Source: Thermospira aquatica (GTDB lineage: Bacteria; Spirochaetota; Brevinematia; Brevinematales; Thermospiraceae). Taken from it: 64,000 nucleotides of DNA. The stretch's first letter is position 1; the number at the start of each line of letters is the position of its first letter. Shown one piece after another: positions 1-64,000 of this stretch. Made by a program: the position numbers and the translations under genes. The notes under the pieces were generated by a model, which had not been told where the DNA came from, searched no databases, and saw only the letters and a program-made list of their open reading frames with translations. The stretch spans positions 1,736,001 through 1,800,000 of the forward strand of contig NZ_CP073355.1 of the NCBI RefSeq assembly GCF_023525255.1, given 5' to 3'.

Positions 1-1
1 C

Positions 2-328
2 AATAGTATTGAGTTCGAGTTTGGCAAAGCAAACCTGAGGAGTGCCAAGATGCCAATCCTTGATCGTTTGGCCCAGATTCTCAAAAAATACAGTGCCTAT
101 GAGATCGAAGTTCATGGACATACGGATAATATTGGAAGTGAACAGAGAAATCTCGAGCTTTCTCTCCAGCGTGCACAGGCTGTAAAAGATTATCTTGTGA
201 AGAAGGGTATTCCGGCTCGTCGTATGACGACAAAAGGTTTTGGTTTCCAGTATCCAGTTGCAGATAATGCAACCGAAGAGGGCCGACGAAAGAATCGCCG
301 TGTGGAGTTCATCCTTATTAAGAAGTAA
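2..328 (+). CDS. OmpA-family C-terminal domain protein (5' end outside window)
   Basis: Only the last 108 codons are present and the frame is open to the left edge. The visible part is a complete OmpA-like peptidoglycan-binding domain: the opening strand SIEFEFGKANLR, the core motif HGHTDNIGS, the helix with LSLQRAQAVKDYLV, and the closing NRRVEF. Such domains sit in the periplasm and bind diaminopimelate peptidoglycan, anchoring the outer membrane or a lipoprotein to the cell wall. What lies upstream (barrel, lipoprotein or TPR region) cannot be told. An internal ATG at position 50 is not the real start because homology begins before it. The cupin gene follows 12 bp after the stop. Confidence 0.88.
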   Translation, partial: NSIEFEFGKANLRSAKMPILDRLAQILKKYSAYEIEVHGHTDNIGSEQRNLELSLQRAQAVKDYLVKKGIPARRMTTKGFGFQYPVADNATEEGRRKNRRVEFILIKK

Positions 329-340
329 GGAGAAATACCT

Positions 341-685
341 ATGGTGTATCGCTTTGCAGATCATAAAAGAGAAACACGAGAGAAGATGCGAGGAGGTGAG
401 GGAGTTATCTCCCTCACCCATCTTATTCCTGAGGAGAGGCTTCATCATGCCCGCCTGGTGGCACGAATTGAGGTTCCTGTAGGGGCAAGTATTGGTTATC
501 ATTATCATGAGTCAGAGGTGGAGTACTATATCATCCTTGAGGGTCATGGTGAGGTTATCGAGGGGGAAAAAGTGACATCAGTAGACGTGGGGGATGTGGT
601 GGTCACAGGTCCACAAGAAGGACATGCTATTCGCAACGTGGGTTCTGAGCCTCTGGTGTTTTTGGCCATTATTCAAAAGCTTTGA
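341..685 (+). CDS. Small single-domain cupin protein
   Basis: A 114-residue protein with AAGGAG 5-10 bp before the ATG. Both cupin motifs are intact: GYHYHESEVEYYIILEG (motif 1, two His and one Glu metal ligands) and GDVVVTGPQEGHAIRN (motif 2, the last His ligand). Such one-domain cupins bind a divalent metal and serve as isomerases, dioxygenases or sugar-binding proteins; the substrate cannot be read from sequence. It lies between the OmpA-like gene and an iron alcohol dehydrogenase, 13 bp before the latter, so it is probably co-transcribed. The fold is secure and the function is open. Confidence 0.85.
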   Translation: MVYRFADHKRETREKMRGGEGVISLTHLIPEERLHHARLVARIEVPVGASIGYHYHESEVEYYIILEGHGEVIEGEKVTSVDVGDVVVTGPQEGHAIRNVGSEPLVFLAIIQKL

Positions 686-698
686 TGAAGGAGGGATT

Positions 699-1820
699 AT
701 GGATAACTGGCAGTGGCGGACCCCTCCTGTGTTTTTTGGATGGGGGTGTACACACAGTGAGCTTCTCTCATTTCTTTCTTTTCGAGGAAAACGGTGGGCT
801 GTGTGTATGGGCTCTCACTTTCTCCAAAGGGAGTGGTCGCACTGGCAAGAGGTGGCTCATGATTATGGATTAGAGGTTGAGGCTTTTGTAGTGAGGGGTG
901 GTGAACCAACGGTTCCCCAGGTGGATGAGCTTACCATGAGGGTGAAAGCGTATCAACCGGATGGGATAGTAGGTATTGGGGGTGGAACTGTCCTTGATAC
1001 AGCCAAGGCTGTAGCTGCTATGGTGGTTCATCCTGGGAGTGTGGGAGACTACCTCGAAGAGGTAGGAACGAAAAAGCTTTTTTCTCAACCTCTTCCCTGG
1101 GTTGGAGTTCCGACGACAGCAGGAACAGGATCAGAATCTACCAAGAATTCGGTCATAATTGTTCCTGAAAAAAGGGTAAAACGTTCCTTGCGCCATGATA
1201 TGCTCTGGTCTCAGGGTGTCTTTCTTGATCCAGCTCTTACCCTTTCGCAGCCCTGGGAAGTAACGGTAAATGCCGGACTTGATGCCTTTACCCATCTGTT
1301 GGAGGCTGCGGTAAGCAAGAAATTTCACCCTTTTGCTCTTGCTTTAGCTGATCGATTTCTTGGAGATATTATTGAGGGACTTTCTTGTTTGAAAGAACAT
1401 CCTGAGGATAGAGAAGCACGAGAGAAGCTTCTTGTCGCAAGTAACGCGGGAGGGATGGCATTGGCAAATGGAGGGCTGGGATCGGTACACGGCTTTGCTG
1501 CGACACTAGGAGGTATGACAGATATTCCCCATGGAAGGGTGTGCGGGATAATTCTTGATCATGTGGTAGAGGTAAATAGACGCTATACTGAGAGATATGA
1601 GATGCTTGCGCTAGTAAAACACCACGGAGGAAGTGAAGGGTTTGTCCATTTTCTTTCTCAGTGGAAAAAGATGCTCGGTGTAGATACAGATTTTCGGCGC
1701 TGGAATCTTGCCCTCGACCCGGTGGAGATTGTGAGGCTTTCTACCAGTTCGAGTATGAAGGCTAACCCTGCTGACGTGCCGGCTTCCGATTGGATAGCTA
1801 TGTGGAAAAATCTCTTGTGA
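699..1820 (+). CDS. Iron-containing alcohol dehydrogenase
   Basis: A 373-residue protein of the Fe-dependent (group III) alcohol dehydrogenase family, NAD(P)-dependent and cytosolic. The start at 699 is chosen because AAGGAGGG precedes it; the open frame extends further upstream into the cupin gene but without a ribosome site. Visible motifs are the nucleotide-binding GIGGGTVLDTAKAVAA, the family signature PTTAGTGSEST, and metal ligands in LDAFTHLLEA and in GSVHGFAATLGGMTDIPHGR. Substrates in the family range from short alcohols and aldehydes to butanol, lactaldehyde and 1,3-propanediol; none can be chosen here. In an anaerobe it would plausibly reoxidise NADH during fermentation. Confidence 0.9.
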   Translation: MDNWQWRTPPVFFGWGCTHSELLSFLSFRGKRWAVCMGSHFLQREWSHWQEVAHDYGLEVEAFVVRGGEPTVPQVDELTMRVKAYQPDGIVGIGGGTVLDTAKAVAAMVVHPGSVGDYLEEVGTKKLFSQPLPWVGVPTTAGTGSESTKNSVIIVPEKRVKRSLRHDMLWSQGVFLDPALTLSQPWEVTVNAGLDAFTHLLEAAVSKKFHPFALALADRFLGDIIEGLSCLKEHPEDREAREKLLVASNAGGMALANGGLGSVHGFAATLGGMTDIPHGRVCGIILDHVVEVNRRYTERYEMLALVKHHGGSEGFVHFLSQWKKMLGVDTDFRRWNLALDPVEIVRLSTSSSMKANPADVPASDWIAMWKNLL

Positions 1821-2905
1821 TGGGGATGGGTATGGATCTTTTGATTTTAGGTGTACCTCTCTGGAGGTATCTTTTTCTCGGGGGACTGTTTTTGTTGGGT
1901 CTTGTTTTAAGTCTTGGTTTTGATTGGCTTTTGAAGGTGTGGATCCTGCGCAGGTGGAAACTTCATGATAAAGGCAAACTTCGCAAGCAGGGATTTCGTA
2001 AGCAAACGGTTGGGATTGTGATATTTGCCGTAGGGCTTGCGTTTTCCTCTTCAGCTTCTTTGCCTGAGAGGTGGCTTGTCTTTCTCCAGAGGGTATGTGT
2101 GATTGGTATTGGGGTAGAGCTTACCATTATTGTGTCAAGAATTTTGGAGGTAGCGTTTCGAGAGTATTGGTATTATAAAGCACCTGATCGTGATGAGAAA
2201 TTTCATGATGGTTTTGTAAAGAGTATCTGGGGAGTGTTACGGCTTTTTTTGTGGATTGTGGCGTTTTTTATCATCCTGGATAATGTTGGTGTGAAGATTA
2301 ACACGATCCTGGCGGGTCTTGGTATTGGTGGTATTGCCGGGGCGTTTGCTGCTCAATCGGTACTGGGGGATCTTTTTGCCTTTATCTCTATTTTTCTTGA
2401 TAAGCCTTTTGAGGTTGGAGATTTTTTGGTGATTGATGCAGAGAACAAGGGAACGGTGGAGTATATTGGTCTCCGTTCTACGCGTATTCGGAGTCTTTCG
2501 GGGGAGCTTCTCATTGTTCCCAATCGAGAGCTTACCTCTATGAGGTTACATAATTATCGGCATATGGAACGAAGGCGTGTTGTGATCAAATTTGGTGTTG
2601 TGTATGAAACAGCGCTTGAAAAACTCAAAGAAATTCCCTCCCTTCTTAAAGAGATTATTGATGCCCAAGATCAGGCGACGTTTGATCGCTGTCATTTTGA
2701 CAATCTTGGGGATTATAGTTTAGATTTTGAATGTGTCTATTGGGTAGAGAGTAACGATTTTGGAATACATATGGATGTGAAGCAGGCGATTCTTCAGAGG
2801 ATGATGGAGGTTTTTCAAGAAAAAGGTATAGAATTTGCCTATCCTACGCAGGTGCTTTATACTTATCAGATGAAAAAACAAGGAGGAGAAGATGCGACAG
2901 AGTAA
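1820..2905 (+). CDS. MscS-family mechanosensitive ion channel
   Basis: About 361 residues. Three hydrophobic segments fill the N-terminal half, followed by the pore helix GLGIGGIAGAFAAQSVLG, which is typical of MscS with its Gly/Ala-rich packing face. The beta domain (DKPFEVGDFLVI, SLSGELLIVPNREL) and the cytoplasmic alpha/beta domain follow. Such channels open under membrane tension and release solutes on hypo-osmotic shock. The start is uncertain: ATG at 1820 overlaps the upstream stop as TGATG, ATG at 1832 is also possible, and a third in-frame ATG lies at 1790 inside the upstream gene. The next small gene overlaps the 3' end by 14 bp, pointing to translational coupling. Confidence 0.9.
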   Translation: MGMGMDLLILGVPLWRYLFLGGLFLLGLVLSLGFDWLLKVWILRRWKLHDKGKLRKQGFRKQTVGIVIFAVGLAFSSSASLPERWLVFLQRVCVIGIGVELTIIVSRILEVAFREYWYYKAPDRDEKFHDGFVKSIWGVLRLFLWIVAFFIILDNVGVKINTILAGLGIGGIAGAFAAQSVLGDLFAFISIFLDKPFEVGDFLVIDAENKGTVEYIGLRSTRIRSLSGELLIVPNRELTSMRLHNYRHMERRRVVIKFGVVYETALEKLKEIPSLLKEIIDAQDQATFDRCHFDNLGDYSLDFECVYWVESNDFGIHMDVKQAILQRMMEVFQEKGIEFAYPTQVLYTYQMKKQGGEDATE

Positions 2906-3089
2906 AATGCTTCTTCAAAACTGGATTATGGTAGGTATTGGCGTTTTTTTGATGTATTTTGGTTTTTTCTTGGTCTCTTTTATTAAGCTGAATTATGAGG
3001 GATGGTATGCGCTGATCTCTGTAGCAACGATTGTTGGGGGGATTGTCATGGTTTTGCTTGGGTTGTGGTTGGGTTTTGAGCGAGAGTAA
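2892..3089 (+). CDS. Small two-helix membrane protein
   Basis: A 65-residue protein with two hydrophobic segments (about residues 10-30 and 38-60) separated by a short polar turn. The ATG is preceded by AAGGAGGAG, and the gene overlaps the end of the channel gene by 14 bp, so it is probably translated from the same message. No family is recognised. It could be an accessory subunit or simply a small inner-membrane protein; the pairing with the channel is suggested only by position. Confidence 0.7.
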   Translation: MRQSKMLLQNWIMVGIGVFLMYFGFFLVSFIKLNYEGWYALISVATIVGGIVMVLLGLWLGFERE

Positions 3090-3092
3090 GAT

Positions 3093-4685
3093 ATGAGAGT
3101 TTTGTTATCTGGAAATGAAGCGGTCGCGAGGGGGGCTTATGAGGCAGGCGCCGGTATAGCAACAGGCTATCCCGGTACACCCAGTTCGGAGATTATCGCT
3201 ACTCTTGTGGAAAAATATGCTGATGTCGTGTGTGAATGGAGTGTGAATGAAAAGGTGGCTCTTGAGGTGGCGATAGGCGCATCTCTTAAAGGAGTACGTT
3301 CATTGGTTACCATGAAACATGTAGGCCTTAATGTGGCGGCAGATCCTTTAATGACGCTTGCCTTTACAGGTGTGAATGCTGGGTTGGTGATTGCGGTGGC
3401 GGATGATCCGGGGATGCATTCCTCACAGAATGAACAGGATAGTAGACATTGGGGTAAATTTGGGTTTCTTCCCATTCTTGAGCCCTCAGATAGTCAAGAA
3501 GCAAAAGATTTTGTGCGTTTAGGGTTTGAGATTTCCGAAAGGTTTGAGGTGCCGTTAATTCTTCGGTTGGTGACTCGTGTGTCACACACCCGTACCCCCG
3601 TATGGTGTGATGAACCACCTTCTCAAATGCCCCTGTTCTCTTATCAAAAAGACATTCGGAAATACGTTATGGCGCCGGCTAATGCTATACACAGACATCC
3701 CCTTGCTGTGGAGCGATTCCAGAAACTTCGTGAGTTTTCTGAGACCTTTTCAGGCAATATTGTAGATAGCCAGGAAATGAATCGACGGGTTGGGATACTG
3801 ACCCATGGGCTAGTTTATCACCATGTTAAAGAGGTATTCCCCGATGTACCGGTGATGAAGATAGGCATGTATCCTCTTCCTGTGAAAAAAATTCAGGATT
3901 TTGCTAGTTCTGTGGAAGAATTGTGGGTAGTAGAGGAGTTGGATCCTCTTATCGAAGAGGAAGTAAGATCCCTGGGAATCTCTGTAAGAAGAGGAAAGGG
4001 GGAGATCCCCTGGTGTGGAGAGCTTACACCGGATGTTCTTCGTAAAGCTTTTGGGCTACCGGTAGAGATCTCGTGTCTTGTGGAGGAAAAACTTCCCGCC
4101 CGTCCTCCAAAGATGTGTCAGGGATGCTCTCATATTCCCGTATTTGAGGTTTTGCGGGACATGGAACTTACCGTATGGGGAGATATAGGGTGTTATACTC
4201 TTGGGGCTTTTACTCCCTATAGTGCTATGGATACGTGTATATGTATGGGGGCTGGTGCAGGAGTGGAAGCGGGATTCAAAAAGGCTGCAATGAGGCAAGG
4301 TGAACATGTTCGTAGCGTTGGTGTGGTGGGGGATTCGACGTTTTTTCATTCGGCAATGACCCACGTGGTCAATGCAGTGTACAACAAGATTCCGATGAAA
4401 CTGTTGGTTCTGGACAATCATATTACTGCTATGACGGGCCATCAACCAAACCCGGCAAGTCGTGTGAATGCCTATGCTCAGACAACGCCTTATGTGGATA
4501 TTGAAAAGGTGGTGCGGGGACTGGGAGTGGAACGGGTGGTTAAGGTTTCTGCCTATGATCGGGAAAGGTTAAAAGCAGTTATAGAAGAAGAATTGATAGC
4601 CGAGGGACCTTCGGTTATCATTGTGGATGGGGTTTGTGTTATCGCACAGCCAAAGTTAAATAAGTTGTGGAACCGTGGGGGATAA
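3093..4685 (+). CDS. iorA: Indolepyruvate:ferredoxin oxidoreductase, alpha subunit (lacks ferredoxin domain)
   Basis: A 530-residue protein with the pyrimidine domain at the N-terminus (GNEAVARGAYEAGAGIATGY), the middle transketolase C-like domain, and the TPP-binding domain (GDIGCYTLGAF, CMGAGAG, GDSTFFHS, LDNHITAMTGHQ). The enzyme oxidatively decarboxylates aryl pyruvates, made by transamination of Trp, Phe and Tyr, to aryl-acetyl-CoA and reduces ferredoxin. CQGC and DTCICMG are present as in the family. Family members usually run to about 600 residues or more and end in a two-[4Fe-4S] ferredoxin domain; this one stops at QPKLNKLWNRGG with no CxxCxxC cluster motif. It is followed by iorB at a gap of 4 bp. 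Confidence 0.92.
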   Translation: MRVLLSGNEAVARGAYEAGAGIATGYPGTPSSEIIATLVEKYADVVCEWSVNEKVALEVAIGASLKGVRSLVTMKHVGLNVAADPLMTLAFTGVNAGLVIAVADDPGMHSSQNEQDSRHWGKFGFLPILEPSDSQEAKDFVRLGFEISERFEVPLILRLVTRVSHTRTPVWCDEPPSQMPLFSYQKDIRKYVMAPANAIHRHPLAVERFQKLREFSETFSGNIVDSQEMNRRVGILTHGLVYHHVKEVFPDVPVMKIGMYPLPVKKIQDFASSVEELWVVEELDPLIEEEVRSLGISVRRGKGEIPWCGELTPDVLRKAFGLPVEISCLVEEKLPARPPKMCQGCSHIPVFEVLRDMELTVWGDIGCYTLGAFTPYSAMDTCICMGAGAGVEAGFKKAAMRQGEHVRSVGVVGDSTFFHSAMTHVVNAVYNKIPMKLLVLDNHITAMTGHQPNPASRVNAYAQTTPYVDIEKVVRGLGVERVVKVSAYDRERLKAVIEEELIAEGPSVIIVDGVCVIAQPKLNKLWNRGG

Positions 4686-4689
4686 AGAT

Positions 4690-5289
4690 ATGAATGTGAA
4701 GAGTGTGGTTGTATGTGGTGTTGGCGGACAGGGGATTGTTCTCGCTTCGGATGTTCTTTCAGAAGTCCTTTTTCGTGCTGGTTATGAAGTGAAGAAAAAC
4801 GAAATACATGGAATGAGTCAGCGTGAGGGTTCTGTGGTGAGTTTTGTTCGGTGGGGCGACAAGGTATTCTCACCTGTGGTGAGTCAGGGCGAAGCGGATA
4901 TTCTTATGGCTTTTGAGTATCTGGAAGGACTTCGATATCTTCCTTTTCTCAAAAAAGGTGGTATAGGATTGATCAGTACGCAGCAAATTGAACCAATTCC
5001 TGTGAAAACAGGGCAGATGTCTTATCCGCCTCAGAGGGATGATCTTTTTCGGTGTGTAGGACAATTGCTCATGATTGAAGCCGAATCATTGTCTCGTGAA
5101 GCTGGTAATCCGAGGGTGACCAATACGCTCTTTCTTGGAGTACTCTCGTGTTTTTTACCCGAAGTAGAGGAGAAACACTGGATGGAAGTGCTTGCTTCGA
5201 TGATTAAACCTGATTATCTCGAGGTAAATAAAAAGGCTTTCTCGTTAGGAAAGGATGTTGGAAGAAAGTTTTTAAAGGAGAAACTATAA
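4690..5289 (+). CDS. iorB: Indolepyruvate:ferredoxin oxidoreductase, beta subunit
   Basis: A 199-residue protein with the gamma-type domain of 2-oxoacid:ferredoxin oxidoreductases: [14 protein letters not shown] at the N-terminus and the family motif [20 protein letters not shown]. It pairs with IorA to form the active enzyme. The ATG at 4690 is chosen over an in-frame GTG at 4675 because GGGGGA lies 5-10 bp before it and because it avoids overlap with iorA. The partner lacks its usual ferredoxin domain, and this subunit has no cysteine cluster to replace it. It is in one operon with the ligase and ACT genes downstream. Confidence 0.92.
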
Positions 5290-5305
5290 ACGAAGGAGGT
5301 TGGGG

Positions 5306-6619
5306 ATGAAAAATTCCCATGTCTATTGGAATCAGAAGGACGAGACCATGGATGTTTCTGTGAGGGCTTCCCTTCAGTTGTACAGACTAAAGGAATTGGT
5401 CTGGTATGTGTATGATCATGTGCCTTTTTATAAAAAAAAGTTTGATGAAAAGGGGGTACATCCGAGAGATATACGTTCTCTTGAGGATATTCGTCTACTG
5501 CCGATGACGACAAAAACCGATTTGAGAGATAATTATCCCTATGGGCTTTTTGCTGTTCCTATGGAAAAAATTGTTCGTATTCACGCATCCAGTGGAACGA
5601 CAGGGAAGCCTACAGTGGTGGGGTATACAGCATCAGATATTGCCCTGTGGTCCGAGGTGATGGCACGATCGCTTGTTTCTGCCGGGGCAACGAAGCATTC
5701 TATCATTCAGAATGCGTATGGTTATGGACTTTTTACCGGGGGGTTGGGAGTACACTATGGTGCTGAAAGGATTGGAGCAACCGTTATCCCTATCTCCGGA
5801 GGAAATACAGCGAGACAACTTCTAGTTCTTGAAGATTTTGGTCCTGACATAATCACCTGTACCCCTTCGTATTCATTGTATCTCGCAGAAGAAGCGCACA
5901 AAAAAGGGCTCAATTTACACAAACTCAATCTCAAGTATGGGCTTTTCGGAGCTGAACCGTGGAGTGAGGCGATGAGGGATGAGATAGAGAGAATGCTTCC
6001 TATCAAAGCTATAAATATTTATGGTCTTTCTGAAATCATTGGTCCTGGTGTGGCTTGTGAATGTCTGGAACAAAAAGGGCTCCATATCTATGATGATCAT
6101 TTTTATCCCGAGATTCTTAATCCTGCTACGGGTGAGCCTGTGGCTCCAGGAGAGCAAGGGGAACTGGTGATAACGACCTTGACAAAGGAGGGTATTCCTC
6201 TCATACGCTACCGAACAAGAGATCTCACACGTTTTCTTGTGGGGGAATGTGCTTGTGGTCGAACATATCCAAGGATTGATCGTATTATGGGGAGAACTGA
6301 TGACATGCTTATTATTCGTGGGGTGAATGTGTTCCCCTCTCAGATTGAAGAGGTACTGGTACAGGTGGAAGAGGCATCCCCTCATTATGTGCTTATTGTG
6401 GATAGGGAAAATAACCTTGATGTACTCACGGTAATGGTTGAGGTAAATGACAGAGTGTTTTCCGATGAGATTAAAGGTTTAGAGACGATAGAGCAAAAGA
6501 TTCGCCATGAGATCCAAAATGTGCTGGGTATTTCTGTGATGGTGAAATTAGTTGAACCTCGAACTATTGAACGTAGTGAAGGCAAAGCAAAACGTATCAT
6601 TGATAATAGAAAGCTGTAG
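5306..6619 (+). CDS. paaK: Phenylacetate-CoA ligase-like AMP-forming enzyme
   Basis: A 437-residue member of the adenylate-forming family. The ATG has AAGGAGG 6 bp upstream, which rules against the TTG at 5300. Motifs seen are the P-loop-like [27 protein letters not shown], the hinge region YRTRDLTRF, and the C-terminal [20 protein letters not shown], all typical of PaaK. Next to iorAB such enzymes are thought to interconvert aryl-acetyl-CoA and the free aryl acetate: either activating arylacetates for reductive use by IOR, or running backwards to conserve energy from amino-acid breakdown. The direction cannot be inferred. A double ACT protein follows at 9 bp. Confidence 0.9.
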
Positions 6620-6628
6620 GAGGGAAGT

Positions 6629-7054
6629 ATGGTAAGGCAGATCTCTGTCTTTTTGGAAAATAAAGAGGGAAGACTCTATGAGGTGACAAAGTTTCTTGCT
6701 TCTGAGGGGGTGGATCTGCGAGCGTTGTCTGTTGCAGACACCAAAGACTTTGGGGTATTGAGGCTGATTGTAGATAAGCCTGACAAAGCTCTCAATGCTT
6801 TAAAGACAGCAGGATATTCTGTTCGTTTCACTGAGGTGGTGGCGGTGTCTTTGCCAGATCGGCCCGGGGAACTAGCCAATATCCTTGGAATTCTTCATGA
6901 GAACAAGGTAAATATCGAGTACATGTATACGCTGGTTTCTTGTTTTGAGAACGAGGTGGTGCTTATTCTTCGATTTGAGGCTCCCGAAGCTGTGGAGAAG
7001 CTTCTCCGGAAGCATGGAGTAAAGGTTGTAGGAGAAAAGGATATTGTAAAGTAA
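6629..7054 (+). CDS. Tandem ACT-domain protein
   Basis: A 141-residue protein made of two ACT domains and nothing else (first about residues 2-65, second 70-140). Each starts with a typical strand and loop: ISVFLENKEGRLYEVTKFL and VVAVSLPDRPGELANIL. ACT domains bind amino acids at the interface. This two-domain type is frequently found beside iorAB and the phenylacetate-CoA ligase, so it is probably an aromatic amino-acid sensor of that pathway, though its target is unknown. It has a good ribosome site (AGGAGGG) and is the last gene of the operon. No clear terminator follows. Confidence 0.88.
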   Translation: MVRQISVFLENKEGRLYEVTKFLASEGVDLRALSVADTKDFGVLRLIVDKPDKALNALKTAGYSVRFTEVVAVSLPDRPGELANILGILHENKVNIEYMYTLVSCFENEVVLILRFEAPEAVEKLLRKHGVKVVGEKDIVK

Positions 7055-7456
7055 AAGTTTTTGGAGCATCTTTCGTAATACCTGGCAAACTCCGAACATG
7101 CTTTCCTGTCTTTAAAAGAGAATGTCTAACCAAAGTGAAATTTTTTCGTTTTTTATGGAGCTTTTCATTTTCGTAAGGATGTGTTAAGAAAATGCTGCAA
7201 CCTTGTCCTGTGTCTCGAAAAAAGGCTTTTTACGTTTATCGTCCTGGAAAATTTCTTACAAGGAAGATATGGGTATTTATATGTTATTAACAAAATATTT
7301 CAATAAAATTATATTTCAATAATAGAATATATTGTTGTCTAGAGGGGGAATGAATCATGCGAGAGGTTGTGTTCTGTATTTTGAAGAAATTTCTTTTGTT
7401 TTTTTATTTCTCATTTTTTACTTTTTTTGGTAAGTAAAGAGACAATGCCTTCTTTT
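7055..7456 (+). other. AT-rich intergenic stretch with one possible tiny ORF
   Basis: About 400 bp without a recognised gene. It contains a 12-bp direct repeat, ATATTTCAATAA, at 7295-7306 and 7311-7322 (16 bp apart). Downstream, GAGGGGG precedes an ATG at 7357 opening a 26-codon hydrophobic peptide that ends at 7437, about 20 bp before the insertion-sequence remnant. It may be the start of an exported-protein gene cut short by the insertion, a small membrane peptide, or chance. Confidence 0.4.
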
Positions 7457-7664
7457 CCCGTTGCGTCAAATAAAAAAGTACGTGAAATTCGAATCATTGC
7501 CTCATAAATAAAAGTACTTGAAAATTTCATGCTGTTTTGTCCGAGTTTTTGTTTCCGTGCTGCCTCAAGAGCCTGGCGGCATAGTTTCGGTTTTTTAAAC
7601 CTGTTATCCTCACAAAGTAATCCAGTATCTCCTTTTTCTCCTTTTTGCTGGCTTTTTGATACTC

Positions 7665-7688
7665 TGCTTCGACAAGCTCAGCATATCA
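7665..7688 (-). repeat. 24-bp insert in dead transposase carrying TGAGCTTGTCGAAGC
   Basis: Relative to the other copy of the element, 24 extra bases lie between codons AAA and GAG of the transposase. The core on the minus strand is TGAGCTTGTCGAAGC. It resembles the core of the tandem 23-mers at 7742-7787. Confidence 0.7.
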
Positions 7689-7741
7689 TTTCGCCGTTTC
7701 CCTGTCAATAGGTCTTTTTTCAAACATCGCCAACCCAATTC

Positions 7742-7787
7742 CGGTTGGCGAGCCTGTCGAGCCACGGTTGGCGAGCTTGTCGAGCCA
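7742..7787 (+). repeat. Two tandem 23-bp units, CGGTTGGCGAGCYTGTCGAGCCA
   Basis: Units at 7742-7764 and 7765-7787 differ at one base (C or T in GAGCYTGTCGAG). They replace the short spacer that precedes the transposase ATG in the other copy of this insertion sequence, so they were added after the element arrived. A third partial unit (GGGTTGGCGATG, read on the minus strand) lies next to them. Confidence 0.85.
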
Positions 7788-7881
7788 TGAACTGGATTAT
7801 TTTACACAAATTTAAAGTACTTTTTTATTTTGCAATAGCGTTCCCTTTTCGAGTACTTTTATTATGAAGCAATTCGAATTC

Positions 7882-7910
7882 TTGACTTTTTTTGGTTTTG
7901 GGCTTAAAGT
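7882..7910 (+). promoter_or_regulatory. Possible sigma-70 promoter for the ComFB-like gene
   Basis: TTGACT, a 17-bp spacer, then TAAAGT. It lies just outside the insertion-sequence remnant and 19 bp before the ATG at 7929. The -10 is weak, and the leader would be very short. Confidence 0.45.
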
Positions 7911-7928
7911 ATATAAACAGGAGTTTCT

Positions 7929-8585
7929 ATGGGAGAATTAAAAAATATCCTTGAAGATATCGTGTGGCGGATGATTGAGGAGATTGAAGAGAGCAAAGAA
8001 GGCAGGCTTTCTCACGAACAAAAGATAGAAATGGCTGCCTATGTCCTCAATAGGATGCGACCCCTTTATACAACAAGTGGACGGGGTTTTGTGTACATGT
8101 TGCAAAAATATGATAGTGATCCTCAGTTTTTGGCTGATATCTTGGTTTTGATTTCTCAAGCCTTGAAGATTGTTTCACGTTCTGTGGAGAAGGGTCAAGA
8201 AACAATACAAAATCTGGATGTTGGTCAGTGGTATTATTTTTTCCCGAGGATCTATGGTCGTGTGCTGGATGGACGTACGATGGCCCCGATTGAAGAGGGA
8301 GAGGTGATACTTTTGCGTGATGGCAGCATTCAGCCCAGTTATTATGCCAAGTGGTATAATCCGTATCATATTCGATCGGATGAGGGTGGGTGGTATGCTT
8401 TTGCCCCCATGCCACTTGTAGCCAGTGAACAGAAAACACAGGAGTTTACGTTTGTGCTTCGAGTGAGTACATCGCTTTGCAAACATGAGTATTCTTTTGT
8501 TTTAAAAGTGGTGCCCCGGGATTGGACGGGGGAGGAAGACGAGGTTTTTTCTGAGATTTTTGAAGTGCCTGATATTTATATATAG
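7929..8585 (+). CDS. ComFB-like domain protein with a C-terminal beta domain
   Basis: A 218-residue protein. Residues 1-85 resemble the late-competence ComFB family: NILEDIVWRMIEEIEE, then MAAYVLNRMRPLYTTSGRGF, matching the family's helix and its LN-x-LPP-x-Y pattern, but without the cysteine pair many members have. Residues about 105-218 look like a carboxypeptidase-regulatory or transthyretin-like beta sandwich (GRVLDGRTMAPIEEGEVIL). ComFB-type domains have been linked to nucleotide second-messenger sensing in some bacteria; nothing here proves that. The gene starts a run with a 36-residue peptide, DUF2225 and a TPR protein. The first-domain assignment is moderate and the second tentative. 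Confidence 0.6.
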   Translation: MGELKNILEDIVWRMIEEIEESKEGRLSHEQKIEMAAYVLNRMRPLYTTSGRGFVYMLQKYDSDPQFLADILVLISQALKIVSRSVEKGQETIQNLDVGQWYYFFPRIYGRVLDGRTMAPIEEGEVILLRDGSIQPSYYAKWYNPYHIRSDEGGWYAFAPMPLVASEQKTQEFTFVLRVSTSLCKHEYSFVLKVVPRDWTGEEDEVFSEIFEVPDIYI

Positions 8586-8594
8586 GAGTTTTTC

Positions 8595-8705
8595 ATGCAA
8601 AAGATGGTAAATCCATGGATTTTGATTGGGCTCATGGTAGTCATCTTTATGGCGGTTATTTTGGTACCACAATCTCTCTGGGTGTTTTTTTCTCTGAGGT
8701 TTTAA
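8595..8705 (+). CDS. Small single-helix membrane peptide
   Basis: A 36-residue open frame starting at an ATG with AGGAG 6-10 bp upstream, 9 bp after the preceding stop and 3 bp before the next gene. It encodes one strongly hydrophobic segment (from about WILIGLM to VILVP) after a short polar start. Its exact fit between two co-directional genes, and its ribosome site, support it as real. No family is recognised. Confidence 0.6.
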   Translation: MQKMVNPWILIGLMVVIFMAVILVPQSLWVFFSLRF

Positions 8706-8708
8706 GGT

Positions 8709-9605
8709 ATGCCCGAAGATGTAACCTTTTTTTCCAAGGAAGAAATTACCTGTCCTGTGTGTGGAACCAATTTTCACAGAGAAGAACTCCTGACCGGGCG
8801 GGGAAGGTTAAATGCAGGAAAGCTTACAGAAGAACTTCGACGCCTTTATATTCCAACTCAGAAATATGGTGCGATTAATCCTTTAATTTATCCAGTTACG
8901 GTATGTCCTAATTGTTTATTTGCCTCAGCGGATGAAGATTTTGAAAAATTACCGCCGAAAATGGTGTCTAAAGTAGCAGAGTATCGAGATGTTCGTGCCA
9001 AGTATATAGTGAAAATTTTTGGGCGTATCCCTGATTATACCATGAAACGGGATCTGGTTGCGGGAACAGCAAGTTATATCCTGGCAATTTCTTCGTATGG
9101 TTTTTTTGAACCTCGAAAGTTTTCCCCCACTATTAAGAGAGGGATCTATTCTCTTCGGACGGCCTGGCTTATGCGGGATCTTTATGAGCAGACGAAGGAT
9201 AATCGCTACCAGGAACTCAGCGAAATCTTTTATAAAAAAGCAGCCGAGTTTTATGAGCTGGCCATGGATCGTCAGGCAAAGGCAATCGAGCCGCTGGAGT
9301 CTTGCAAAAATTTAGGACCGGATACGGATCACAATTATGGGTATCAGGGGGTTTTGTATATTTTAGGGATGTTAAAATATAAAATGAGTGTTTTTATAGA
9401 AGATCCTTACGAAAAAATCAAGGTATATGAAGAAGTAAAACGAATTTTGAGTAAGGTCTACGGTCTAGGCAAGAAGAAAAAAGACACCCCAGAAATTCTT
9501 TTAAACCTTTCCAGAGAGGTAAGAGACAAAATAAACACAGAGCTTACTACCCTTGAAGTGCAGCTTGGGGTTCAGTCGGATCATAGTATGGACGGAGAGG
9601 AATGA
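8709..9605 (+). CDS. DUF2225 family protein
   Basis: A 298-residue cytosolic protein. Two zinc-binding pairs are visible: CPVC at about residues 16-19 and CPNC at about 64-67. The rest is helical and TPR-like (AEFYELAMDRQAKAIEPL and later helices). This matches DUF2225, a family of unknown role common in spirochaetes and Firmicutes. The following TPR gene overlaps its stop by 4 bp, so the two are translationally coupled. A structural or adaptor role is plausible, but no function is established. Confidence 0.75.
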   Translation: MPEDVTFFSKEEITCPVCGTNFHREELLTGRGRLNAGKLTEELRRLYIPTQKYGAINPLIYPVTVCPNCLFASADEDFEKLPPKMVSKVAEYRDVRAKYIVKIFGRIPDYTMKRDLVAGTASYILAISSYGFFEPRKFSPTIKRGIYSLRTAWLMRDLYEQTKDNRYQELSEIFYKKAAEFYELAMDRQAKAIEPLESCKNLGPDTDHNYGYQGVLYILGMLKYKMSVFIEDPYEKIKVYEEVKRILSKVYGLGKKKKDTPEILLNLSREVRDKINTELTTLEVQLGVQSDHSMDGEE

Positions 9606-11485
9606 TGAGGTATTGGCTGGTAGGGTGGATGCTTTTCTGTTTGATTGGGGGGAGTCTCTTTGCCCAGTCATCAGAGGTTGAGAGATTGTCATTGGCTAGA
9701 CAGGCATATGAAAATGAGTCATATCTGGAGGCACTTGATTATATTAGAACGATACTCAGGAATAATCCTTCGTATGGAGATGCTTATCGGTATCTTGCGA
9801 TGGTGCATTATGCCCTTCAGCAATATGCTGAAGCTGCAAATGCAGCGGAACAGGCTTTGCGTTATAACCGCCAGGATACCGAGAGTATGATTCTTCTGGC
9901 CAATAGTTATCGGGAGATGAAAGAATATACAAAGGCGGAGAAGCTTTATCAGGATATTTTGAAACAGTATCCGGCATTAGCGGCGGCTCACCGTGAACTT
10001 AGTCTGTTGTATGTGCTCCAGAATCGGCTTTCTCTCGCTTATCAGTCTGTGCAACGTGCTCTAAGGTACGATGTTGATGATTGGCAGAATTTTCTCATCC
10101 TGGGGAGGTATTATCAAGCAAAAGGGGACAATAAAAATGCAGAGGCAGCCTTTGCAAAGGCTTTGCAGATGGAACCTCGGAAAAGAGAGACACACTTTGC
10201 TCTGGGGGATTTTTATTTTCGTACAGGTCAGTATGAAAAAGCAGTTCAGGTACTGAAAGGGGCAATTGAGCTTTTTGACCATTTTGTTTCGGGGAGGGCT
10301 GTCCTGGCAGATGCTTTTCTTGCTCTAGGTCTGTTTTCTGATGCCTTGGTTCAGTACGAGTGGCTTGAGAAAGAAAAGGTTTACCATGCTCCTACAGAGG
10401 AAGCTCTTCTTGCATACAAAATGGCTTTAGCTTATGGGGTGAAAGATAAAGAAAAGGCTTTGAGTTATTACCAGAGGGTGCAGAAGCTTGCTCCAAAGGA
10501 TCAGTTCTACGAGTTGGGATATCAAACATACCTTATTCAAAATCAAGAAGTGACAAACGATGTTCGTCAAAATGAGGCTCTGAAGGTGTATGCGCAAGCT
10601 CAGAGGGTGAAACTTCAGGGGGATCTTAAGTTGTTTTTTGTTCTCTTGAGAAAAGCTTTGTTGCTTGATCCTTACCTTAAGAATGCCAGGATGGATCTCA
10701 TTGAGTTTTATGAGAGTCGTGGTATGTGGTCAGAGGCATATGAAGAGCTTCAGATTTTGAAACGCTTTCATTATGATCTCAAGATTCGGGATAAACTGGC
10801 ACGTTATGACTGGGAGATAGCAAGAAAGAATATAGTGATCAATAAGCCGATAATGCATCAATATAAAGGTTATGTGATTTTTGATAGCGATTTTTTAAAT
10901 ATGGCAGAAGTCGGGCAACACCTTCTTCTTGAATACTCGGGATTTTTTTTAAAATTTAAGTTTTCAGGGGGTGATTTCCGAAAAGTAGAAAGCACAAAAG
11001 AGTTGTTGTCTCTTTTACGAGCAAAAGGCTACGATTTTTTTGTGCGGGTAAAACTTCATCCATCGAGAAATCAAGTGCAGGTAGAGGTAGTGGATGGGAA
11101 TGCGTCGACGCTGGCTGAGCAGGTTTTCCCTTTTGATCAGAAGACGATGAGGGATACCGTGTGGCGCATTGTTACGTGGATGGATGGTGTTTTTCCAGAT
11201 ATCTACCTTTTGAAGGTAGAACAGACGAGGCGTCAGTATGTTTTAGCTGCGGGCTCTCTCCAGGGAGTAAAAGCAGGGGAAACATGGATTGGTTTTGAGA
11301 GACGATCCCTGCAATCTGTACTTCGTCTAAATGTTAAGTCAGTGAACAAAAATGAAAGTGTGCTGGAGGCAGTTATGCCCGGAAGCAACTTGGATTATCC
11401 TGAAAAAGAGGATTTGTATTTTATACGTGAAAAAGATTTTACACAAAAAGACTTGACAAAATTAAAATTTATCTTAGGATATTAG
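9602..11485 (+). CDS. Exported TPR-repeat protein
   Basis: A 627-residue protein with an N-terminal signal peptide (WLVGWMLFCLIGGSLFAQS, cleavage likely after FAQ). About eight to ten tetratricopeptide repeats fill residues 25-400 (for example AYENESYLEALDYIRTIL and AEKLYQDILKQYPALAAAH). The last 230 residues change character and look beta-rich (VRVKLHPSRNQVQVEVVDG, GSLQGVKAGETWIGFER), an unidentified domain. TPR arrays scaffold protein complexes, here probably in the periplasm or at the outer membrane. It overlaps the DUF2225 gene and is followed by the SpoIIE-type phosphatase, which may share the transcript. Confidence 0.8.
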   Translation: MMRYWLVGWMLFCLIGGSLFAQSSEVERLSLARQAYENESYLEALDYIRTILRNNPSYGDAYRYLAMVHYALQQYAEAANAAEQALRYNRQDTESMILLANSYREMKEYTKAEKLYQDILKQYPALAAAHRELSLLYVLQNRLSLAYQSVQRALRYDVDDWQNFLILGRYYQAKGDNKNAEAAFAKALQMEPRKRETHFALGDFYFRTGQYEKAVQVLKGAIELFDHFVSGRAVLADAFLALGLFSDALVQYEWLEKEKVYHAPTEEALLAYKMALAYGVKDKEKALSYYQRVQKLAPKDQFYELGYQTYLIQNQEVTNDVRQNEALKVYAQAQRVKLQGDLKLFFVLLRKALLLDPYLKNARMDLIEFYESRGMWSEAYEELQILKRFHYDLKIRDKLARYDWEIARKNIVINKPIMHQYKGYVIFDSDFLNMAEVGQHLLLEYSGFFLKFKFSGGDFRKVESTKELLSLLRAKGYDFFVRVKLHPSRNQVQVEVVDGNASTLAEQVFPFDQKTMRDTVWRIVTWMDGVFPDIYLLKVEQTRRQYVLAAGSLQGVKAGETWIGFERRSLQSVLRLNVKSVNKNESVLEAVMPGSNLDYPEKEDLYFIREKDFTQKDLTKLKFILGY

Positions 11486-11508
11486 GGTGAGATTTGAGGA
11501 GGCCTGGA

Positions 11509-13602
11509 ATGCAGCTTAATCTCTATTTTGGGGTACCGCTGGTTATAGCATTTTTCTTTGCTTTGGTGATGGCGGTACAGGCTGAAAGCTACAAAGAGAG
11601 ACTGTTTAAGTTTTTGTTTTGGTTTTTTACTTTTGTGTTTTTAAAATCTCTTCTTTATAGCTTAATAGGTTTGTTGGATGTTTCTTTTGTGAAACAACAG
11701 GTGGGTATTTCTAACATTGAGCAGACAGTGGTAAATCCTCTTTACCTCAATTTTTACAACTGGCGTTATCTTGTGTGGCATGTTGTTGAGACAGGATTTA
11801 TTGTTTTTGTGAGCAGGTTTTTTATCCTTGAGAAGGCTGAGGCCGAGAGAAAGAAAACAAAGGGACGCCGTATTTTCTTTGGAGTCCAGTTTGCTCTCCT
11901 GATTGTGACAACCTTGGTTTTGTTGGTTGTGGGGCTGGGACAACCTGTTGAGGGATTTAGTCTTGGGAGTGAATTTCTTGATAGGTTTTTACTCGGCTTT
12001 GGTGGCCGTTTTTTCTTGGGAGCATGGAGAATTGCTCTGCTCATCTGGCTGTGGTTGAGCCTTGGTTCTATCTATGGATATACGATAGATCTGTTAAAAC
12101 CTATCTATCGCTATAGACCAATCCTTTTGGCGTATATTGTAACGGAAATGGTTTTTCATTTATTTTCGATTCTTGTTGCTTATTATTCGATGAAGGGTTG
12201 GCTTGTTCTTCCATGGTTGAGTGTTGTTGCTATGGCAGTTTTCTCTTTTGGTGTTCAGAGGGAATTTGTGGCGGATCTCGAGGCCAAGGTCCAAAACCTG
12301 GACAAAGAAAAGGATATTATTATCCAGCTGATGAGAGATATTAGTGCTATCGTGGGGTCTGGAGAACTTGATCTGGATGTGGTGGTGAAGCGGATTGTGG
12401 ATGCGGCCGTACGTGGAACCAATGCAAGGGGTGGAGCGTTGCTTCTTAAGGATGCGGTAACGAATCGCTTGCAGGCAAAATATGTGAGTGGCGTATATCC
12501 TCCAACGAAACCTTTTAAAATAGGCGATGGCATGGCAGTTACTGAATCCATGCTGGTAGAAAAATTTAAACTTGAGAGGATTGCTATCGGTGAGGGTTTG
12601 CTGGGACAGGTGATGGAGGAGGGAGAATCTATTTATATCCCTGATGCTCTTCGTTCAAGCCGTTATGTTCAGCCTGTGAAAGAGTATATGGTTGTGACAT
12701 CGTTTATAGCGGTGCCATTAAAAGCCAGAGACAATGTTTTTGGTGTGCTCACTGTGATCGATGATGCAAGATCTTTTCTTGTAAATGATTTGAGCCTTGT
12801 GGAAACACTGGCCGAACAGGCTGCAATTAACATTCAGCAGATTCAGATGTATCAGGAGGTTTTGGAGAAGAAACAGGCAGAAAAAGAGATTGGTGTGGCG
12901 GGAGAGATTCAGAGTTCTCTGGTTCCACATTCTTTTCCTGATACGGATAAATATGAATTGTATGGCTTCTCTATTCCTGCCAAGGGAGTGGGAGGTGATT
13001 ACTACGACTATATTGACTTTGGAAATAATAAGATAGCCATGACGATGTTTGATGTTTCTGGTAAGGGTGTGCCTGCGGCGCTCATCATGGTGATGATTCG
13101 AAGTATTTTGCGAACAGTGGCATCTCTGGATGCAGAAACGAAGCATATTCTTGAACGTTTGAATAATACGATTGCACAGGAAATTGTAGAAGATAGGTAT
13201 GCTACTGGTTTTTATCTTTTGTATGATGCGGAAAAAGGTTTGATGAATTATACGAACGCGGGACATGGCCCTCTTGTTCTTTATAGAGCTTCTGAGGATA
13301 CCTTTCAATTTCTGGATACAGAGGGTATGCCAGTGGGTATTATGCCCGAGGTGAATTATGGACAGGATTTTGTGACGCTGGAGAGTGGGGATATTGCGGT
13401 TCTGTATACTGATGGTATTACCGAGGCTATGAATTTGCAGCATGAGGAGTTTGGTATGGAGCGGTTGCAAAACGTTATCCGTACCTACAGACGTGAGTCG
13501 GCGAGAGAGATTGCGAATAAGGTCCTCGAAGAGGTAAATAAGTTTGTAGGGACTGCGCCGCAACATGATGATGAAACTCTCTTGATTTTAAAAGCAAAAT
13601 AG
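11509..13602 (+). CDS. Membrane-bound SpoIIE/RsbU-type serine phosphatase with GAF domain
   Basis: About 697 residues. ATG 11509 has GAGGAGG 6 bp upstream; the in-frame TTG at 11494 is less likely. Residues 1-250 hold about seven hydrophobic helices. A GAF domain follows (about 275-450), then a PP2C-like phosphatase domain (about 455-697) with GVGGDYYDYI, MFDVSGKGVPAALIM, NAGHGPLVLY and YTDGITEA, which supply the metal-binding aspartates. Such proteins dephosphorylate a STAS-domain antagonist in partner-switching control of sigma factors or other targets. A STAS protein is the next gene, so the pair very likely works together. No anti-sigma kinase is in the window. Confidence 0.92.
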   Translation: MQLNLYFGVPLVIAFFFALVMAVQAESYKERLFKFLFWFFTFVFLKSLLYSLIGLLDVSFVKQQVGISNIEQTVVNPLYLNFYNWRYLVWHVVETGFIVFVSRFFILEKAEAERKKTKGRRIFFGVQFALLIVTTLVLLVVGLGQPVEGFSLGSEFLDRFLLGFGGRFFLGAWRIALLIWLWLSLGSIYGYTIDLLKPIYRYRPILLAYIVTEMVFHLFSILVAYYSMKGWLVLPWLSVVAMAVFSFGVQREFVADLEAKVQNLDKEKDIIIQLMRDISAIVGSGELDLDVVVKRIVDAAVRGTNARGGALLLKDAVTNRLQAKYVSGVYPPTKPFKIGDGMAVTESMLVEKFKLERIAIGEGLLGQVMEEGESIYIPDALRSSRYVQPVKEYMVVTSFIAVPLKARDNVFGVLTVIDDARSFLVNDLSLVETLAEQAAINIQQIQMYQEVLEKKQAEKEIGVAGEIQSSLVPHSFPDTDKYELYGFSIPAKGVGGDYYDYIDFGNNKIAMTMFDVSGKGVPAALIMVMIRSILRTVASLDAETKHILERLNNTIAQEIVEDRYATGFYLLYDAEKGLMNYTNAGHGPLVLYRASEDTFQFLDTEGMPVGIMPEVNYGQDFVTLESGDIAVLYTDGITEAMNLQHEEFGMERLQNVIRTYRRESAREIANKVLEEVNKFVGTAPQHDDETLLILKAK

Positions 13603-13610
13603 CGTATAAT
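13582..13610 (+). promoter_or_regulatory. Sigma-70 promoter for the STAS gene
   Basis: TTGATT, 17-bp spacer, TATAAT. It lies across the last codons of the phosphatase gene, 28 bp before the STAS start, so the antagonist can be made independently of the phosphatase. Confidence 0.75.
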
Positions 13611-13637
13611 ATAAGAGAAAAATTGGAGGAGGCTGGT

Positions 13638-13973
13638 ATGGAAATAAACCGCAGAGAAACAGGGGATGTGGTTATCTTTGACATCAAGGGTGAGATTGAC
13701 CTCTACAATGCTCCTGAGATCAAAGACAAGATTAAGGATGAGATCAATAAGGGCAAGGTCAACATCATCATTAACCTGGACAAGGTGAGCTATATTGATA
13801 GCTCGGGGATTGGAGTGTTGATTTCCAGTCTTTCGAACTTGAAGAAGGTGGGAGGCGCTCTGAAACTTATCAATGTGTACGCTTCTGTGCGCAAGGTTTT
13901 TGAACTTACAAAGCTGACCAGTTTCTTTGAGATTTACGACAGCGAAGCTGACGCCCTTGCTGCCTTTAAGTAA
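13638..13973 (+). CDS. STAS-domain anti-sigma-factor antagonist
   Basis: A 111-residue single STAS domain. The start at ATG 13638 is chosen because GGAGGAGG precedes it; a TTG at 13623 in frame lies before that site. The key motif is VSYIDSSGIGVLISSL: the first Ser of DSSG is the residue normally phosphorylated by a partner kinase and dephosphorylated by a SpoIIE-type phosphatase. The adjacent upstream phosphatase fits that role. Its own promoter and a terminator right after it suggest high, separate expression, as expected for a stoichiometric switch protein. The regulated target is not in the window. Confidence 0.93.
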   Translation: MEINRRETGDVVIFDIKGEIDLYNAPEIKDKIKDEINKGKVNIIINLDKVSYIDSSGIGVLISSLSNLKKVGGALKLINVYASVRKVFELTKLTSFFEIYDSEADALAAFK

Positions 13974-14019
13974 GTGGTTATTTTCTCCGGAGTTTCTGTT
14001 CTTAGCGGGTGAGAGAAGG

Positions 14020-14047
14020 AAAAGGCATGGGTTTACCGTGCCTTTTT
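14020..14047 (+). terminator. Rho-independent terminator after the STAS gene
   Basis: Stem AAAAGGCATGG / CCGTGCCTTTT with a five-base loop (one G-U type pair), followed by a T run. It closes the STAS transcript about 50 bp after the stop. Confidence 0.85.
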
Positions 14048-14066
14048 TGTATTGAGCGAGGTAAAG

Positions 14067-16325
14067 ATGAGTAAGATGTTTGAAGGCAAGGGTGTGGTAA
14101 TCATAGGGGGAGGGAGACTTCAACTTCCTGTAATAGAAAAGGCCAGAGAACAAGGAGCAAAAGTTATTGTGGTTGACCGTAATCCTGAGGCTCCTGGAGT
14201 AAAAAAAGCAGATATCTATGTGCCCTCTAGTACGATGGATGCTGAGGCGACAGCAGAGCTTCTTTTTCAAATTGCTCGGGAAAAGCAACCAATTCATGGT
14301 GTGCTTACGGTAGGTACGGATGCCTCGTATACGGTGGCTGTATGTGCTAAAAAGCTTGGAGTGCCTGGCATTGAACCGGAAGTAGCCCTTCGTGCTACCG
14401 ATAAACACCTCATGCGTCAAACCCTTCGTCAGGCTAGGGTTCCTGTTCCAGACTTTGAAATGGTGGATACTTACAGTCGAGCCATAGAGGTGTTTGAGAG
14501 GCTTGGCGGAGACTGTGTGGTGAAACCGGTAGACAACATGGGAGCACGTGGAGTACGCAGAGTCTCTACGTTGGAAGATCTGAAAGAGGCGTGCGATCTT
14601 GCCTTTCGTTATACGAGGAGTGGTCGTATTCTTATAGAACAATATATCGATGGAGTGGAACTAAGTATTGATGCTCTGGTCATTGAAGATGAGATTGTGA
14701 TTACCGGGATTGCTGATCGTATTATTGAGTATGCACCTTATTTTGTTGAAACGGGACATATTCTTCCTTCTCAGATGCCACAAGAAGTGATTCTTTCCGG
14801 ATTGGATGTTTTTCAGAGGGGGGTGAGAGCTCTGGGGATTCGTTTTGGGGCAGCAAAGGGGGATATCAAAGTGACCCCTACCGGAAGTTTTGTGGGAGAA
14901 ATTGCTGCTAGGTTGTCTGGAGGGTTTATGTCTACCCATACTTATCCTTATGCCACAGGCGTAGACTTGATGGAAAATATTCTTCGTCTTCATTTGGGTA
15001 TGGGATTAGGGGATGTGATTCCAAAGAGATCGTGGGTTTCTATAGAAAGGGCAATTATTCCTCCGCTGGGAATAGTGGAAAATATAATGGGAGAGGAAGA
15101 AGCGAAGGCTATTGAGCATGTTCGCGATGTTATCGTCGAGGTAAAAGTTGGGGATCGTGTTCGCGAACCGCAAAACAATCTCGATAAAGCAGGACATGTG
15201 ATCGTTTGTGCTCCGACCTTTCGTGAGGCGCTTCATGCCTCTCATCAGGCGGTGAGAGCTGTCAAGGTAGATACCAAACCTTTAGAAGAAGATATTGTCA
15301 ATGTTTCAGTGGTTTTGGAAAGAGCCCGGACACGTTTTCATGGACAGTGCTTTGTATGTCCGGATTGTGATGGGGTGAAATGTCGAGGAATGGTACCCGG
15401 AGTTGGAGGAGTTGGTCTTGGTACAGGGTTTATCAGGGCTGTGGAACGACTCAGAAGGTGGGATGTTGTGCCTTCGTATCTCCATCAAGCGAGTGTTGTA
15501 GATTTGCGGACTCATTTTTTAGGCATGGAGCTTTCTATGCCTGTTATACCTGCCCCAATTACGGGGGCAATTACAAATCTTGGAGGGGCAATTTCAGAGC
15601 TAGAACTGGCACGTGCTATTGTAAAAGGAGCGAATCAAGCAGGTGTTTTTGGGACGGTGGGAGATGGGGCAACACCTACCAAGTATCGTATAGGGATACG
15701 GGTGATCCTTGAGAATTTTGGATTGGCTATACCCTTTTTTAAGCCCCGGATGGATAATGCTATGATTGTGGAGCGAATGCTTGCTGCTGAAGAAGTGGGG
15801 GCTATTGCTGTGGGTATTGATGTCGATGCAGCTTCGTTTGTGACCATGGAGATGAAAAAACAGTCAACCGTAACCAAAAGTATTGAAGAAATAGCCTCTC
15901 TAATGGAAAAGGTAAAGCTCCCTTTTATTTTGAAAGGAATTCTCTCTCCTCTGGATGCAAAATTAGCTTGTGAGATTGGGGTTTCAGCTCTTGTGGTTTC
16001 TAACCATGGAGGGAGGGTAAGCGATGCTACTATTGCTCCGGTGGATGCTTTGCCACGGATACGGGAAGTAGTAGGGGATATGCCTCTTATTCTGGATGGA
16101 GGAATACGAAGTGGCTGGGATATTGTTCGTGCCCTTGCTTTAGGGGCGGATCTGGTGATGGTAGGGAGGCCTGTCATGATCTATGCTGTTGGGAATGGCG
16201 TGGCAGGTGTACGCTACTACCTGGAAAATCTGAAAAGAGAATTTCGTAAGGCATTATCTTTGGTAGGGGCTTCTACGGTGGAAGAGATCAAAAGAAAGAA
16301 GGATATACTTTATGAGAGATTATGA
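14067..16325 (+). CDS. Fusion of an ATP-grasp ligase and an FMN-dependent hydroxy-acid-oxidase-like barrel
   Basis: A 752-residue protein from ATG 14067 (weak GCGAGG site; a TTG at 14052 is an alternative). Residues 1-410 form a carbamoyl-phosphate-synthase-like ATP-grasp unit: GVVIIGGGRLQLPVI, then VVKPVDNMGARGV and the Mg-site region VGEIAARLSGGF. A cysteine cluster CFVCPDCDGVKC (about 427-438) leads into an FMN TIM barrel like lactate oxidase or IPP isomerase type 2: SNHGGRVSD with the active-site His and Arg, LDGGIRSGWD, and ALGADLVMVGRP for phosphate binding. Separate enzymes of both kinds are common in anaerobes; the fusion suggests two steps on one substrate. That substrate is unknown. 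The monophosphatase gene overlaps its 3' end by 14 bp. Confidence 0.8.
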   Translation: MSKMFEGKGVVIIGGGRLQLPVIEKAREQGAKVIVVDRNPEAPGVKKADIYVPSSTMDAEATAELLFQIAREKQPIHGVLTVGTDASYTVAVCAKKLGVPGIEPEVALRATDKHLMRQTLRQARVPVPDFEMVDTYSRAIEVFERLGGDCVVKPVDNMGARGVRRVSTLEDLKEACDLAFRYTRSGRILIEQYIDGVELSIDALVIEDEIVITGIADRIIEYAPYFVETGHILPSQMPQEVILSGLDVFQRGVRALGIRFGAAKGDIKVTPTGSFVGEIAARLSGGFMSTHTYPYATGVDLMENILRLHLGMGLGDVIPKRSWVSIERAIIPPLGIVENIMGEEEAKAIEHVRDVIVEVKVGDRVREPQNNLDKAGHVIVCAPTFREALHASHQAVRAVKVDTKPLEEDIVNVSVVLERARTRFHGQCFVCPDCDGVKCRGMVPGVGGVGLGTGFIRAVERLRRWDVVPSYLHQASVVDLRTHFLGMELSMPVIPAPITGAITNLGGAISELELARAIVKGANQAGVFGTVGDGATPTKYRIGIRVILENFGLAIPFFKPRMDNAMIVERMLAAEEVGAIAVGIDVDAASFVTMEMKKQSTVTKSIEEIASLMEKVKLPFILKGILSPLDAKLACEIGVSALVVSNHGGRVSDATIAPVDALPRIREVVGDMPLILDGGIRSGWDIVRALALGADLVMVGRPVMIYAVGNGVAGVRYYLENLKREFRKALSLVGASTVEEIKRKKDILYERL

Positions 16326-17106
16326 TCAAGCTCTGAAAGTAGCTCTCAAGGCTAGCTGGTCAGCGGGAAAAGTGATTAAAGAGGGTTTTGCTTCCTCAAA
16401 GAATATCCAGTTTAAAAGGTTTGCTGATCCTGTTACGGAATATGATCGCTTGTCAGAGAAAGTAATTGTCGAGATTATTCAGCGATGGTTTCCGGATGAT
16501 TCTATTCTCACAGAAGAGGTTCTTTCGAGTGAGAGATCTCCTGAATGGCGATGGATTATTGATCCTCTGGATGGTACTGTGAACTTTACCCATCAGATTC
16601 CTTTTGTGTGTGTATCTATGGCGCTTGAACATCAGGGCCGGATTGTTGTTGGTGTGATTTACAATCCTATCTTGAACGAAACCTATTGGGCAGTGAAGGG
16701 GAAAGGGGCCTTTCTCAATGGGAAACCTATAAAGGTTTCTTCTATCTCTGATATAGGAAAGTCTTTGGTGGTGACGGGTTTTCCTTATGAACGAGAGGGA
16801 AGGATAGAAGAGGTTTTGAAGCCACTTCCGGTGTTAGTTCGAGATTTTGAGGGTTTTCGACGTCTTGGATCGGCAGCTATGGATCTGGCATATGTTGCCT
16901 GTGGTCGTTTTGAGGCCTTTTATGAGGAGAATCTTAAACCCTGGGATACAGCTGCGGGGATGCTTTTGGTGTTGGAGGCCGGAGGAAAGGTGACAAACTA
17001 TCGAGGAGAGGTTTTTGATCCTTTTCAAAAGCATGTTGTGGCCACCAATGGATTGGTGCATGAGAAGATGCTTGAGATTTTGTCTGGGGTACGACCGGTA
17101 CAGTAG
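16312..17106 (+). CDS. Inositol-monophosphatase family protein
   Basis: A 264-residue protein with the family's Mg-binding motifs: DPVTEYDRLSE, EEVLSS, DPLDGTVNF and KPWDTAAGMLLVLEAGG. Members hydrolyse phosphate from inositol phosphates, fructose-1,6-bisphosphate, NADP or 3'-phosphoadenosine 5'-phosphate; sequence alone does not decide. The ATG lies inside the end of the fusion gene (14-bp overlap), so both are probably translated together, and the phosphatase may act in the same pathway. Confidence 0.88.
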   Translation: MRDYDQALKVALKASWSAGKVIKEGFASSKNIQFKRFADPVTEYDRLSEKVIVEIIQRWFPDDSILTEEVLSSERSPEWRWIIDPLDGTVNFTHQIPFVCVSMALEHQGRIVVGVIYNPILNETYWAVKGKGAFLNGKPIKVSSISDIGKSLVVTGFPYEREGRIEEVLKPLPVLVRDFEGFRRLGSAAMDLAYVACGRFEAFYEENLKPWDTAAGMLLVLEAGGKVTNYRGEVFDPFQKHVVATNGLVHEKMLEILSGVRPVQ

Positions 17107-17160
17107 AGGGGGGAGAGTGGGGATAGTTTTCGCCATTTTTTTGAAAAAAAGACTTTTCAC

Positions 17161-17189
17161 TTGCAAAATTTTTTCTTTTGCCTTATACT
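17161..17189 (+). promoter_or_regulatory. Sigma-70 promoter for the valine tRNA pair
   Basis: TTGCAA, 17-bp spacer, TATACT, then a start about 14 bp before the first tRNA. It stands in the 96-bp gap after the monophosphatase gene. Confidence 0.8.
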
Positions 17190-17202
17190 ATAGGGCGTCA
17201 AC

Positions 17203-17277
17203 GGGCGGTTAGCTCAGATGGTTTAGAGTATCTGCATGACACGCAGGGGGTCACTGGTTCGAATCCAGTACCGCCCA
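17203..17277 (+). tRNA. tRNA-Val (anticodon GAC)
   Basis: A 75-nt cloverleaf: acceptor GGGCGGT/ACCGCCC, D arm GCTC..GAGT, anticodon stem TCTGC/GCAGG with loop ATGACAC (anticodon GAC at 17238-17240, U33 present), T arm ACTGG-TTCGAAT-CCAGT. The discriminator is A and no CCA is encoded. It reads GUC and GUU codons. Confidence 0.95.
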
Positions 17278-17289
17278 CAGCTAACAAAA

Positions 17290-17364
17290 GGGTGGTTAGC
17301 TCAGATGGTTCAGAGCGTCTGCCCCACACGCAGAAGGTCACTGGTTCGAATCCAGTACCACCCA
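17290..17364 (+). tRNA. tRNA-Val (anticodon CAC), unusual C33
   Basis: A 75-nt cloverleaf closely similar to the preceding tRNA: acceptor GGGTGGT/ACCACCC, anticodon stem TCTGC/GCAGA, loop CCCACAC (anticodon CAC at 17325-17327), T arm ACTGG-TTCGAAT-CCAGT. It would read GUG. Position 33, almost always U, is C here. No CCA is encoded. It lies 12 bp after the first tRNA, so the two are probably cut from one transcript. Confidence 0.9.
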
Positions 17365-17367
17365 GAG

Positions 17368-17397
17368 TGGGCTGTCTTTGGGGACAGCCCATTTTTC
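17368..17397 (+). terminator. Rho-independent terminator after the tRNA pair
   Basis: Stem TGGGCTGTC / GACAGCCCA with a short loop, then TTTTTC. It starts 4 bp after the second tRNA. Confidence 0.9.
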
Positions 17398-17484
17398 TTT
17401 CAATGGCGTATGGACTTATTTTTTTTGGCAGAAAGCCGATACCTAAAAAAGGGGTAATAAAAAAGTTTCCCTGAGGAGTGATAT

Positions 17485-18894
17485 ATGGGTTCATTCTTTT
17501 CTTCCGATCAATTGAAACAGAAGCTGCATGTTTTTCTTGTAGGTATAGGTGGTATTGGCATGTCTGCTTTGGCTCGTATCTTGTGGGCGCGTGGGCATCA
17601 TGTTTCTGGTTCTGATAGGAGTGATTCTGCTATTTTACAGGATCTTCGTCAAAAAGGCATGGAGGTTTTTGTTGGTCATAGAGCTGCCCATATTCATGAG
17701 GATATCGACCTTGTTGTGTATACGAATGCGGTGAGCATCGAAGATAATCCTGAGCTTATTCAGGCTAAACAGCTTGGTGTCCCTATTATTGAACGTGCGA
17801 AGTTGTTAAATATGCTTGCGTCTTCAAAGTATGCGATTGGCGTATCGGGGACCCATGGCAAGACCACTACTACCTCGATGTTGGCAAAGATCTTTCTTGC
17901 TGCAGATCTGGACCCTTCTCTGGCAGTTGGGGGAGTTTTGTCAGATATTGGTGGTTCCGGATATGATGGGAAAGGGAAATTTTTTATCTATGAGTCGTGT
18001 GAGGCGTTTGAATCGTTTTTGAAGCTTTATCCAGATACAGCGGTGATTACCAACGTAGATGCCGATCATCTGGATTATTATAAAACGTTTGATAATGTGA
18101 AAAAGGCGTTTGCTAGCTATATGCAAGAAAATGTTTCTCCTTATGGACTTCTTGTCTACAATCGTGACAATGAACCTCTTCGTGAGATTGTGGATCGTTT
18201 ACGATTACCCCAGGTTATCTCCGTTGGTATAGAAACCCCAGCTGATTTTGTAGCCAAGAATGTGGAGCTTTCAGAGTTTTCTTCTCGTTTTGTTTTGATG
18301 CGGGGCAAGGAGGAAATTGGTACCTTCTACGTGAATGTGCCAGGACTTCACAATGTATACAACGCACTTCTGGCTACGGTAACGGCAAAACTTCATGGAG
18401 TTCCTCAGGAGGTGATTTACAGGACATTATCCACGTTCCAAAATGCAAATCGACGATTTGAAGTGAAATACCAGAGTGAGGATCTGGTGGTTATCGATGA
18501 TTATGCTCACCATCCCTCAGAGGTTATGGCAACCCTCAAAGCCGCAAGACGTCTTGCGGAGAAAAATGGAGCTGAGCTTGTGGTAGTTTTTCAGCCCCAT
18601 CTGTACTCTAGAACCCTCTCTTTTTATCGAGAATTTGCGCAAGCTCTTTCTTTAGCTGATCGTATTATTTTGACAGAGATTTATCCCGCAAGAGAGGTAA
18701 ATCCAGGAAATGTTTCCAGTGAACTTATCTATAACGAAATCGTAAAAATGCGCGGTAATTCGAGATTGCATTATTTTGAATCCCTGGAACAGGTGAAAAA
18801 AGCTCTTCCGCAGATTATGAGTACCCAGGCGGTATTGGTTACTCTGGGAGCAGGGGATGTCTGGAAGATTAGCAATACTTTTTCTGTGGCTTAG
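17485..18894 (+). CDS. murC: UDP-N-acetylmuramate--L-alanine ligase
   Basis: A 469-residue Mur ligase that adds L-Ala to UDP-MurNAc, the first amino acid of the peptidoglycan stem peptide, in the cytosol. The N-terminal Rossmann part begins VFLVGIGGIGMSALARIL, a MurC hallmark. The ATP loop is VSGTHGKTTTTSML, and the C-terminal domain carries NANRRFEVKYQ and DDYAHHPSEV, again MurC-specific. GAGGAG precedes the ATG. It comes right after the tRNA terminator, so it needs its own promoter, not clearly seen. The following exported TPR gene overlaps its end by 38 bp. Confidence 0.95.
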   Translation: MGSFFSSDQLKQKLHVFLVGIGGIGMSALARILWARGHHVSGSDRSDSAILQDLRQKGMEVFVGHRAAHIHEDIDLVVYTNAVSIEDNPELIQAKQLGVPIIERAKLLNMLASSKYAIGVSGTHGKTTTTSMLAKIFLAADLDPSLAVGGVLSDIGGSGYDGKGKFFIYESCEAFESFLKLYPDTAVITNVDADHLDYYKTFDNVKKAFASYMQENVSPYGLLVYNRDNEPLREIVDRLRLPQVISVGIETPADFVAKNVELSEFSSRFVLMRGKEEIGTFYVNVPGLHNVYNALLATVTAKLHGVPQEVIYRTLSTFQNANRRFEVKYQSEDLVVIDDYAHHPSEVMATLKAARRLAEKNGAELVVVFQPHLYSRTLSFYREFAQALSLADRIILTEIYPAREVNPGNVSSELIYNEIVKMRGNSRLHYFESLEQVKKALPQIMSTQAVLVTLGAGDVWKISNTFSVA

Positions 18895-19441
18895 TGTAGC
18901 TGTTTTTGGTTTTTCGGCAACGATGAAGTCTAAACTCGAGGTTGATGGCTACTATTTTTCTGAGGTATCTCAGGAGGAATTAAAAGGCATACGGGCAAAA
19001 GGTGTAGCCGACATGCTCTACGAGAAACGACAATGGAACCAGGCTATTCGTTATTATGAAATGGCGGCCGATTATCTTCCTCGTGAGGCAGATATTTATT
19101 TTTCTCTAGGGCGGATTTATCACCAGCGAAAGTTATACATGCTTGCGTATATGTACTATAAAAAGGCTAAAGAATGTTACGAGTTGCCGGAAAACCAGCG
19201 GAAATCCAGAGAGAATTCTTATTTCAATGAAATATATATGGGGATTCTTCTTGTTCAAATGGCAGAAATGGACAAGACGTATCTTGATAAAGCTTGGGAT
19301 ATTTACAAAGAGCTTAAAGTATACGTCAGGGAATTAGAATATGATTATCCAGACGCTTATAAAGAGTATCTGGTCTTTGAACAGCTTTTGACCCTTGGTT
19401 TTGTGGAGAGCAAAAAAAATTTCTCTTCTCAGACAAAGTAA
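18857..19441 (+). CDS. Exported TPR-like protein
   Basis: A 194-residue protein with a hydrophobic N-terminus (LAILFLWLSVAVFGFSA) that reads as a signal peptide. Two or three TPR-like helical pairs follow (RQWNQAIRYYEMAADYLPRE, then FSLGRIYHQRKLYMLAYMYY). The ATG at 18857 lies within murC, 38 bp before its stop; it is needed to supply the signal peptide, and the overlap suggests coupled expression. No specific family is recognised. A periplasmic role in envelope building is a guess from the neighbouring murC. Confidence 0.7.
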   Translation: MSGRLAILFLWLSVAVFGFSATMKSKLEVDGYYFSEVSQEELKGIRAKGVADMLYEKRQWNQAIRYYEMAADYLPREADIYFSLGRIYHQRKLYMLAYMYYKKAKECYELPENQRKSRENSYFNEIYMGILLVQMAEMDKTYLDKAWDIYKELKVYVRELEYDYPDAYKEYLVFEQLLTLGFVESKKNFSSQTK

Positions 19442-19472
19442 GAGTATACCTATGAATCAAAGCTTTTGATTT

Positions 19473-19501
19473 TTGACTTTTTGTTTTTTTTTCTGTATAT
19501 T
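19473..19501 (+). promoter_or_regulatory. Sigma-70 promoter for clpP
   Basis: TTGACT, 17-bp spacer, TATATT, about 30 bp before the clpP ATG. No CIRCE or other heat-shock operator is seen next to it. Confidence 0.75.
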
Positions 19502-19531
19502 TTACTAGTTTAAATTTTTAAGGAGCAGAGG

Positions 19532-20113
19532 ATGTTGGTACCAATAGTGATTGAACAAAGTAACCGAGGAGAACGAGCATTTGATATTTACTCAAGACTC
19601 CTCAAAGATAGAATTGTTTTTTTGGGTTCGCCTATTGATGATGAGGTGGCAAATCTTGTGATTGCCCAACTTTTATTTCTTGAGGCAGAGGATCCCGAAA
19701 GGGATATCCACCTCTACATTAATTCGCCAGGGGGTGTTGTTACCGCAGGGCTTGCTATTTATGATACGATGAATTTTATCAAGTGTGATGTTTCGACAAT
19801 TTGTATCGGACAGGCTGCTTCTATGGGTGCTGTATTGCTTGCTGCAGGTGCCCCTGGAAAACGTTACAGTCTTCCTTTGTCAAGAATTATGATCCACCAG
19901 CCCTCGGGAGGAACTCAAGGACAGGCAACGGATGTCCGGATTCAGGCAGAGGAAATGCTCCGGATTAAGGCTACTCTGGACCGGGTGCTTGCCAAGCATA
20001 CGGGACAACCAATTGAACGTATTGAGAAGGATACCGATAGGGATTTCTTTATGTCTGCAGCTGATGCCAAGGCGTATGGTATTATAGATGAAATTATCGA
20101 GAAAAGGGTGTAA
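19532..20113 (+). CDS. clpP: ATP-dependent Clp protease proteolytic subunit
   Basis: A 193-residue serine protease that forms the ClpP tetradecamer. The catalytic triad is Ser97 (in GQAASMGAV), His122 (in IMIHQPSGG) and Asp171 (in TDRDFFM), at the spacing usual for the family. AAGGAGCAGAGG precedes the ATG. clpX starts 2 bp after its stop and lon follows clpX, so the three form a protein quality-control operon driven by the promoter at 19473. Confidence 0.96.
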
Positions 20114-20115
20114 GC

Positions 20116-21411
20116 ATGTCGGACAATAAAGAAACCTCCACAAAGAAACAGACAAAAAAATGTGCACTTTGTGGTATGTCCCTTGAGCATTTTAAGGGAT
20201 ATGTTTTTGAGTCTGTGGATAGGGCAAATGTTTACGTTTGTCAAAATTGTATCCAGAGCTGTTATGCTTTAATCGAGAAAGATCAAAAAAGGAAAATGAC
20301 TACGTTGGACTTGCGACGTCTTCCTACTCCCCAGGAGATCAAGGCTTTTCTTGATCAGTATGTTGTGGGACAAGACAAAGTCAAAAAGATCCTCTCGGTT
20401 GCAGTGTATAATCACTATAAGCGCATTCTTCACCATCATGGGGAGTATGATGAGCTCTCTGAGGAATCAGTTGAGCTCGAGAAGAGTAATGTATTATTGA
20501 TTGGTCCTACAGGAAGTGGAAAGACGTTGCTTGCAAAAACTCTTGCTAGACTCCTGCAGGTGCCTTTTGCTATTGCGGATGCTACTACGCTTACGGAAGC
20601 GGGATATGTGGGAGACGATGTAGAAAATGTTCTTCAGCGCCTTATTTTGAATGCCGGCGGAGGGATGGTGGAGCCTTCTTCTCCGGAGTTTTCTCAGGTT
20701 ATTGCTCGGGCAGAGATGGGTATTGTCTATATTGACGAAATCGATAAAATATCTCGTAAAAGCGAGAGCCCTTCCATTACCCGGGATGTATCGGGTGAAG
20801 GGGTTCAACAGGCACTGCTGAAGATTGTAGAGGGGACAGTGGCTTCTGTTCCCCTTTTTGGTGGTCGAAAACACCCTCAGCAATACAATCCACTCATCAA
20901 TACCACGAATATTCTCTTTATTGTTGGTGGGGCTTTTGTCGGTTTGGATGATATCGTTCGTCAGCGAATGGCTAAAAAAGAGATAGGTTTTCGTGGACAA
21001 AATGCTTTGAAGATGGAGACTTCTGAGATTTTGTCACATGTAACCCCTTACGATCTCGTAAAATATGGAATTATCCCTGAGCTTGTTGGACGTTTGCCGG
21101 TGATTGGTGTTCTCAGTGAATTAACCGAGGAAGAAATGAAACATGTGCTTCTCGACCCCAAAAATTCTCTCATCAAACAGTATCAATATCTCATGGCTAT
21201 TGACAATGTGAGACTTGAGTTTACTGATGAGGCAATTGATGCACTCGTTCAGAAGGCTATCCAGAGAAAAACGGGGGCTCGAGGACTTCGTTCGGTACTT
21301 GAAGAGGCCATGTCTGATATTATGTTTACCGTGCCCTCCCTTTCAGGGATCAAGAAGTGTATTATTACCAAAGAAATGATTACAGAGAACGCCCAACCTA
21401 TTTTTGAATAG
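20116..21411 (+). CDS. clpX: ATP-dependent Clp protease ATP-binding subunit ClpX
   Basis: A 431-residue AAA+ unfoldase that recognises tagged substrates and feeds them to ClpP. The N-terminal zinc domain has two pairs, CALC and CQNC. Walker A is [12 protein letters not shown], Walker [10 protein letters not shown], and the sensor region [14 protein letters not shown] is near the C-terminus. The IGF-type loop that docks on ClpP appears as KEIGFRGQN. Length and order are standard. It lies between clpP and lon with gaps of 2 and 12 bp. Confidence 0.96.
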
Positions 21412-21423
21412 TAAGGAGGATAT

Positions 21424-23775
21424 GTGGCTGATAAAGAGAGACTTCCTATTATTCCGTTAAAAGGGGTGGTAGTTTTTCCCCATATGGTTGTTCCTCTTAT
21501 TATTGGACGTCCAAGTTCCATGCGTGCTGTTTTGTACGCGTATGAGAACAATACCAAGGTTTTTCTAGTAGCGCAGAAGGACAAACAGATAGAGACCCCA
21601 ACTCAAGAAGACATGTATAAAGTTGGTTGTGTGGCTACCATTATGGAGCTTCTTCATCTTCCCAATGGGCTTGTGCGAATTGTGATCCAGGGTGAGCAGC
21701 GTGCTGTAGCGATGAATCTTCAATATCAAGAGGTGGATGAAAATGATTTTCCCTGGGCTGAGGTGGTTCCTGCCGAGCTTTATGTTGCTAATGAAACAGA
21801 GATTGAACCGCTTTTTCGGAGTCTCAAGGATGCTTTTTTTGAGTATATTGAGGTCTCAGACAAGATTCCAAAAGATACTTTGTTTGCTGTGACAGCCATA
21901 GAAACACCAGAAAAACTTGTCGATGCGGTGATGGCAAATATATCTGCTTCCGTGGAAGAGGCACAGGCTATCCTGGAGGAAAATAATCTCAATGAACGCC
22001 TTACGAAGGCTCTTGCTCTGGTAAAAAAGGAGATAGATATTGTGCGTCTGGAGCAGGATATTAACCAGAGGGTTCAGAATAGACTGGAGAAGCAACAAAA
22101 GAAATATATTCTCAATGAACAACTCAAAGAGATACAGAGAGAGCTTCACGATACCGAAGGGGAGGAGAGTGAAGAAGGAACCCTCCAGGAACTTCGGGAG
22201 AAAATGAAAGGGAGAAACTATCCCGATGAAGTGAAAGAAAAAATTGAAAAAGAGATGGATAAACTAAGAAAAATGCCTACATCTTCGCCTGAGTATCCGA
22301 TGAACTACAACTATGTGGAGTGGATTATAGAATTTCCCTGGAATATCTACACTCAGGACAATAAAGATATTACTCTGGCCGAGGAGGTATTGGAAAAAGA
22401 TCATTATGGTCTCAAAGAGGTAAAGGAAAGAATCCTGGATTTTATTGCCATCCGCCAGTTGAATCCTCAATCCAAGGGGCCTATCCTGTGTTTTGTGGGT
22501 CCTCCTGGTACAGGGAAAACATCTCTTGCTCAATCTATAGCTCGTGCTTTGAATAGGAACTTTGTTCGGTTTTCTCTCGGAGGAGTGAGGGATGAGGCCG
22601 AAATCAGAGGACATCGTCGTACCTATATTGGGGCTTTGCCAGGGAAGATTGTTCAATTAATGCGGCGAGCTGGCTCCATGAATCCTGTTTTCTTGCTGGA
22701 TGAAGTGGACAAGATGAGTATGGATTTTCGTGGGGATCCTAGTGCTGCTCTTCTTGAGGTTTTGGATCCGGAGCAGAACCATGCCTTTAATGACCACTAT
22801 TTTTCACTGGATATAGATTTGTCGTATGTGTTTTTCTTAACCACGGCAAATAATGTATACAACATTCCAGAACCTTTACGAGATCGTATGGAGATTATTG
22901 AAATTCCAGGCTATACAGAACTCGAGAAAAAAATGATAGCGAAAAATTTTCTTTTACCCAAGCAATGCAAGGAAAATGGTCTGGGAGATGTAAAAATCCA
23001 TATTCCTGATGAAGAGATCCTGCAGATTATTCGGGGGTATACCCGTGAAGCAGGGCTGAGAAGTTTGGAGCGTCATATAGGGAAAATCGTTCGTAAAGTA
23101 GCAAGAGAACGGGTAAAAAAAGAATTTTCTCGTTTTGTGGTTACACACAAAAAGCTTGAGCAATATTTAGGTATACCACGGTATGATTACACCAAGATGC
23201 AAAAAGAGCCAAGAGTTGGTGTGGTGGCGGGAATGGCCTGGACCGAAAGTGGGGGAGATGTACTGTATATTGAATCTACCATTTTCAAGGGCAAAGGCAA
23301 TCTCATTCTCACCGGAAATCTTGGAGAGGTGATGCAGGAATCAGCAAAGATTGCTTTCTCGTATGCTCGCTCTATTGCAGATCAGTATAATATCCCTGCC
23401 AAAAAGTTTGAGGATAATGATCTCCATATTCATGTTCCTCAAGGGGCAATACCGAAGGATGGTCCGTCAGCAGGTATTACGATGCTCAGTTCTATTGTAT
23501 CAACTTTTTCGGGGAGAAAAGTGCGGCATGATATTGCTATGACAGGTGAGCTTACATTAAAGGGAGATGTTCTTGCTATAGGAGGGCTTCGTGAAAAGTT
23601 GCTCGCCACTAAAAGAGCAGGCATCTATGAGGTTATTATTCCCAGACAGAACGAGAAAGATATTTCAGATATTGCGGCCGAGATTAAAAAGGATCTTACC
23701 ATTCACTATGTGGAAAAAGCTATAGAGGTATTGGATCTCATATTTCTTCCTGAAGAGAATGTAAAAAATACTTAA
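21424..23775 (+). CDS. lon: ATP-dependent protease Lon
   Basis: A 783-residue LonA-type protease with an N-terminal substrate domain (LPIIPLKGVVVFPHMVVPL), a central AAA+ module (GPPGTGKTSLAQSIA, FLLDEVDKM) and a C-terminal Ser-Lys protease domain (PKDGPSAGITM with the catalytic Ser; the Lys is in LREKLLATKRAGI). The start is GTG at 21424 with AAGGAGGA 4-11 bp before it; the ATG at 21422 is out of frame. It degrades misfolded and regulatory proteins in the cytosol and completes the clpP-clpX-lon operon. Confidence 0.96.
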   Translation: MADKERLPIIPLKGVVVFPHMVVPLIIGRPSSMRAVLYAYENNTKVFLVAQKDKQIETPTQEDMYKVGCVATIMELLHLPNGLVRIVIQGEQRAVAMNLQYQEVDENDFPWAEVVPAELYVANETEIEPLFRSLKDAFFEYIEVSDKIPKDTLFAVTAIETPEKLVDAVMANISASVEEAQAILEENNLNERLTKALALVKKEIDIVRLEQDINQRVQNRLEKQQKKYILNEQLKEIQRELHDTEGEESEEGTLQELREKMKGRNYPDEVKEKIEKEMDKLRKMPTSSPEYPMNYNYVEWIIEFPWNIYTQDNKDITLAEEVLEKDHYGLKEVKERILDFIAIRQLNPQSKGPILCFVGPPGTGKTSLAQSIARALNRNFVRFSLGGVRDEAEIRGHRRTYIGALPGKIVQLMRRAGSMNPVFLLDEVDKMSMDFRGDPSAALLEVLDPEQNHAFNDHYFSLDIDLSYVFFLTTANNVYNIPEPLRDRMEIIEIPGYTELEKKMIAKNFLLPKQCKENGLGDVKIHIPDEEILQIIRGYTREAGLRSLERHIGKIVRKVARERVKKEFSRFVVTHKKLEQYLGIPRYDYTKMQKEPRVGVVAGMAWTESGGDVLYIESTIFKGKGNLILTGNLGEVMQESAKIAFSYARSIADQYNIPAKKFEDNDLHIHVPQGAIPKDGPSAGITMLSSIVSTFSGRKVRHDIAMTGELTLKGDVLAIGGLREKLLATKRAGIYEVIIPRQNEKDISDIAAEIKKDLTIHYVEKAIEVLDLIFLPEENVKNT

Positions 23776-23780
23776 GTTTT

Positions 23781-23821
23781 ATGCTTCTAGAAGTCGATAG
23801 ATATTTTTGATAGAGAAGCAT
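23781..23821 (+). terminator. Possible hairpin after lon
   Basis: ATGCTTCT and AGAAGCAT pair as an 8-bp stem with a 25-base loop, a few bases after the lon stop, followed by GGGTTTTTGG. It could be a weak terminator or an RNA processing site. The large loop makes it uncertain. Confidence 0.4.
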
Positions 23822-23871
23822 GATGGGTTTTTGGAACATATCCTAAATTGGGAAAAGAGAGGAGGCAGAAT

Positions 23872-24576
23872 ATGAGAAACCGTATTGTATCAGCCTTTTT
23901 GCTGTTGATTGTGGGGTGGGTGTTTGCAGCGCATAATGTGACAGAAGAGTATATTAATTCATTGGGAGCTGAGTCTATCGATCAATTGATGGTAGCTGCA
24001 GCATTGGAGGATCCTAATGATGTTCCTATCAAAATAAAGGCTATTTTGCGTTTGGGTGAACTTAAGGCCAAAGAGGCTGTGCCCGTTCTTATTGATGCTC
24101 TCGGTTATGGTTCGGAGACTATTATTCGAGTTGGGGGGACGAGGAAAATCTACACCTATCAGGTGCGTTTGGTTGCAGCCAAGGCACTGGCTCAAATAGG
24201 GGATGAAAGAGCTGTCCATGCTCTGGCGTCTCGTGCTTATCAAGATGAGGACCCTATTGTGAAAAGAGCAGCAGTTCAGGCGCTTGGTCTTATGGGAAAT
24301 AAAGCAAAGGATAAATATGTTCTTACTGTTTTGTATGATCTGCTTGATAAAACTCCTGACAACGCGCTGGTTGCTGATATCTGTGAAGCGCTTGGAAAGA
24401 TAGGGGATAAATCTTCTTTTGTGTATCTTTTACGAGTGACCCAGGGACCATATCTTAACTCGGTGAAAGAAGTGGCTCAAAAGAGTATCACCCAGATCAA
24501 ATGGAACGAGCCCAATGTTTTTGAAACTGATAAAAGTGGCGGGGGCTCAGGAACCCAAACTCCTTATACGAAGTAA
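23872..24576 (+). CDS. Exported HEAT-repeat protein
   Basis: A 234-residue protein with a signal peptide (RIVSAFLLLIVGWVFAAH, cleavage after FAA). Four or five HEAT or PBS-lyase-type helical repeats follow: IKAILRLGELKAKEAVPVLI, RLVAAKALAQIGDERAVHAL, RAAVQALGLMGNKAKDKY and EALGKIGDKSSFVYLL. The tail is Gly- and Thr-rich (GGGSGTQTPYTK). HEAT repeats form a scaffold for protein binding, here outside the cytosol. GAGGAGG precedes the ATG. It stands alone, with a terminator right after it. Confidence 0.8.
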   Translation: MRNRIVSAFLLLIVGWVFAAHNVTEEYINSLGAESIDQLMVAAALEDPNDVPIKIKAILRLGELKAKEAVPVLIDALGYGSETIIRVGGTRKIYTYQVRLVAAKALAQIGDERAVHALASRAYQDEDPIVKRAAVQALGLMGNKAKDKYVLTVLYDLLDKTPDNALVADICEALGKIGDKSSFVYLLRVTQGPYLNSVKEVAQKSITQIKWNEPNVFETDKSGGGSGTQTPYTK

Positions 24577-24590
24577 TAGATACACCAATA

Positions 24591-24622
24591 AAAAAGGGGC
24601 TAGCTCTTGTTAGCCCCTTTTT
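24591..24622 (+). terminator. Rho-independent terminator after the HEAT gene
   Basis: Stem AAAAGGGGCTA / TAGCCCCTTTT with an 8-base loop, then TTGTTTTT. Confidence 0.92.
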
Positions 24623-24645
24623 GTTTTTAATTGCAGAGGGGTGCT

Positions 24646-25359
24646 ATGGCATTAAAAGAGGAACTTCGGAAGGAAGTTGAAAGGATTCATCAGACTTTTA
24701 TTAAGAAGAGGCAATTTTCTGCGGCGATTGAGGATCTGGAACATCTCAAGGAACAGTATGGTATGGATGATGTTCTGGCGTATTATTTAGGGTTGTGTTA
24801 TGCCAATATAGGTAAGCGTGAGGAAGCCAAACGTTATCTTGGCCTTATTAATAAATCAAAACAGCTTACTCTGATTCAGCAAATGCAGACGTGGATGCTT
24901 TTGGGGTATATTGCTACGGAAGAGGGCAATTTTCCTGTGGCTGAGGAGTATTTGAAGAGGGTGATCGAAACCAATCCTCAGAGTTCTATGGCGTATTCCA
25001 GTTTGGGTTATGTTTATTTTGAAATGAAACGTTATGATCAGGCTATACTTCATTTTCGTAAGGCCATTCAGTTAAATCCGAATAATGCTGGTGCTCACAA
25101 TAATCTTGGCTATACGTATGCAGAATTGGGGATTAATCTAGGTGAGGCTATAGCAGAATGTCGCAAGGCACTTCAGCTTTCTCCAAAATCAGCGGCTTAT
25201 TACGATAGTCTGGGTTGGGCATATTATATGGCAGAGGATTATGAAAATGCTGTGATCTATCTTCAAAAGGCTCTGGATTATGCATCACCTCAACAAAAAA
25301 CGTTGATTACGGAACATCTCCAGAGGGCTTATAAAAAAAGAGATCAAGGAAAGCGGTAG
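24646..25359 (+). CDS. TPR-repeat protein (cytosolic)
   Basis: A 237-residue protein without a signal peptide, made almost wholly of TPR units, of which the clearest are residues about 70-205: AEEYLKRVIETNPQSSMAYS, YDQAILHFRKAIQLNPNNAG, EAIAECRKALQLSPKSAAYY, YENAVIYLQKALDYA. ATG 24646 follows AGAGGGG; an in-frame TTG at 24631 lies before that. It begins directly after a terminator and is followed at 13 bp by the first chemoreceptor gene, so it may be co-transcribed with it. Role unknown. Confidence 0.8.
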   Translation: MALKEELRKEVERIHQTFIKKRQFSAAIEDLEHLKEQYGMDDVLAYYLGLCYANIGKREEAKRYLGLINKSKQLTLIQQMQTWMLLGYIATEEGNFPVAEEYLKRVIETNPQSSMAYSSLGYVYFEMKRYDQAILHFRKAIQLNPNNAGAHNNLGYTYAELGINLGEAIAECRKALQLSPKSAAYYDSLGWAYYMAEDYENAVIYLQKALDYASPQQKTLITEHLQRAYKKRDQGKR

Positions 25360-25372
25360 GAAGGGGGGAAAG

Positions 25373-27589
25373 ATGCGAAGGGTGTGGGTGGTGGTATTGT
25401 TTTTTCTTAATTTTTCTTTAATGGCTGCTTTCTCGTTTGAGATTCCTCTTTTGGAAAACTGGCGGTATACGTATGGGGATAATGTTGTATATAGTCACGA
25501 GGAGTATGATGATAACGAGTGGATGGTGGTACAGTTTCCTACTACAACCTTTCGTTTTGAGGGTATAAGTGTTCCTTATACTTGGTTAAGAAAACGTTTT
25601 TTTGTTCCTGAGAGGTTAAAGGGTAATCGTTTGGGGCTCTATACGGGAAGAATTCATGATGCTGTGGAGATCTATCTCAATGGTGTTCTTATAGGCGTTT
25701 CTGGAAGTCAGCCTCCTCAGCGCTATTTCGGAACGCCTCATGCTCCGCGTGGATTTTTATTGCCTGAGGAAGTGTTGCGCTATGGTGGTACAAATCTTTT
25801 AGCTATTCGTGTTTATACGCATAAAACTCAGGGAGCTTTTGGAGAAATATTGGTGGCCCCGTATCAAGAGGTTCTTGAACGTGTTCATCGGGAGAGTTTT
25901 TTGGGGTTGGGTATTCCTCAAGTGGTAACTATTGTTTCTCTCTTTATGGTGTTGTATTTTCTCTTTTTATTCTGGAAGAACCGTGAAAAAACGTATCTCT
26001 TTTTGGCTATAGGAGCCTTTTTTATCGGAATTTATTACATGGATATTTATGTTGAGTATCTGCCGATAGACTATCTTCTTAAACAGAAGATAGCTTTTTC
26101 TGGTTTGTATTTGTGTTTTATATTTTTTATTCTTTTCTTTCATAGTTTTTATGGATTTCAAAGAAAATGGCAGGAAATGTTGGCGTTTATTTTTGGTGGG
26201 GGGAGTGTGATTGCAAATTTTCTTATGCCTGATTTTCCAATGTGGGAGATGATCATGGGATCAGTAGTTCAACTGGTCTGGGTGCTTCCAGCGGTGTTGT
26301 ATATTCTTTGGGTGAATCTTTCTGCCGTGTTTCAAAAAAAAACATATGCTTTTTTGATGTTTGTAGGGGCTTTTTTTGCCATTTTCTTTTCTCTGAGGGA
26401 TTCTTTTGGTTTTATTCTTCGCATGTGGGCACGTTACTGGACGTCATCGTGGGGGATGCTTCTTTTTTCAGTTTCGATGTTTATATCGATGGCGCTTCGG
26501 GCTGCGGATATTCAGAAGGAGAGTATGGAGAAGGAGGAAAAGTTGAGGAAGCAAAAGGGGGAACTGCAGGAGGTGCTTGAGAAAACGGAGCAGGTTGTGG
26601 TGGAGCTTGGGGAGACGAGTCAGGAGCTTGATCGGGAGATATCGAGTGCCAGGATGGCGATGGAATATGTGATAGATCTTTCGAGGGAGATGAGGGGGGA
26701 GTTTCAGAGGGAGGCTGAGAAGCTGAGGGAGAGTGCGAGAGCGACGGCGTTGGTAGCTGGAGGGATGGGGAATGTGATGCAACGTTTGGAGAGGGAGAAC
26801 CAGCTGATTCAGAGGGGGATGAAGAGTTTTGATGAACTGGTGAGGTCCATAGGGGAGATGGTGGGAGAACTCAGGCAGTTGAAGGATGTTATGGGAGGGT
26901 TGAAGGAAGGGGTATTGTCACTTGGGGAGCAGACGAAAGCGTCGCAGGGTGCGCTTGAGGAGCTTTCTGGGCGGGCGGAGAATGTGTTTGTGTTATTGGG
27001 GAATATTCAGAAGATAGCGGATGATACGAATACGCTTGCGATCAATGCGGCGATACAGTCGGCGCATGCTGGGGAGTATGGGAAGTCGTTTGCGATAGTT
27101 GGTCAGGAGGTAAGGAATCTTGCTTTGAGTGTAGCGAGGTTAGCGGAGACGGTGACGAGTGAGGTACAGGAGATGAATAATGAACTCTCTGGTGTGCAGG
27201 CGCATTTTGGGAGGTTGGAGCAGGAGTTTGGTCGGACGTTAAAGGAGCTTGAGAGGGTGGAGGGGCTTCTTGGGGTATTCCAGGAGAGGCTTGAGAAGCA
27301 AAGGGAAGGTTCTCAGAATGTAGTCATGACGATACAGGAGCTTGATAAGGTAGTGGGTGGGCTTTTGATGGATCTTGGGAAGCAGAAGGAAGATGTTCAG
27401 GAGTTTGTACGGACACTTGAAAAGACGGAGAAGCTTTTGGAAGCATTTATGAGCAAGCTGGATTCGCAGCGTGAGAAGGAGGAGAAAGTCTTGCAGGTGA
27501 TGGAGAGTCTTTCGGGTCTTTCTCAAAAACACAAAGAGATTGTTGCCAGTTTGACTGACGTGGTCATTGGGAAAGAGGGAAGGGGATAG
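25373..27589 (+). CDS. Methyl-accepting chemotaxis-like receptor with sugar-binding-like sensor and 7TM region (paralogue 1)
   Basis: A 738-residue protein. A signal sequence is followed by a periplasmic jelly-roll domain (about 20-175) resembling the 7TMR-DISMED2 or glycosidase sugar-binding fold: WLRKRFFVPERLKGNRLGLY, EIYLNGVLIGVSGSQPP. About seven membrane helices span residues 178-378. The cytoplasmic part is a long coiled coil with a chemoreceptor hairpin at about 543-590: IADDTNTLAINAAIQSAHAG and VGQEVRNLALSVARLAE, variants of the usual MCP tip. No HAMP domain is seen. It should signal to the CheA-CheW pair encoded 8 kb downstream. Its second half is nearly identical in DNA to the next gene. 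Confidence 0.85.
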   Translation: MRRVWVVVLFFLNFSLMAAFSFEIPLLENWRYTYGDNVVYSHEEYDDNEWMVVQFPTTTFRFEGISVPYTWLRKRFFVPERLKGNRLGLYTGRIHDAVEIYLNGVLIGVSGSQPPQRYFGTPHAPRGFLLPEEVLRYGGTNLLAIRVYTHKTQGAFGEILVAPYQEVLERVHRESFLGLGIPQVVTIVSLFMVLYFLFLFWKNREKTYLFLAIGAFFIGIYYMDIYVEYLPIDYLLKQKIAFSGLYLCFIFFILFFHSFYGFQRKWQEMLAFIFGGGSVIANFLMPDFPMWEMIMGSVVQLVWVLPAVLYILWVNLSAVFQKKTYAFLMFVGAFFAIFFSLRDSFGFILRMWARYWTSSWGMLLFSVSMFISMALRAADIQKESMEKEEKLRKQKGELQEVLEKTEQVVVELGETSQELDREISSARMAMEYVIDLSREMRGEFQREAEKLRESARATALVAGGMGNVMQRLERENQLIQRGMKSFDELVRSIGEMVGELRQLKDVMGGLKEGVLSLGEQTKASQGALEELSGRAENVFVLLGNIQKIADDTNTLAINAAIQSAHAGEYGKSFAIVGQEVRNLALSVARLAETVTSEVQEMNNELSGVQAHFGRLEQEFGRTLKELERVEGLLGVFQERLEKQREGSQNVVMTIQELDKVVGGLLMDLGKQKEDVQEFVRTLEKTEKLLEAFMSKLDSQREKEEKVLQVMESLSGLSQKHKEIVASLTDVVIGKEGRG
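26432..27356 (+). repeat. Near-identical 0.9-kb block shared by the two receptor genes, copy 1
   Basis: From CGTTACTGGACGTCATCG onward the DNA matches 28718-29642 with only a few differences seen by eye. A diverged patch of about 100 bp follows, then a further matching block to near the stop codons. Copy 2 is at 28718-29642. Upstream sensor and membrane regions are clearly less alike. Confidence 0.92.
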
Positions 27590-27652
27590 GTAGGTGCGGA
27601 TAGGAAATGGGGGTGTCGTTGAAAAGATAAGGGAATGGAAAGGGAGAGTAAT

Positions 27653-29866
27653 ATGCGGTGGTTAGGAATCATCTTTTTATTTTTTGCAAGGATTTCCTTG
27701 CTAGCGGCTTTTTCGTTTGAGATTCCTCTTTTGGAAAACTGGCGGTATACGTATGGGGATGATTCTCGTTATCGTGAAGTGGACTATAATGATTCTCAGT
27801 GGCAAACTGTTCAATTCCCTACAACCTTTTTTGTTTTTGAGGGTCAAGAGAATCCTTATACCTGGTTTCGTAAACATTTTTTTGTTCCTGAGAGTTTAAA
27901 GGGTAATCGTTTGGGTCTCTATACTGGAAGAATTCATGATGCTGTGGAGATCTATCTCAATGGTGTTCTTATCGGGGTTTCTGGAAGTCAGCCTCCGCAG
28001 CGCTATTTCGGAACGCCTAATACACCACGTGGTTTTTTATTGTCAGGTCAGATTCTCCGTTATGGAGAGACAAATCTCATAGCTTTACGTTTATACACAC
28101 ACAAAAAAACAGGTTCTTTTGGGAAAATTGTCATAGCACCATATCATGAGGTGTTTCAGCGGGTACGCTTGGATTATTTTTTGGGGATAGGAATTCCTCA
28201 AATTGTGGCGGTAATTGCCCTTTTTATGCTTGTCTATTTTTTCTCTTTGTTTTTAAAGAGTCGAGAAAACTATTATCTTTTTATTGGCTTTGCTATGTTT
28301 TTTATAGGGGTTTTTTATTATATAGATCTCTGTGTGGAATATCTTTCTTTTGTTGATTATCTTACGAAAACCAAGATTGCTTACATGGGTTTGTATCTGG
28401 CGTTGGTATGTTTTATTTTGTTTTTTCACAGGATATATGAGACGGGAAAAAGATGGATTGAAGTTTTGGTGATAGGCATAGGAATCGTATCGATTGTGGT
28501 CAATTTTGTGGTTTCAGATTATGCCTCTTGGCAAATGGTGACCACTTCTGTGATGCATCCTTTGTGGGTACTTCCAGCAATGTTGTATATCCTAGGGATA
28601 AATATTTGGGCTATGTTTCATAAAAAACCGTATGCTATTTTAATGGGGGGTGGCTTTTTCTTTGCAGTTTTCTTTGGTATTCATGATTCGATGAGATTTA
28701 TGCTTAACATGTGGATGCGTTACTGGACGTCATCGTGGGGGATGCTTCTTTTTTCAGTTTCGATGTTTATATCGATGGCGCTTCGGGCTGCGGATATTCA
28801 GAAGGAGAGTATGGAGAAGGAGGAAAAGTTGAGGAAGCAAAAGGGGGAACTGCAGGAGGTGCTTGAGAAAACGGAGCAGGTTGTGGTGGAGCTTGGGGAG
28901 ACGAGTCAGGAGCTTGATCGGGAGATATCGAGTGCCAGGATGGCGATGGAATATGTGATAGATCTTTCGAGGGAGATGAGGGGAGAGTTTCAGAGGGAGG
29001 CGGAGAAGCTGAGGGAGAGTGCGAGAGCGACGGCGTTGGTAGCTGGAGGGATGGGGAATGTGATGCAACGTTTGGAGAGGGAGAACCAGCTGATTCAGAG
29101 GGGGATGAAGAGTTTTGATGAACTGGTGAGGTCCATAGGGGAGATGGTGGGAGAACTCAGGCAGTTGAAGGATGTTATGGGAGGGTTGAAGGAAGGGGTA
29201 TTGTCACTTGGGGAGCAGACGAAAGCGTCGCAGGGTGCGCTTGAGGAGCTTTCTGGGCGGGCGGAGAATGTGTTTGTGTTATTGGGGAATATTCAGAAGA
29301 TAGCGGATGATACGAATACGCTTGCGATCAATGCGGCGATACAGTCGGCGCATGCTGGGGAGTATGGGAAGTCGTTTGCGATAGTTGGTCAGGAGGTAAG
29401 GAATCTTGCTTTGAGTGTAGCGAGGTTAGCGGAGACGGTGACGAGTGAGGTACAGGAGATGAATAATGAACTCTCTGGTGTGCAGGCGCATTTTGGGAGG
29501 TTGGAGCAGGAGTTTGGTCGGACGTTAAAGGAGCTTGAGAGGGTGGAGGGGCTTCTTGGGGTATTCCAGGAGAGGCTTGAGAAGCAAAGGGAAGGTTCTC
29601 AGAATGTAGTCATGACGATACAGGAGCTTGATAAGGTAGTGGCTGGGCTTTTAATGGATCTTGGTAAGCAGAAGGGAGAGGTGCAAGAGTTTGTGAGGAT
29701 ACTTGAGGAGACGGAGAAGCTTCTTGGGGCATTTATGAGCAAGCTGGATTCGCAGCGTGAGAAGGAGGAGAAAGTCTTGCAGGTGATGGAGAGTCTTTCG
29801 GGTCTTTCTCAAAAACACAAAGAGATTGTTGCCAGTTTGACTGAGGTGGTCGTTGGGAAAGTGTGA
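27653..29866 (+). CDS. Methyl-accepting chemotaxis-like receptor with sugar-binding-like sensor and 7TM region (paralogue 2)
   Basis: About 737 residues with the same plan as the preceding receptor: signal peptide, periplasmic jelly-roll domain, seven hydrophobic helices, coiled-coil MCP domain. ATG 27653 has AGGGAGAG upstream; ATG 27635 is the alternative. The sensor and membrane parts have diverged, with local islands of identity (for example KGNRLGLYTGRIHDAVEIYL), while the signalling half is almost unchanged. The two receptors therefore probably sense different ligands but send the same output. It is followed by a strong terminator. Confidence 0.85.
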   Translation: MRWLGIIFLFFARISLLAAFSFEIPLLENWRYTYGDDSRYREVDYNDSQWQTVQFPTTFFVFEGQENPYTWFRKHFFVPESLKGNRLGLYTGRIHDAVEIYLNGVLIGVSGSQPPQRYFGTPNTPRGFLLSGQILRYGETNLIALRLYTHKKTGSFGKIVIAPYHEVFQRVRLDYFLGIGIPQIVAVIALFMLVYFFSLFLKSRENYYLFIGFAMFFIGVFYYIDLCVEYLSFVDYLTKTKIAYMGLYLALVCFILFFHRIYETGKRWIEVLVIGIGIVSIVVNFVVSDYASWQMVTTSVMHPLWVLPAMLYILGINIWAMFHKKPYAILMGGGFFFAVFFGIHDSMRFMLNMWMRYWTSSWGMLLFSVSMFISMALRAADIQKESMEKEEKLRKQKGELQEVLEKTEQVVVELGETSQELDREISSARMAMEYVIDLSREMRGEFQREAEKLRESARATALVAGGMGNVMQRLERENQLIQRGMKSFDELVRSIGEMVGELRQLKDVMGGLKEGVLSLGEQTKASQGALEELSGRAENVFVLLGNIQKIADDTNTLAINAAIQSAHAGEYGKSFAIVGQEVRNLALSVARLAETVTSEVQEMNNELSGVQAHFGRLEQEFGRTLKELERVEGLLGVFQERLEKQREGSQNVVMTIQELDKVVAGLLMDLGKQKGEVQEFVRILEETEKLLGAFMSKLDSQREKEEKVLQVMESLSGLSQKHKEIVASLTEVVVGKV
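28718..29642 (+). repeat. Near-identical 0.9-kb block shared by the two receptor genes, copy 2
   Basis: Second copy of the block at 26432-27356, offset by 2286 bp. It encodes the last membrane helix and the coiled-coil signalling domain up to the diverged patch near the C-terminus. Confidence 0.92.
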
Positions 29867-29881
29867 AAAGAGGGTAATAAA

Positions 29882-29908
29882 AAAGGCGCTCTTTTTAAGA
29901 GCGCCTTT
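29882..29908. terminator. Bidirectional terminator between receptor 2 and the zinc-ribbon gene
   Basis: A perfect 12-bp stem, AAAGGCGCTCTT / AAGAGCGCCTTT, with a 3-base loop. The flank gives a six-T run on the minus strand and only TTT on the plus strand, so it is strongest for the minus-strand gene but can serve both convergent transcripts. Confidence 0.88.
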
Positions 29909-29968
29909 GGGATTACGGGACTTTGTCTTCTATAAGAGTCAGGTGAATCAGGATCCCGTCAGGCATCC

Positions 29969-30151
29969 CTACCACCTGGAAGAACCGCCACCAAAGGAAC
30001 GATTGTTTCGCTGTTGTTTCCTGGCCCTACGGCAATCAGGACAGCGTGCGGGTTCATTTGTGAACCCCTTTTCCTGGTAGAAAGCCTGTTCACCTTCTGT
30101 AAAGGTGAATTCTTTCCCACAATCCTTGCAGGTGAGAATTTTGTCTGGCAT
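29969..30151 (-). CDS. Small zinc-ribbon protein
   Basis: A 60-residue protein with two cysteine pairs, CKDC (about residues 8-11) and CPDC (about 37-40), around the motif EFTFTEGEQAFYQEKGF, followed by a basic Arg/Lys tail and Gly/Ser end. This matches the small probable zinc-ribbon family widespread in bacteria, of unknown function and probably nucleic-acid-binding. AGGAGGG precedes the ATG at 30151; an upstream in-frame ATG would skip that site. It is monocistronic with its own promoter and terminator. Confidence 0.85.
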   Translation of the reverse strand: MPDKILTCKDCGKEFTFTEGEQAFYQEKGFTNEPARCPDCRRARKQQRNNRSFGGGSSRW

Positions 30152-30235
30152 AGACCCTCCTTTTGAGTTAGCCAAAATTTGAGAATCAGCAAATGATGGC
30201 TAAGTCAAAGACACTCACCTGCTGTTCACGACTAT

Positions 30236-30264
30236 AGTATACGGTATTTTTTCAAAAAAGTAAA
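30236..30264 (-). promoter_or_regulatory. Sigma-70 promoter for the zinc-ribbon gene
   Basis: On the minus strand: TTTACT, 17-bp spacer, TATACT. The leader is about 80 nt and can fold a 7-bp stem (TTAGCCA at 30168-30174 with TGGCTAA at 30197-30203, plus-strand reading). Confidence 0.65.
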
Positions 30265-30373
30265 GTTTTTTTGTGCTCTTTTCAAAAATTATTTTTTTGT
30301 TTTTCGATGTTTAAAATGGAAAGTTTTTTCCCTTTTTGTCGATATATATTTATCATAGAGAAAGGAGTTTTTC

Positions 30374-31264
30374 ATGCAACTATCTATTAATGGCGAGATT
30401 GTTGATGTTACTCTCGAGGGAGAAAAAACCGCTTGGGATCTTGTGATGTCTCTTACGCGTATTCTTGCAGAGGAAGACAGAATTATTACAGGAGTAACGA
30501 TCAACAATACTTTTTATTCCAGTGATAATGATGTTTTAGAGCAGATACCTGTTGAGGAAATTCAGGATATTTCTTTAGAGGTGGCAGAAAAACGTGAGGT
30601 TGTAAAAACGTTGCTTCAGAAGTCACAGGAAATTTGTATATCGGTAGCACAGGATCTTCAGGGGAACGGATATGCCCATGTCGCTCAATACAAAGAGATC
30701 ATGGAATGGATCCTTGAGGTTCTCGAGATTGTCCATGCCCTGTCTCCTGTAGAGATGGTAGAATCTTCTTTGATTCGTAACACAATTTTGGAACTCATCA
30801 AGTATTGGCAATCTGATAACAAAGATGAAAAAGATATTCCTCAACTCGTTCAGGTTATGCAGAGTTTATCTCAGTATTTTGAGTTGTTGATGTCAAAAGT
30901 GGTACTTCCTGTGCAGATAGAGCGCGAAGAGCTTGAGAAGGCATTGGATGAGCTCCTTGAGATGTTGCCTCAGATCTCAGAGAGTTTTCAGCTGGGTCAT
31001 GATAGGATAGCGTTTGAGAAGATCTACCAGGTTGTAGCGATTCTTGAGTCGGCTATTTTGTATCTGCGGCAGCATGCCGCTGATTTTGCAGGACGGGATG
31101 ATGAGATTGAAAATATGGCCCAAGGAATGAATGCTCTTCTTTCCGATATCGTGGCAGCGATTGAAAAATCCGATCTTGTTTATCTGGGAGATTTAATGGA
31201 GTATGAACTTCCAGAAAAAATAGAGCTTTATCGTTCAGTAGTATGGAGCTCGGATGGAGATTGA
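30374..31264 (+). CDS. Unknown protein at the head of the chemotaxis operon
   Basis: A 296-residue cytosolic protein of no recognised family. Residues 1-70 look like a small alpha/beta, perhaps ubiquitin-like, domain (MQLSINGEIVDVTLEGEKT). The rest is predicted helical and acidic, with long amphipathic helices (EELEKALDELLEMLPQISES, DRIAFEKIYQVVAILESAIL) that resemble four-helix or phosphotransfer-like bundles, though no His-containing HPt motif is seen. AAAGGAG precedes the ATG. cheR overlaps its end by 11 bp and cheB overlaps cheR by 14 bp, so it is very probably translated with them and linked to receptor methylation or signalling. Confidence 0.7.
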   Translation: MQLSINGEIVDVTLEGEKTAWDLVMSLTRILAEEDRIITGVTINNTFYSSDNDVLEQIPVEEIQDISLEVAEKREVVKTLLQKSQEICISVAQDLQGNGYAHVAQYKEIMEWILEVLEIVHALSPVEMVESSLIRNTILELIKYWQSDNKDEKDIPQLVQVMQSLSQYFELLMSKVVLPVQIEREELEKALDELLEMLPQISESFQLGHDRIAFEKIYQVVAILESAILYLRQHAADFAGRDDEIENMAQGMNALLSDIVAAIEKSDLVYLGDLMEYELPEKIELYRSVVWSSDGD

Positions 31265-32060
31265 TGTTGGTGTTCTGAAGGAACTTGCTTCTCTGGTTTA
31301 TGAGGTGAGCGGTATTGTGTTTAAAGATTCTAATCTTACTGTGCTTGAGAGTCGGTTGAGAACGAGGATTAATGAGAAACACTGTTCCCCTCGTGAATAT
31401 ATCCAGATTCTCCGGACGAATGATCAGGAACTTCGGGATTTTGTGGATTTTGTGACGACGAATTTTACCAGTTTTTTCCGTTATCCGCGACATTTTGAGA
31501 TGTTACGGACAGAGATTTTGCCCAAGGTAGTGCAAAAAAGCTCCGAAAAAAAGATTACGATCTGGAGTGCAGGGTGTTCCACAGGAGAGGAACCCTATTC
31601 TCTCGCTATAACGCTGGATATTTTTCTTCGGGAGAATGAGATGTTTGATTGGGAGTATGCTGTTATAGGTTCGGATATCAGTCTTCAAAGTCTTTTTGTG
31701 GCAAAAGAGGGGGTTTTCCCTGAAAAGGCTTTTACAAAAGTGCCAGAGGATCTTGTTCAAAAGTACTTTGTGAAAACCTCTAAAGGATACCAGATAGTTC
31801 CTGAGATAGCGAAACACATTCGTTTTGATTATCACAATCTGATTTATGATAATGGACTTCGGGATATTCCTGTGGTTTTTTGTCGAAATGTCTTGATTTA
31901 TTTTGATCTTGCTGTACAATTGAAAGTGCTGGAAAATATTCATCGTGCCATGAGAAGTGGAGGTTTTTTGTTTATAGGACATTCTGAGAGTTTAATAAGG
32001 ATTACCAATATGTTTCATCCACAGAGTTTCTCACAAGGGGTAGTGTATGTCAAATCGTAA
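31254..32060 (+). CDS. cheR: Chemotaxis protein methyltransferase
   Basis: A 268-residue enzyme that methylates glutamates on chemoreceptors using S-adenosylmethionine. The N-terminal helical domain (SGIVFKDSNLTVLESRL) is followed by the catalytic domain, with TTNFTSFFRYPRHFEML, the SAM-binding IWSAGCSTGEEPYSLA, and VVFCRNVLIYFD. The C-terminus ends in GHSESL, as usual. Its start overlaps the upstream unknown gene by 11 bp and its end overlaps cheB by 14 bp. Together they set adaptation for the receptors encoded just upstream. Confidence 0.95.
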   Translation: MEIDVGVLKELASLVYEVSGIVFKDSNLTVLESRLRTRINEKHCSPREYIQILRTNDQELRDFVDFVTTNFTSFFRYPRHFEMLRTEILPKVVQKSSEKKITIWSAGCSTGEEPYSLAITLDIFLRENEMFDWEYAVIGSDISLQSLFVAKEGVFPEKAFTKVPEDLVQKYFVKTSKGYQIVPEIAKHIRFDYHNLIYDNGLRDIPVVFCRNVLIYFDLAVQLKVLENIHRAMRSGGFLFIGHSESLIRITNMFHPQSFSQGVVYVKS

Positions 32061-33159
32061 GATACGAGTCTTAATTATCGATGATTCGGTTTTGATTCGT
32101 AAGTATGTCACACAAATCTTGTCAGAAATTAATGATGTGGAAGTGGTCGGAAGTGCACCAAATGGCAAGATCGGACTCCAGAAGATTTTTCTCTACAAAC
32201 CGGATGTAGTGATTCTGGATATTGAGATGCCTGAGATGAATGGTCTTGAGGTTTTGCAGTATTTGAAAGACAAAGTAGAAACAAAAAATAGGCCTCATGT
32301 GATTGTGTTCAGTTCTGTAGTGGGTGATGGAAGTCCTACAACATGGGAGGCATTGAGTCTTGGTGCTAAGGAGATTATGCTTAAGCCTGATTCACCGATT
32401 TATCAGAACCTGGAGGAGGTAAAAAAAGAATTTCAGCTCAAGATAGAAGGTCTTTTTTATCAGTTGGGGACTTCGAAGTCCGAAGTAAAACCAGTTGAAA
32501 AGGAAGAAGACCGTCTTTTGGAGGGTGTTCGAACTTCCCTTGTTGGAGTCAAAGAAGTAATGAAACAAAAGCCTATTGTGCCTCGTTTGGTAGCCATAGG
32601 TTCATCCACGGGGGGACCAAACGCTATACGTTCAATCATGGAACATCTTGGAGAACTTTCTGTTCCTATGGTGATAGCTCAGCATATGCCACCTCTTTTT
32701 ACAGGTGAATTTGCGAAAAATCTTTCTTTAGCCTATCGTCGTCCAGTGAAGGAACTTACAGAGGGAGAAAAGCTTCAACCAGGTTTCATCTATGTCTGTC
32801 CGGGAGGCACTCATGCTAGGATTGATAAAGATGGCGACGATCTTGTGTTTCATAGGGACGAAAAAAATTACGAGGAATTTTTCTTTAAACCTTCTGTCGA
32901 TATTTTCTTTAAGTCTATAAAAGAAGCCGTGGGGAACCGAGTAGTAGCTGTGGTTTTGAGTGGAATGGGAAAAGATGGTTCTCTTGAGGCACCAAGTCTC
33001 AGAAAATTGGGGGCTATTGTCCTGGCTCAGGATAAGGCTACGTCGGTGGTTTGGGGGATGCCAGGGAACGCTGTTAAGAGTGGCGGAGTGGATGTGGTTT
33101 TGCCTATTCATGAAATGGGGCAAGCAATAACTATGCTTGCAGGGAAAAAAGATGTGTAA
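32047..33159 (+). CDS. cheB: Chemotaxis response regulator protein-glutamate methylesterase
   Basis: A 370-residue protein. The receiver domain (1-125) has the acidic pair IDDS and the phospho-acceptor Asp58 (VVILDIEMPEMNGLEV). The methylesterase domain (about 180-370) carries AIGSSTGGPNAIRS with the catalytic Ser near 187, His213 in AQHMPPLFTG, and SGMGKDGS. It removes methyl groups from receptors and is activated by CheA phosphorylation. The inter-domain linker is long. It overlaps cheR and is followed, after 55 bp with a promoter, by cheA. Confidence 0.95.
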   Translation: MSNRKIRVLIIDDSVLIRKYVTQILSEINDVEVVGSAPNGKIGLQKIFLYKPDVVILDIEMPEMNGLEVLQYLKDKVETKNRPHVIVFSSVVGDGSPTTWEALSLGAKEIMLKPDSPIYQNLEEVKKEFQLKIEGLFYQLGTSKSEVKPVEKEEDRLLEGVRTSLVGVKEVMKQKPIVPRLVAIGSSTGGPNAIRSIMEHLGELSVPMVIAQHMPPLFTGEFAKNLSLAYRRPVKELTEGEKLQPGFIYVCPGGTHARIDKDGDDLVFHRDEKNYEEFFFKPSVDIFFKSIKEAVGNRVVAVVLSGMGKDGSLEAPSLRKLGAIVLAQDKATSVVWGMPGNAVKSGGVDVVLPIHEMGQAITMLAGKKDV

Positions 33160-33163
33160 AAGT

Positions 33164-33192
33164 TTGAGAGATTTTTTGTTTTATTTTATACT
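33164..33192 (+). promoter_or_regulatory. Sigma-70 promoter for the cheA operon
   Basis: TTGAGA, 17-bp spacer, TATACT, 22 bp before the cheA ATG. It means that cheA-cheW-cheX-cheY can be made apart from cheR-cheB. Confidence 0.75.
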
Positions 33193-33214
33193 ATAAGGGG
33201 AGTGGCTGGAAAGA

Positions 33215-35476
33215 ATGCAAGAAATTTCTCAGGAACTTGTTGCTGACTTTATGAATGAGGCTTTTGAGCTTGTCCAAAAGATGGAAAATAGCTTGCTTGT
33301 TCTTGAAAATAATCCTACGGATAAAGCTGCAGTGGCTGAGATTTTTCGTGCAGCCCATACGATCAAGGGTGGAGCTGGAACTATTGGTTTTACAGAGATT
33401 AAGGAATTTACTCATAAGGTAGAAGATCTTCTGGATCGTGTGAGAAAGTCTGAGATAGCTGTTACACCAGATCTGGTTTCTTTGTTGCTTCGCTGTAAGG
33501 ATGTGATTGAAGGAATGCTTGATGCCCGCCAGAATGGGGATGTCTATGTTGGAGAATTGGCAGAAGATATCATGAAAGAACTAGGGGAGTATCTTGGTAA
33601 ACAACCCCCTGATCCCACTGCTTCCTCACAAGAAGGTAAAACATCCAACCAATCAGAAGGGAAAGCTTCTTTGTCCTATCTGACAGCGTATGAACGATCG
33701 GTGATCCTGGAATTTCTTCACCAGAATTTTCCTGTGTATGAATTGTGGTATGTTTTTAATGAAAATTATGAAATGAAAGATGTTTCGGCTTTTCAGATTT
33801 ATGCTCTTGTGGGGGATTTTGCTCAGATTATTCGTATGGAACCGTCACTTGAAATTGTCGAAAAAGAATTTCGTCCTGATTTTCGATTGGTTGTTATGAC
33901 GGATAAGGATGAGGATTTTATCCGTCAAAAAACCTTCATGAAGGATCTGGTTACAAGTCTTCAAATACGCCGTATTAGAAATAATGATATTGAAAATCTT
34001 GAAACTCAAATTATGAAAGGACAATCTTTGGAGACTGCCCCGTCAGTTACAGAGATGGAAAAGTCTTCTCTTCCCCAGCCCTCAGAAAATCCATCCAGTA
34101 AAAAAACGACTCTTTCTTCAGATGCTCAAGAATCCGTGAGGATGAGTACCACGCTTCGAGTAGAGAGTACACGTATTGATGAGTTGATGAATTTAGTCGG
34201 TGAACTTGTGATTAACAAGTCTCTTCTTCATGAGATTTCGCAGATGATGGTGAAAAGCCATAGTAATATAAGGCTTTTTTTCAAATCTTTTTTGTCTGGT
34301 ATTGCACTCTTGCCACTAGATGAGAATATCGAAACCAATAGGGAGTTGAACTATCATCTTCGTGAGGATTTTCATCAGCTTGAGACATCTCTTGAACAGT
34401 ACCAGGAGATTCTGCAGCGATTTAATCAAATATCATCTGCTTTGCAGGAGAATGTTACAGGGCTAAGAATGGTGCCTATCCAGCAGGTGTTTTCAAGATT
34501 TCCACGGCTGGTGCGTGATCAGGCCCAAAAGCTAGGCAAGCAGATTACTCTCGAGATAGAGGGAGTAGAGACAGAAATTGATAAGGGGATGGTGGATGAT
34601 CTCTTTGATCCTCTGATCCATATCTTGCGAAACAGTATTGACCACGGGATAGAAAAACCAGAAGAGCGAGCAGCTAAGGGTAAATCTCCACAGGGGAAAA
34701 TCCTTTTACGAGCGTATCATGAGGGGGAGAATGTTTATATTGAGGTGAGTGATGATGGCTTGGGGATTGATATTGATCGTGTGAAACAAAAAGCGATAGA
34801 AAAAGGTCTTATCTCTTCAGCGACTGCTGAAAACCTTTCAGCCAAAGAGGCTTTGGCGCTTATTTTTTTACCAGGTTTTTCCACTGCCCAGGAGGTCACA
34901 GAACTCTCTGGCCGTGGGGTTGGAATGGATGTGGTGAAGAAGAAGATCGAACAACTTGGTGGAAGTGTTTCTCTCTCTACAGCCAGGGATAAAGGAACAA
35001 AAATTCAAATTAAACTACCTCTGACTCTTGCAATCATTCAAGGACTTCACGTTCTTATATCAGGGTTCTCGTATATTCTCCCTATTGTATCGATTGATGA
35101 AACAATGATTGTTCAGCCTGAGGATTTGGTAGACATTGAAGGAGATCCCCATATTAATGTGCGAGGAGAATTTGTTCCTGTGTTTTCACTGAGACGGTTT
35201 TTCTATCATGAGTCGGAATCTTTCCGTTCTTCTTTTTACTGTATATTGGCAAAACAGGGTGAAAAACATTATGGGCTTGTGGTTGACGAGATTGTGGGTG
35301 AACAGGATGTGGTGATCAAGCCTTTTAACAATCGTCTTATCAAGAGTCCTGGTATTTCCGCAGGGACAATTATCGGAAATGGGAACATAGGGTATATTGT
35401 GGATCTCAATGGGGTGATTCAGTCTTATAAGGATATTGTGGGGCAAAAAGGAGAAAACCATGGAAATTCGCAATAA
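33215..35476 (+). CDS. cheA: Chemotaxis sensor histidine kinase
   Basis: A 753-residue CheA. The HPt domain has His48 in FRAAHTIKGGAGTIGF. A linker or P2-like region follows (about 145-270), then the dimerisation domain (TTLRVESTRIDELMNLVGEL), the ATPase domain with HILRNSIDHGIE, DDGLGIDIDRV and GRGVGMDVVKKKIE, and the CheW-like P5 domain at the end. It phosphorylates CheY and CheB in response to receptors. cheW starts before the cheA stop (17-bp overlap). Its own promoter lies at 33164. Confidence 0.96.
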   Translation: MQEISQELVADFMNEAFELVQKMENSLLVLENNPTDKAAVAEIFRAAHTIKGGAGTIGFTEIKEFTHKVEDLLDRVRKSEIAVTPDLVSLLLRCKDVIEGMLDARQNGDVYVGELAEDIMKELGEYLGKQPPDPTASSQEGKTSNQSEGKASLSYLTAYERSVILEFLHQNFPVYELWYVFNENYEMKDVSAFQIYALVGDFAQIIRMEPSLEIVEKEFRPDFRLVVMTDKDEDFIRQKTFMKDLVTSLQIRRIRNNDIENLETQIMKGQSLETAPSVTEMEKSSLPQPSENPSSKKTTLSSDAQESVRMSTTLRVESTRIDELMNLVGELVINKSLLHEISQMMVKSHSNIRLFFKSFLSGIALLPLDENIETNRELNYHLREDFHQLETSLEQYQEILQRFNQISSALQENVTGLRMVPIQQVFSRFPRLVRDQAQKLGKQITLEIEGVETEIDKGMVDDLFDPLIHILRNSIDHGIEKPEERAAKGKSPQGKILLRAYHEGENVYIEVSDDGLGIDIDRVKQKAIEKGLISSATAENLSAKEALALIFLPGFSTAQEVTELSGRGVGMDVVKKKIEQLGGSVSLSTARDKGTKIQIKLPLTLAIIQGLHVLISGFSYILPIVSIDETMIVQPEDLVDIEGDPHINVRGEFVPVFSLRRFFYHESESFRSSFYCILAKQGEKHYGLVVDEIVGEQDVVIKPFNNRLIKSPGISAGTIIGNGNIGYIVDLNGVIQSYKDIVGQKGENHGNSQ

Positions 35477-35975
35477 ACGTGTTAGTGCTGAAGAGACGAC
35501 TGTTCTTCAGAAAGTGTTAATGCAGTGTATTAGTTTCTCCCTGGGAGAACAGTTGTATGCTCTGAGTATGGACGCTGTGGAAAGTATCCTTTTTGCAAGG
35601 AAGATTTTTCTCCTTCCCAATACCCATGATAAGCTTTTGGGGGTTTATAATCTGCGAGGAAATATTATTCCTGTGTATAGTTTGCGCAGGTTATTATCTT
35701 TGTCTGATCCCTATCAGGGAAGTCGAATAGTCGATGAAGATGATCGTTATGTGATTGTGGTGAAGTATCAAAGGAATACTTTTGGGCTTATGGTGGACAC
35801 AATTTATAAGCATCTTGAGGTTCTGGAAAATGAATTTCAGGGTGGAGATCACATCGCTCGGTGGTCTGAGCATGCGGTGGTTTCAGGCGTGATCCTGAAA
35901 CAGGAACAGGAGATTTTATTTATTGATATGGATAGACTTTTTTTGTATATTTCATCGCTTCAAGAGAAAAAATAA
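35460..35975 (+). CDS. cheW: Chemotaxis coupling protein
   Basis: A 171-residue CheW that bridges receptors and CheA. Motifs include ISFSLGEQLYALSMDAVESI and LLGVYNLRGNIIPVYSLRRL, the central signature of the fold. ATG 35460 is chosen for the AAAAAGGAGA site 6-13 bp upstream; it lies inside the end of cheA. cheX follows 9 bp after its stop. Confidence 0.94.
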   Translation: MEIRNKRVSAEETTVLQKVLMQCISFSLGEQLYALSMDAVESILFARKIFLLPNTHDKLLGVYNLRGNIIPVYSLRRLLSLSDPYQGSRIVDEDDRYVIVVKYQRNTFGLMVDTIYKHLEVLENEFQGGDHIARWSEHAVVSGVILKQEQEILFIDMDRLFLYISSLQEKK

Positions 35976-35984
35976 GGAGGCAGT

Positions 35985-36450
35985 ATGCGCATAGAGTACA
36001 TTAACCCTTTTGTCGAGGCTGCGTTTGATATTTTAAAGGAAGTTTTTCAAACAGAGGTAAAGCGAAGGCAACTTTACCTTAAGAAACTTGGTGAATCTAT
36101 GAAGGGTGTGGCGGTGGTGATTGGTGTCACCGGGTCAGGTGAATGGTCGTGTGGTGTTTGACATGACAGAAGAAGTTGCTATTAAGCTGGCTTCTCACAT
36201 GAACGGGGAAACCTTTCGTACGATGGACAAGATGGTGATCTCCACTATTGGAGAACTGGCGAATATGATCACAGGACGTGCGGTGACACGACTTGAAAAG
36301 GAAAATCTTGCTTTTCATTTTAGTCCGCCGACGATGATTACAGGAAAAGACCTTACTGTTTTTGAACAGGGGGATATGGAAGCACTGATTATTCCTGTAG
36401 AGATGTCTCTTGGTATTATTGAGATTAATGTTGCTTTTAAAGAATCGTAA
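35985..36450 (+). pseudogene. cheX: Chemotaxis phosphatase CheX, split by a 1-bp frameshift
   Basis: Two frames together encode one CheX of about 155 residues. The first starts at ATG 35985 after AAGGAGG (MRIEYINPFVEAAFDIL) and runs as far as GVAVVIGVTG; it then goes out of frame and stops at 36161. The second frame continues the family pattern from GQVNGRVVFDMTEEVAIKL through the active-site helix STIGELANMITGRA, whose Glu and Asn are the CheX catalytic pair, to the stop at 36450. Reading CACCGGGTCAGG, one base too many near 36131-36135 explains the break. CheX removes phosphate from CheY-P in spirochaetes, so its loss should matter. It may be a sequencing error or a real mutation. Confidence 0.85.
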
Positions 36451-36464
36451 AAAAGGAGGAGCAT

Positions 36465-36887
36465 ATGGCTATTATATTTGATGAGAACGGACTCCCAACA
36501 GGTCGAAAGGTAGGTGGCGGTCATTACCGGGTTTTGATTGTTGATGATTCTCAGTTCGTGATTAAACATCTTTCACAGATTTTTATGTCCAGGGATTTTG
36601 AGATAGCTGGTACAGCTACAAATGGGCGAGAAGGTGTTGAACTCTACAAACAGCTCTATCCTAATGTGGATCTGGTGACACTTGATATCACTATGCCTGA
36701 AATGGATGGGATTGAGGCTCTCAAAGAGATTAAGGCAATAGATCCCAATGCGACCGTGGTTATGGTAACAGCTATAGGAACTGCGGAAGCTGTTAAGGAG
36801 GCGATTAAGCTTGGAGCAAAAGGATATCTTGTAAAACCTATCGATCGGGAAAAGGTGATTGAGCGCCTTGCGCAGATTTTAAAGTGA
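36465..36887 (+). CDS. cheY: Chemotaxis response regulator CheY (extended N-terminus)
   Basis: A 140-residue receiver domain with about 20 extra residues at the N-terminus (FDENGLPTGRKVGGGHYR), like spirochaetal CheY3-type proteins. The acidic pair is VDDS, the phospho-acceptor Asp74 is in VTLDITMPEMDG, the switch Thr is in VMVTAIG, and the Lys is in GYLVKPID. Phosphorylated CheY binds the flagellar switch. AAGGAGGAG precedes the ATG. It is the last clear che gene of the operon; a sugar kinase follows at 36 bp. Confidence 0.95.
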   Translation: MAIIFDENGLPTGRKVGGGHYRVLIVDDSQFVIKHLSQIFMSRDFEIAGTATNGREGVELYKQLYPNVDLVTLDITMPEMDGIEALKEIKAIDPNATVVMVTAIGTAEAVKEAIKLGAKGYLVKPIDREKVIERLAQILK

Positions 36888-36923
36888 TGGGACATTTGCG
36901 AGCAACGGGAGGAATAACTAACT

Positions 36924-37874
36924 ATGGAAGTTTTTTTGGGCATTGATATGGGAGGTACAGCTATTAAACTTGGGCTTGTGTCTCGAGAAGGAAAACTCCT
37001 CAAGAGTTTTCAGGTTCCTACAAGGGCAGAAACACAGGATAGACAGGTGATTGTTGATAACATCAAAAATGCTATACGTTCTGCTCTGGGGGGATGGGAA
37101 AAGGTTTTAGCGATTGGTATCGGTGTCCCTGGAGGGGTGGATAAGAAACATGGTATCATTCGTTTTATGCCAAATATTCAGGCACTTGAGAATTATTCTC
37201 TTGCCGAGGATCTTGAAAAAAGTTTTGGTATGCCAGTGGCTATTGATAATGATGCCAACAATGCTGCAAGAGGGGAGTATGTTTTTGGTGCAGCAAAGAA
37301 ATATCAGGATTTTGTTTTGATCACTTTAGGAACAGGAATTGGTGGAGGGATTTTTATTCGCGGGGATATTTATGGAGGTGTGGCAAACTTTGCTGGAGAG
37401 GTTGGCCACATGAAGTTAGTTCCCGAAGGAAGGACCTGTGGATGTGGGCTCAATGGGTGTTGGGAGGCATACGGTTCGGCTACGGCAATGATCAAACGCG
37501 CACAGGGGTTGGTGGCAATGGGTAAGAAGACGAGTCTATCCAGTGTACCAGAGATAAATGCAAAGGTTATCTTTGACGAGGCGAAAAAGGGGGATGAGAT
37601 TGCTCTTGAGGTGGTAGAGGAGGTATGTCACTATCTTGGTATCGGGATTGCCAACCTGATTCATCTTTTTAACCCTGAGGCGGTTGTGGTAGGAGGAGGG
37701 GTTTCTCAGGCCGGGGATTTTCTCTTTGAACGGTTGAGACGCTATACTTCTCTTTATACGAAAACGGAGATGTTTGAAACCTGTACTATCGTGCCGGCAG
37801 CACTGGTAAACGATGCGGGGGTCATGGGTTCAGCAGCACTTGCGATCATGACGTTGGAACACTGGGGTAAATAG
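36924..37874 (+). CDS. ROK-family sugar kinase (glucokinase-like)
   Basis: A 316-residue ROK protein without the N-terminal DNA-binding domain of ROK repressors, hence a kinase. Visible are the ATP loop DMGGTAIKLGLV, the catalytic region AIDNDANNAARGEYVFG with the Asp base, the second phosphate loop TLGTGIGGGIF, the sugar and zinc region GEVGHMK, and the zinc cluster CGCGLNGCWE. Glucokinase is the likely activity; N-acetylmannosamine or fructose kinase cannot be excluded. GGGAGG precedes the ATG by about 15 bp. The next gene starts 1 bp after its stop. Confidence 0.88.
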   Translation: MEVFLGIDMGGTAIKLGLVSREGKLLKSFQVPTRAETQDRQVIVDNIKNAIRSALGGWEKVLAIGIGVPGGVDKKHGIIRFMPNIQALENYSLAEDLEKSFGMPVAIDNDANNAARGEYVFGAAKKYQDFVLITLGTGIGGGIFIRGDIYGGVANFAGEVGHMKLVPEGRTCGCGLNGCWEAYGSATAMIKRAQGLVAMGKKTSLSSVPEINAKVIFDEAKKGDEIALEVVEEVCHYLGIGIANLIHLFNPEAVVVGGGVSQAGDFLFERLRRYTSLYTKTEMFETCTIVPAALVNDAGVMGSAALAIMTLEHWGK

Positions 37875-37875
37875 C

Positions 37876-38919
37876 ATGTGGAGACCGGTTTTTTTTCTTG
37901 TCTTTTTGTGTGTTGGTCTTGGCTGGTCTCAGGTTATCCTGGACCTCAGAGGATACCGGTATACTGAAATTTTTCCCTGGATTCTGAAAACCAATAGGAT
38001 ATACGATGCGATTTTTATTGATACTCCGTTTAAGGGATATTCTGGGAGATTTTTCCCGACGGAGGAGGTATATGATTACACTGATCTGGGGGAAAAAAAC
38101 CAGAGAGGAAGTGTAGTGACGTTTCTTGGGAGCCGGGAAGAGTTTGATCAAATGATGATGTGGGCAATAAGCAACAAACTTCCGGTTTATGTGCGAGTGA
38201 GGCTTTTTCAACAGAGGGTTGGTTTTTTGACCAATGTCTGGGAAGATGCAGATTTTTATCCTGATTACACGGTTGCTTTTGATCGTTTGCAGACCTCCAA
38301 AAAACTCAAAGAGATTGTTGCCTTATTGATGCGAATGCCGGTAACTTTTTGGGTAGTGGATATTACTGGTCTTGAGAAGACCTATCAGAAAAAGGCCGCT
38401 CAATGGGTGAGAGAGAATTTTGCAAAGGCATTTGTCATGGGTGATGGGGAAGAGTATGTTACCTTTTCGTCAATGCCTTTTTTTCGATGGAGAAGGGAAA
38501 TAGAAGAAAATGGCAGGGTGAGAGAACCTGCTTGGACATGGAACGGAGTGTATGTTTTACCTGAGGAAAATATGTCAGCTGCCGGTGTCATGTATTACTT
38601 TTTGGCTCGACAGAAAAGAGTGCCTATCGTCATAACACCGGGAGTGGTATCGTTAGTCGAGAGGTTGGAGAAGGCATCTCCTGCCCACTGGGGTAATCTT
38701 CGTTTGATTTATGCTGCCTCGGATCACCTATGGGGAGTTTCCTCTGAGGGAGTTTTTTCGTTTTACATGGGTCAGAGTGTACGTTATACAAATTATTCTC
38801 TGCCGTTGAGTGGGAATCTTGTGAGTTATTTTGGTTCTCCGTATCTTCTCAAAACACCGGGTGGTGTTGAGGGGATATTCTTGCCCGGGAGTTTTTCGTT
38901 ATGGACGATCGAAAAGTAG
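37876..38919 (+). CDS. Exported protein of unknown function
   Basis: A 347-residue protein with a clear signal peptide (FFLVFLCVGLGWSQ, cleaved near WSQ). The mature part alternates beta strands and helices (YDAIFIDTPF, PVYVRVRLFQQRV, TFWVVDITGLEK, AFVMGDGEEYVTF, RLIYAASDHLWGV) and could be a TIM-barrel-like fold, but no family is recognised. The DNA of the signal peptide contains a T8 tract, here in frame. It starts 1 bp after the kinase gene and overlaps the Smr gene by 19 bp, so it belongs to one operon. Confidence 0.65.
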   Translation: MWRPVFFLVFLCVGLGWSQVILDLRGYRYTEIFPWILKTNRIYDAIFIDTPFKGYSGRFFPTEEVYDYTDLGEKNQRGSVVTFLGSREEFDQMMMWAISNKLPVYVRVRLFQQRVGFLTNVWEDADFYPDYTVAFDRLQTSKKLKEIVALLMRMPVTFWVVDITGLEKTYQKKAAQWVRENFAKAFVMGDGEEYVTFSSMPFFRWRREIEENGRVREPAWTWNGVYVLPEENMSAAGVMYYFLARQKRVPIVITPGVVSLVERLEKASPAHWGNLRLIYAASDHLWGVSSEGVFSFYMGQSVRYTNYSLPLSGNLVSYFGSPYLLKTPGGVEGIFLPGSFSLWTIEK

Positions 38920-39230
38920 CCGAAGATATTTTTTTAAAGGCTATAGAAGATATACGGTTTGTGCCACCAAAGGAGAAAAAAGCGGAACCTCTTTTTTCGG
39001 AAAAAGTTTTTACTGTAGATTTCCATGGTCTTTCTCTCCAAAAAGCGCTTCAGAGGCTTGATGATATTCTTGAAATGAAGAGAACGAAAAAGATTAAAGC
39101 TGTGACCATCATTGTTGGAAAGGGGGAGCATTCGCCTACAGTGTTTCCTGTGGTGGGGAGAGCCGTAGAGGCTGTGTTGATAGAAAGGGGGATTACCTAT
39201 CGTTATGAAAAGGGAGTTATTTATCTATGA
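38901..39230 (+). CDS. Small Smr-domain protein
   Basis: A 109-residue protein. The C-terminal 75 residues fit the Smr (small MutS-related) domain: VDFHGLSLQKALQRLDDIL for the DxHG motif and amphipathic helix, then VTIIVGKGEHSP for the second motif (usually HGKG or GKG). Smr domains nick branched DNA or cleave RNA in some systems, for instance at collided ribosomes. The N-terminal 35 residues are charged and unassigned. It overlaps both neighbours (19 bp and 4 bp), which suggests operon membership rather than functional kinship. Confidence 0.75.
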   Translation: MDDRKVAEDIFLKAIEDIRFVPPKEKKAEPLFSEKVFTVDFHGLSLQKALQRLDDILEMKRTKKIKAVTIIVGKGEHSPTVFPVVGRAVEAVLIERGITYRYEKGVIYL

Positions 39231-40042
39231 AGTGGTGGAAAAATGTATTTCTTGCGAGTGTATTGGTTGGATGTAGTCGGTATTATACCTTTGATCGGTA
39301 TTATGACGAACAAAACTGGCAACAGGCCAAGGAGATTCTGGAGAATATTTCTGAGAAAAATACAGATGCCTACCGTTTACGGTTGTATCGGATCACTTTT
39401 CGTTTGGCTCTGGCAGGAGATTCCCAGGTTCTTGAAAGGTTAAAGCTTCTTCTTGAAAAAGAAGATCCACGATTTAGAGGGTATCAGGAGTTTGGTCGTT
39501 TGTATCTGTCGTTTGTAAATGCTTTGCAATCCGGTGATTTTGAAAATGTCCTTGGGTTGAAAGAACCCTTTTCACGTTTTCCTGAGGAATTTCAGCCCTA
39601 TGCTGCTCAGATTTTTGGGATAGCCCACCTTATGAAAAATGAAGCAGAGGAGGCAAGAAAGTATCTCCAGAAATCATATATGATGGAGCCCATGCAGGAT
39701 ACCTTGTACTTTTTAGGGCAGGCTCATCTCATGTGTGGGAGTGAGCAGGATGCTGTAGCCACCTGGAAACAGGTAATAGCTGCAAAACCAGGCGGGAAAC
39801 TGGAAGCCATGAGTTATTTTCAACTCGGGGAACTGGAATACAATAAAGGAAACTTTTCCCAGGCTCTTGAGTGGTATTTTGCGGCGGTAAATCTTTATCC
39901 GGAATCTGAAATATTTGTGGATAAGATAGCTTTTTGTTACCAGAAGATGAAAAATAAAAAACTCAGTGAAAAGTTTCGCAAAATTGCTCTCAGGATCAAT
40001 CAGGATTATGCTACAGCATGGTTTTATTTGAATTTTAATTAA
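39227..40042 (+). CDS. TPR lipoprotein
   Basis: A 271-residue protein with a lipobox at the N-terminus (VFLASVLVGCS, lipidated Cys at residue 16), so it is probably tethered to a membrane in the periplasm. TPR-like pairs run through the rest: WQQAKEILENISEKNTDAYR, AEEARKYLQKSYMMEPMQDT, GNFSQALEWYFAAVNLYPES. The ATG overlaps the Smr stop by 4 bp. No specific family is recognised. It closes the operon that begins at the ROK kinase, or at cheA. Confidence 0.75.
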   Translation: MKWWKNVFLASVLVGCSRYYTFDRYYDEQNWQQAKEILENISEKNTDAYRLRLYRITFRLALAGDSQVLERLKLLLEKEDPRFRGYQEFGRLYLSFVNALQSGDFENVLGLKEPFSRFPEEFQPYAAQIFGIAHLMKNEAEEARKYLQKSYMMEPMQDTLYFLGQAHLMCGSEQDAVATWKQVIAAKPGGKLEAMSYFQLGELEYNKGNFSQALEWYFAAVNLYPESEIFVDKIAFCYQKMKNKKLSEKFRKIALRINQDYATAWFYLNFN

Positions 40043-40044
40043 GC

Positions 40045-40073
40045 TTGAAAAGTTTGTATGTTTTCGCTATACT
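40045..40073 (+). promoter_or_regulatory. Sigma-70 promoter for purU
   Basis: TTGAAA, 17-bp spacer, TATACT, 26 bp before the purU ATG. Confidence 0.78.
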
Positions 40074-40098
40074 ACTATGAAGAAAAGAGGAGATGAGG

Positions 40099-40953
40099 AT
40101 GAGCGGAACAGCGATTCTTTTACTTTCTTGTCCTGATCAGAAGGGAATTGTCGCAGAGATTGCAAGTTTTATTTATCAATATGATGGTAATATTGTTCAT
40201 TCTGATCAGCATACCGATGTTGAAACCAATACGTTTTTTATGCGGATTGAATGGGAACTGGAAGGGTTTCGTATTCCCAGGGAAAAGATAGCCCAGGCTT
40301 TTAGCTTTATTGCAGACAAGTTTTCTATGGATTGGAGGTTGGTTTTCTCTGATGAAGTGCCGAGAGTGGCGATCATGGTTTCTAAGTTTGATCATTGTTT
40401 GTATGATCTTTTACTGAAATGGCAGTCAAAAGAGATAAAGATGGAGATTCCTTTGATCATCAGCAATCATGAAGATTTAAGACCTGTGGCGGACTATTAT
40501 CATATCCCATACTATTGTTTTCCTGTAACTCCAGAAACGAAAACAGAGGTGGAAAGAGAGGAACTGAAAATTCTTAGGGAATATACAATAGATACGGTTG
40601 TTCTGGCAAGGTATATGCAGGTGTTGTCAACAGATTTTATTCGCGAGTATCCAAACCGTATTATTAATATCCACCATTCGTTTTTGCCTGCTTTTGTGGG
40701 AGCAAAGCCTTACCATCAGGCATATGCGAGAGGAGTAAAGATCATTGGAGCCACAAGTCACTATGTGACCGAAGAGCTAGATAATGGTCCTATTATTGTT
40801 CAGGATGTGATCGCGGTGAGTCATAGGGATAGTATCCATGATATGATTAACAAAGGAAAAGAGGTAGAGAAAAGGGTACTGAGTCGCGCGGTGAAGTTGC
40901 ATACGGAGAATAAGGTTCTGGTTTTTCACAATAAAACGGTGGTGTTTGATTAG
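40099..40953 (+). CDS. purU: Formyltetrahydrofolate deformylase
   Basis: A 284-residue enzyme that releases formate and tetrahydrofolate from 10-formyl-THF, balancing one-carbon pools and feeding formate-dependent purine synthesis. The N-terminal ACT domain begins ILLLSCPDQKGIVAEIA. The formyltransferase-like domain has LIISNHEDL, VVLARYMQVLS, the catalytic INIHHSFLPAFVGAKPY with its HHS motif, and the Asp in TEELDNGPII. ATG 40099 is preferred over 40093, which would sit directly on the AGAGGAG site. It has its own promoter. Confidence 0.95.
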   Translation: MSGTAILLLSCPDQKGIVAEIASFIYQYDGNIVHSDQHTDVETNTFFMRIEWELEGFRIPREKIAQAFSFIADKFSMDWRLVFSDEVPRVAIMVSKFDHCLYDLLLKWQSKEIKMEIPLIISNHEDLRPVADYYHIPYYCFPVTPETKTEVEREELKILREYTIDTVVLARYMQVLSTDFIREYPNRIINIHHSFLPAFVGAKPYHQAYARGVKIIGATSHYVTEELDNGPIIVQDVIAVSHRDSIHDMINKGKEVEKRVLSRAVKLHTENKVLVFHNKTVVFD

Positions 40954-40962
40954 GGAGGAAGG

Positions 40963-42054
40963 ATGTCCTGGAAAAAATGGTTTGTTCTCTTGTGGGGGAT
41001 GTGGGTTCTTCTGTGGGGACAAAGGACAGTGCTTGTCGACTCTCAGAAAAAGTACGAGGCACTTTATCAAAATATGATGCTCTCCGTGGAGTCACCTATC
41101 GTGACGGAAAATGCAATCATTTTTTTCTTTAAAGGGGATGCGGAGAGTGTGTCTGTGTCAGGGGATTTTAATCAGTGGGGGAAACCACTTCGGATGGAGA
41201 TCACGAGGGGATCTCTTTTCTTTACGGAGGAGGATATACGCGATTATGTTGGTTTTATGAATGCACTTTACGATGAAAAGAACCAACTTTCTCGATATCT
41301 TATGGAAAAATTTTCCAAGAAAACCCACACTATTATGAGAGAGCTCTCTATTCCTCTGACAAAAAATAAGAAACAAAAATATGCTTTTAGTGATTTGAAA
41401 CAGTCCCTTATCCAGGACATGAATCAGATTATTCAGGGGCCTATTCTTTATAACCCTGTAATCTTTAAGGGTGTAAAACTCTCAGAAGAGACGCAAAGTA
41501 TGCTCTCACGAAGTCTGAAGGAAAAGGAACGCTGGATCCTCAATCGTCGATTGATAGAAGAGGCTTACGCTGACTATATTGTGCCGAATAATTATCAGTT
41601 TATTCTCTGGGAGGTGCGCTGGACAAATCGGCTTGCCCCCGGACGTTATCGTTATCGTCTCATGGTTGATGGGGTTTGGATATCTGATCCCTATAATACT
41701 CAAAAAGTTGTTGATATGACCGGGGTAGAATTCTCATATTTTGATCTGGATAGGGAGTTTTTACCAAATGTGCGGTATCCCTTAAAGGTTTCCAATCATG
41801 TTTATCGTTTTTATTACAAGGATGATGAGGCGAAAACGGTGTCGTTAGTTGGGGATTTTAATAACTGGGATCCTTACAGTTTGCCTATGGTATACAAGGG
41901 AGCGGGAGAATATGAGATAGAGGTAAAACTCAGGCCAGGCATACATGTGTACTGTTTTGTTGTTGATGGGAAGTGGGTTCCTGATCCGCAGAACAGGTAT
42001 CAATACAGTGATCTGGCAAAAAATACGGTAAATCTCTTGTGGGTGGAGGAGTAA
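40963..42054 (+). CDS. Exported protein with two glycogen-binding-like (CBM48) E-set domains
   Basis: A 363-residue protein with a signal peptide (WFVLLWGMWVLLWGQ). Two E-set or AMPK-type glycogen-binding modules can be seen. The second is complete (about 280-355): VSLVGDFNNWDPYSLPM, then GIHVYCFVVDGKWVPDPQNR. The first appears split: VSVSGDFNQWGKPLRM at about 62-77, then LAPGRYRYRLMVDGVWISDP at about 225-244, with some 145 helical residues between. Related modules bind alpha-glucans, but export to the periplasm suggests an envelope role instead. GGGAGG precedes the ATG; it lies 9 bp after purU and 2 bp before a membrane-protein gene. Confidence 0.75.
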   Translation: MSWKKWFVLLWGMWVLLWGQRTVLVDSQKKYEALYQNMMLSVESPIVTENAIIFFFKGDAESVSVSGDFNQWGKPLRMEITRGSLFFTEEDIRDYVGFMNALYDEKNQLSRYLMEKFSKKTHTIMRELSIPLTKNKKQKYAFSDLKQSLIQDMNQIIQGPILYNPVIFKGVKLSEETQSMLSRSLKEKERWILNRRLIEEAYADYIVPNNYQFILWEVRWTNRLAPGRYRYRLMVDGVWISDPYNTQKVVDMTGVEFSYFDLDREFLPNVRYPLKVSNHVYRFYYKDDEAKTVSLVGDFNNWDPYSLPMVYKGAGEYEIEVKLRPGIHVYCFVVDGKWVPDPQNRYQYSDLAKNTVNLLWVEE

Positions 42055-42056
42055 TC

Positions 42057-42869
42057 ATGCTCAAAGACGCTTTTGTTGAGTCTTTTTCCCGTTTATGGAA
42101 CAAGCTTGGGCACAGCTGGGTAGTGACGCTTGTTGCAGCTGTTAATCCGGTGTTCTTCTGGATGGTGTTTCAGATTCTCTGGATAATGACGGGGCATATG
42201 CCAAAAAATGAGGGGGAGATGGCTTTTCTTCTTGTGGCGTGGCTAACGGCAAGTTTGATAGTTCATGTCTTTCCCACAAGCTTTGCGGCTCTGGAGTACC
42301 TTCGAGGTGTGTATGATCTTGATGTGGTCTATCTGAGAAGTTTTTTTCAGGATTATGGAAAAGCGTTTCTCAAAACCTTTTTGCGTTCGATACAGCTTTT
42401 TGTGGTATTTGGTGTTTTAGGGATTATGATAGGGTATGCGCTTGTTTTTTATGGGAGTGTGTTGGAGAGTCCCGTGGTGAGAATGGTCTTTGTGGGAGGG
42501 CTTTTCTGGGTTTTTGTAGCAGTGTCTCTCGCAGAGTTTGTCATGATGCCTATGTTTTTATATAACCCACGTCTTTCTTTTTTTAAGGCTTTTTCGTATG
42601 GCATACGCTTTGCTTTTGCTGAGGTTCCCATGGTTGGGATCATGGCTTTTTTGGATGCTGTGGTCTTTTTTCTTCTTTCTATGGGGTATGGGTTCGCTCT
42701 TCTTACCTATTATCTTTTTGGGCTTCATTTCAGGCTTTCGGTGTACAAACAGCTTCAGAAACGATATCTCCAGAAACAGGAGGAATCGTTTCCTGAAAGT
42801 GAGGCTTTTTCACAGGCGTGGAAGGATCTTCTCCATTCTCGAAAACAAAAACAGCAAAAGGATCAGTAA
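42057..42869 (+). CDS. Polytopic membrane protein (possibly DUF624-like)
   Basis: A 270-residue protein with about five or six membrane helices (for example WVVTLVAAVNPVFFWMVFQI, FLLVAWLTASLIVHVFP, LFVVFGVLGIMIGYALVF, MVFVGGLFWVFVAVSLAEF, MVGIMAFLDAVVFFLLSM) and a charged C-terminal tail rich in Lys and Gln. The layout recalls the YesL/DUF624 group, but this is only a resemblance. ATG 42057 follows GGAGGAG. It ends 3 bp from the convergent bcp gene, with no visible terminator between. Confidence 0.7.
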   Translation: MLKDAFVESFSRLWNKLGHSWVVTLVAAVNPVFFWMVFQILWIMTGHMPKNEGEMAFLLVAWLTASLIVHVFPTSFAALEYLRGVYDLDVVYLRSFFQDYGKAFLKTFLRSIQLFVVFGVLGIMIGYALVFYGSVLESPVVRMVFVGGLFWVFVAVSLAEFVMMPMFLYNPRLSFFKAFSYGIRFAFAEVPMVGIMAFLDAVVFFLLSMGYGFALLTYYLFGLHFRLSVYKQLQKRYLQKQEESFPESEAFSQAWKDLLHSRKQKQQKDQ

Positions 42870-42872
42870 ACT

Positions 42873-43322
42873 CTACAAAAGGGCAAGAATCTCTTCGGCG
42901 TGTTTTTCTGGAGAAACCTTGGGGAAAACGGCAATGATAGTGCCGTGTTCGTCAATCACATAGGTGGAACGTATGATACCAGGAAAAACTTTGCCGTACA
43001 TCTTTTTCTCTCCCCAAGCTCCGTAGGTTTTAAGGACACTATGGTCGGGATCACTTGCGAGGTAGAAAGGGAGGTTGTACTTTTTCTTAAACTTTTGATG
43101 GGAGTCAACGCTATCTGCACTGATGCCGATGACTACCGCACCTTTGGCAAGGATCTGGTCGTATACATCTCGAAAACCGCAAGCCTCTTTGGTACAGCCA
43201 GGGGTGTCATCCTTGGGATAGAAGTACAATACCACCTTTTTGCCCTGGAACTGAGAGAGGGAAATCTCCCCTTCTGTGGTCTGGAGATGAAAATCAGGGG
43301 CTTTTTCTCCTTTTTGAAGCAT
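42873..43322 (-). CDS. bcp: Thioredoxin-dependent thiol peroxidase (Bcp/PrxQ)
   Basis: A 149-residue atypical 2-Cys peroxiredoxin that reduces hydrogen peroxide and organic peroxides. The active site is YPKDDTPGCTKEACGFRD, with the peroxidatic Cys in PGCT and a resolving Cys five residues later, the Bcp pattern. The supporting Arg is in GIIRSTYVID. AAGGAGG precedes the ATG. It is the last gene of the minus-strand run from 46898 and protects an otherwise anaerobic metabolism from oxidants. Confidence 0.94.
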   Translation of the reverse strand: MLQKGEKAPDFHLQTTEGEISLSQFQGKKVVLYFYPKDDTPGCTKEACGFRDVYDQILAKGAVVIGISADSVDSHQKFKKKYNLPFYLASDPDHSVLKTYGAWGEKKMYGKVFPGIIRSTYVIDEHGTIIAVFPKVSPEKHAEEILALL

Positions 43323-43340
43323 ATAAACCTCCTTATTTTT

Positions 43341-44291
43341 TTATATCTCTAAAGTAGCAAGTATAGCAATCTTTTTGAGATACCAGTATTGAACAATCTC
43401 GGTGTTGATGCGTCTTTCGGTGAGGAGAATATTTTCACCATAGCCTTCTTGATAAGCGGGAGTATTTCCCCACTCGAGTTTGAGCTTGATGGAGAAAAAC
43501 TGTTTCCCTACTCCCCAGATGGTGCCAAATTTGACTATCGGTAGATCTGATCCCCATCCACCTTGATTTACTGGCGATACACTGTAGTGTTGGATATCCC
43601 AATCTCCCTCTCCATAGAGGGAAATCTCTTTGAGAAATAATGGAAGATGCAAGGTTAGCATTCCGCTAGTCATGAATCGGAAGTACTTCAGGTTATCTCC
43701 TTGGTTTTCGTACAACCAGATATCACTGTCACTCTTCGTTCCAAGAAAGTAGCGGTAGTAGAGGTTTTGCGCGAGCGTCAAGGAGAGTGTTCTTTCGATA
43801 AGAAAACCTTGGAAAGTTGTGCCAAGAGCTGCTTTGAAGTACATTTTGGTGAAGGTTTCTTTGGAATATACGTTGTCTTTGATGGATGAGTCGTAGAAGT
43901 TGGAGGCGATACCGATACCATTTCCAAAGATTTTATCATGCCATCCTGTCCCAAAAGTGAGGGTAAAGGGTACGGAAAGCTGGATGCCAAACAGGTCTTC
44001 TAAAACACAGATCAGCCCGAGTTGGGAATTCACCGAGATAGGGGAAATATTGGCGGCAATACGGGTCCTCCATATATCCTGTTTCTCTTGATAAAAAATT
44101 TCTGTTTTATATAGGGGGTGAAGTTCTGGAGTATTCGCTGTAGCAACCTTTTCTCCTTGATACGTGAGAAGTATCCCAAACCTTGAGTTACCTCCTACCT
44201 TGAACCCAAAGTCATCGAGAATCATCTGAGTCCATGCAATTCCGCTCAATAAAACCAAGCCAATACTAATACTGAGAATCCTTACTTTCAT
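43341..44291 (-). CDS. Exported protein, probably an outer-membrane beta-barrel
   Basis: A 316-residue protein from the ATG at 44291 (GAGGAAG upstream); an earlier in-frame ATG lacks a site. It has a signal peptide (ILSISIGLVLLSGIAWTQ). The rest is rich in alternating polar and hydrophobic strands with aromatic residues (TRIAANISPISVNSQLGLI, MYFKAALGTTFQGFLI, ISLYGEGDWDIQHYSV), suggesting a barrel. It ends with a strand pattern KIAILATLEI. No family is recognised. It lies between the RDD-family gene and bcp. Confidence 0.65.
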   Translation of the reverse strand: MKVRILSISIGLVLLSGIAWTQMILDDFGFKVGGNSRFGILLTYQGEKVATANTPELHPLYKTEIFYQEKQDIWRTRIAANISPISVNSQLGLICVLEDLFGIQLSVPFTLTFGTGWHDKIFGNGIGIASNFYDSSIKDNVYSKETFTKMYFKAALGTTFQGFLIERTLSLTLAQNLYYRYFLGTKSDSDIWLYENQGDNLKYFRFMTSGMLTLHLPLFLKEISLYGEGDWDIQHYSVSPVNQGGWGSDLPIVKFGTIWGVGKQFFSIKLKLEWGNTPAYQEGYGENILLTERRINTEIVQYWYLKKIAILATLEI

Positions 44292-44335
44292 AACTTCCTC
44301 CTTTTCGTGGTTTTGATGTGGATGTTTCTTGATCT

Positions 44336-44908
44336 TCACGGGGGGATAAAAATCACAAATGTTTGACTAAAAAAGTCATGAAAACGCTGTTTAAATTGAG
44401 GGTTTATCATAAAAACAAAAGGTAGTGCCCAAAAACTCAAGCCTATGTAAAACCATATAAAACGAATGATACAGGCCCCCCATGAAAGTAAAAAGGGGTT
44501 TTCTGGAGAGCTTGCTTCTGAGGTACCGGGCAAGATTTGGATGTTAAAGATCTTGGCCCCTAGTGTTTGTCCATAGGCTTTCCAAAACAGGATAAAATAC
44601 GAAGCCCAGAGGATGATTTCAAAAATCTGGTATATGGGACTGTTTTCCTGGTAAAGAGTGAAGGAAATAGTTGAGACAAACTTTATATATTCTTTCATAC
44701 TTTGTTCATCTATGATGGGATGATTTGCGAGATATCCCATGATAAGTTCTTGTTGAGAGAGATAAAAAACAAACGAGAAAAACAGTTTCAAAAGTAAGCC
44801 ATCAACCAGAAAGGCAGCGATTCTACGCCATGTTGGGGCAATCGGAATACTTTTTGGAGGCTTTGGTTCTTCTATGTTGGGGATTGCAGTAAATTTTTTC
44901 TCACTCAC
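44336..44908 (-). CDS. RDD-family membrane protein
   Basis: A 190-residue protein with the three RDD hallmarks: RRIAAFLVDGLLL (Arg and Asp) in helix 1, YGQTLGAKIFNIQIL in the loop, and KQRFHDFFSQTFVI near the C-terminus, with about four membrane helices. RDD proteins are of uncertain role; some may move ions. The start is a GTG at 44906-44908, within the last codons of purC (GTGAGTGA), so the two are translationally coupled. A proline-rich cytosolic tail of 25 residues precedes the first helix. Confidence 0.83.
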   Translation of the reverse strand: MSEKKFTAIPNIEEPKPPKSIPIAPTWRRIAAFLVDGLLLKLFFSFVFYLSQQELIMGYLANHPIIDEQSMKEYIKFVSTISFTLYQENSPIYQIFEIILWASYFILFWKAYGQTLGAKIFNIQILPGTSEASSPENPFLLSWGACIIRFIWFYIGLSFWALPFVFMINPQFKQRFHDFFSQTFVIFIPP

Positions 44909-45788
44909 GGCATACCTTCTCTATGATCGTTTCGATGGTTTTGTATTTTTCGTGGGTTTTGGTGATAATATCCTCTGGAAGAGGGGGAGCGGGGGGTTTT
45001 TTGTTCCACTTGATGGCAGTGAGATAGTCCCTCAAGAACTGCTTATCATAACTTGCAGGACTTTTTCCTTCTTTGTAGGTTGCCTGATCCCAGTAACGCG
45101 AGGAGTCCGGTGTTAATACCTCATCGATAAGAATAAGACGGTTGTGGTCATCAAGTCCGAATTCAAACTTGGTGTCGGCAAGGATGATCCCATGGGGAAG
45201 AAGTTTCTCGTAGGCCATACTGTAAAGGGAAAGAGAGATTTCTTGGACTTGTCTAGCAAGATTCGTATCCCCGAGTTGATGCTCAAATTCTCCGACCGTG
45301 ATATTGATATCGTGTCCGGTGTCTTCTTTGGTGGCAGGAGTAAAAATAGGGGTAGGGAGTTTGCCGGCAAGTGGAAGATCTGAAGGAAGTTTGTGTCCTG
45401 CCACACTTCCCGTTTTTTGATACTCTTCGTACACACTTCCAAAAAGATATCCCCGTACAACACACTCAAAGGGGAGTCTTTTCAGTTTTCGGACAATCAT
45501 AGAACGTTCGGGAATACCTGGCATATCCGCAAGTTGAGGGAGTTTTTTGGTGATTTCTCTGGTTATTATAGCGTTGGGGATGAAGTTAATTATGTCAAAC
45601 CAGAGGAGTGAGATATGATTGAGGATACGTCCCTTTTCAGGGATCCCTTCGTTAAAGACGACATCAAAGGCTGAAATACGATCAGTGGTTACCATGAGCC
45701 ATTCTTCGTCACTGATAGCATAGATGTCACGCACTTTGCCCTGGTAGATAAGAGGGAGAAAGGAGATAGCAGATTGGGTTATGGTCAT
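44901..45788 (-). CDS. purC: Phosphoribosylaminoimidazole-succinocarboxamide synthase
   Basis: A 295-residue SAICAR synthetase, the purine-pathway enzyme that joins aspartate to CAIR using ATP. It is of the longer, yeast-like type, with YQGKVRDIYAISDEEWLMV at the start, RISAFDVVFNEGIPEKGRIL, the substrate loop PFECVVRGYLFGS and ADTKFEFGLDDHNRLILIDE, and EVLTPDSSRYW near the end. AAGGAG precedes the ATG at 45788. It lies between the oxidoreductase and the RDD gene; no other de novo purine gene is nearby, apart from purU on the other strand. Confidence 0.95.
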   Translation of the reverse strand: MTITQSAISFLPLIYQGKVRDIYAISDEEWLMVTTDRISAFDVVFNEGIPEKGRILNHISLLWFDIINFIPNAIITREITKKLPQLADMPGIPERSMIVRKLKRLPFECVVRGYLFGSVYEEYQKTGSVAGHKLPSDLPLAGKLPTPIFTPATKEDTGHDINITVGEFEHQLGDTNLARQVQEISLSLYSMAYEKLLPHGIILADTKFEFGLDDHNRLILIDEVLTPDSSRYWDQATYKEGKSPASYDKQFLRDYLTAIKWNKKPPAPPLPEDIITKTHEKYKTIETIIEKVCRE

Positions 45789-45797
45789 ACATGCTCC

Positions 45798-46898
45798 TTA
45801 TATGTTTTCAAATGGGAAGGTATACGGGAGTTTGAACTTATCCCGAAGGCTGAGGATGTCTTTTTTCTCCTCTTCGTCGATGGGAATACCATTGACCAGT
45901 CGGTCTTGCATAATTTCATATTCTTTTTCTCCAGCTGTGTAAATGCGGCTGCAACCCGGAGCTTTTTTGGATGCTCGCAGGGCCCTGAGAATATCTCCCG
46001 TGGTCTTTTTGAAGCTTGGGAGGTCGGTAAAAGCCTCGACATTGATGGCTATGAAAAAATGCCCGAGGCGATAGGGAACCTTTTGGCCGTTTTCAAATCC
46101 ACTTAAAGCCTTAAGAAAAGCCCCCTGTTGTAAAGCGGCAGAGAGAATTTCCACCACGGTTGCATAGCCATAGCCTTTGTAACCGCCCATTTCTTCTCCC
46201 ATTCCCCCAAGAGGAAGAAGAGCCGCTTTGCCCTTTACAAGATCATCAAGCACTTCATGGGGGTTGGTTTTGCTTGTTCCGTCTTCACTGATTACCCATC
46301 CTTGAGGAAGGGGTTTATTGAGACGAGCGTACACCTCGATTTTTCCTCGTTGGGTGATAGAGGTGGCACAGTCCAGCATAAAGGGAAAGGCCTCATCGGT
46401 AGGAATACCAAAGGTAAGAGGGTTGGTTCCCAGCATGTTTTCTACCCCGAAGGTGGGAGCAATCGAGGGACGAGCATTGGTCCCTGTGATGCCTATCATG
46501 CCTTCGGCAGCAGCCATACGCACATAGTATCCCGCAATTCCGTAGTGGTTTGAGTTCCTTACGGCAACCATTCCCATCCCGTAGGTTTTTGCTTTCTGAA
46601 TAGCAAGTTCCATGGCGTGTTTGGCAATCACCTGCCCCATTCCATTATGCCCATCAATAACAGCAGTCGTTGGGGTTTCTTTGATTACTTCAATTGTGGT
46701 GGCAGGAGAAATCTGTCCGGCCAGGATTCTATCAATGTAGATGGGTTTTAAACGACCTATTCCATGAGAGTCAATACCCAAAAGATCAGCGGTAATGAGA
46801 ACCTCAGCACATGTATCTGCATCTTGTTCAGGAACACCTACAGCGATAAAACTATCCTTCATAAACTGACGAAGTGTTTCATGGGGAAGTCTGAGCAT
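45798..46898 (-). CDS. Malate/L-lactate dehydrogenase family (Ldh2/YlbC type)
   Basis: A 366-residue NAD(P)-dependent 2-hydroxyacid dehydrogenase of the MDH2 type, unrelated to the Rossmann-fold malate dehydrogenases. Family motifs include DLLGIDSHGIGRLKPIYIDR, NGMGQVIAKHAMELAI, VAVRNSNHYGIAGYY with the catalytic His, MLGTNPLTFGIPTDE and MGGYKGYGYATVVEIL. Members act on malate, lactate, ureidoglycolate or sulfolactate; the substrate is undecided. The ATG at 46898 has AAGGAG upstream and is preferred over an earlier one at 46955, which falls within the promoter. Confidence 0.9.
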   Translation of the reverse strand: MLRLPHETLRQFMKDSFIAVGVPEQDADTCAEVLITADLLGIDSHGIGRLKPIYIDRILAGQISPATTIEVIKETPTTAVIDGHNGMGQVIAKHAMELAIQKAKTYGMGMVAVRNSNHYGIAGYYVRMAAAEGMIGITGTNARPSIAPTFGVENMLGTNPLTFGIPTDEAFPFMLDCATSITQRGKIEVYARLNKPLPQGWVISEDGTSKTNPHEVLDDLVKGKAALLPLGGMGEEMGGYKGYGYATVVEILSAALQQGAFLKALSGFENGQKVPYRLGHFFIAINVEAFTDLPSFKKTTGDILRALRASKKAPGCSRIYTAGEKEYEIMQDRLVNGIPIDEEEKKDILSLRDKFKLPYTFPFENI

Positions 46899-46926
46899 GA
46901 TTTTCTCCTTGTGTAAAAGGTAATTT

Positions 46927-46955
46927 AGTATAAAGAGCTTAAGAGTTTTTTGCAA
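46927..46955 (-). promoter_or_regulatory. Sigma-70 promoter for the minus-strand operon 46898-42873
   Basis: On the minus strand: TTGCAA, 17-bp spacer, TATACT, about 28 bp before the dehydrogenase ATG. It probably drives the whole run of five minus-strand genes. Confidence 0.75.
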
Positions 46956-47025
46956 TAAAAGAAAAAGTCTCTCATAGTTTACAAGATATTGTGCTTAGAG
47001 ACTTATGAAACATGTGTTTTTTTGT

Positions 47026-47054
47026 TTGAAAAAAATTTCTTCTTTCGTTACACT
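47026..47054 (+). promoter_or_regulatory. Sigma-70 promoter for the small membrane protein and ybjQ
   Basis: TTGAAA, 17-bp spacer, TACACT, 17 bp before the ATG at 47072. It stands back to back with the divergent promoter at 46927-46955. Confidence 0.65.
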
Positions 47055-47071
47055 CTTTTGAGGAGGGTTCT

Positions 47072-47296
47072 ATGAAGTATCTGATTTCTCTTTTTATTGT
47101 GCTTTTTGTAGGTGGTTTGATTGTGGGATATGCGGCATTTGTTGTGTGGGCGTTGTCTGTAGCTCAGATGCCCTGGTGGGGTATAGGGTTTGTATCTATG
47201 ATTTTTCTTGTACTCATAGCAGGGCTCATCGTGGCCTTTTTTGCCAGAATAAAAGAAGTATCGAAGGAGGATAAAGATGATTATCGCAACTATTGA
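47072..47296 (+). CDS. Small two-helix membrane protein
   Basis: A 74-residue protein with two long hydrophobic segments (about 5-30 and 36-62; LIVGYAAFVVWALSVAQM and IGFVSMIFLVLIAGLIVAF) and a charged C-terminus. GAGGAGG precedes the ATG. It overlaps the following YbjQ gene by 20 bp, so they are probably translated together. Small membrane proteins often accompany YbjQ genes, but no function is known. Confidence 0.75.
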   Translation: MKYLISLFIVLFVGGLIVGYAAFVVWALSVAQMPWWGIGFVSMIFLVLIAGLIVAFFARIKEVSKEDKDDYRNY

Positions 47297-47588
47297 TACC
47301 ATTGAAGGGAAACAACTCGAAACACTCGGATTGGTGAGAGGTTCTATTGTGTATTCAAAGCACCTTGGAAAGGATATTGTGGCGGCTTTTAAGATGCTTT
47401 TAGGCGGGGAGGTTTTTTCTTATACGGAGATGCTCAATGAAGCAAGGGCAATTGCAACGAAGCGCATGGTGGAGGAGGCTGAGAAGCTTGGGGCAGACGC
47501 TATTGTCGGTATGCGGTACGCATCAGCTGCCGTCATGCAAGGGGCAGCGGAAATTGTGGCTTATGGTACGGCAGTAAAATTTCGCTAA
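47277..47588 (+). CDS. YbjQ/UPF0145 family protein
   Basis: A 103-residue protein matching UPF0145, whose members form beta-rich pentamers. Typical elements are GLVRGSIVYSKHLGKDIVAAF, YTEMLNEARAIATKRMVEEA, LGADAIVGMRYASAAVMQGA and VAYGTAVKF. The family was once called heavy-metal binding, without proof. AAGGAGG precedes the ATG, inside the end of the upstream membrane-protein gene. Confidence 0.88.
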   Translation: MIIATIDTIEGKQLETLGLVRGSIVYSKHLGKDIVAAFKMLLGGEVFSYTEMLNEARAIATKRMVEEAEKLGADAIVGMRYASAAVMQGAAEIVAYGTAVKFR

Positions 47589-47663
47589 AGATTGCACTTT
47601 TTTTTGTTGATAAACGTATATAAAATGTGGTACGTATATAGTGAGGAAAGGAGAAGATAAAAT

Positions 47664-48125
47664 ATGAAGCGGGTGATATTTTTGACAGTGTTTTTTTCAG
47701 GAATGATGTTAGCAAAACCTCTTACCTGGAATAAAAATATTGAATATATTATGGGGTTTTATGATGTGGGACTGAGTACCTCATTTACTTTTTATTATAT
47801 TTCTTGGCTTTCCTGGCAACTTCCTACGATTCGGTGGAATCCTTTTGCCATGGTTATGACCTTTGAGACTTCGGTGAGGTATTTCCCTTTTTCTCAGTTT
47901 AATGTCTCTTTTTGGGTGTTTCATAGAGATGAGGTGAGTCCGTATCTCTTTACAGGAGTGAAGGTTCCTCATACCTTTCAGACAGTGGGTGTGCCTTTTG
48001 GGTTGGGTCTTCTCCAGAGATGGGGAAGTTTCTCTGTGCATGGGCGGGTGTATGGTGATTTTGTGATGGTTCCGATTTTTGATGCGACTTGGTCATTTGA
48101 ATTAGCTGGAAGCTTTACGTTTTAG
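47664..48125 (+). CDS. Small exported protein, possibly a short beta-barrel
   Basis: A 153-residue protein with a signal peptide (VIFLTVFFSGMMLA, cleaved after MLA). The mature part is rich in aromatic residues and alternating strands (YDVGLSTSFTFYYISWLSW, FNVSFWVFHRDEVSPYLF, RWGSFSVHGRVYGDFVMVP) and ends in ELAGSFTF; a terminal Phe is typical of barrel proteins inserted by the BAM machinery. No family is recognised. AAGGAGAAG precedes the ATG. It is followed at 16 bp by a lipoprotein gene and then an outer-membrane protein gene, so they may form one envelope operon. Confidence 0.65.
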   Translation: MKRVIFLTVFFSGMMLAKPLTWNKNIEYIMGFYDVGLSTSFTFYYISWLSWQLPTIRWNPFAMVMTFETSVRYFPFSQFNVSFWVFHRDEVSPYLFTGVKVPHTFQTVGVPFGLGLLQRWGSFSVHGRVYGDFVMVPIFDATWSFELAGSFTF

Positions 48126-48141
48126 TACAGAGGAGGGTTGT

Positions 48142-49305
48142 ATGCGTTTTCAAAAAGGTATTATTATAGGTGTAATAGTTCTGAGCATGAGTGGGTGTAA
48201 CTTTTTTGAATGGTTAACACCTCCGATGAGTGGCATAAGTGCAGAGGAACTCATCTATCGGGGGGAGCAGTATTTTGAAAAGCAGGATTATACAAGTGCA
48301 GAAGAGAGTTTTTACCAGGCGATGCTAATAGATCCCAAATCAAGTAAGGCTAGACTGGGGTATGCACGAGCGCTTCTCTGGCAGGTGATTTATCCAGTGG
48401 CCAATATCGTGGCAGAAGAGGCTCATAAAAATGGGGATAATATCTATCAGGGGCTTCTTGCCTCCCTTAACAAGAATGAGTTTAAAGAAGCTCTTTTTGG
48501 AGGAGAGGTTCCTCTTTATCAGAAGATTATCGACGCTTTAGAGGGACCTAACGGTATCATTGGAAATCAGGGAGATGGAGTGATAACGGATGACAAGCTG
48601 GAACCCAATGTTATTTTATTGGTGGCCTATTTCAGTCTGATTTCTTTAAATCTTCTGGATTCCAATGGGGATAGGCAATTTCTTACTCCTCCGGATTATC
48701 TTCGTCTGCAAGGAAACGAGGTCACGTTTTCTCTTGATATCGATCGGATAGTAAGTAATGTGGTGGCTTCCACCGAGATTGATACAAGCTATACGGCGGA
48801 TGATCTTATTAACACCCTGAAGGGATCTCATGATGCCTTGGAGGAGAGTTTGTCTCTTCTTCGGTTTTTGTATCTGAATATTGTCTATGTTGATGGGCTT
48901 CTCGGTTGTGTGATTCGACCATCCGCGTTTCTGAAACGTGTGTCCGCATCCTCTTCGGCTTATTCCAATCAGTATGATGAGATACGAGATGCGCTCACGA
49001 ATCCATCGGCTTCTACATCTTATACCAATTCTTTGCAGATTTTGTACATTTTGCGGTATGCTCCTACGAATGTAGGGAGAGTTTTAAATGATCTTCACCA
49101 CGTTCTCGTGGGAAGTTACGCTTATCAGAATCTTGGTGATTTTACTCCTAGTGTGTGGGGGAGTCATTCGGGAGGACTGAAGGCTTTTGGGGAGACTCTT
49201 TCGGGAACTTTGACAGAGGATGATGTAAGTAATGTGATTACCCAGATTACGAATGAGTATACCCCTGAGGAGATTTCAAATATTATAGCGGGTTTGCGAT
49301 TATAA
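48142..49305 (+). CDS. TPR lipoprotein of unknown function
   Basis: A 387-residue protein with a lipobox (IVLSMSGCN, Cys at residue 19). A TPR pair follows (GEQYFEKQDYTSAEESFYQA, KSSKARLGYARALLW). The remainder is an unassigned helical domain. It resembles spirochaetal lipoproteins that occur upstream of barrel proteins of the UPF0164 or PorV sort, and such a gene follows here at 10 bp. GAGGAGGG precedes the ATG. It may help to assemble or partner the barrel protein. Confidence 0.7.
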   Translation: MRFQKGIIIGVIVLSMSGCNFFEWLTPPMSGISAEELIYRGEQYFEKQDYTSAEESFYQAMLIDPKSSKARLGYARALLWQVIYPVANIVAEEAHKNGDNIYQGLLASLNKNEFKEALFGGEVPLYQKIIDALEGPNGIIGNQGDGVITDDKLEPNVILLVAYFSLISLNLLDSNGDRQFLTPPDYLRLQGNEVTFSLDIDRIVSNVVASTEIDTSYTADDLINTLKGSHDALEESLSLLRFLYLNIVYVDGLLGCVIRPSAFLKRVSASSSAYSNQYDEIRDALTNPSASTSYTNSLQILYILRYAPTNVGRVLNDLHHVLVGSYAYQNLGDFTPSVWGSHSGGLKAFGETLSGTLTEDDVSNVITQITNEYTPEEISNIIAGLRL

Positions 49306-49315
49306 GGAGCACAAG

Positions 49316-50835
49316 ATGAAGCGATATGTTTTTTTTTTCTTTTGTTTGTTATAGTTACACCTGGGTTTGGGGAGGGTATACCTTCCTCTTCTACCGCGTT
49401 CAAAGGCAATGTTACACTCTTTGACTATAGCTCTCCTTGGGCTGGACTCAATAATCCTGCTCTGATGACGGAGTATGGAGGATATCCGAATCCGTGGGTG
49501 TTTCGGACGTCTAGTACAAATCATCCTCAGTGGAAGGTGGGGAGGTTTTATCTTTTTTCCTCGTCGACAGCACTGGGTGTAAATACATCTTTTTATCAAC
49601 TTCTTGAGGCATATCTCTACTTTTTGGCGTATGATTTGGATCCTTCAACTGCTTCTACCCTAAAAAATTGGCTTGATCCTATCGTTCCCTTTACAGGGGG
49701 GGCTTTTTCTACCGAAATGCTTGCTCACCCTACCAATGATTTTGAATACCTTCAAAAAGCGATGAATCTGGTGCTCTCGAATAGTTCAGCGGGGTTTTAT
49801 TTTCGGGAAAGTTTTGGACTTTTTTCTCTTTTTCTTCCACTTGGAAATACAGGAAATGAAGTAGGGGTGCAGCCTGTTGTGGATCTTGAAAGCTATGGGA
49901 GTTTTACATCAGAGGAAAGTACTTTTTTTGTGTTCCGTGATCCGGAGGTTTCCTTTCTTCTTAAAACGGGGAGTGTTTTTTCGCTAGGACTTGGGCGATA
50001 TGATTTGCCACTTATTGGCAATGTGATGGTTGGGGCAAGTGTAGGGGTTTATCCTTTTATGACGCGTATACGGTTCCAGAGTATTGAGGAAATGTACGAC
50101 TATGGAGAAGCAGTTTCCAGCAATCAAAATGCTGCTCTTCAGTATGAAAATGTGAGGGTAGGCTGGGGAGCTGGTTTTGATGTTGGAGCCATAAAAAGAA
50201 TAGACGAACAGTGGAGTATTGGCTTCAAGGCAGAAAATCTTCTTTCTCCTATTTTATGGAGATACAAAACAGAAAAGGGAGAGGAAAAATATGACTTTGA
50301 TTGGATTCTGCCAAATATCGTAGCAGGAGTGCGTTATACTTATCCGATGGACAAACCTCTGAAGTTTTTTGTAAATGAGCCCTCGTTGTATATGGAGGTA
50401 GAGGATCTTCTCTATACGAAACCACTTGCGCTTCTTTCTAAGGTAAGGATGGGGGCTGATGTAAAGCTTTTGATGGATATACTTCAGGTAGGGGTGGGAC
50501 TCAATCAAGGATACCCCACGGTAGGGGGAAAGGTGAATTTAACTCTCTGTTGGTTAAGGGATATGCCAGGTATGTCAGATTTTGTTTCGATTCTTTTGTG
50601 GCCTATAACGATGGGAAATCTGACAGCCTTTGTGACGTATTATGGGAAAGAATTGGGGCACTATCCCGGGCACAAGGACGCTCTGGGGTATGTGTTTGGA
50701 CTTGAGTACTATCTTGAGTTTGGCGTTAATGGTCCTAGTCGCCAGATCCCTAAAGTCTCTTCTCCTACGGAAAAACAGACAGAGAACACCTCTTTGGTGG
50801 ATCCCGTCTTTCTTGAGGATGCCCAGGAGAGATAA
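49316..50835 (+). pseudogene. Outer-membrane barrel protein, start out of frame across a T10 tract
   Basis: AAGGAGCACAAG leads to ATG 49316, which opens a signal peptide (MKRYVFFF) and then meets T10 at 49329-49338; that frame stops at 49354. The other frame continues the signal peptide perfectly (LLFVIVTPGFGEG) and runs open for nearly 500 codons to 50835. One extra T, or two fewer, would give one intact protein of about 505 residues. The body looks like a UPF0164/FadL/PorV-like barrel: SPWAGLNNPALMTEYGG, GAGFDVGAIKRIDEQWSIGF, RMGADVKLLMDILQVGVGL. No other in-frame start with a ribosome site exists. It is either a phase-variable gene in its OFF state or a homopolymer sequencing error. Confidence 0.8.
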
Positions 50836-50850
50836 AAGGTTTCACATTGG

Positions 50851-50890
50851 ATAATAAAAAAAGGGCGGTTTTCCGCCCTTTTTTATTATC
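50851..50890. terminator. Bidirectional rho-independent terminator
   Basis: Stem AAAAGGGCGG / CCGCCCTTTT with a TTTT loop, flanked by A and T runs on both sides, between two convergent genes. It works in both directions. Confidence 0.93.
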
Positions 50891-50896
50891 AGGTAC

Positions 50897-51337
50897 TTAA
50901 AAGAGATCTGGCTGAGAGAGATGGGTGTGCCACTCTCGTTCTCGAGAGAGAATACTCTGGATATCTTCCTTGAGAGCCTGGTCGTTTGTCTCATTGGCAA
51001 GGGTTTCGAAAAATTGGAGGACTTTTTGATGGGTGTTTATCCAGGTTTGCTGGACGTCTTGAAGAGAAAGCCCTTGTATTTTTTGGGAGATGGCGAAAAT
51101 GTCGGCTACTTTTTCCTTGAGGTATGCCAGGGTCTCTTCGTTGTCAATGTACTGACAGATCTTTTGTTTGCGTTTTTTTTGTTTTTCCTCTCGAGCGTAA
51201 AAAACGAGGGTTTCTTCGAGAAACTTTTGTGTTTTTTCTGCGAGATTGTTATGAATAGTTAACTTGGTAAAGATTTGTTTTTCTTCTTCTTTGATAAGCC
51301 TTGCGATTTCAAAAAGTTCAATTTCTGAAAAATTCAT
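50897..51337 (-). CDS. Helical protein of unknown function
   Basis: A 146-residue protein, almost wholly helical and charged, with coiled-coil-like stretches (FEIARLIKEEEKQIFTKL, FYAREEKQKKRKQKICQYID). The spacing of acidic residues in the first helix (EIARLIKEEE) and later helices faintly recalls rubrerythrin or ferritin-like four-helix bundles, but the metal-ligand pattern is incomplete, so this is only a thought. GAGGTACC precedes the ATG. It ends against the bidirectional terminator; its start lies 54 bp from the insertion sequence. Confidence 0.6.
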   Translation of the reverse strand: MNFSEIELFEIARLIKEEEKQIFTKLTIHNNLAEKTQKFLEETLVFYAREEKQKKRKQKICQYIDNEETLAYLKEKVADIFAISQKIQGLSLQDVQQTWINTHQKVLQFFETLANETNDQALKEDIQSILSREREWHTHLSQPDLF

Positions 51338-51392
51338 AGGTACCTCCTTATTACATTGTAGTGGAGAGCTGAAAATCTGTCAAGTCATCGAA

Positions 51393-51453
51393 TTGCTTCA
51401 TAATAAAAGTACTCGAAAAGGGAACGCTATTGCAAAATAAAAAAGTACTCCAA
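51393..51453 (+). repeat. Left end of the IS: two direct transposase-site-like repeats
   Basis: TTGC at 51393 and TTGC at 51430, each followed by A/T-rich sequence and AAAAGTACTC, 37 bp apart. Confidence 0.8.
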
Positions 51454-51509
51454 ATCTGTGTATAAAATAATCCAGTTCAAAGAACTGGAGGTAAAAGGTG
51501 GAGTTAGCG

Positions 51510-52731
51510 ATGTTTGAAAGGAGACCTATTTACAGGGAAACGGCGAAAGAGTATCAAAAAGCCAGCAAAAAGGAAAAAATGGAGATACTGGATTATTTTG
51601 TGAGGATAACAGGTTTAAAAAACCGAAACTATGCCGCCAGGCTCTTGAGGCAGCACGGAAAAACCATATATGTAGGCAAAAAAAATTACCTTAAAGCCGA
51701 TATAGCCAAAAAGGGCAAAAGACCTGGCAGAAAGAAAAAATTCGGCGAAGAAGAACTAAAACTTCTAAAAAAGGTCTGGGAAATTGAAAACTACATGTGT
51801 GGCAAACGTTTAAAGCCAATTTTAAATGAAGTTTTAGATAATCTCTTAGCAAACGGACATCTCCAGGGTTTTCAACAGGCTATAGAAAACTTGCGCCATA
51901 TAAGTGCCTCAAGTATTGACCGACTTTTGAAACATGAGCGTAAAAAGCTTGAGATAAAAGGACGAAAAGGTACAAAGCCTGGAACGCTATTAAAGCAACA
52001 AATAGCTATACGCACGTGGGCAGAGTGGGATGAAAATTGCCCTGGTTTTATGGAGATTGATCTGGTAGCCCATGAGGGAGGAAATAGCCGGGGAGACTTT
52101 GCTCAAACATTAAATATGGTGGATGTTTGGAGCGGTTGGACAGAGCTTGTGGCAATCAAAAACAAAGCTTCAAAATGGGTAAGAGAAGCCATAGAAAAGT
52201 CAAAGGAAGACTTCCTTTGAGTTACGGGGAATTGATTCTGATACCGCGTTGAATTTATTAATCATCCTCTACGCGATTGGTGTGAGAAGCACCAGATAAA
52301 ATTTACAAGGGGAGAAGCTCCCGTTCCAATGATAACTGCTACGTTGAGCAGAAAACTATTCCATAGTCCGCCAGAATGTTGGATACTTCCGCTACGATAC
52401 CGAGGAAGAAGTCTACTACTTGAACCGACTCTATGCGTATCTCAGGCTTTATGCCAACTTTTTTCAACCGGTTATGAAAATGACAGAGAAAAAGAGAATC
52501 GGAAGCAAGGTGCAAAAGAAGCATGATGATATTAAAACTCCCTACCAACGGCTTTTAGAAAGCTCTTATGTAAGTGAGGCACAAAAGGAACGCCTAACAA
52601 GGCTTTATAAGGCTCTCGATTTGTTTCACCTAAGACAAAAAATTACGGCTTGCCAGAGAAAACTTTTCAGCCTTCAAAAGAAAAAGAATGTAAAAAACAA
52701 AAATTTGGAGGAAACTGTATGGAATTTTTGA
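51510..52731 (+). pseudogene. DDE integrase-type transposase, multiply frameshifted
   Basis: The first 237 codons from ATG 51510 are intact: an N-terminal helix-turn-helix region (ITGLKNRNYAARLLRQHGKT) and the first catalytic Asp in MEIDLVAHEGG, followed by TLNMVDVWSGWTE. The frame then breaks near 52210-52220 and again several times up to about 52370. Reading across the breaks recovers FELRGIDSDT (second Asp), EFINHPLRDWCEKHQIKFTR, NDNCYVEQK (the Glu), then IVRQNVGYFRYDTEEEVYYL and an open C-terminus to 52731. These motifs fit the ISNCY/IS481-like integrase transposases. At least four indels mean that it is inactive. Confidence 0.85.
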
Positions 52732-52788
52732 GTACTTTTTTTTATGAGGCAATGATTCGAATTTCGAGTACTTTTTTATTTGACGCAA
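52729..52788 (-). repeat. Right end of the IS: two inverted transposase-site-like repeats
   Basis: GAGTACTTTT...GCAA occurs twice, with GCAA at 52749-52752 and 52785-52788 (36 bp apart), the mirror image of the left end. It overlaps the last 3 bp of the transposase frame. Confidence 0.8.
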
Positions 52789-52827
52789 CGGGTTTTTGGT
52801 TCATTTTGCAACATAGGAGGAAAAATT

Positions 52828-52857
52828 TGCCGATATGTGGATATTTTCGTTATATTT
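52828..52857 (+). promoter_or_regulatory. Possible promoter for grpE-dnaK-dnaJ
   Basis: TTGCCG, 18-bp spacer, TATATT, about 30 bp before the grpE ATG and about 40 bp after the insertion sequence. No CIRCE inverted repeat is visible. Confidence 0.45.
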
Positions 52858-52886
52858 ACGACAGAAAATCAACAAAAGGAGGAGTT

Positions 52887-53546
52887 ATGGCTGAAGATCG
52901 CAAAATAGAAGATGAGCAGAATCCTGTTCCCCAGCCAGAGGAATTGCCATCTTCTCCCGAAGACGGAGAGAAAAATGGGAAAAAACATGAAGGAAAAGCT
53001 AAACATAAGCAGGAGAAAGAGGTGGAACTTTTAAGACAGGAAGTTGAAAAGCTCAAGCAGGAAAAGGCAAATCTTGAGGATGCGTATAAACGCAAGGTTG
53101 CAGAATTTGACAATTATAAAAAGCGTGTCCTTAAGGAAATGGAGGATATGAGGCTCCAGGCAAACAAGAAGCTCTTGCAGCATATTTTGCCGGTGTATGA
53201 TAGTCTCTCACGTGCTGTTCTCACTCTTGAGAATACTTCGGTGGAGAGTCTTCGTCAGGGGATAAACATTATTTTTGCTGAGTTTAGCAAGGTGATGAAT
53301 GATGCAGGGGTAAAACCTATCGAGTGTGTTGGACAGGAGTTCGACTATAGTCGTCATGAAGCTCTGATGATGGAAGAACGTGAGGATGTACCCTATGTGA
53401 TGACGGTGATCCAGGAACTTGAAAAGGGGTATATGCTTGGTGAGGAGGTTCTCCGTCCAAGCAAGGTAAAGGTAGCCAAAAAGGTTACCAAACAGGATGC
53501 TTCAGAGAGTTCTGAAACATCCTCTCAGACAACAGAAAAAAATTAG
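52887..53546 (+). CDS. grpE: Nucleotide exchange factor GrpE
   Basis: A 219-residue GrpE that drives ADP release from DnaK. A charged N-terminal tail (about 60 residues) leads into the long coiled coil (ELLRQEVEKLKQEKANLEDA, then the conserved RKVAEFDNYKKRVLKEMED) and the beta-wing domain (YDSLSRAV, GVKPIECVGQEFDYSRHEAL, GYMLGEEVLRPSKVKVAK). ATG 52887 has AAAGGAGGAG upstream; the frame stays open far before it, over the insertion-sequence end, but that part is not GrpE. It is followed at 15 bp by dnaK. No hrcA is present in the window. Confidence 0.95.
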   Translation: MAEDRKIEDEQNPVPQPEELPSSPEDGEKNGKKHEGKAKHKQEKEVELLRQEVEKLKQEKANLEDAYKRKVAEFDNYKKRVLKEMEDMRLQANKKLLQHILPVYDSLSRAVLTLENTSVESLRQGINIIFAEFSKVMNDAGVKPIECVGQEFDYSRHEALMMEEREDVPYVMTVIQELEKGYMLGEEVLRPSKVKVAKKVTKQDASESSETSSQTTEKN

Positions 53547-53561
53547 CAGAAGGAGTATACT

Positions 53562-55454
53562 ATGGCAGGAAAAGGAAGAGTCATCGGTATCGATCTTGGT
53601 ACCACCAACTCAGTGGTTGCTGTTATTGAGAATGGTCAGCCTGTAGTGATCCCCAATCAAGAGGGCGCAAGAACCACTCCCTCAATTGTGGCTTTTACGG
53701 AGAAGGGAGAGGTGTTGGTAGGGCAACCAGCAAAGAACCAGATGATTACGAACCATGAGAACACTATTTATTCAGCGAAGCGTTTTATTGGGCGTCGTTA
53801 CGAAGAGGCTCAGGGTGAAATCAAGATGGTGCCCTACAAAGTGAAACCCGGACCCCATGATGATGTTCGTTTTGTCACAAGAGCCGGGGAGTTTAGCCCT
53901 CAGGAGATTTCAGCTCGCGTGTTGATGAAACTGAAACAGGCGGCCGAGGATTATCTCGGGGAAAAGGTTGAACGTGCGGTGATTACGGTGCCAGCATATT
54001 TTAACGACTCTCAGCGTCAGGCTACCAAGGATGCTGGAACAATTGCGGGGCTTACAGTAGAGCGTATCATCAACGAACCGACAGCAGCAGCCCTTGCTTA
54101 TGGTCTTGATAAAAAGAAAGAAGGGACCATAGCTGTTTACGATTTTGGTGGAGGTACGTTTGATATTTCTATCCTCGAGATTGGGGATGGAGTGTTTGAA
54201 GTGAAGGCAACGAACGGAGACACCCACCTTGGTGGAGATGACATTGACCATGCGCTCATGGACTATCTTATCCAGGAGTTCAAGAAGGAGACAGGTGTAG
54301 ACCTCTATAAGGATCCGATTGCAGTTCAGCGTCTCAAGGATGCTGCTGAAAAGGCCAAAATTGAACTTTCGTCAAAGATGGAAACACAGGTCAACCTGCC
54401 TTATATTACGGCAGATGCCAGTGGTCCCAAGCATCTTCAGATGAATATTACCCGTGCTCAGCTTGAAAAACTTGCTAAACCTTTTGTGGATCGATCGATA
54501 GAGCCTTGTTTGCAGGTAATGAAGGATGCAGGTATCACTAAAGAGCAGATTGATGAGGTGATTCTCGTGGGTGGTATGACCCGTATGCCTCTCATCCAGC
54601 AAACCGTGAAAAATATTTTTGGGAAGGAGCCTTCCAAGGGAGTAAACCCTGATGAGGTAGTGGCTATTGGAGCAGCTATTCAGGGTGGTGTGTTGACCGG
54701 TGAGATGAACGATCTCTTGTTGCTTGATGTGACACCGCTGTCACTTGGTATTGAGACACTGGGTGGTGTGTTTACGGTACTTATTCCGAGAAACACGACG
54801 ATCCCTACCAAAAAGTCTCAGATTTTCTCTACAGCCGAAGATAACCAAACAGCGGTTACAATCCATGTGCTTCAGGGAGAACGTCCGATGGCACGGGATA
54901 ACCGTACTCTCGGAATGTTTACGTTGGATGGTATTCCTCCGGCAAGACGCGGTGTACCTCAGATTGAGGTGACATTTGATATTGATGCCAATGGTATTCT
55001 TCATGTAACCGCTAAGGATCTGGGTACCCAGAAGGAACAGAAGATCCGTATCGAGGCTTCTAGTGGTTTGAATGAAGAGGAAATAAAACGCATGCAAGAA
55101 GAGGCTCAAAAGTATGCAGAACAAGACAGGAAAGCTCGTGAGCTTATAGAACTGAAGAACCAGGCAGATTCTCTTGTCTATAGTCTTGAGAACTTTCTCA
55201 GTGAAAATGGTGACAAGGTGCCTGCAGGAGAGAAAGCCCAGGTGGAAGAAGCTATAAGAGAAGTAAAAGAAGCTATTAAGACGGACGATGAGGCTCGTAT
55301 AAAGTCCGCTATGGAAAACCTCCAAAAGAAATCTCAAAAGATTGGTGAAATGATCTATAAGTCTCAGGGTGCTCAGACACACAGTGAAACACAATCCTCT
55401 GGTAATGGTGGAGATGAAAAGGTTGTAGACGCGGAAATTGTAGACGACAAGTAA
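53562..55454 (+). CDS. dnaK: Chaperone DnaK (Hsp70)
   Basis: A 630-residue Hsp70. The ATPase domain has [50 protein letters not shown] and [10 protein letters not shown]. The substrate-binding domain has [17 protein letters not shown] and [15 protein letters not shown], and the helical lid ends in an acidic tail ([14 protein letters not shown]). It folds and protects proteins with DnaJ and GrpE. Length and order are standard. A terminator-like hairpin separates it from dnaJ. Confidence 0.97.
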
Positions 55455-55479
55455 GTGTAAAAGAGAAAAATTGGCTCTG

Positions 55480-55510
55480 GCAGCCCGGTTAGCCGGGTTG
55501 CGGCCTTTTT
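55480..55510 (+). terminator. Terminator or attenuator between dnaK and dnaJ
   Basis: A 9-bp stem, GCAGCCCGG / CCGGGTTGC with loop TTAG, then GGCCTTTTTG. A second small hairpin, GATGGA-TTT-TCCATC, follows at 55514-55528. It probably lowers read-through, giving less DnaJ than DnaK. Confidence 0.75.
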
Positions 55511-55583
55511 GACGATGGATTTTCCATCGGTTGTCTTTATATGAGTGTATATTTTCAAAAAGTTAACTATGAGGTGATGAACG

Positions 55584-56660
55584 ATGGCAGAAAAGGATTA
55601 TTATCATATTCTTGGTGTTCCCAGGAATGCTTCCCAGGAGGAGATTAAGAAGGCCTACCGTAAACTGGCTATGCAATATCACCCTGACAAGAATTCTGGA
55701 AATAAAGAAGCCGAAGAAAAGTTTAAGGAAATTACGGAAGCTTATGAAATTTTGTCCGATCCGGAAAAAAGAAAACTCTATGATCAGTACGGGTCGGCTG
55801 CTTTTGGACAGCAGGGAGGATTTGGCGGGGCTGGTGGATTTGATTTCGAGGATATTTTTGGTACCGGCGGATTTGAGGATATTTTTGAATCTTTCTTTGG
55901 AGGAGGGACTCGTCGTTCTCGACGGGGTAATGTGAACCGGGGAGGGGATATTCGGGCTGACCTTACCCTGGAACTTAAGGATATTCTGGAAGAAAAGACA
56001 CTCAAGATTAAAGTGAGAAGAAAAGAGATTTGTGAGGTTTGTCATGGGACAGGGAGTCGTAGTGGAAACCAGTCAACGACCTGTCCTACCTGTGGGGGAA
56101 CAGGGGCTGTGCGTGTGGCTCAGGGGTTTTTCTCAATTTCGACAACATGTCCCCAGTGTCACGGAACAGGTCGCGTGATCTCGGATCCCTGTGCGGCTTG
56201 TCGAGGAGAAGGTACAGTAGAAAAGGAAAGTATCATCTCTATCCGTGTACCGGCTGGTATTGAGGATGGGATGAAGCTCCGTGTTCCTGGTGAAGGTGAC
56301 ATGGGACGTCATAATGGTCCACGAGGGGATCTCTATGTCGTGATTCATGTTCGTAATACAACGGATTTTCGTCGTGAAGGAAGCGACCTTTACGGTAAAG
56401 TGTATATTAGTTTCCCACGAGCGGTATTTGGTGGCGTGGTGGAAGTGGCTACACTTACGGGGAAAAAGAAGATTTCTATACCCGCAGGTGTACAATCAGG
56501 GCATATGATACGTTTGAGACATGAAGGACTACCTGACATTCGTACAGGAGAAAGGGGTGATCTCTATTTTGAGGTGATTGTGAAGATTCCTAAGAATCCT
56601 TCATTTAGAGAAAAAGAAATCTTACGTGAATATGCGAAAGTAATCGGAGAAGAGATATAA
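55584..56660 (+). CDS. dnaJ: Co-chaperone DnaJ
   Basis: A 358-residue class I Hsp40. The J domain has [16 protein letters not shown] with the HPD motif. The Gly/Phe-rich region ([17 protein letters not shown]) is followed by four zinc-binding CxxCxGxG-type repeats: [27 protein letters not shown] and CAACRGEGT. The C-terminal beta domains complete it. It stimulates the DnaK ATPase and delivers substrates. GAGGTGATGAACG precedes the ATG. A terminator follows. Confidence 0.96.
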
Positions 56661-56668
56661 ACTATGAG

Positions 56669-56696
56669 AACCTCCGGGTAATACCGGGGGTTTTCT
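56669..56696 (+). terminator. Rho-independent terminator after dnaJ
   Basis: Stem AACCTCCGG / CCGGGGGTT with a six-base loop (one T-G pair), then TTTTCTTTG. Confidence 0.85.
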
Positions 56697-56715
56697 TTGT
56701 GAAAAAGAGGTAAGC

Positions 56716-57955
56716 ATGATTTCTTTTCTTGCTTTGGGATTTGTTTTTTTTTATGATGATGGTTCGCAAAGTGGGAAGTTTTTGGTTGGAACTCTGGCAG
56801 ATTATGGGTATTGGTGCCCTTGTGGTCCTTGTTACAAGACAGATTTCACTTAGAAATGCTTTTTTGGCTATTAATTGGGAGGTTATGCTGTTTCTTTTCA
56901 CGATGTTTATTATCGGCGCAGCAATGGAAGAGAGTGGTTATCTCTCCCACCTCACCTATGAGATATTTAAAAAAGCAAAGTCTACCGATGGGCTTATTCT
57001 TCGTATTTTGTTTGTTATGGGGTTAGGGTCAGAGTTTTTGATGAACGATACTTTGGCTATCATTGGAACACCGGTGGTGCTTCATCTTGCCAAAAAGCAT
57101 CGTCTTAAACCTTCTTTTCTTCTTCTTACGTTAGCGTTTGCCGTGACGATCGGAAGTGTGATGAGTCCTTTAGGAAATCCACAGAATTTTCTTATCGCGA
57201 GTGAAGGTCATATCTCTTATGCGGTCTTAAGATTTCTGGAATACCTGGCTTTGCCTACCCTGTTGAATCTTGTGGTGGCGTATGGCATACTTCGTTTGAT
57301 GTATCGGGATCAGTTTCATCGGGAAGATCCCCTCGTTCATTCTCAAGAACCTGTGCATGACAGGCAGCTCGCTCGACTTTCGCAGTGGTCTCTGGGGGTT
57401 CTCTTGGGAGGAGTAGCTATCAAGGTGGTTTTATCTTTATTGCCGGGAGGGTATGAGATTCCGCTTGTTGGCATTACTATGGTGGCGAGTCTTCCTCCTC
57501 TTCTGTTTAGTCGGAGGAGGAAAAAACTGCTTCGTCGTTTAGATTGGCATACGCTTGTTTTTTTTATGGCAATGTTTGTTTTGATGCGGAGTGTGTGGAA
57601 TACAGGGGTTTTTCAAACATGGATGAGTGTTTTGCCTGTATCGGCTCTTTCTCCTTTGATGATTGGAGGGGTAAGTGTTTTGGGGAGTCAGATTCTTTCG
57701 AATGTTCCTCTTGTGGCATTGTATCTTCCTCTTCTTGTATCGGCGGGAGGGGGAGTCAGAGAGATGATGATACTGGCGGCAGGCAGTACCATTGCGGGAA
57801 ACCTCACGGTGCTTGGGGCAGCAAGTAATGTGATTATTCTGCAAAATGCTGAAAAACGAGTGGGAGAGACGGTTTCTTTCTGGGAGTTTTTGAGGTCTGG
57901 GGTTCCGTTGACTCTTTTGAATGTGCTGGTATATGCCATATTTTTGAAGGGGTAA
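56716..57955 (+). pseudogene. ArsB/NhaD/SLC13-type ion transporter, start out of frame across a T9 tract
   Basis: AAAGAGG precedes ATG 56716, which reads MISFLALGFVFF and then leaves the frame at T9 (56744-56752); that frame continues as YDDGSQSGK and soon stops. The other frame carries the rest: MMMVRKVGSFW, a second helix ELWQIMGIGALVVLV, then INWEVMLFLFTMFIIGAAME, MNDTLAIIGTPVVL, SPLGNPQNFL and, in the second half, SQILSNVPLVALYLPLL and GNLTVLGAASNVII. These repeated hairpin motifs mark the ion-transporter superfamily (anion, arsenite or Na+/H+). With T8 the two parts would make one protein of about 412 residues. ATG 56753 is an in-frame alternative but has no ribosome site. Confidence 0.8.
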
Positions 57956-58560
57956 GGTTTGGGCCTTGGAGACAGTGTTTCGAGAAAGTTGCATTGGATA
58001 CTTTTCTTAATTGGAGGGGAAAAAGCTCTTTCCCTGTTGCAGTGAGAACGTGGTTTTTAATAGTTGTTTCCTTGTTTCAGGCAAAAAATTCTTGCTATTA
58101 CCTTTTTGCAGTGAGCGTGAAAACCGAAAGCTATTACCTTATCGCAGTGAGAGAAACTCTTGCTCTTTCTTTGTTGCAGCGGGAAAAATTTCCAGCTATT
58201 ACTTTTTCACAGTGTTAAACCATCCGATAAAGCTGCAAAAGGGTAATAGCTTATGTGAAAGATTTCAGGTTAAGCGTTTAACTAATATATCCCTTTGTAC
58301 ACTTTCAAGTGCTTGAAGATTTGCTCTTACCTAATTACAGCAATGTTGTCTTTACATTTTTCCTGCAACAGGGAAAGAGCTACCCCCACTTCCTGCAACA
58401 GGGAAAGAGCAAAAATACTTTTTTTCCTGTAAAAAGGTAATAGCATATCTTTGGAGAGTAAGCTCGAGTGCTATGGTGAAAAGGTGCCTTAAAGTGCTTT
58501 TATTTTCTGTATAAGAAACACACGCTCTTTTTGATTTTTTTCTGTTGTTTCTGTAAACTA
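57956..58560 (+). repeat. Array 1 of a degenerate 18-bp repeat (11 copies) in a long intergenic region
   Basis: The gap before hisF holds no gene but contains 11 copies of an 18-mer, consensus about GCTMTTWCCYTDTYGCAG. Forward copies start at 58025, 58063 (weak), 58094, 58130, 58162, 58195 and 58323. Reverse copies start at 58233, 58363, 58393 and 58427. Start-to-start steps are 38, 31, 36, 32, 33, 38, 90, 40, 30 and 34 bp. The copies at 58025, 58363 and 58393 are identical (GCTCTTTCCCTGTTGCAG). Spacers differ from each other. A near-palindrome, GGTTAAGCGTTTAAC, lies at 58268-58282. The role is unknown. Confidence 0.85.
58531..58559 (+). promoter_or_regulatory. Sigma-70 promoter for hisF
   Basis: TTGATT, 17-bp spacer, TAAACT, 16 bp before the hisF ATG at the end of repeat array 1. 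Confidence 0.6.
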
Positions 58561-58575
58561 ACGTTGGGAGGATTT

Positions 58576-59346
58576 ATGTATGCCAAACGGATTATTCCGT
58601 GTCTGGATATTCACCAGGGTCGAGTGGTGAAGGGAGTCAAGTTTCAAAACCTTAGAGATGCTGGCGATCCCGTGGAGAATGCTCGTTTTTATGATGAGGC
58701 TGGAGCAGATGAACTCGTCTTTCTTGACATCTCAGCAACCCATGAAAATAGAGGGATTATGGTAGATGTGGCTAGAGCTGTTGCCAGAGAGGTTTTTATT
58801 CCTTTTACTATTGGTGGTGGTATACGAACACTTGACGATATACGGGATATTCTTCTGGCCGGGGCGGACAAGGTTTCTATCAACTCCATGGCGGTGAGAA
58901 ATCCTGAGTTTATTTCCCAGGCATCGAAACGTTTTGGATCTTCAACCATTGTGGTTGCTATTGATGTGAAACAGGTAACTGAGGGAAAATGGAATGTATT
59001 TATTAGTGGTGGGAGAATTGATACTGGACTTGATGCTATAGAATGGGCAAAAGAAGTGTGTGAGAGAGGGGCTGGAGAGATTTTGTTAACATCAATGGAT
59101 AAGGATGGGACAAAAGATGGGTATGATCTTGAGATTACACGTCGAATTGCTGAAAGTGTAAGTGTCCCTGTGATTGCCTCTGGGGGTGCAGGGAAAAAAG
59201 AGGATTTTCTTGATGTTTTTCAAAAAACCTCGGTAAGTGCTGCTCTTGCGGCATCTCTTTTTCATTTTCGTGAACTGGATATTACGGAACTCAAGCGTTA
59301 CCTCTCTGAAAATGGGATAACCGTGAGACTGGATTATACGGAGTAA
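58576..59346 (+). CDS. hisF: Imidazole glycerol phosphate synthase cyclase subunit
   Basis: A 256-residue HisF TIM barrel. It converts PRFAR with ammonia from HisH to imidazole glycerol phosphate and AICAR, in histidine synthesis. The catalytic Asp near residue 11 is in [14 protein letters not shown] and the second, near 130, in VVAIDVKQV; phosphate-binding loops are [13 protein letters not shown] and [16 protein letters not shown] 58576 follows GGGAGG and fits the family start ([10 protein letters not shown]). No hisH or other his gene is nearby, which is unusual. The HAD-Smr gene follows at 2 bp. Confidence 0.93.
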
Positions 59347-59348
59347 GT

Positions 59349-60245
59349 ATGGTTCGATATGCTGCTATCATCTGGGATATGGATGGAACATTGGTAGATA
59401 GCTTGCCGGTAATCTATGAGGCTTTTTCGAAAATGCTCGTTCGTTTTGGACGGGAGCCTGTTTCCAGGGAATGGATGAAAAAGCGAATTGGTTTTCCATT
59501 TCGGGAAACAATGGAGGTGGTGGGGCTGGGGGAGGATGCTATTCAATATTATCGAGAGGTGTATTTTTCTCTCTGGGAGAAACACAAACCTTTTGAGGGG
59601 ATAGAGGCAGTGCTTGCCGAACTGTACGGCAAAATACCTATGGTGATAGTTTCAAATAAAAGCCGGGAAGGTATTCAACGAACACTCTCTCCCTGGAATG
59701 GAGAACGTTGGTTTGACCTGATTGTTTCCGAGAATGATGTGACACATCCCAAACCTCATCCTGAGGCTTTTGAATTGGTGAAACGTTTTTGGAAAGAGCA
59801 GGGAAAGCCTCTTGAAGGAAAGGATGTGCTCATGGTTGGTGATACAGAGATTGATGAGACTTTTGCGAAGAATGTGGGGATGGAGTTTGCCTATGCACGT
59901 TGGGGGTATGGAGAGGTGAATGCCCCCGATTATATTCTCAAAAAACCTTCTGATCTGATACAAATCGTGGGATGGGATGAGGAGTTGCCCCTGTGTAATG
60001 GACCTGAGTTAGACCTTCATGGTTTTGCTTCTCAAGATGTATCCCGTGTAGTGAAAACGTATCTTGATGAGGCATATAGAAAGGGTTATACCATGGTGCG
60101 TGTGATTCCTGGGAAAGGGAAAAGTGTGCGAAAGCAACAGGTGGCCAAGATTCTTCAAGAACATCCGTTGGTGAAAGATTTCAGGGAATCTCATCCAATG
60201 TGGGGTGGATGGGGTTCGTATGACGTTTTTTTAAAAGGGGAATAG
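59349..60245 (+). CDS. Fusion of a HAD phosphatase and an Smr domain
   Basis: A 298-residue protein of two domains. Residues 1-205 are a phosphoglycolate-phosphatase-like HAD enzyme: IIWDMDGTLVDSLP (nucleophile Asp), VIVSNKS (motif II), KPHPEAF with the motif III Lys, and VLMVGDTEIDETFAKN. Residues about 218-298 are an Smr domain: ELDLHGFASQDVSRVV, VRVIPGKGKSVRK and a closing GGWGSYDVFLK. HAD proteins remove phosphates from small molecules; Smr domains cut nucleic acids. The join hints at repair or end-processing of RNA or DNA, but this is inference. It sits between hisF and an ABC exporter, with gaps of 2 and 1 bp. Confidence 0.85.
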   Translation: MVRYAAIIWDMDGTLVDSLPVIYEAFSKMLVRFGREPVSREWMKKRIGFPFRETMEVVGLGEDAIQYYREVYFSLWEKHKPFEGIEAVLAELYGKIPMVIVSNKSREGIQRTLSPWNGERWFDLIVSENDVTHPKPHPEAFELVKRFWKEQGKPLEGKDVLMVGDTEIDETFAKNVGMEFAYARWGYGEVNAPDYILKKPSDLIQIVGWDEELPLCNGPELDLHGFASQDVSRVVKTYLDEAYRKGYTMVRVIPGKGKSVRKQQVAKILQEHPLVKDFRESHPMWGGWGSYDVFLKGE

Positions 60246-60246
60246 T

Positions 60247-61959
60247 ATGGCGTACCGTCGTCTTCTTCGATATGTAAACAAGCATGGGTGGTTATTTGGA
60301 TGTATGGTGATTTTTGCTCTTGGTGTGGTAGTGAGTAAACTTACAGCGGTGTATCAGCTTGCCGCTTTTTTTTCTGGTGTGTTTCTTGAAAAAACGATGC
60401 AAAATCCCTTTCAAAGTGCTTTTTTGCTTTTTTTGTCGGCGTCTTCCTGGGCTATTTCTCACTATGTGATGCTGGTGTGTTCTAATACCTTAGCTGTGAA
60501 GGTGTTGGCAGCCTTGAGACAGGATGTGTATGAAAAGGTACTTATGCTCCCGGTAGGATATTTTAAGTCCAAGCGTACGGGAGATATCATTAGTCGCTTG
60601 ACAAATGATATTCAGGTGGTTGAGGTTTTTTTGATGAATGTTTTGATAGAGTTGTTGGTTCAGCCGTTAACAGTGATAGCGATCATTATTATGATGGTGG
60701 TGAAACAACCACTTTTGACCTTGTACTTTTTTTCAGTCGTACCGATCCTGGGGATAGTCCTGGGTATTGTTGGAAATTGGGTGGAGCATGCTAGCCGAAA
60801 GGTTCAGGGGCATATTGCTGATGTGACATCCGGTATTCAGGAAACACTGTATGGGATAGATGTGATTAAGGGGTTTGCTGTGGAAGAGGTGATGAGGGAT
60901 CGGTTTTCAAGGCATAATCTGGGATATCTTTCCTCTCTTTTGCGAGAGGTTCGGATAAGGTTTCTCAGTACTCCGGTAGCGGAGTGGTTTGGTTCTCTTG
61001 GCATTATTATTATCTTGGTGATTGGTGGTCTCATGGTGCGACAGGGACAGATTGCAAGTGGGGATATAGTGTTCTTTCTTTTGCTGGCCACGGTGCTTTC
61101 TGAACCGCTCAGTCTCTCCAGTACGGTTTTTACAACGCTTCGTAAACTTTCTCCTGCTCTGGATAGGATTTATGAGGTTCTGGACTATGAGATTCCCGAT
61201 GAAAGTACGTTGCCTTCCTTAACCGAGGTGGAAGGGGAGCTTGTCTGCGAGAATGTCTCTTTTGGATATGAACCGGGACGCCTTGTTCTTCAGAATGTTT
61301 CGCTTACTATCCGCCCAAGAGAAACGGTGGCTATCGTGGGCCTCAGTGGTTCTGGGAAAACAACACTTGTCTCTCTTCTAGCAGGTTTTTATACACCAAC
61401 GAAGGGAAGAGTCCTGATCGACGGCAAGGAACTAACAAACTACAGCGGGAAAAGTTATCGGCATCACATGGGTATTGTGACGCAGGAACCAATTCTTTTC
61501 TCAGGGACCATACGAGAAAATATTGCGCTTTCTCGCCCTGAGGTATCGTTTGAGGAAATTGTTAAGGCAGCGAGGATAGCTCATGCCGATGTTTTTATAA
61601 GAAAACTTCCTCAGGGATATGATACATTGCTTGGGGATAAGGGGGCCCAGCTTTCTGGTGGAGAACGTCAGCGTATTGCTTTAGCTCGTGCTATCCTGCG
61701 CCGTCCTAGTGTTTTGATTCTTGATGAGGCAACCAGTGCTCTTGATGCGGAATCTGAACAGGCTATTCAAGATGCGATGGAAAATATTCTTGGTCAACAG
61801 ACCACTATTATTATTGCTCATAAACTTCTTACCATTATGCATGCGGATAGGATTGTTGTGCTCCATGAGGGGCAAGTGGTGGAAGTGGGGAGCCATAAAG
61901 AACTCCTGAAAAAAGGAGGGATTTATGCGAGACTTTTTCAGATGCAGATGGTGGATTAG
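60247..61959 (+). CDS. MsbA-type ABC exporter (fused membrane and ATPase domains)
   Basis: A 570-residue half-transporter with a six-helix membrane domain (1-310) and an ATPase domain with Walker A GLSGSGKTTLVSLLAG, Q-loop VTQEPILFSG, signature LSGGERQRIALARAIL, Walker B VLILDEATSALDAE and the H-loop His in IIIAHKLLTIMHADRI. The coupling region MLPVGYFKSKRTGDIISRLTNDI is typical of the MsbA/LmrA type, which flip lipids such as lipid A, or export drugs and peptides. It works as a dimer in the inner membrane. It is the last gene of the hisF block and is followed by repeat array 2. Confidence 0.93.
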   Translation: MAYRRLLRYVNKHGWLFGCMVIFALGVVVSKLTAVYQLAAFFSGVFLEKTMQNPFQSAFLLFLSASSWAISHYVMLVCSNTLAVKVLAALRQDVYEKVLMLPVGYFKSKRTGDIISRLTNDIQVVEVFLMNVLIELLVQPLTVIAIIIMMVVKQPLLTLYFFSVVPILGIVLGIVGNWVEHASRKVQGHIADVTSGIQETLYGIDVIKGFAVEEVMRDRFSRHNLGYLSSLLREVRIRFLSTPVAEWFGSLGIIIILVIGGLMVRQGQIASGDIVFFLLLATVLSEPLSLSSTVFTTLRKLSPALDRIYEVLDYEIPDESTLPSLTEVEGELVCENVSFGYEPGRLVLQNVSLTIRPRETVAIVGLSGSGKTTLVSLLAGFYTPTKGRVLIDGKELTNYSGKSYRHHMGIVTQEPILFSGTIRENIALSRPEVSFEEIVKAARIAHADVFIRKLPQGYDTLLGDKGAQLSGGERQRIALARAILRRPSVLILDEATSALDAESEQAIQDAMENILGQQTTIIIAHKLLTIMHADRIVVLHEGQVVEVGSHKELLKKGGIYARLFQMQMVD

Positions 61960-62560
61960 GTCTTTTCTATCACAGGTGATAAAGGGGCGGGAGACTTTTT
62001 GGAGTTTTTGTGGTTTTTCCCCTTTTCTATAAGCTATTACCTTTTCGCAGCTAGAAAAAGTCTGCCATGCTATTCCCTTATCGCAGTTAAGACGAAGATG
62101 CTTTTTGAAGCCGTTGCCATGTTTGGAAAAAGAGAGAAATGTTTGCTCTTACCCTGTTGCAGTTAGCTCCAGAGATTTTTAGCTATTCCCTTATCGCAGT
62201 CTAAACTCAGCCATTAGGAAGGAGTAATGCGGTAAAAGCCGCCATCCCCATTTTTTGGTTAAACGTTTAACCAGGGTTTTTCTGCCTTTTTTTGAGTGTA
62301 TCGGGTTTTGCTATTACCTTAATGCAGTTTAATGGGAATCAAAAGACTGTAACAAAGCAAGAGCATATCCAAAAAATTTCAGGCCAAACTTTTACACAGT
62401 GTTTCAATCCGTACACTTGATTGTAAAGAGATTTGCTCTTTCTTTATTGCAGTGTAACATTCTGACTTTTCCATGTGAGCTTTTAAAACAAAACTGCAAC
62501 AAGGTAAGAGCAACTTCCCACATCCTACGACAATCTTTTACTCCTGGGCTTGCTGTTTAT
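61960..62560 (+). repeat. Array 2 of the degenerate 18-bp repeat (8 clear copies)
   Basis: The gap after the ABC exporter carries the same 18-mer. Forward copies start at 62033, 62069, 62145, 62182, 62310 and 62435; reverse copies start at 62347 and 62494. A very weak copy at 62110 fills the double-length step between 62069 and 62145. Two copies (62069, 62182) are identical: GCTATTCCCTTATCGCAG. A perfect 16-bp palindrome, GGTTAAACGTTTAACC, lies at 62257-62272. The region also shares ATTTCAGG and the stretch before the copy at 62435 with array 1. No gene is seen in it. Confidence 0.85.
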
Positions 62561-62700
62561 CGTATGCTGTGATTTCACGTTTATGAGAAGATTGTTTAAA
62601 TATTTTCCAGTATTTTCGTAAAAAATATTGTGATGAAAAGGAAGCTTCCAGGGGAGTTTTTAAACTTTTCCATTTTTTTATGCAAAAGAGACAATTCTAT

Positions 62701-62729
62701 TTGACAAGAATTTATTTTCATGTTATACT
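62701..62729 (+). promoter_or_regulatory. Strong sigma-70 promoter for the TM1266-type regulator and hydG
   Basis: A consensus TTGACA, 17-bp spacer, TATACT. The expected start, near 62736, coincides with the first base pairs of the structured leader. Confidence 0.9.
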
Positions 62730-62736
62730 GAGTAAA

Positions 62737-62790
62737 CTCTGAGAGGTGGAAACCCCTCCTCAAGGAGACGAGCCCACATCGAGTCCAGAG
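62737..62790 (+). ncRNA. Structured 5' leader of the hydG operon (possible riboswitch)
   Basis: Three nested stems can be drawn: P1 CTCTG (62737-62741) with CAGAG (62786-62790), P2 GTGG (62746-62749) with CCAC (62774-62777), and P3 CTCC (62756-62759) with GGAG (62764-62767) closed by loop TCAA. The 3' strand of P1 touches the ribosome site GGGAGG (62790-62795) of the regulator gene, so folding could control translation. It does not fit any riboswitch class I can recall. Confidence 0.5.
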
Positions 62791-62799
62791 GGAGGCCTG

Positions 62800-63102
62800 A
62801 TGGATAAGAGAATCGGTATTATTGGCATCATGATTGAGGACTTCTCGCAGGTTGGCACTGTTTCCCGTATTCTGAGTGAGTATGGTGATACTATTATTGG
62901 GAGACAGGGGATCAATCTCAAAACCAATCACCTTCGCGTTATTTCTCTTATTGTCGAAGCAACAACCGACGAGATCGGTGCTCTCACAGGAAAACTGGGG
63001 CGTCTCCATGGGGTCAGGGTGAAATCCATCCTCTCGCGAACCCAGGAGGAAAAAGATGCTAACCCCCCAGACCAAAACGACGTCGTTTATCCCGAGAGAT
63101 GA
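62800..63102 (+). CDS. TM1266-type iron-only hydrogenase system regulator
   Basis: A 100-residue protein related to ACT and NikR C-terminal domains: RIGIIGIMIEDFSQVGTVSR, then a beta strand region (TNHLRVISLIVEATTDEIGA) and LGRLHGVRVKSIL. This small family sits next to hydE, hydF and hydG in many anaerobes and is presumed to regulate [FeFe]-hydrogenase genes or sense a ligand, but is not well studied. The ATG at 62800 follows AGGGAGG; an earlier in-frame ATG at 62746 lies within the leader. hydG overlaps its 3' end by 47 bp. Confidence 0.82.
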   Translation: MDKRIGIIGIMIEDFSQVGTVSRILSEYGDTIIGRQGINLKTNHLRVISLIVEATTDEIGALTGKLGRLHGVRVKSILSRTQEEKDANPPDQNDVVYPER

Positions 63103-64000
63103 ACTCTATAACCGACTTGATGAGGCACAAAAAAAGTTTTCTTCTCAAAAGCTTCGTGAGATCTTGCATGAGGCTCTTAAACTGAAAGGGCTCTCTCTTG
63201 ATCAGGTGGCTATCCTTCTTCAGGCAGAAGAGGAAAAGGATATCCAGGCCATTCTTGCTGCTGCAAGTCAGGTAAAAGAAGCTATTTATGGCCGACGCAT
63301 GGTGCTTTTTGCTCCTCTGTATATTGCAAACTACTGTTCTAACAATTGTGTGTACTGTGCCTTTCGAAAGGACAATACCACTCTCGCGAGAGCCAGGCTT
63401 TCTTCCAAAGAGATAGAAGAAGAAACGCTTGCACTTTTGCGAGAAGGACACAAAAGGGTGCTGATGCTTACCGGAGAAGATGAACGAACGCCTTTAGAGT
63501 ATTTTTTAGAGGCTATTCGTCGAGTCTATAGCGTGAAAGATGAACGAGGAGCTTCTATTCGTCGTATTAATGTGGAGATAGCTCCCCTTGATGTGGAGGG
63601 TTTTCGTAAGCTTAAAGCTGAGAAAATTGGTACCTACGCCTGTTTTCAGGAAACCTATGATGAGAAACTCTATACAAAATACCATCCGGTTGGTCCCAAG
63701 TCTGATTACCTCTGGCGGCTTTATGTGATGGACCGTGCCATGGAAGGTGGTATTGATGATGTGGGGATAGGGGTGCTGTTTGGGTTGGCAGACTATCGGT
63801 TTGAGGTACTTGCCCTCCTCGTCCACGCCAATCATCTGGAAGAGCGTTTTGGTTGTGGACCACACACCGTGAGTGTTCCCAGGATAGAACCAGCAGATGG
63901 GGCTCCTCTTTCCACAAGGGTTCCTTTTCCTGTCTCTGATCAAGATTTTAAAAAACTTGTCGCAATTATTCGACTTGCACTGCCGTATACGGGGATTATT
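63056..64000 (+). CDS. hydG: [FeFe]-hydrogenase maturase HydG (3' end outside window)
   Basis: The first 315 codons of a radical SAM enzyme that cleaves tyrosine to supply CO and cyanide ligands for the hydrogenase H-cluster. AGGAGG precedes the ATG. The radical SAM motif is CSNNCVYCAF (CxxxCxxC) at about residues 97-104, after RRMVLFAPLYIANY, as in HydG. Downstream are LMLTGEDERTP, RINVEIAPLDVEGF, CFQETYDEKLYTKYHP and GIGVLFGLADYRFEVLAL, which set it apart from the thiamine enzyme ThiH. The frame is open to the window edge. It implies that the organism makes hydrogen or uses it. Confidence 0.94.
   Translation, partial: MLTPQTKTTSFIPRDELYNRLDEAQKKFSSQKLREILHEALKLKGLSLDQVAILLQAEEEKDIQAILAAASQVKEAIYGRRMVLFAPLYIANYCSNNCVYCAFRKDNTTLARARLSSKEIEEETLALLREGHKRVLMLTGEDERTPLEYFLEAIRRVYSVKDERGASIRRINVEIAPLDVEGFRKLKAEKIGTYACFQETYDEKLYTKYHPVGPKSDYLWRLYVMDRAMEGGIDDVGIGVLFGLADYRFEVLALLVHANHLEERFGCGPHTVSVPRIEPADGAPLSTRVPFPVSDQDFKKLVAIIRLALPYTGII

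Follow-up and report, generated by a model that had tools for sequence, protein, structure and literature searches.

The porin gene and its divided leader

The window analysed here comprises 64,000 bases and corresponds to bases 1736001-1800000 of a single contig of 2,515,453 bases. An open reading frame of 497 amino acids, running on the forward strand from TTG 49342 to 50835, is predicted to encode the body of a FadL/TodX-fold outer-membrane barrel, as judged from the ORF list, its homologues and a structure model; we refer to it as the porin. Upstream of it lies a gene (48142-49305, forward strand) for a TPR protein with a lipoprotein-like start, the conserved partner of the barrel gene. 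By eye, counterparts of the TPR gene stand upstream of the barrel in G001, G003 and G006 and, in part, in G002. In the Ch60 genome (L191, approximately 1600-1700) the similarity of the TPR gene to its counterparts ends abruptly, as if the gene had been truncated or rearranged.

A Shine-Dalgarno-like AGGAG (49305-49309, forward strand), read from the sequence, precedes an ATG at 49316-49318. The frame beginning there is 12 codons long (49316-49354, forward strand) and ends at TAG 49352-49354; its product, MKRYVFFFFCLL, has the character of the n-region and the start of the h-region of a signal peptide. This frame meets that of the barrel at a tract of ten Ts (T10; 49329-49338, forward strand), which is followed by C at 49339. 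The body frame, again as read from the sequence, opens after TAA 49303-49305, and no ATG or GTG occurs in it between that stop and the tract. A shift of -1 is needed to move from the frame of the ATG into that of the body, and a -1 reading over T10 gives a leader of 21 residues, the same length as in both congeners. The original prediction had put this ATG and a barrel body in different frames, with the break at ten Ts inside the signal peptide, and on both points it was correct; it had also offered a sequencing error in the homopolymer as the other reading.

The porin body was matched in 12 of the 41 genomes searched, its own included. A single-protein search of genome contigs gave no match, while the alignment-based genome search led to both congeners, G002 (JABLXN01, Ch60) and G001 (JAOADA01, SKW221), with body identities of 71% and 68%, respectively, and placed the nearest relatives in the order Brevinematales. 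The structure model, built from six sequences, has a mean pLDDT of 60.7 and a pTM of 0.57; Foldseek ranked TodX and FadL highest (E 2.7e-06 and weaker), and VIA-align 2 aligned it to FadL over 296 residues (Z 19.3, rmsd 4.1), the Z values to FadL/TodX transporters ranging from 17 to 19. The porin is thus predicted, from a model of moderate confidence with a clear FadL fold, to be a FadL-type outer-membrane barrel, which supports the earlier assignment. No family, PF03349 (FadL/TodX) included, was reached in a Pfam/NCBIfam search of the body: the only Pfam match, PF13729 (TraF_2, E 0.12), fell below the cut-off, and a distant homologue (L194) gave PF03349 at E 0.036, also below the cut-off. Counted from TTG 49342, FadL aligns from roughly residue 11 onwards, the position expected for the N-terminus of the mature protein; the cleavage site would lie immediately before it, and a signal peptide is therefore required.

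The gene is single-copy, with one protein match in its own genome. A paralogue sharing the switch was considered and rejected, the nucleotide search having returned the gene itself and a 41-base match in a downstream terminator-like repeat.

Congeners, selection and codon usage

In both congeners the homologous leader is read in a single frame from the counterpart of ATG 49316 (MRHFWLLFLFLLGVSGLFAEG and MRYVWIGILLWVVGGSAFAEG) and reaches Glu-Gly after 21 residues, so that the break is real relative to the relatives; and since a -1 reading restores the conserved 21-residue leader, it amounts to a one-step difference in length. The T tract is absent from the leader in both (0/2), the homologues at order level having been compared as proteins, so that tract absence rests on these two congeners. 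T10 as a conserved contingency site was rejected on account of this absence.

For the porin body, pairwise dN against the congeners is 0.225 and 0.250, compared with 0.183 for the congeners against each other; pairwise dN/dS is 0.07-0.12, with dS near saturation. The corresponding dN values for the upstream TPR gene are 0.240, 0.248 and 0.126 (234 codons of the G002 gene were available). By these sequence comparisons the porin body is under purifying selection and is not decaying. By the same dN comparison its own branch is no longer in the broken porin than in the intact TPR neighbour; the break, if real, is recent or tolerated.

TTT accounts for 84% of the Phe codons in the long ORFs of the window, and usage-weighted codon draws for YVFFFLLF contained a run of at least ten Ts in 38% of cases. 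As Phe codon usage alone yields such runs this often, T10 is unsurprising for this leader, and the tract is a by-product of its TTT Phe codons. Across the coding sequences of the window, A/T runs of at least eight number 9 against 17.1 in synonymous shuffles, those of at least nine 2 against 6.3, and those of at least ten 0 against 2.0, T10 itself lying outside the counted ORF; the last expectation corresponds to about 82 such runs in genes per genome. The deficit at eight and above points to selection against these runs, and a genic T10 is therefore rare here, whatever its cause. Shorter coding runs, of six or more, are in excess (150 versus 117 in the shuffles).

Long A/T runs elsewhere in the genome

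The genome contains 116 distinct runs of A or T of at least nine, 99 of length 9 and 17 longer; for runs of G or C of eight or more the count is 25 windows of eight. An automatic test, which sought runs that separate a start with a Shine-Dalgarno sequence from a long body in another frame and used a crude codon score that can miss breaks, returned nine candidates, two of which stand after reading: the porin T10 and a T9 at 56744. Five of the others (L026, L143, L149, L150, L153) proved to be in frame, and for two (L043, L050) a better start exists downstream of the tract. A T9 in a leader at L163 was likewise rejected as a third break, being in frame with the ATG of both orthologues. A second test, with the same capacity of the crude codon score to miss breaks, found no interior frame change and read 21 runs in frame; removal of L043 and L147, where the run is upstream of a better start, and addition of the leaders L028, L135 and L163 brings the other intragenic runs of at least nine that are in frame to 22.

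The second break resembles that of the porin. ATG 56716 is out of frame with the body of a CitMHS-type transporter (PF03600, E 8.7e-53) extending to 57955, and the T9 tract lies at 56744-56752 on the forward strand. From this ATG the frame reads MISFLALGFVFF and departs from that of the transporter body, while the congener leaders are in one frame and lack a long tract (MISFVALAFVFVMMMVRK and MISFVALGFVFVMMMVRR). The step needed is +1, opposite to the -1 of the porin. The transporter gene could instead start at ATGs just after the T9. The two breaks are 7.4 kb apart, and this closeness, given the small number of intragenic runs, is a mild hint of a local problem with accuracy.

The accuracy of shorter homopolymers could be gauged from repeats. 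One insertion sequence with 45 copies contains a T8, and of the 43 copies that could be read 41 have T8, one has T7 and one has T9; the assembly is probably not generally wrong at homopolymers of length 8. The coding A6/T6 runs of the insertion sequences include some indels, which may be decay, and give no clear error signal. A coding A10 elsewhere in the genome is in frame and matched by relatives.

Several further observations concern these repeats and runs. The copy of an insertion-sequence family in the window (about 51380-52790) is broken; some 45 long copies and 86 matching stretches occur in the genome (L178-L189, L199-L231), many with a broken transposase, the longest open frame ranging from 89 to 451 codons. 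The coding A10 (L065 1501-1510; G000:C1:1929254-1929263), the one in-frame coding A/T run of at least ten found, belongs to a 289-codon gene of no known family. Seven of the nine genomes with the gene, from two families, have exactly A10; of the other two, one has A9 and one lacks the run. The codon phase of the run differs between the families (L175, L176, L177, L237-L239). In the seven A10 genomes a slip into either of the other frames meets a stop after 0-7 codons, just short of two hydrophobic C-terminal segments. This A10 is a candidate for programmed slippage that would yield membrane-bound and soluble forms, or may simply encode a conserved Lys-Lys-Lys. Runs of at least nine A or T also occupy the spacers of sigma-70-like promoters (TTG...16-18...TATAAT-like) in 24 of 116 cases compared with 37 of 4000 random positions, a control that was not matched for A/T composition; examples are L048, L049, L064, L116, L125, L138 and window position 19484. 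Gain or loss of bases in such a run could change the spacing of the promoter. At L048, L055 and L147, promoter-like sites with an A/T-run spacer are preceded, at a distance of a few bases, by insertion-sequence-like ends (GAGTACTTTT...GCAATTCG).

Origin of the frame break

We surmise that the break is an unprogrammed one-base difference, whether a miscount or a recent slippage mutation, and assign this reading a probability of about 0.6; the weights given here to all explanations are judgements and were not computed. The TTT-coded leader of the FadL-fold porin gene makes a slippery T tract, and the assembled tract is one step off the length at which leader and barrel would share a frame. Between the two sources of the step we infer that a consensus miscount at the homopolymer, the simplest, has a little less than an even chance, and a real, recent and unprogrammed replication-slippage mutation is rather unlikely. 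Two breaks among 116 runs of at least nine, in opposite directions and close together, suit a local accuracy problem. Against an unprogrammed difference, shorter tracts look accurate (the T8 of the insertion sequence), as does the in-frame coding A10; moreover, each of the two breaks falls at the 5′ end of a gene for a membrane protein, a preference that random error would not have. If the base was miscounted, the porin will be missed or mis-started in any annotation of the genome; if the tract is real, it shows how the codons chosen for a hydrophobic leader could give rise to a contingency locus, even where long coding A/T runs are few in the genome.

A start at TTG 49342, with no break at all and the upstream ATG unused or serving only to couple translation, is highly improbable. 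This TTG opens the body frame, and the stop of the short upstream frame, at 49354, is close enough to allow re-initiation; but only T and C, and no Shine-Dalgarno sequence, precede the TTG, the resulting MFVIVTPGFGEG lacks a charged n-region, each orthologue starts from the counterpart of ATG 49316, and the alignment to FadL from about residue 11, right behind the expected cleavage site, calls for a signal peptide. Slipped-strand phase variation, as originally proposed, found no support apart from the tract and we consider it improbable. High-rate gain and loss in the tract would switch the porin on and off, the sequenced culture being mostly off. The porin is a surface protein whose homopolymer is so placed that one step of T10 length would switch the frame, coding A/T runs of this length are otherwise rare (none counted, plus T10, against the 2.0 expected in the window), and a second membrane-protein gene nearby has a like break. 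Yet retention in related species, which supports rather than strictly defines phase variation, was seen in 0 of 2 congeners, the gene is single-copy, conserved and accompanied by its TPR partner, and the codon usage of the leader suffices to make the tract. In the part of a review consulted (PMC11868660), phase variation demands high-frequency, reversible switching, and the term is cautioned against unless reversion has been demonstrated. We regard a counting error or fresh slippage at one base as more probable than a switch that evolved to turn the gene on and off.

Recoding of a real T10 is also unlikely, though slightly less so than phase variation: the polymerase would add a U to some transcripts at the run, or the ribosome would shift by -1, and some full-length porin would always be made. 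Programmed -1 ribosomal frameshifting follows a slippery-heptamer rule, and the heptamers U UUU UUU and U UUU UUC are present in the right phase of the ATG frame. A step of exactly -1 is required, this would give a product with the 21-residue leader that is conserved, and the porin body, at the low dN/dS given above, is not decaying. No stimulatory structure was found at close spacing 3′ of the tract; the fold of the downstream RNA does not surpass that of shuffled sequences (z -0.02 and -0.74), and the sole notable hairpin is some 30 bases downstream. Nor is the arrangement conserved in the congeners. According to the portion of PMC5574713 available to us, transcriptional insertions in E. coli and Buchnera sit in A/T runs and become more frequent as the runs lengthen, but that portion reports no frame restored by slippage; the part of PMC3017870 seen describes Blochmannia genes that are kept with A/T-tract frameshifts and treated as potentially functional. 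Slippage in transcription or translation could likewise leave the porin gene partly on. That the porin and the citrate-type transporter, neighbours in this Brevinematales spirochaete, are newly arisen T-tract contingency genes with graded output through polymerase or ribosome slippage is very doubtful; if true, it would represent a soft switch born purely of Phe codon usage in hydrophobic leaders, its "off" length being partly on.

The predicted fold of the porin body is that of the FadL/TodX outer-membrane transporters, from which it differs in showing about 10% identity and no Pfam/NCBIfam family match. Poly-G tracts of Treponema pallidum (tpr promoters and the TP0127 ORF), as described in the part of PMC3373638 seen, likewise concern spirochaete envelope-protein genes in which homopolymer length could decide expression or frame. 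The porin tract, in contrast, is T and not G, is known at one length from the assembly alone, has relatives without the tract and belongs to a host that is no known pathogen. With the tolerated A/T-tract frameshifts of Blochmannia and Buchnera, to the extent covered by the same part of PMC3017870, it shares a single indel in an A/T run of at least nine within an otherwise open, constrained gene; those hosts, however, are AT-extreme endosymbionts with more than 100 coding poly-A tracts, whereas the genome of the porin has a G+C content of about 43% and few such tracts. Compared with the homopolymer errors of long-read assemblies in the parts of PMC12007338 and PMC8011154 consulted, length-8 tracts look accurate here, but the porin likewise presents a one-base break at a homopolymer in a single-contig assembly.

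Follow-up and report, generated by a model that had tools for sequence, protein, structure and literature searches.

The window analysed here, a 64,000-nucleotide stretch of the Thermospira aquatica genome (hereafter G000; a single contig of 2.515 Mb, of which the window covers bases 1736001-1800000), carries a block of three forward-strand genes with an array of short repeats on either side. The first gene, hisF (58576..59346), encodes a protein 86% identical in both congeners (G001 and G002); it is followed by a fusion of a HAD hydrolase and an Smr domain (59349..60245; Pfam HAD_2 and Smr), whose orthologues stand directly after hisF in both congeners, and by an ABC transporter gene (60247..61959). 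All three species keep the fusion at this place, with hisF before it and the ABC gene after it, and nucleotide similarity to both congeners spans 58526-61954, taking in the transporter gene and ending at the arrays. hisF-HAD/Smr-ABC is a conserved operon.

Array 1 (58025..58444, forward strand) holds 11 copies of an 18-mer in the order ++++++-+---, running from 58025+ to 58427-. Array 2 (61994..62511, forward strand) has eight recognised copies in the order +++++-+- (62033+, 62069+, 62145+, 62182+, 62310+, 62347-, 62435+ and 62494-) and a degenerate left edge. The copies listed in the initial annotation were all found where it had placed them; its extent for array 2, 62033-62511, is right for the recognised copies and too short on the left, where the array reaches 61994.

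The 18-mer and the family of arrays

The 18-mer has the consensus GCTMTTNCCTTNTYGCAG, which gave 717 matches in the genome with at most two mismatches (400+317) against 13 (7+6) for the reversed control. Allowing up to three mismatches, there are 23 matches in the window against 1.16 expected, and one isolated copy (1233..1250, forward strand, two mismatches) lies outside any array. Our catalogue, built from stretches around pattern matches and thus possibly missing some arrays, contains 64 arrays, which together hold 739 copies and share a recurrent architecture: 18-bp sites follow one another at fairly regular intervals of about 36 bp, inverted pairs lie toward the inner side, and array length and position are variable. 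Direct repeats make up the majority of the copies in G000, and a tail module (+ 33-42 - 74-101 +) is present in 48 of the 64 arrays. Long arrays at genome positions 31265-32179, 39320-40286 and 423601-424769 have 20-30 copies each and are closely similar; a cluster of nested insertion sequences separates the first two, which are direct repeats. Another palindrome, a GTTAAACGTTTAAC-like motif, occurs in the wider gap of both window arrays (58268-58283 and 62257-62273), in 17 of the 64 arrays by a strict pattern and at several G002 loci.

The arms of the inverted pairs show no covariation and no excess of matching arms (42 and 20 pairs), from which it follows that hairpin formation is not under selection; this favours putative double-stranded binding sites over hairpins. 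An apparent preference for mismatches at positions 14-15 of the inverted pairs was discounted, since the pairs share ancestry.

The two window arrays had been read as diverged, same-orientation copies of one element, in part because their copies, labelled by the fourth base of the 18-mer, share the order A, A, C, A. The labels were read correctly in both arrays, but a homologous order is not supported: the spacers between these copies are not significantly similar (p=0.10), the spacings are unlike (36, 32 and 33 bp in array 1 versus 36, 76 and 37 bp in array 2), and genome-wide the fourth base is A about as often as C (330 and 349 of 739 copies). A further A copy does follow in both arrays, in opposite orientations (58233- versus 62310+). 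The tail is a different matter. The succession of ATTTCAGG, GTACACTT and GATTTGCTCTT before a reversed C copy was correctly described for both arrays, and the homology extends beyond the 18-mers, with a spacer-only score of 19.0 against a null of 10.2 +/- 1.9 that none of 500 shuffles exceeded or equalled. Alignment of the two arrays, which had been proposed as a check, recovers similarity outside the 18-mers in the tail and no significant similarity in the A, A, C, A spacers. The tail module of array 1 (58233..58380, forward strand) starts with a reversed copy and ends with a forward and a reversed one, the gap after the first copy containing ATTTCAGG and GTTAAGCGTTTAAC; that of array 2 (62347..62511, forward strand) is homologous to it. 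Because the same module recurs in 48 arrays, the collinearity of arrays 1 and 2 is a family-level trait.

Array relationships were established by masking every 18-mer and aligning the spacers only. The closest relative of array 1 is the array at 2388723-2389233 (score 80.8), followed by arrays scoring 58-70 that mostly flank an ORF, and the closest relative of array 2 is at 2396213-2396624 (score 54.0); between arrays 1 and 2 the score is 20.5, about rank 30 of 126. With spacers included, array 1 is 72-78% identical over approximately 300 bp to arrays flanking an IS1595-like ORF and matches the array at 2388723 with 83% identity along 247 bp. Array 2 matches the array at 2396213 with 86% identity along 168 bp, in an alignment that starts at 61994. 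Both window arrays are members of the family that have no ORF, and their best relatives lie about 0.6 Mb away. The description as diverged copies of one element hence holds for the 64-array family and not for this pair in particular; judged by their spacers, arrays 1 and 2 belong to one dispersed family and are not a matched pair. The arrays at 2388723 and 2396213 (L201 and L202) themselves flank an rpoD/trp block, sharing one orientation at a distance of 7 kb; such proximity may have arisen by chance (a probability of a few per cent) or be the trace of an exchange between the two loci.

Array-ORF-array elements and their IS1595-derived protein

G000 carries a 266-aa ORF in thirteen intact copies, which share 92-96% identity with the query copy, together with broken ones. 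In 12 of the 13 there are arrays on both sides; at the thirteenth (L032) the left side ends within the inner 18-mer, half of which is kept. A complete element consists of array, ORF and array, approximately 2 kb in all, with about 130 bp between the inner reversed 18-mer copy and the start codon. In nearly all elements the two outermost copies face inward as a pair, with many internal copies besides. Such units stand at unrelated addresses with approximately 94% identity over 2 kb (L013 3460-5428 versus L035 932-2902), and the arrays are therefore the ends of a mobile element and move with it. In G002, two elements terminate exactly at 18-mer edges, and many elements of 52-55 bp each consist of one inverted pair.

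Within Brevinematales, ORF and repeat have also diverged in step in three or more lineages: the G002 ORFs (approximately 42-44% identical) accompany GCTATTNCCTTGTTTCAG, and a third ORF lineage, in G001, accompanies GYTCTCTCCTTTTCTCA, which occurs ten times within 6.7 kb and not once in shuffled sequence. Relatives were recovered by protein search in Brevinematales metagenome assemblies (isolates Ch60, SKW221 and SKW211).

The arrays might instead have spread by homologous recombination and gene conversion without transposition, the breaks in gene order being a consequence. Array relationships are indeed mosaic, with left and right arrays of different elements swapped and reversed, and inspection of the outer edges of the ORF-bearing copies and of the short G002 elements revealed no 8-bp target-site duplications to mark the insertion boundaries, though age could have erased these and their absence has known trivial causes (PMC11708052). 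However, arrays also sit in otherwise conserved contexts where the congener gap is much shorter, which requires an insertion step: at the two array-bearing junctions whose gene order G001 shares, alignable genes stand 607 bp apart in G000 versus 103 bp in G001 (at 1804206) and 780 bp versus 320 bp (at 503162), as fits array insertion into an existing intergenic site. We consider recombination as the sole route rather unlikely, if the best placed of the competing explanations.

Other repeated sequences were also seen. An rve/IS481-like insertion sequence at window positions 51381-52797 has 40 genome copies with near-identical 3' ends; copies lie 21-90 bp from an array edge at 784029, 637890, 228930, 40286, 577196 and 1403922 and farther away elsewhere, an association that is only suggestive given that the loci were chosen for their arrays. 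Internally rearranged fragments of the same rve-type element occupy 7457-7899 of the window, and a direct duplication of approximately 2.2 kb (25413-27581 and 27693-29867, 85% identical) is unrelated to the arrays.

The N-terminus of the 266-aa protein matches Zn_ribbon_IS1595 above the cut-off (E 2.5e-11 to 4.8e-9). The DDE_Tnp_IS1595 profile is matched by the intact G000 copies only over approximately positions 112-153 of 153, below the cut-off, and the NCBIfam IS1595 transposase model gave 63.1 and 44.0 bits against a cut-off of 75, compared with 216.6 for a canonical relative. Residues D150, D216, N254 and K256 are invariant in eight canonical relatives. The array-associated proteins of G000, G001 and G002, like the G007 relative, have another residue in place of the first catalytic Asp, and the block of the second Asp is missing or unrecognisable. 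Some members keep an acidic residue near the expected position of the second Asp, and a partly rebuilt active site is possible. No complete IS1595 DDE domain that could act as a helper was found in G000, G001, G002 or G007. A fold search with a model of a G002 homologue (mean pLDDT 83.6) against solved structures returned weak, non-significant integrase matches only; the canonical one was of lower quality (pLDDT 73.1). In Paenibacillus, IS1595-like proteins at four loci (L078, L080, L087 and L095) adjoin tandem repeats with periods of 42-47 bp, and the two that were checked, L078 and L080, show neither the first nor the second catalytic Asp in alignment; the four loci are a possible parallel case.

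Despite the loss of DDE/DDN catalytic residues, the protein is under strong purifying selection. Over the 13 copies (78 pairs) dN is 0.028, dS 0.251 and dN/dS 0.11, figures to be read with the copies being non-independent and gene conversion possibly depressing both rates. By region, dN/dS is 0.07 in the zinc ribbon and predicted helix-turn-helix, 0.11 in the degenerate middle and 0.19 in the C-terminal part. Such selection on a protein without catalytic residues would also be expected if the arrays were regulatory or chromosome-organising sites of the host and the ORF product a domesticated regulator that putatively binds them, as would several hundred 18-mer copies and their fairly regular spacing of about 36 bp. 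Yet the ORF gene is multi-copy and travels inside arrays, where domestication usually leaves a single fixed gene; the arrays differ in length and position, and the orthologous hisF places in the congeners have none. A host function of this type seems to us unlikely.

Gene order around the hisF block

The genes flanking the hisF block differ across the three species, except for a small lipoprotein gene common to G001 and G002. The pair upstream in G000 (dnaJ and an ArsB-like permease) and the pair downstream (TM1266-like and HydG-like) are each a conserved unit elsewhere in the congeners, which means that three conserved blocks meet at this locus, with an array at each joint. The pattern extends beyond the window: when junctions were compared with gene order in G001, only 2 of 16 testable array-bearing junctions were adjacent there, against 8 of 9 array-free ones (Fisher p=0.0003), an excess of arrays at breaks whose effect size is uncertain with a control of nine mostly co-directional junctions. 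Part of this contrast may stem from arrays sitting between operons.

The initial annotation had likened the hisF block to a cassette and proposed comparing the locus in related strains. Comparison with the congeners bears out a conserved block with different neighbours and an array at both of its joints in G000, and it places the block at different addresses in the congeners; no arrays accompany it there, so that a mobile cassette with the arrays as integral parts is not what the locus shows. A composite transposon, in which two element copies move the block as cargo, would account for the shared orientation of the arrays and the changing address of the block, and the proximity of the arrays' nearest relatives, 7 kb apart around the rpoD/trp block, also speaks for it. 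The genes between 2389233 and 2396213 are, however, unrelated to the hisF block; neither window array has an ORF copy, each is far closer to a distant array than to the other (80.8 and 54.0 versus 20.5), and in G001 and G002 the block has other neighbours and no array. On the array relationships and the array-free congener loci we rejected the composite transposon, which now appears improbable. A better reading of the "cassette" is a block of genes bounded by two rearrangement joints that each carry an array, and an array-marked rearrangement joint fits the locus better than a composite transposon.

Known systems and the proposed explanation

The closest known protein belongs to the IS1595 family (ISXO2-like, and related to eukaryotic Merlin), whose features have been summarised (PMC8101967). 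Shared with that family are the zinc ribbon, the C-terminal YH...H.QRY.DEF block, an ORF of approximately 260-310 aa and what may be a short inverted end motif. Unlike its members, the element described here has neither the first catalytic Asp nor the block of the second, its ends are multi-site arrays instead of one pair of terminal repeats, and the 8-bp duplication is not seen; with the DDE residues and the duplication both wanting, it is derived from IS1595 and is not a standard member. Foldback-type transposons, in which a gene lies between long outer arms built of many short repeats, have a similar plan, but here the left and right arms do not mirror each other as long inverted repeats (in G002, only the inner pair matches).

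The closest known layout is that of neisserial dRS3/NIME, in which a 20-bp repeat, ATTCCC(N8)GGGAAT, is present in almost 700 copies, mainly in intergenic arrays of 200-2700 bp, and is a suggested promoter of rearrangement (PMC3898611). A high-copy short repeat in intergenic arrays and a suggested part in rearrangement are common to both. The repeats differ, the consensus here being GCTMTTNCCTTNTYGCAG, and in T. aquatica the spaces are short and variable and a transposase-like gene lies inside many arrays.

In REP/REPIN systems with RAYT (TnpA-REP), short intergenic repeats and a diverged transposase diverge together (PMC8266576), a pairing also seen here, where the gene is multi-copy and inside the arrays. 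That the arrays are themselves REP/REPIN-like palindromes spread by a Y1 transposase we rejected as very improbable: inverted pairs 33-44 bp apart do resemble REP doublets, especially in G002, and the copies are numerous and intergenic, but Y1_Tnp (PF01797) was found in none of G000, G001 and G002 against 6 of 14 control genomes (a highly diverged one could escape), the arms do not covary as stems would, and most G000 copies are direct repeats.

We consider it very probable, taking the account as a whole, that the two window arrays are diverged, ORF-less copies of a dispersed family with an IS1595-derived protein as its predicted 18-mer binder, and that the arrays mark, and probably help to cause, rearrangements. 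The 18-mer forms the end of the element and is probably the binding site of the ORF product, which most likely binds 18-mers at both ends and brings the ends together. Strand transfer could then proceed by a changed active site or a partner enzyme, or copies could spread via recombination; this is how a family that has lost the standard active site may have multiplied. Insertion is into intergenic DNA, where arrays may then offer dispersed stretches of homology and sites at which a break is tolerated, and rearrangements would come to join blocks of genes there. On this account the arrays would be a cause of rearrangements as well as their markers. More tentatively, it is possible that the family is a mobile one spreading in several lineages with a DDE-less transposase homologue and a site array as its end, served by a new active site or a recruited enzyme.

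A disarmed transposase kept in 13 copies under strong selection goes against the usual expectation of decay or of a single-copy host gene, and raises the question of how such an element moves and whether a partner enzyme is needed. The system likewise links broken gene order to a high-copy repeat, in an order of spirochaetes that has received little study.
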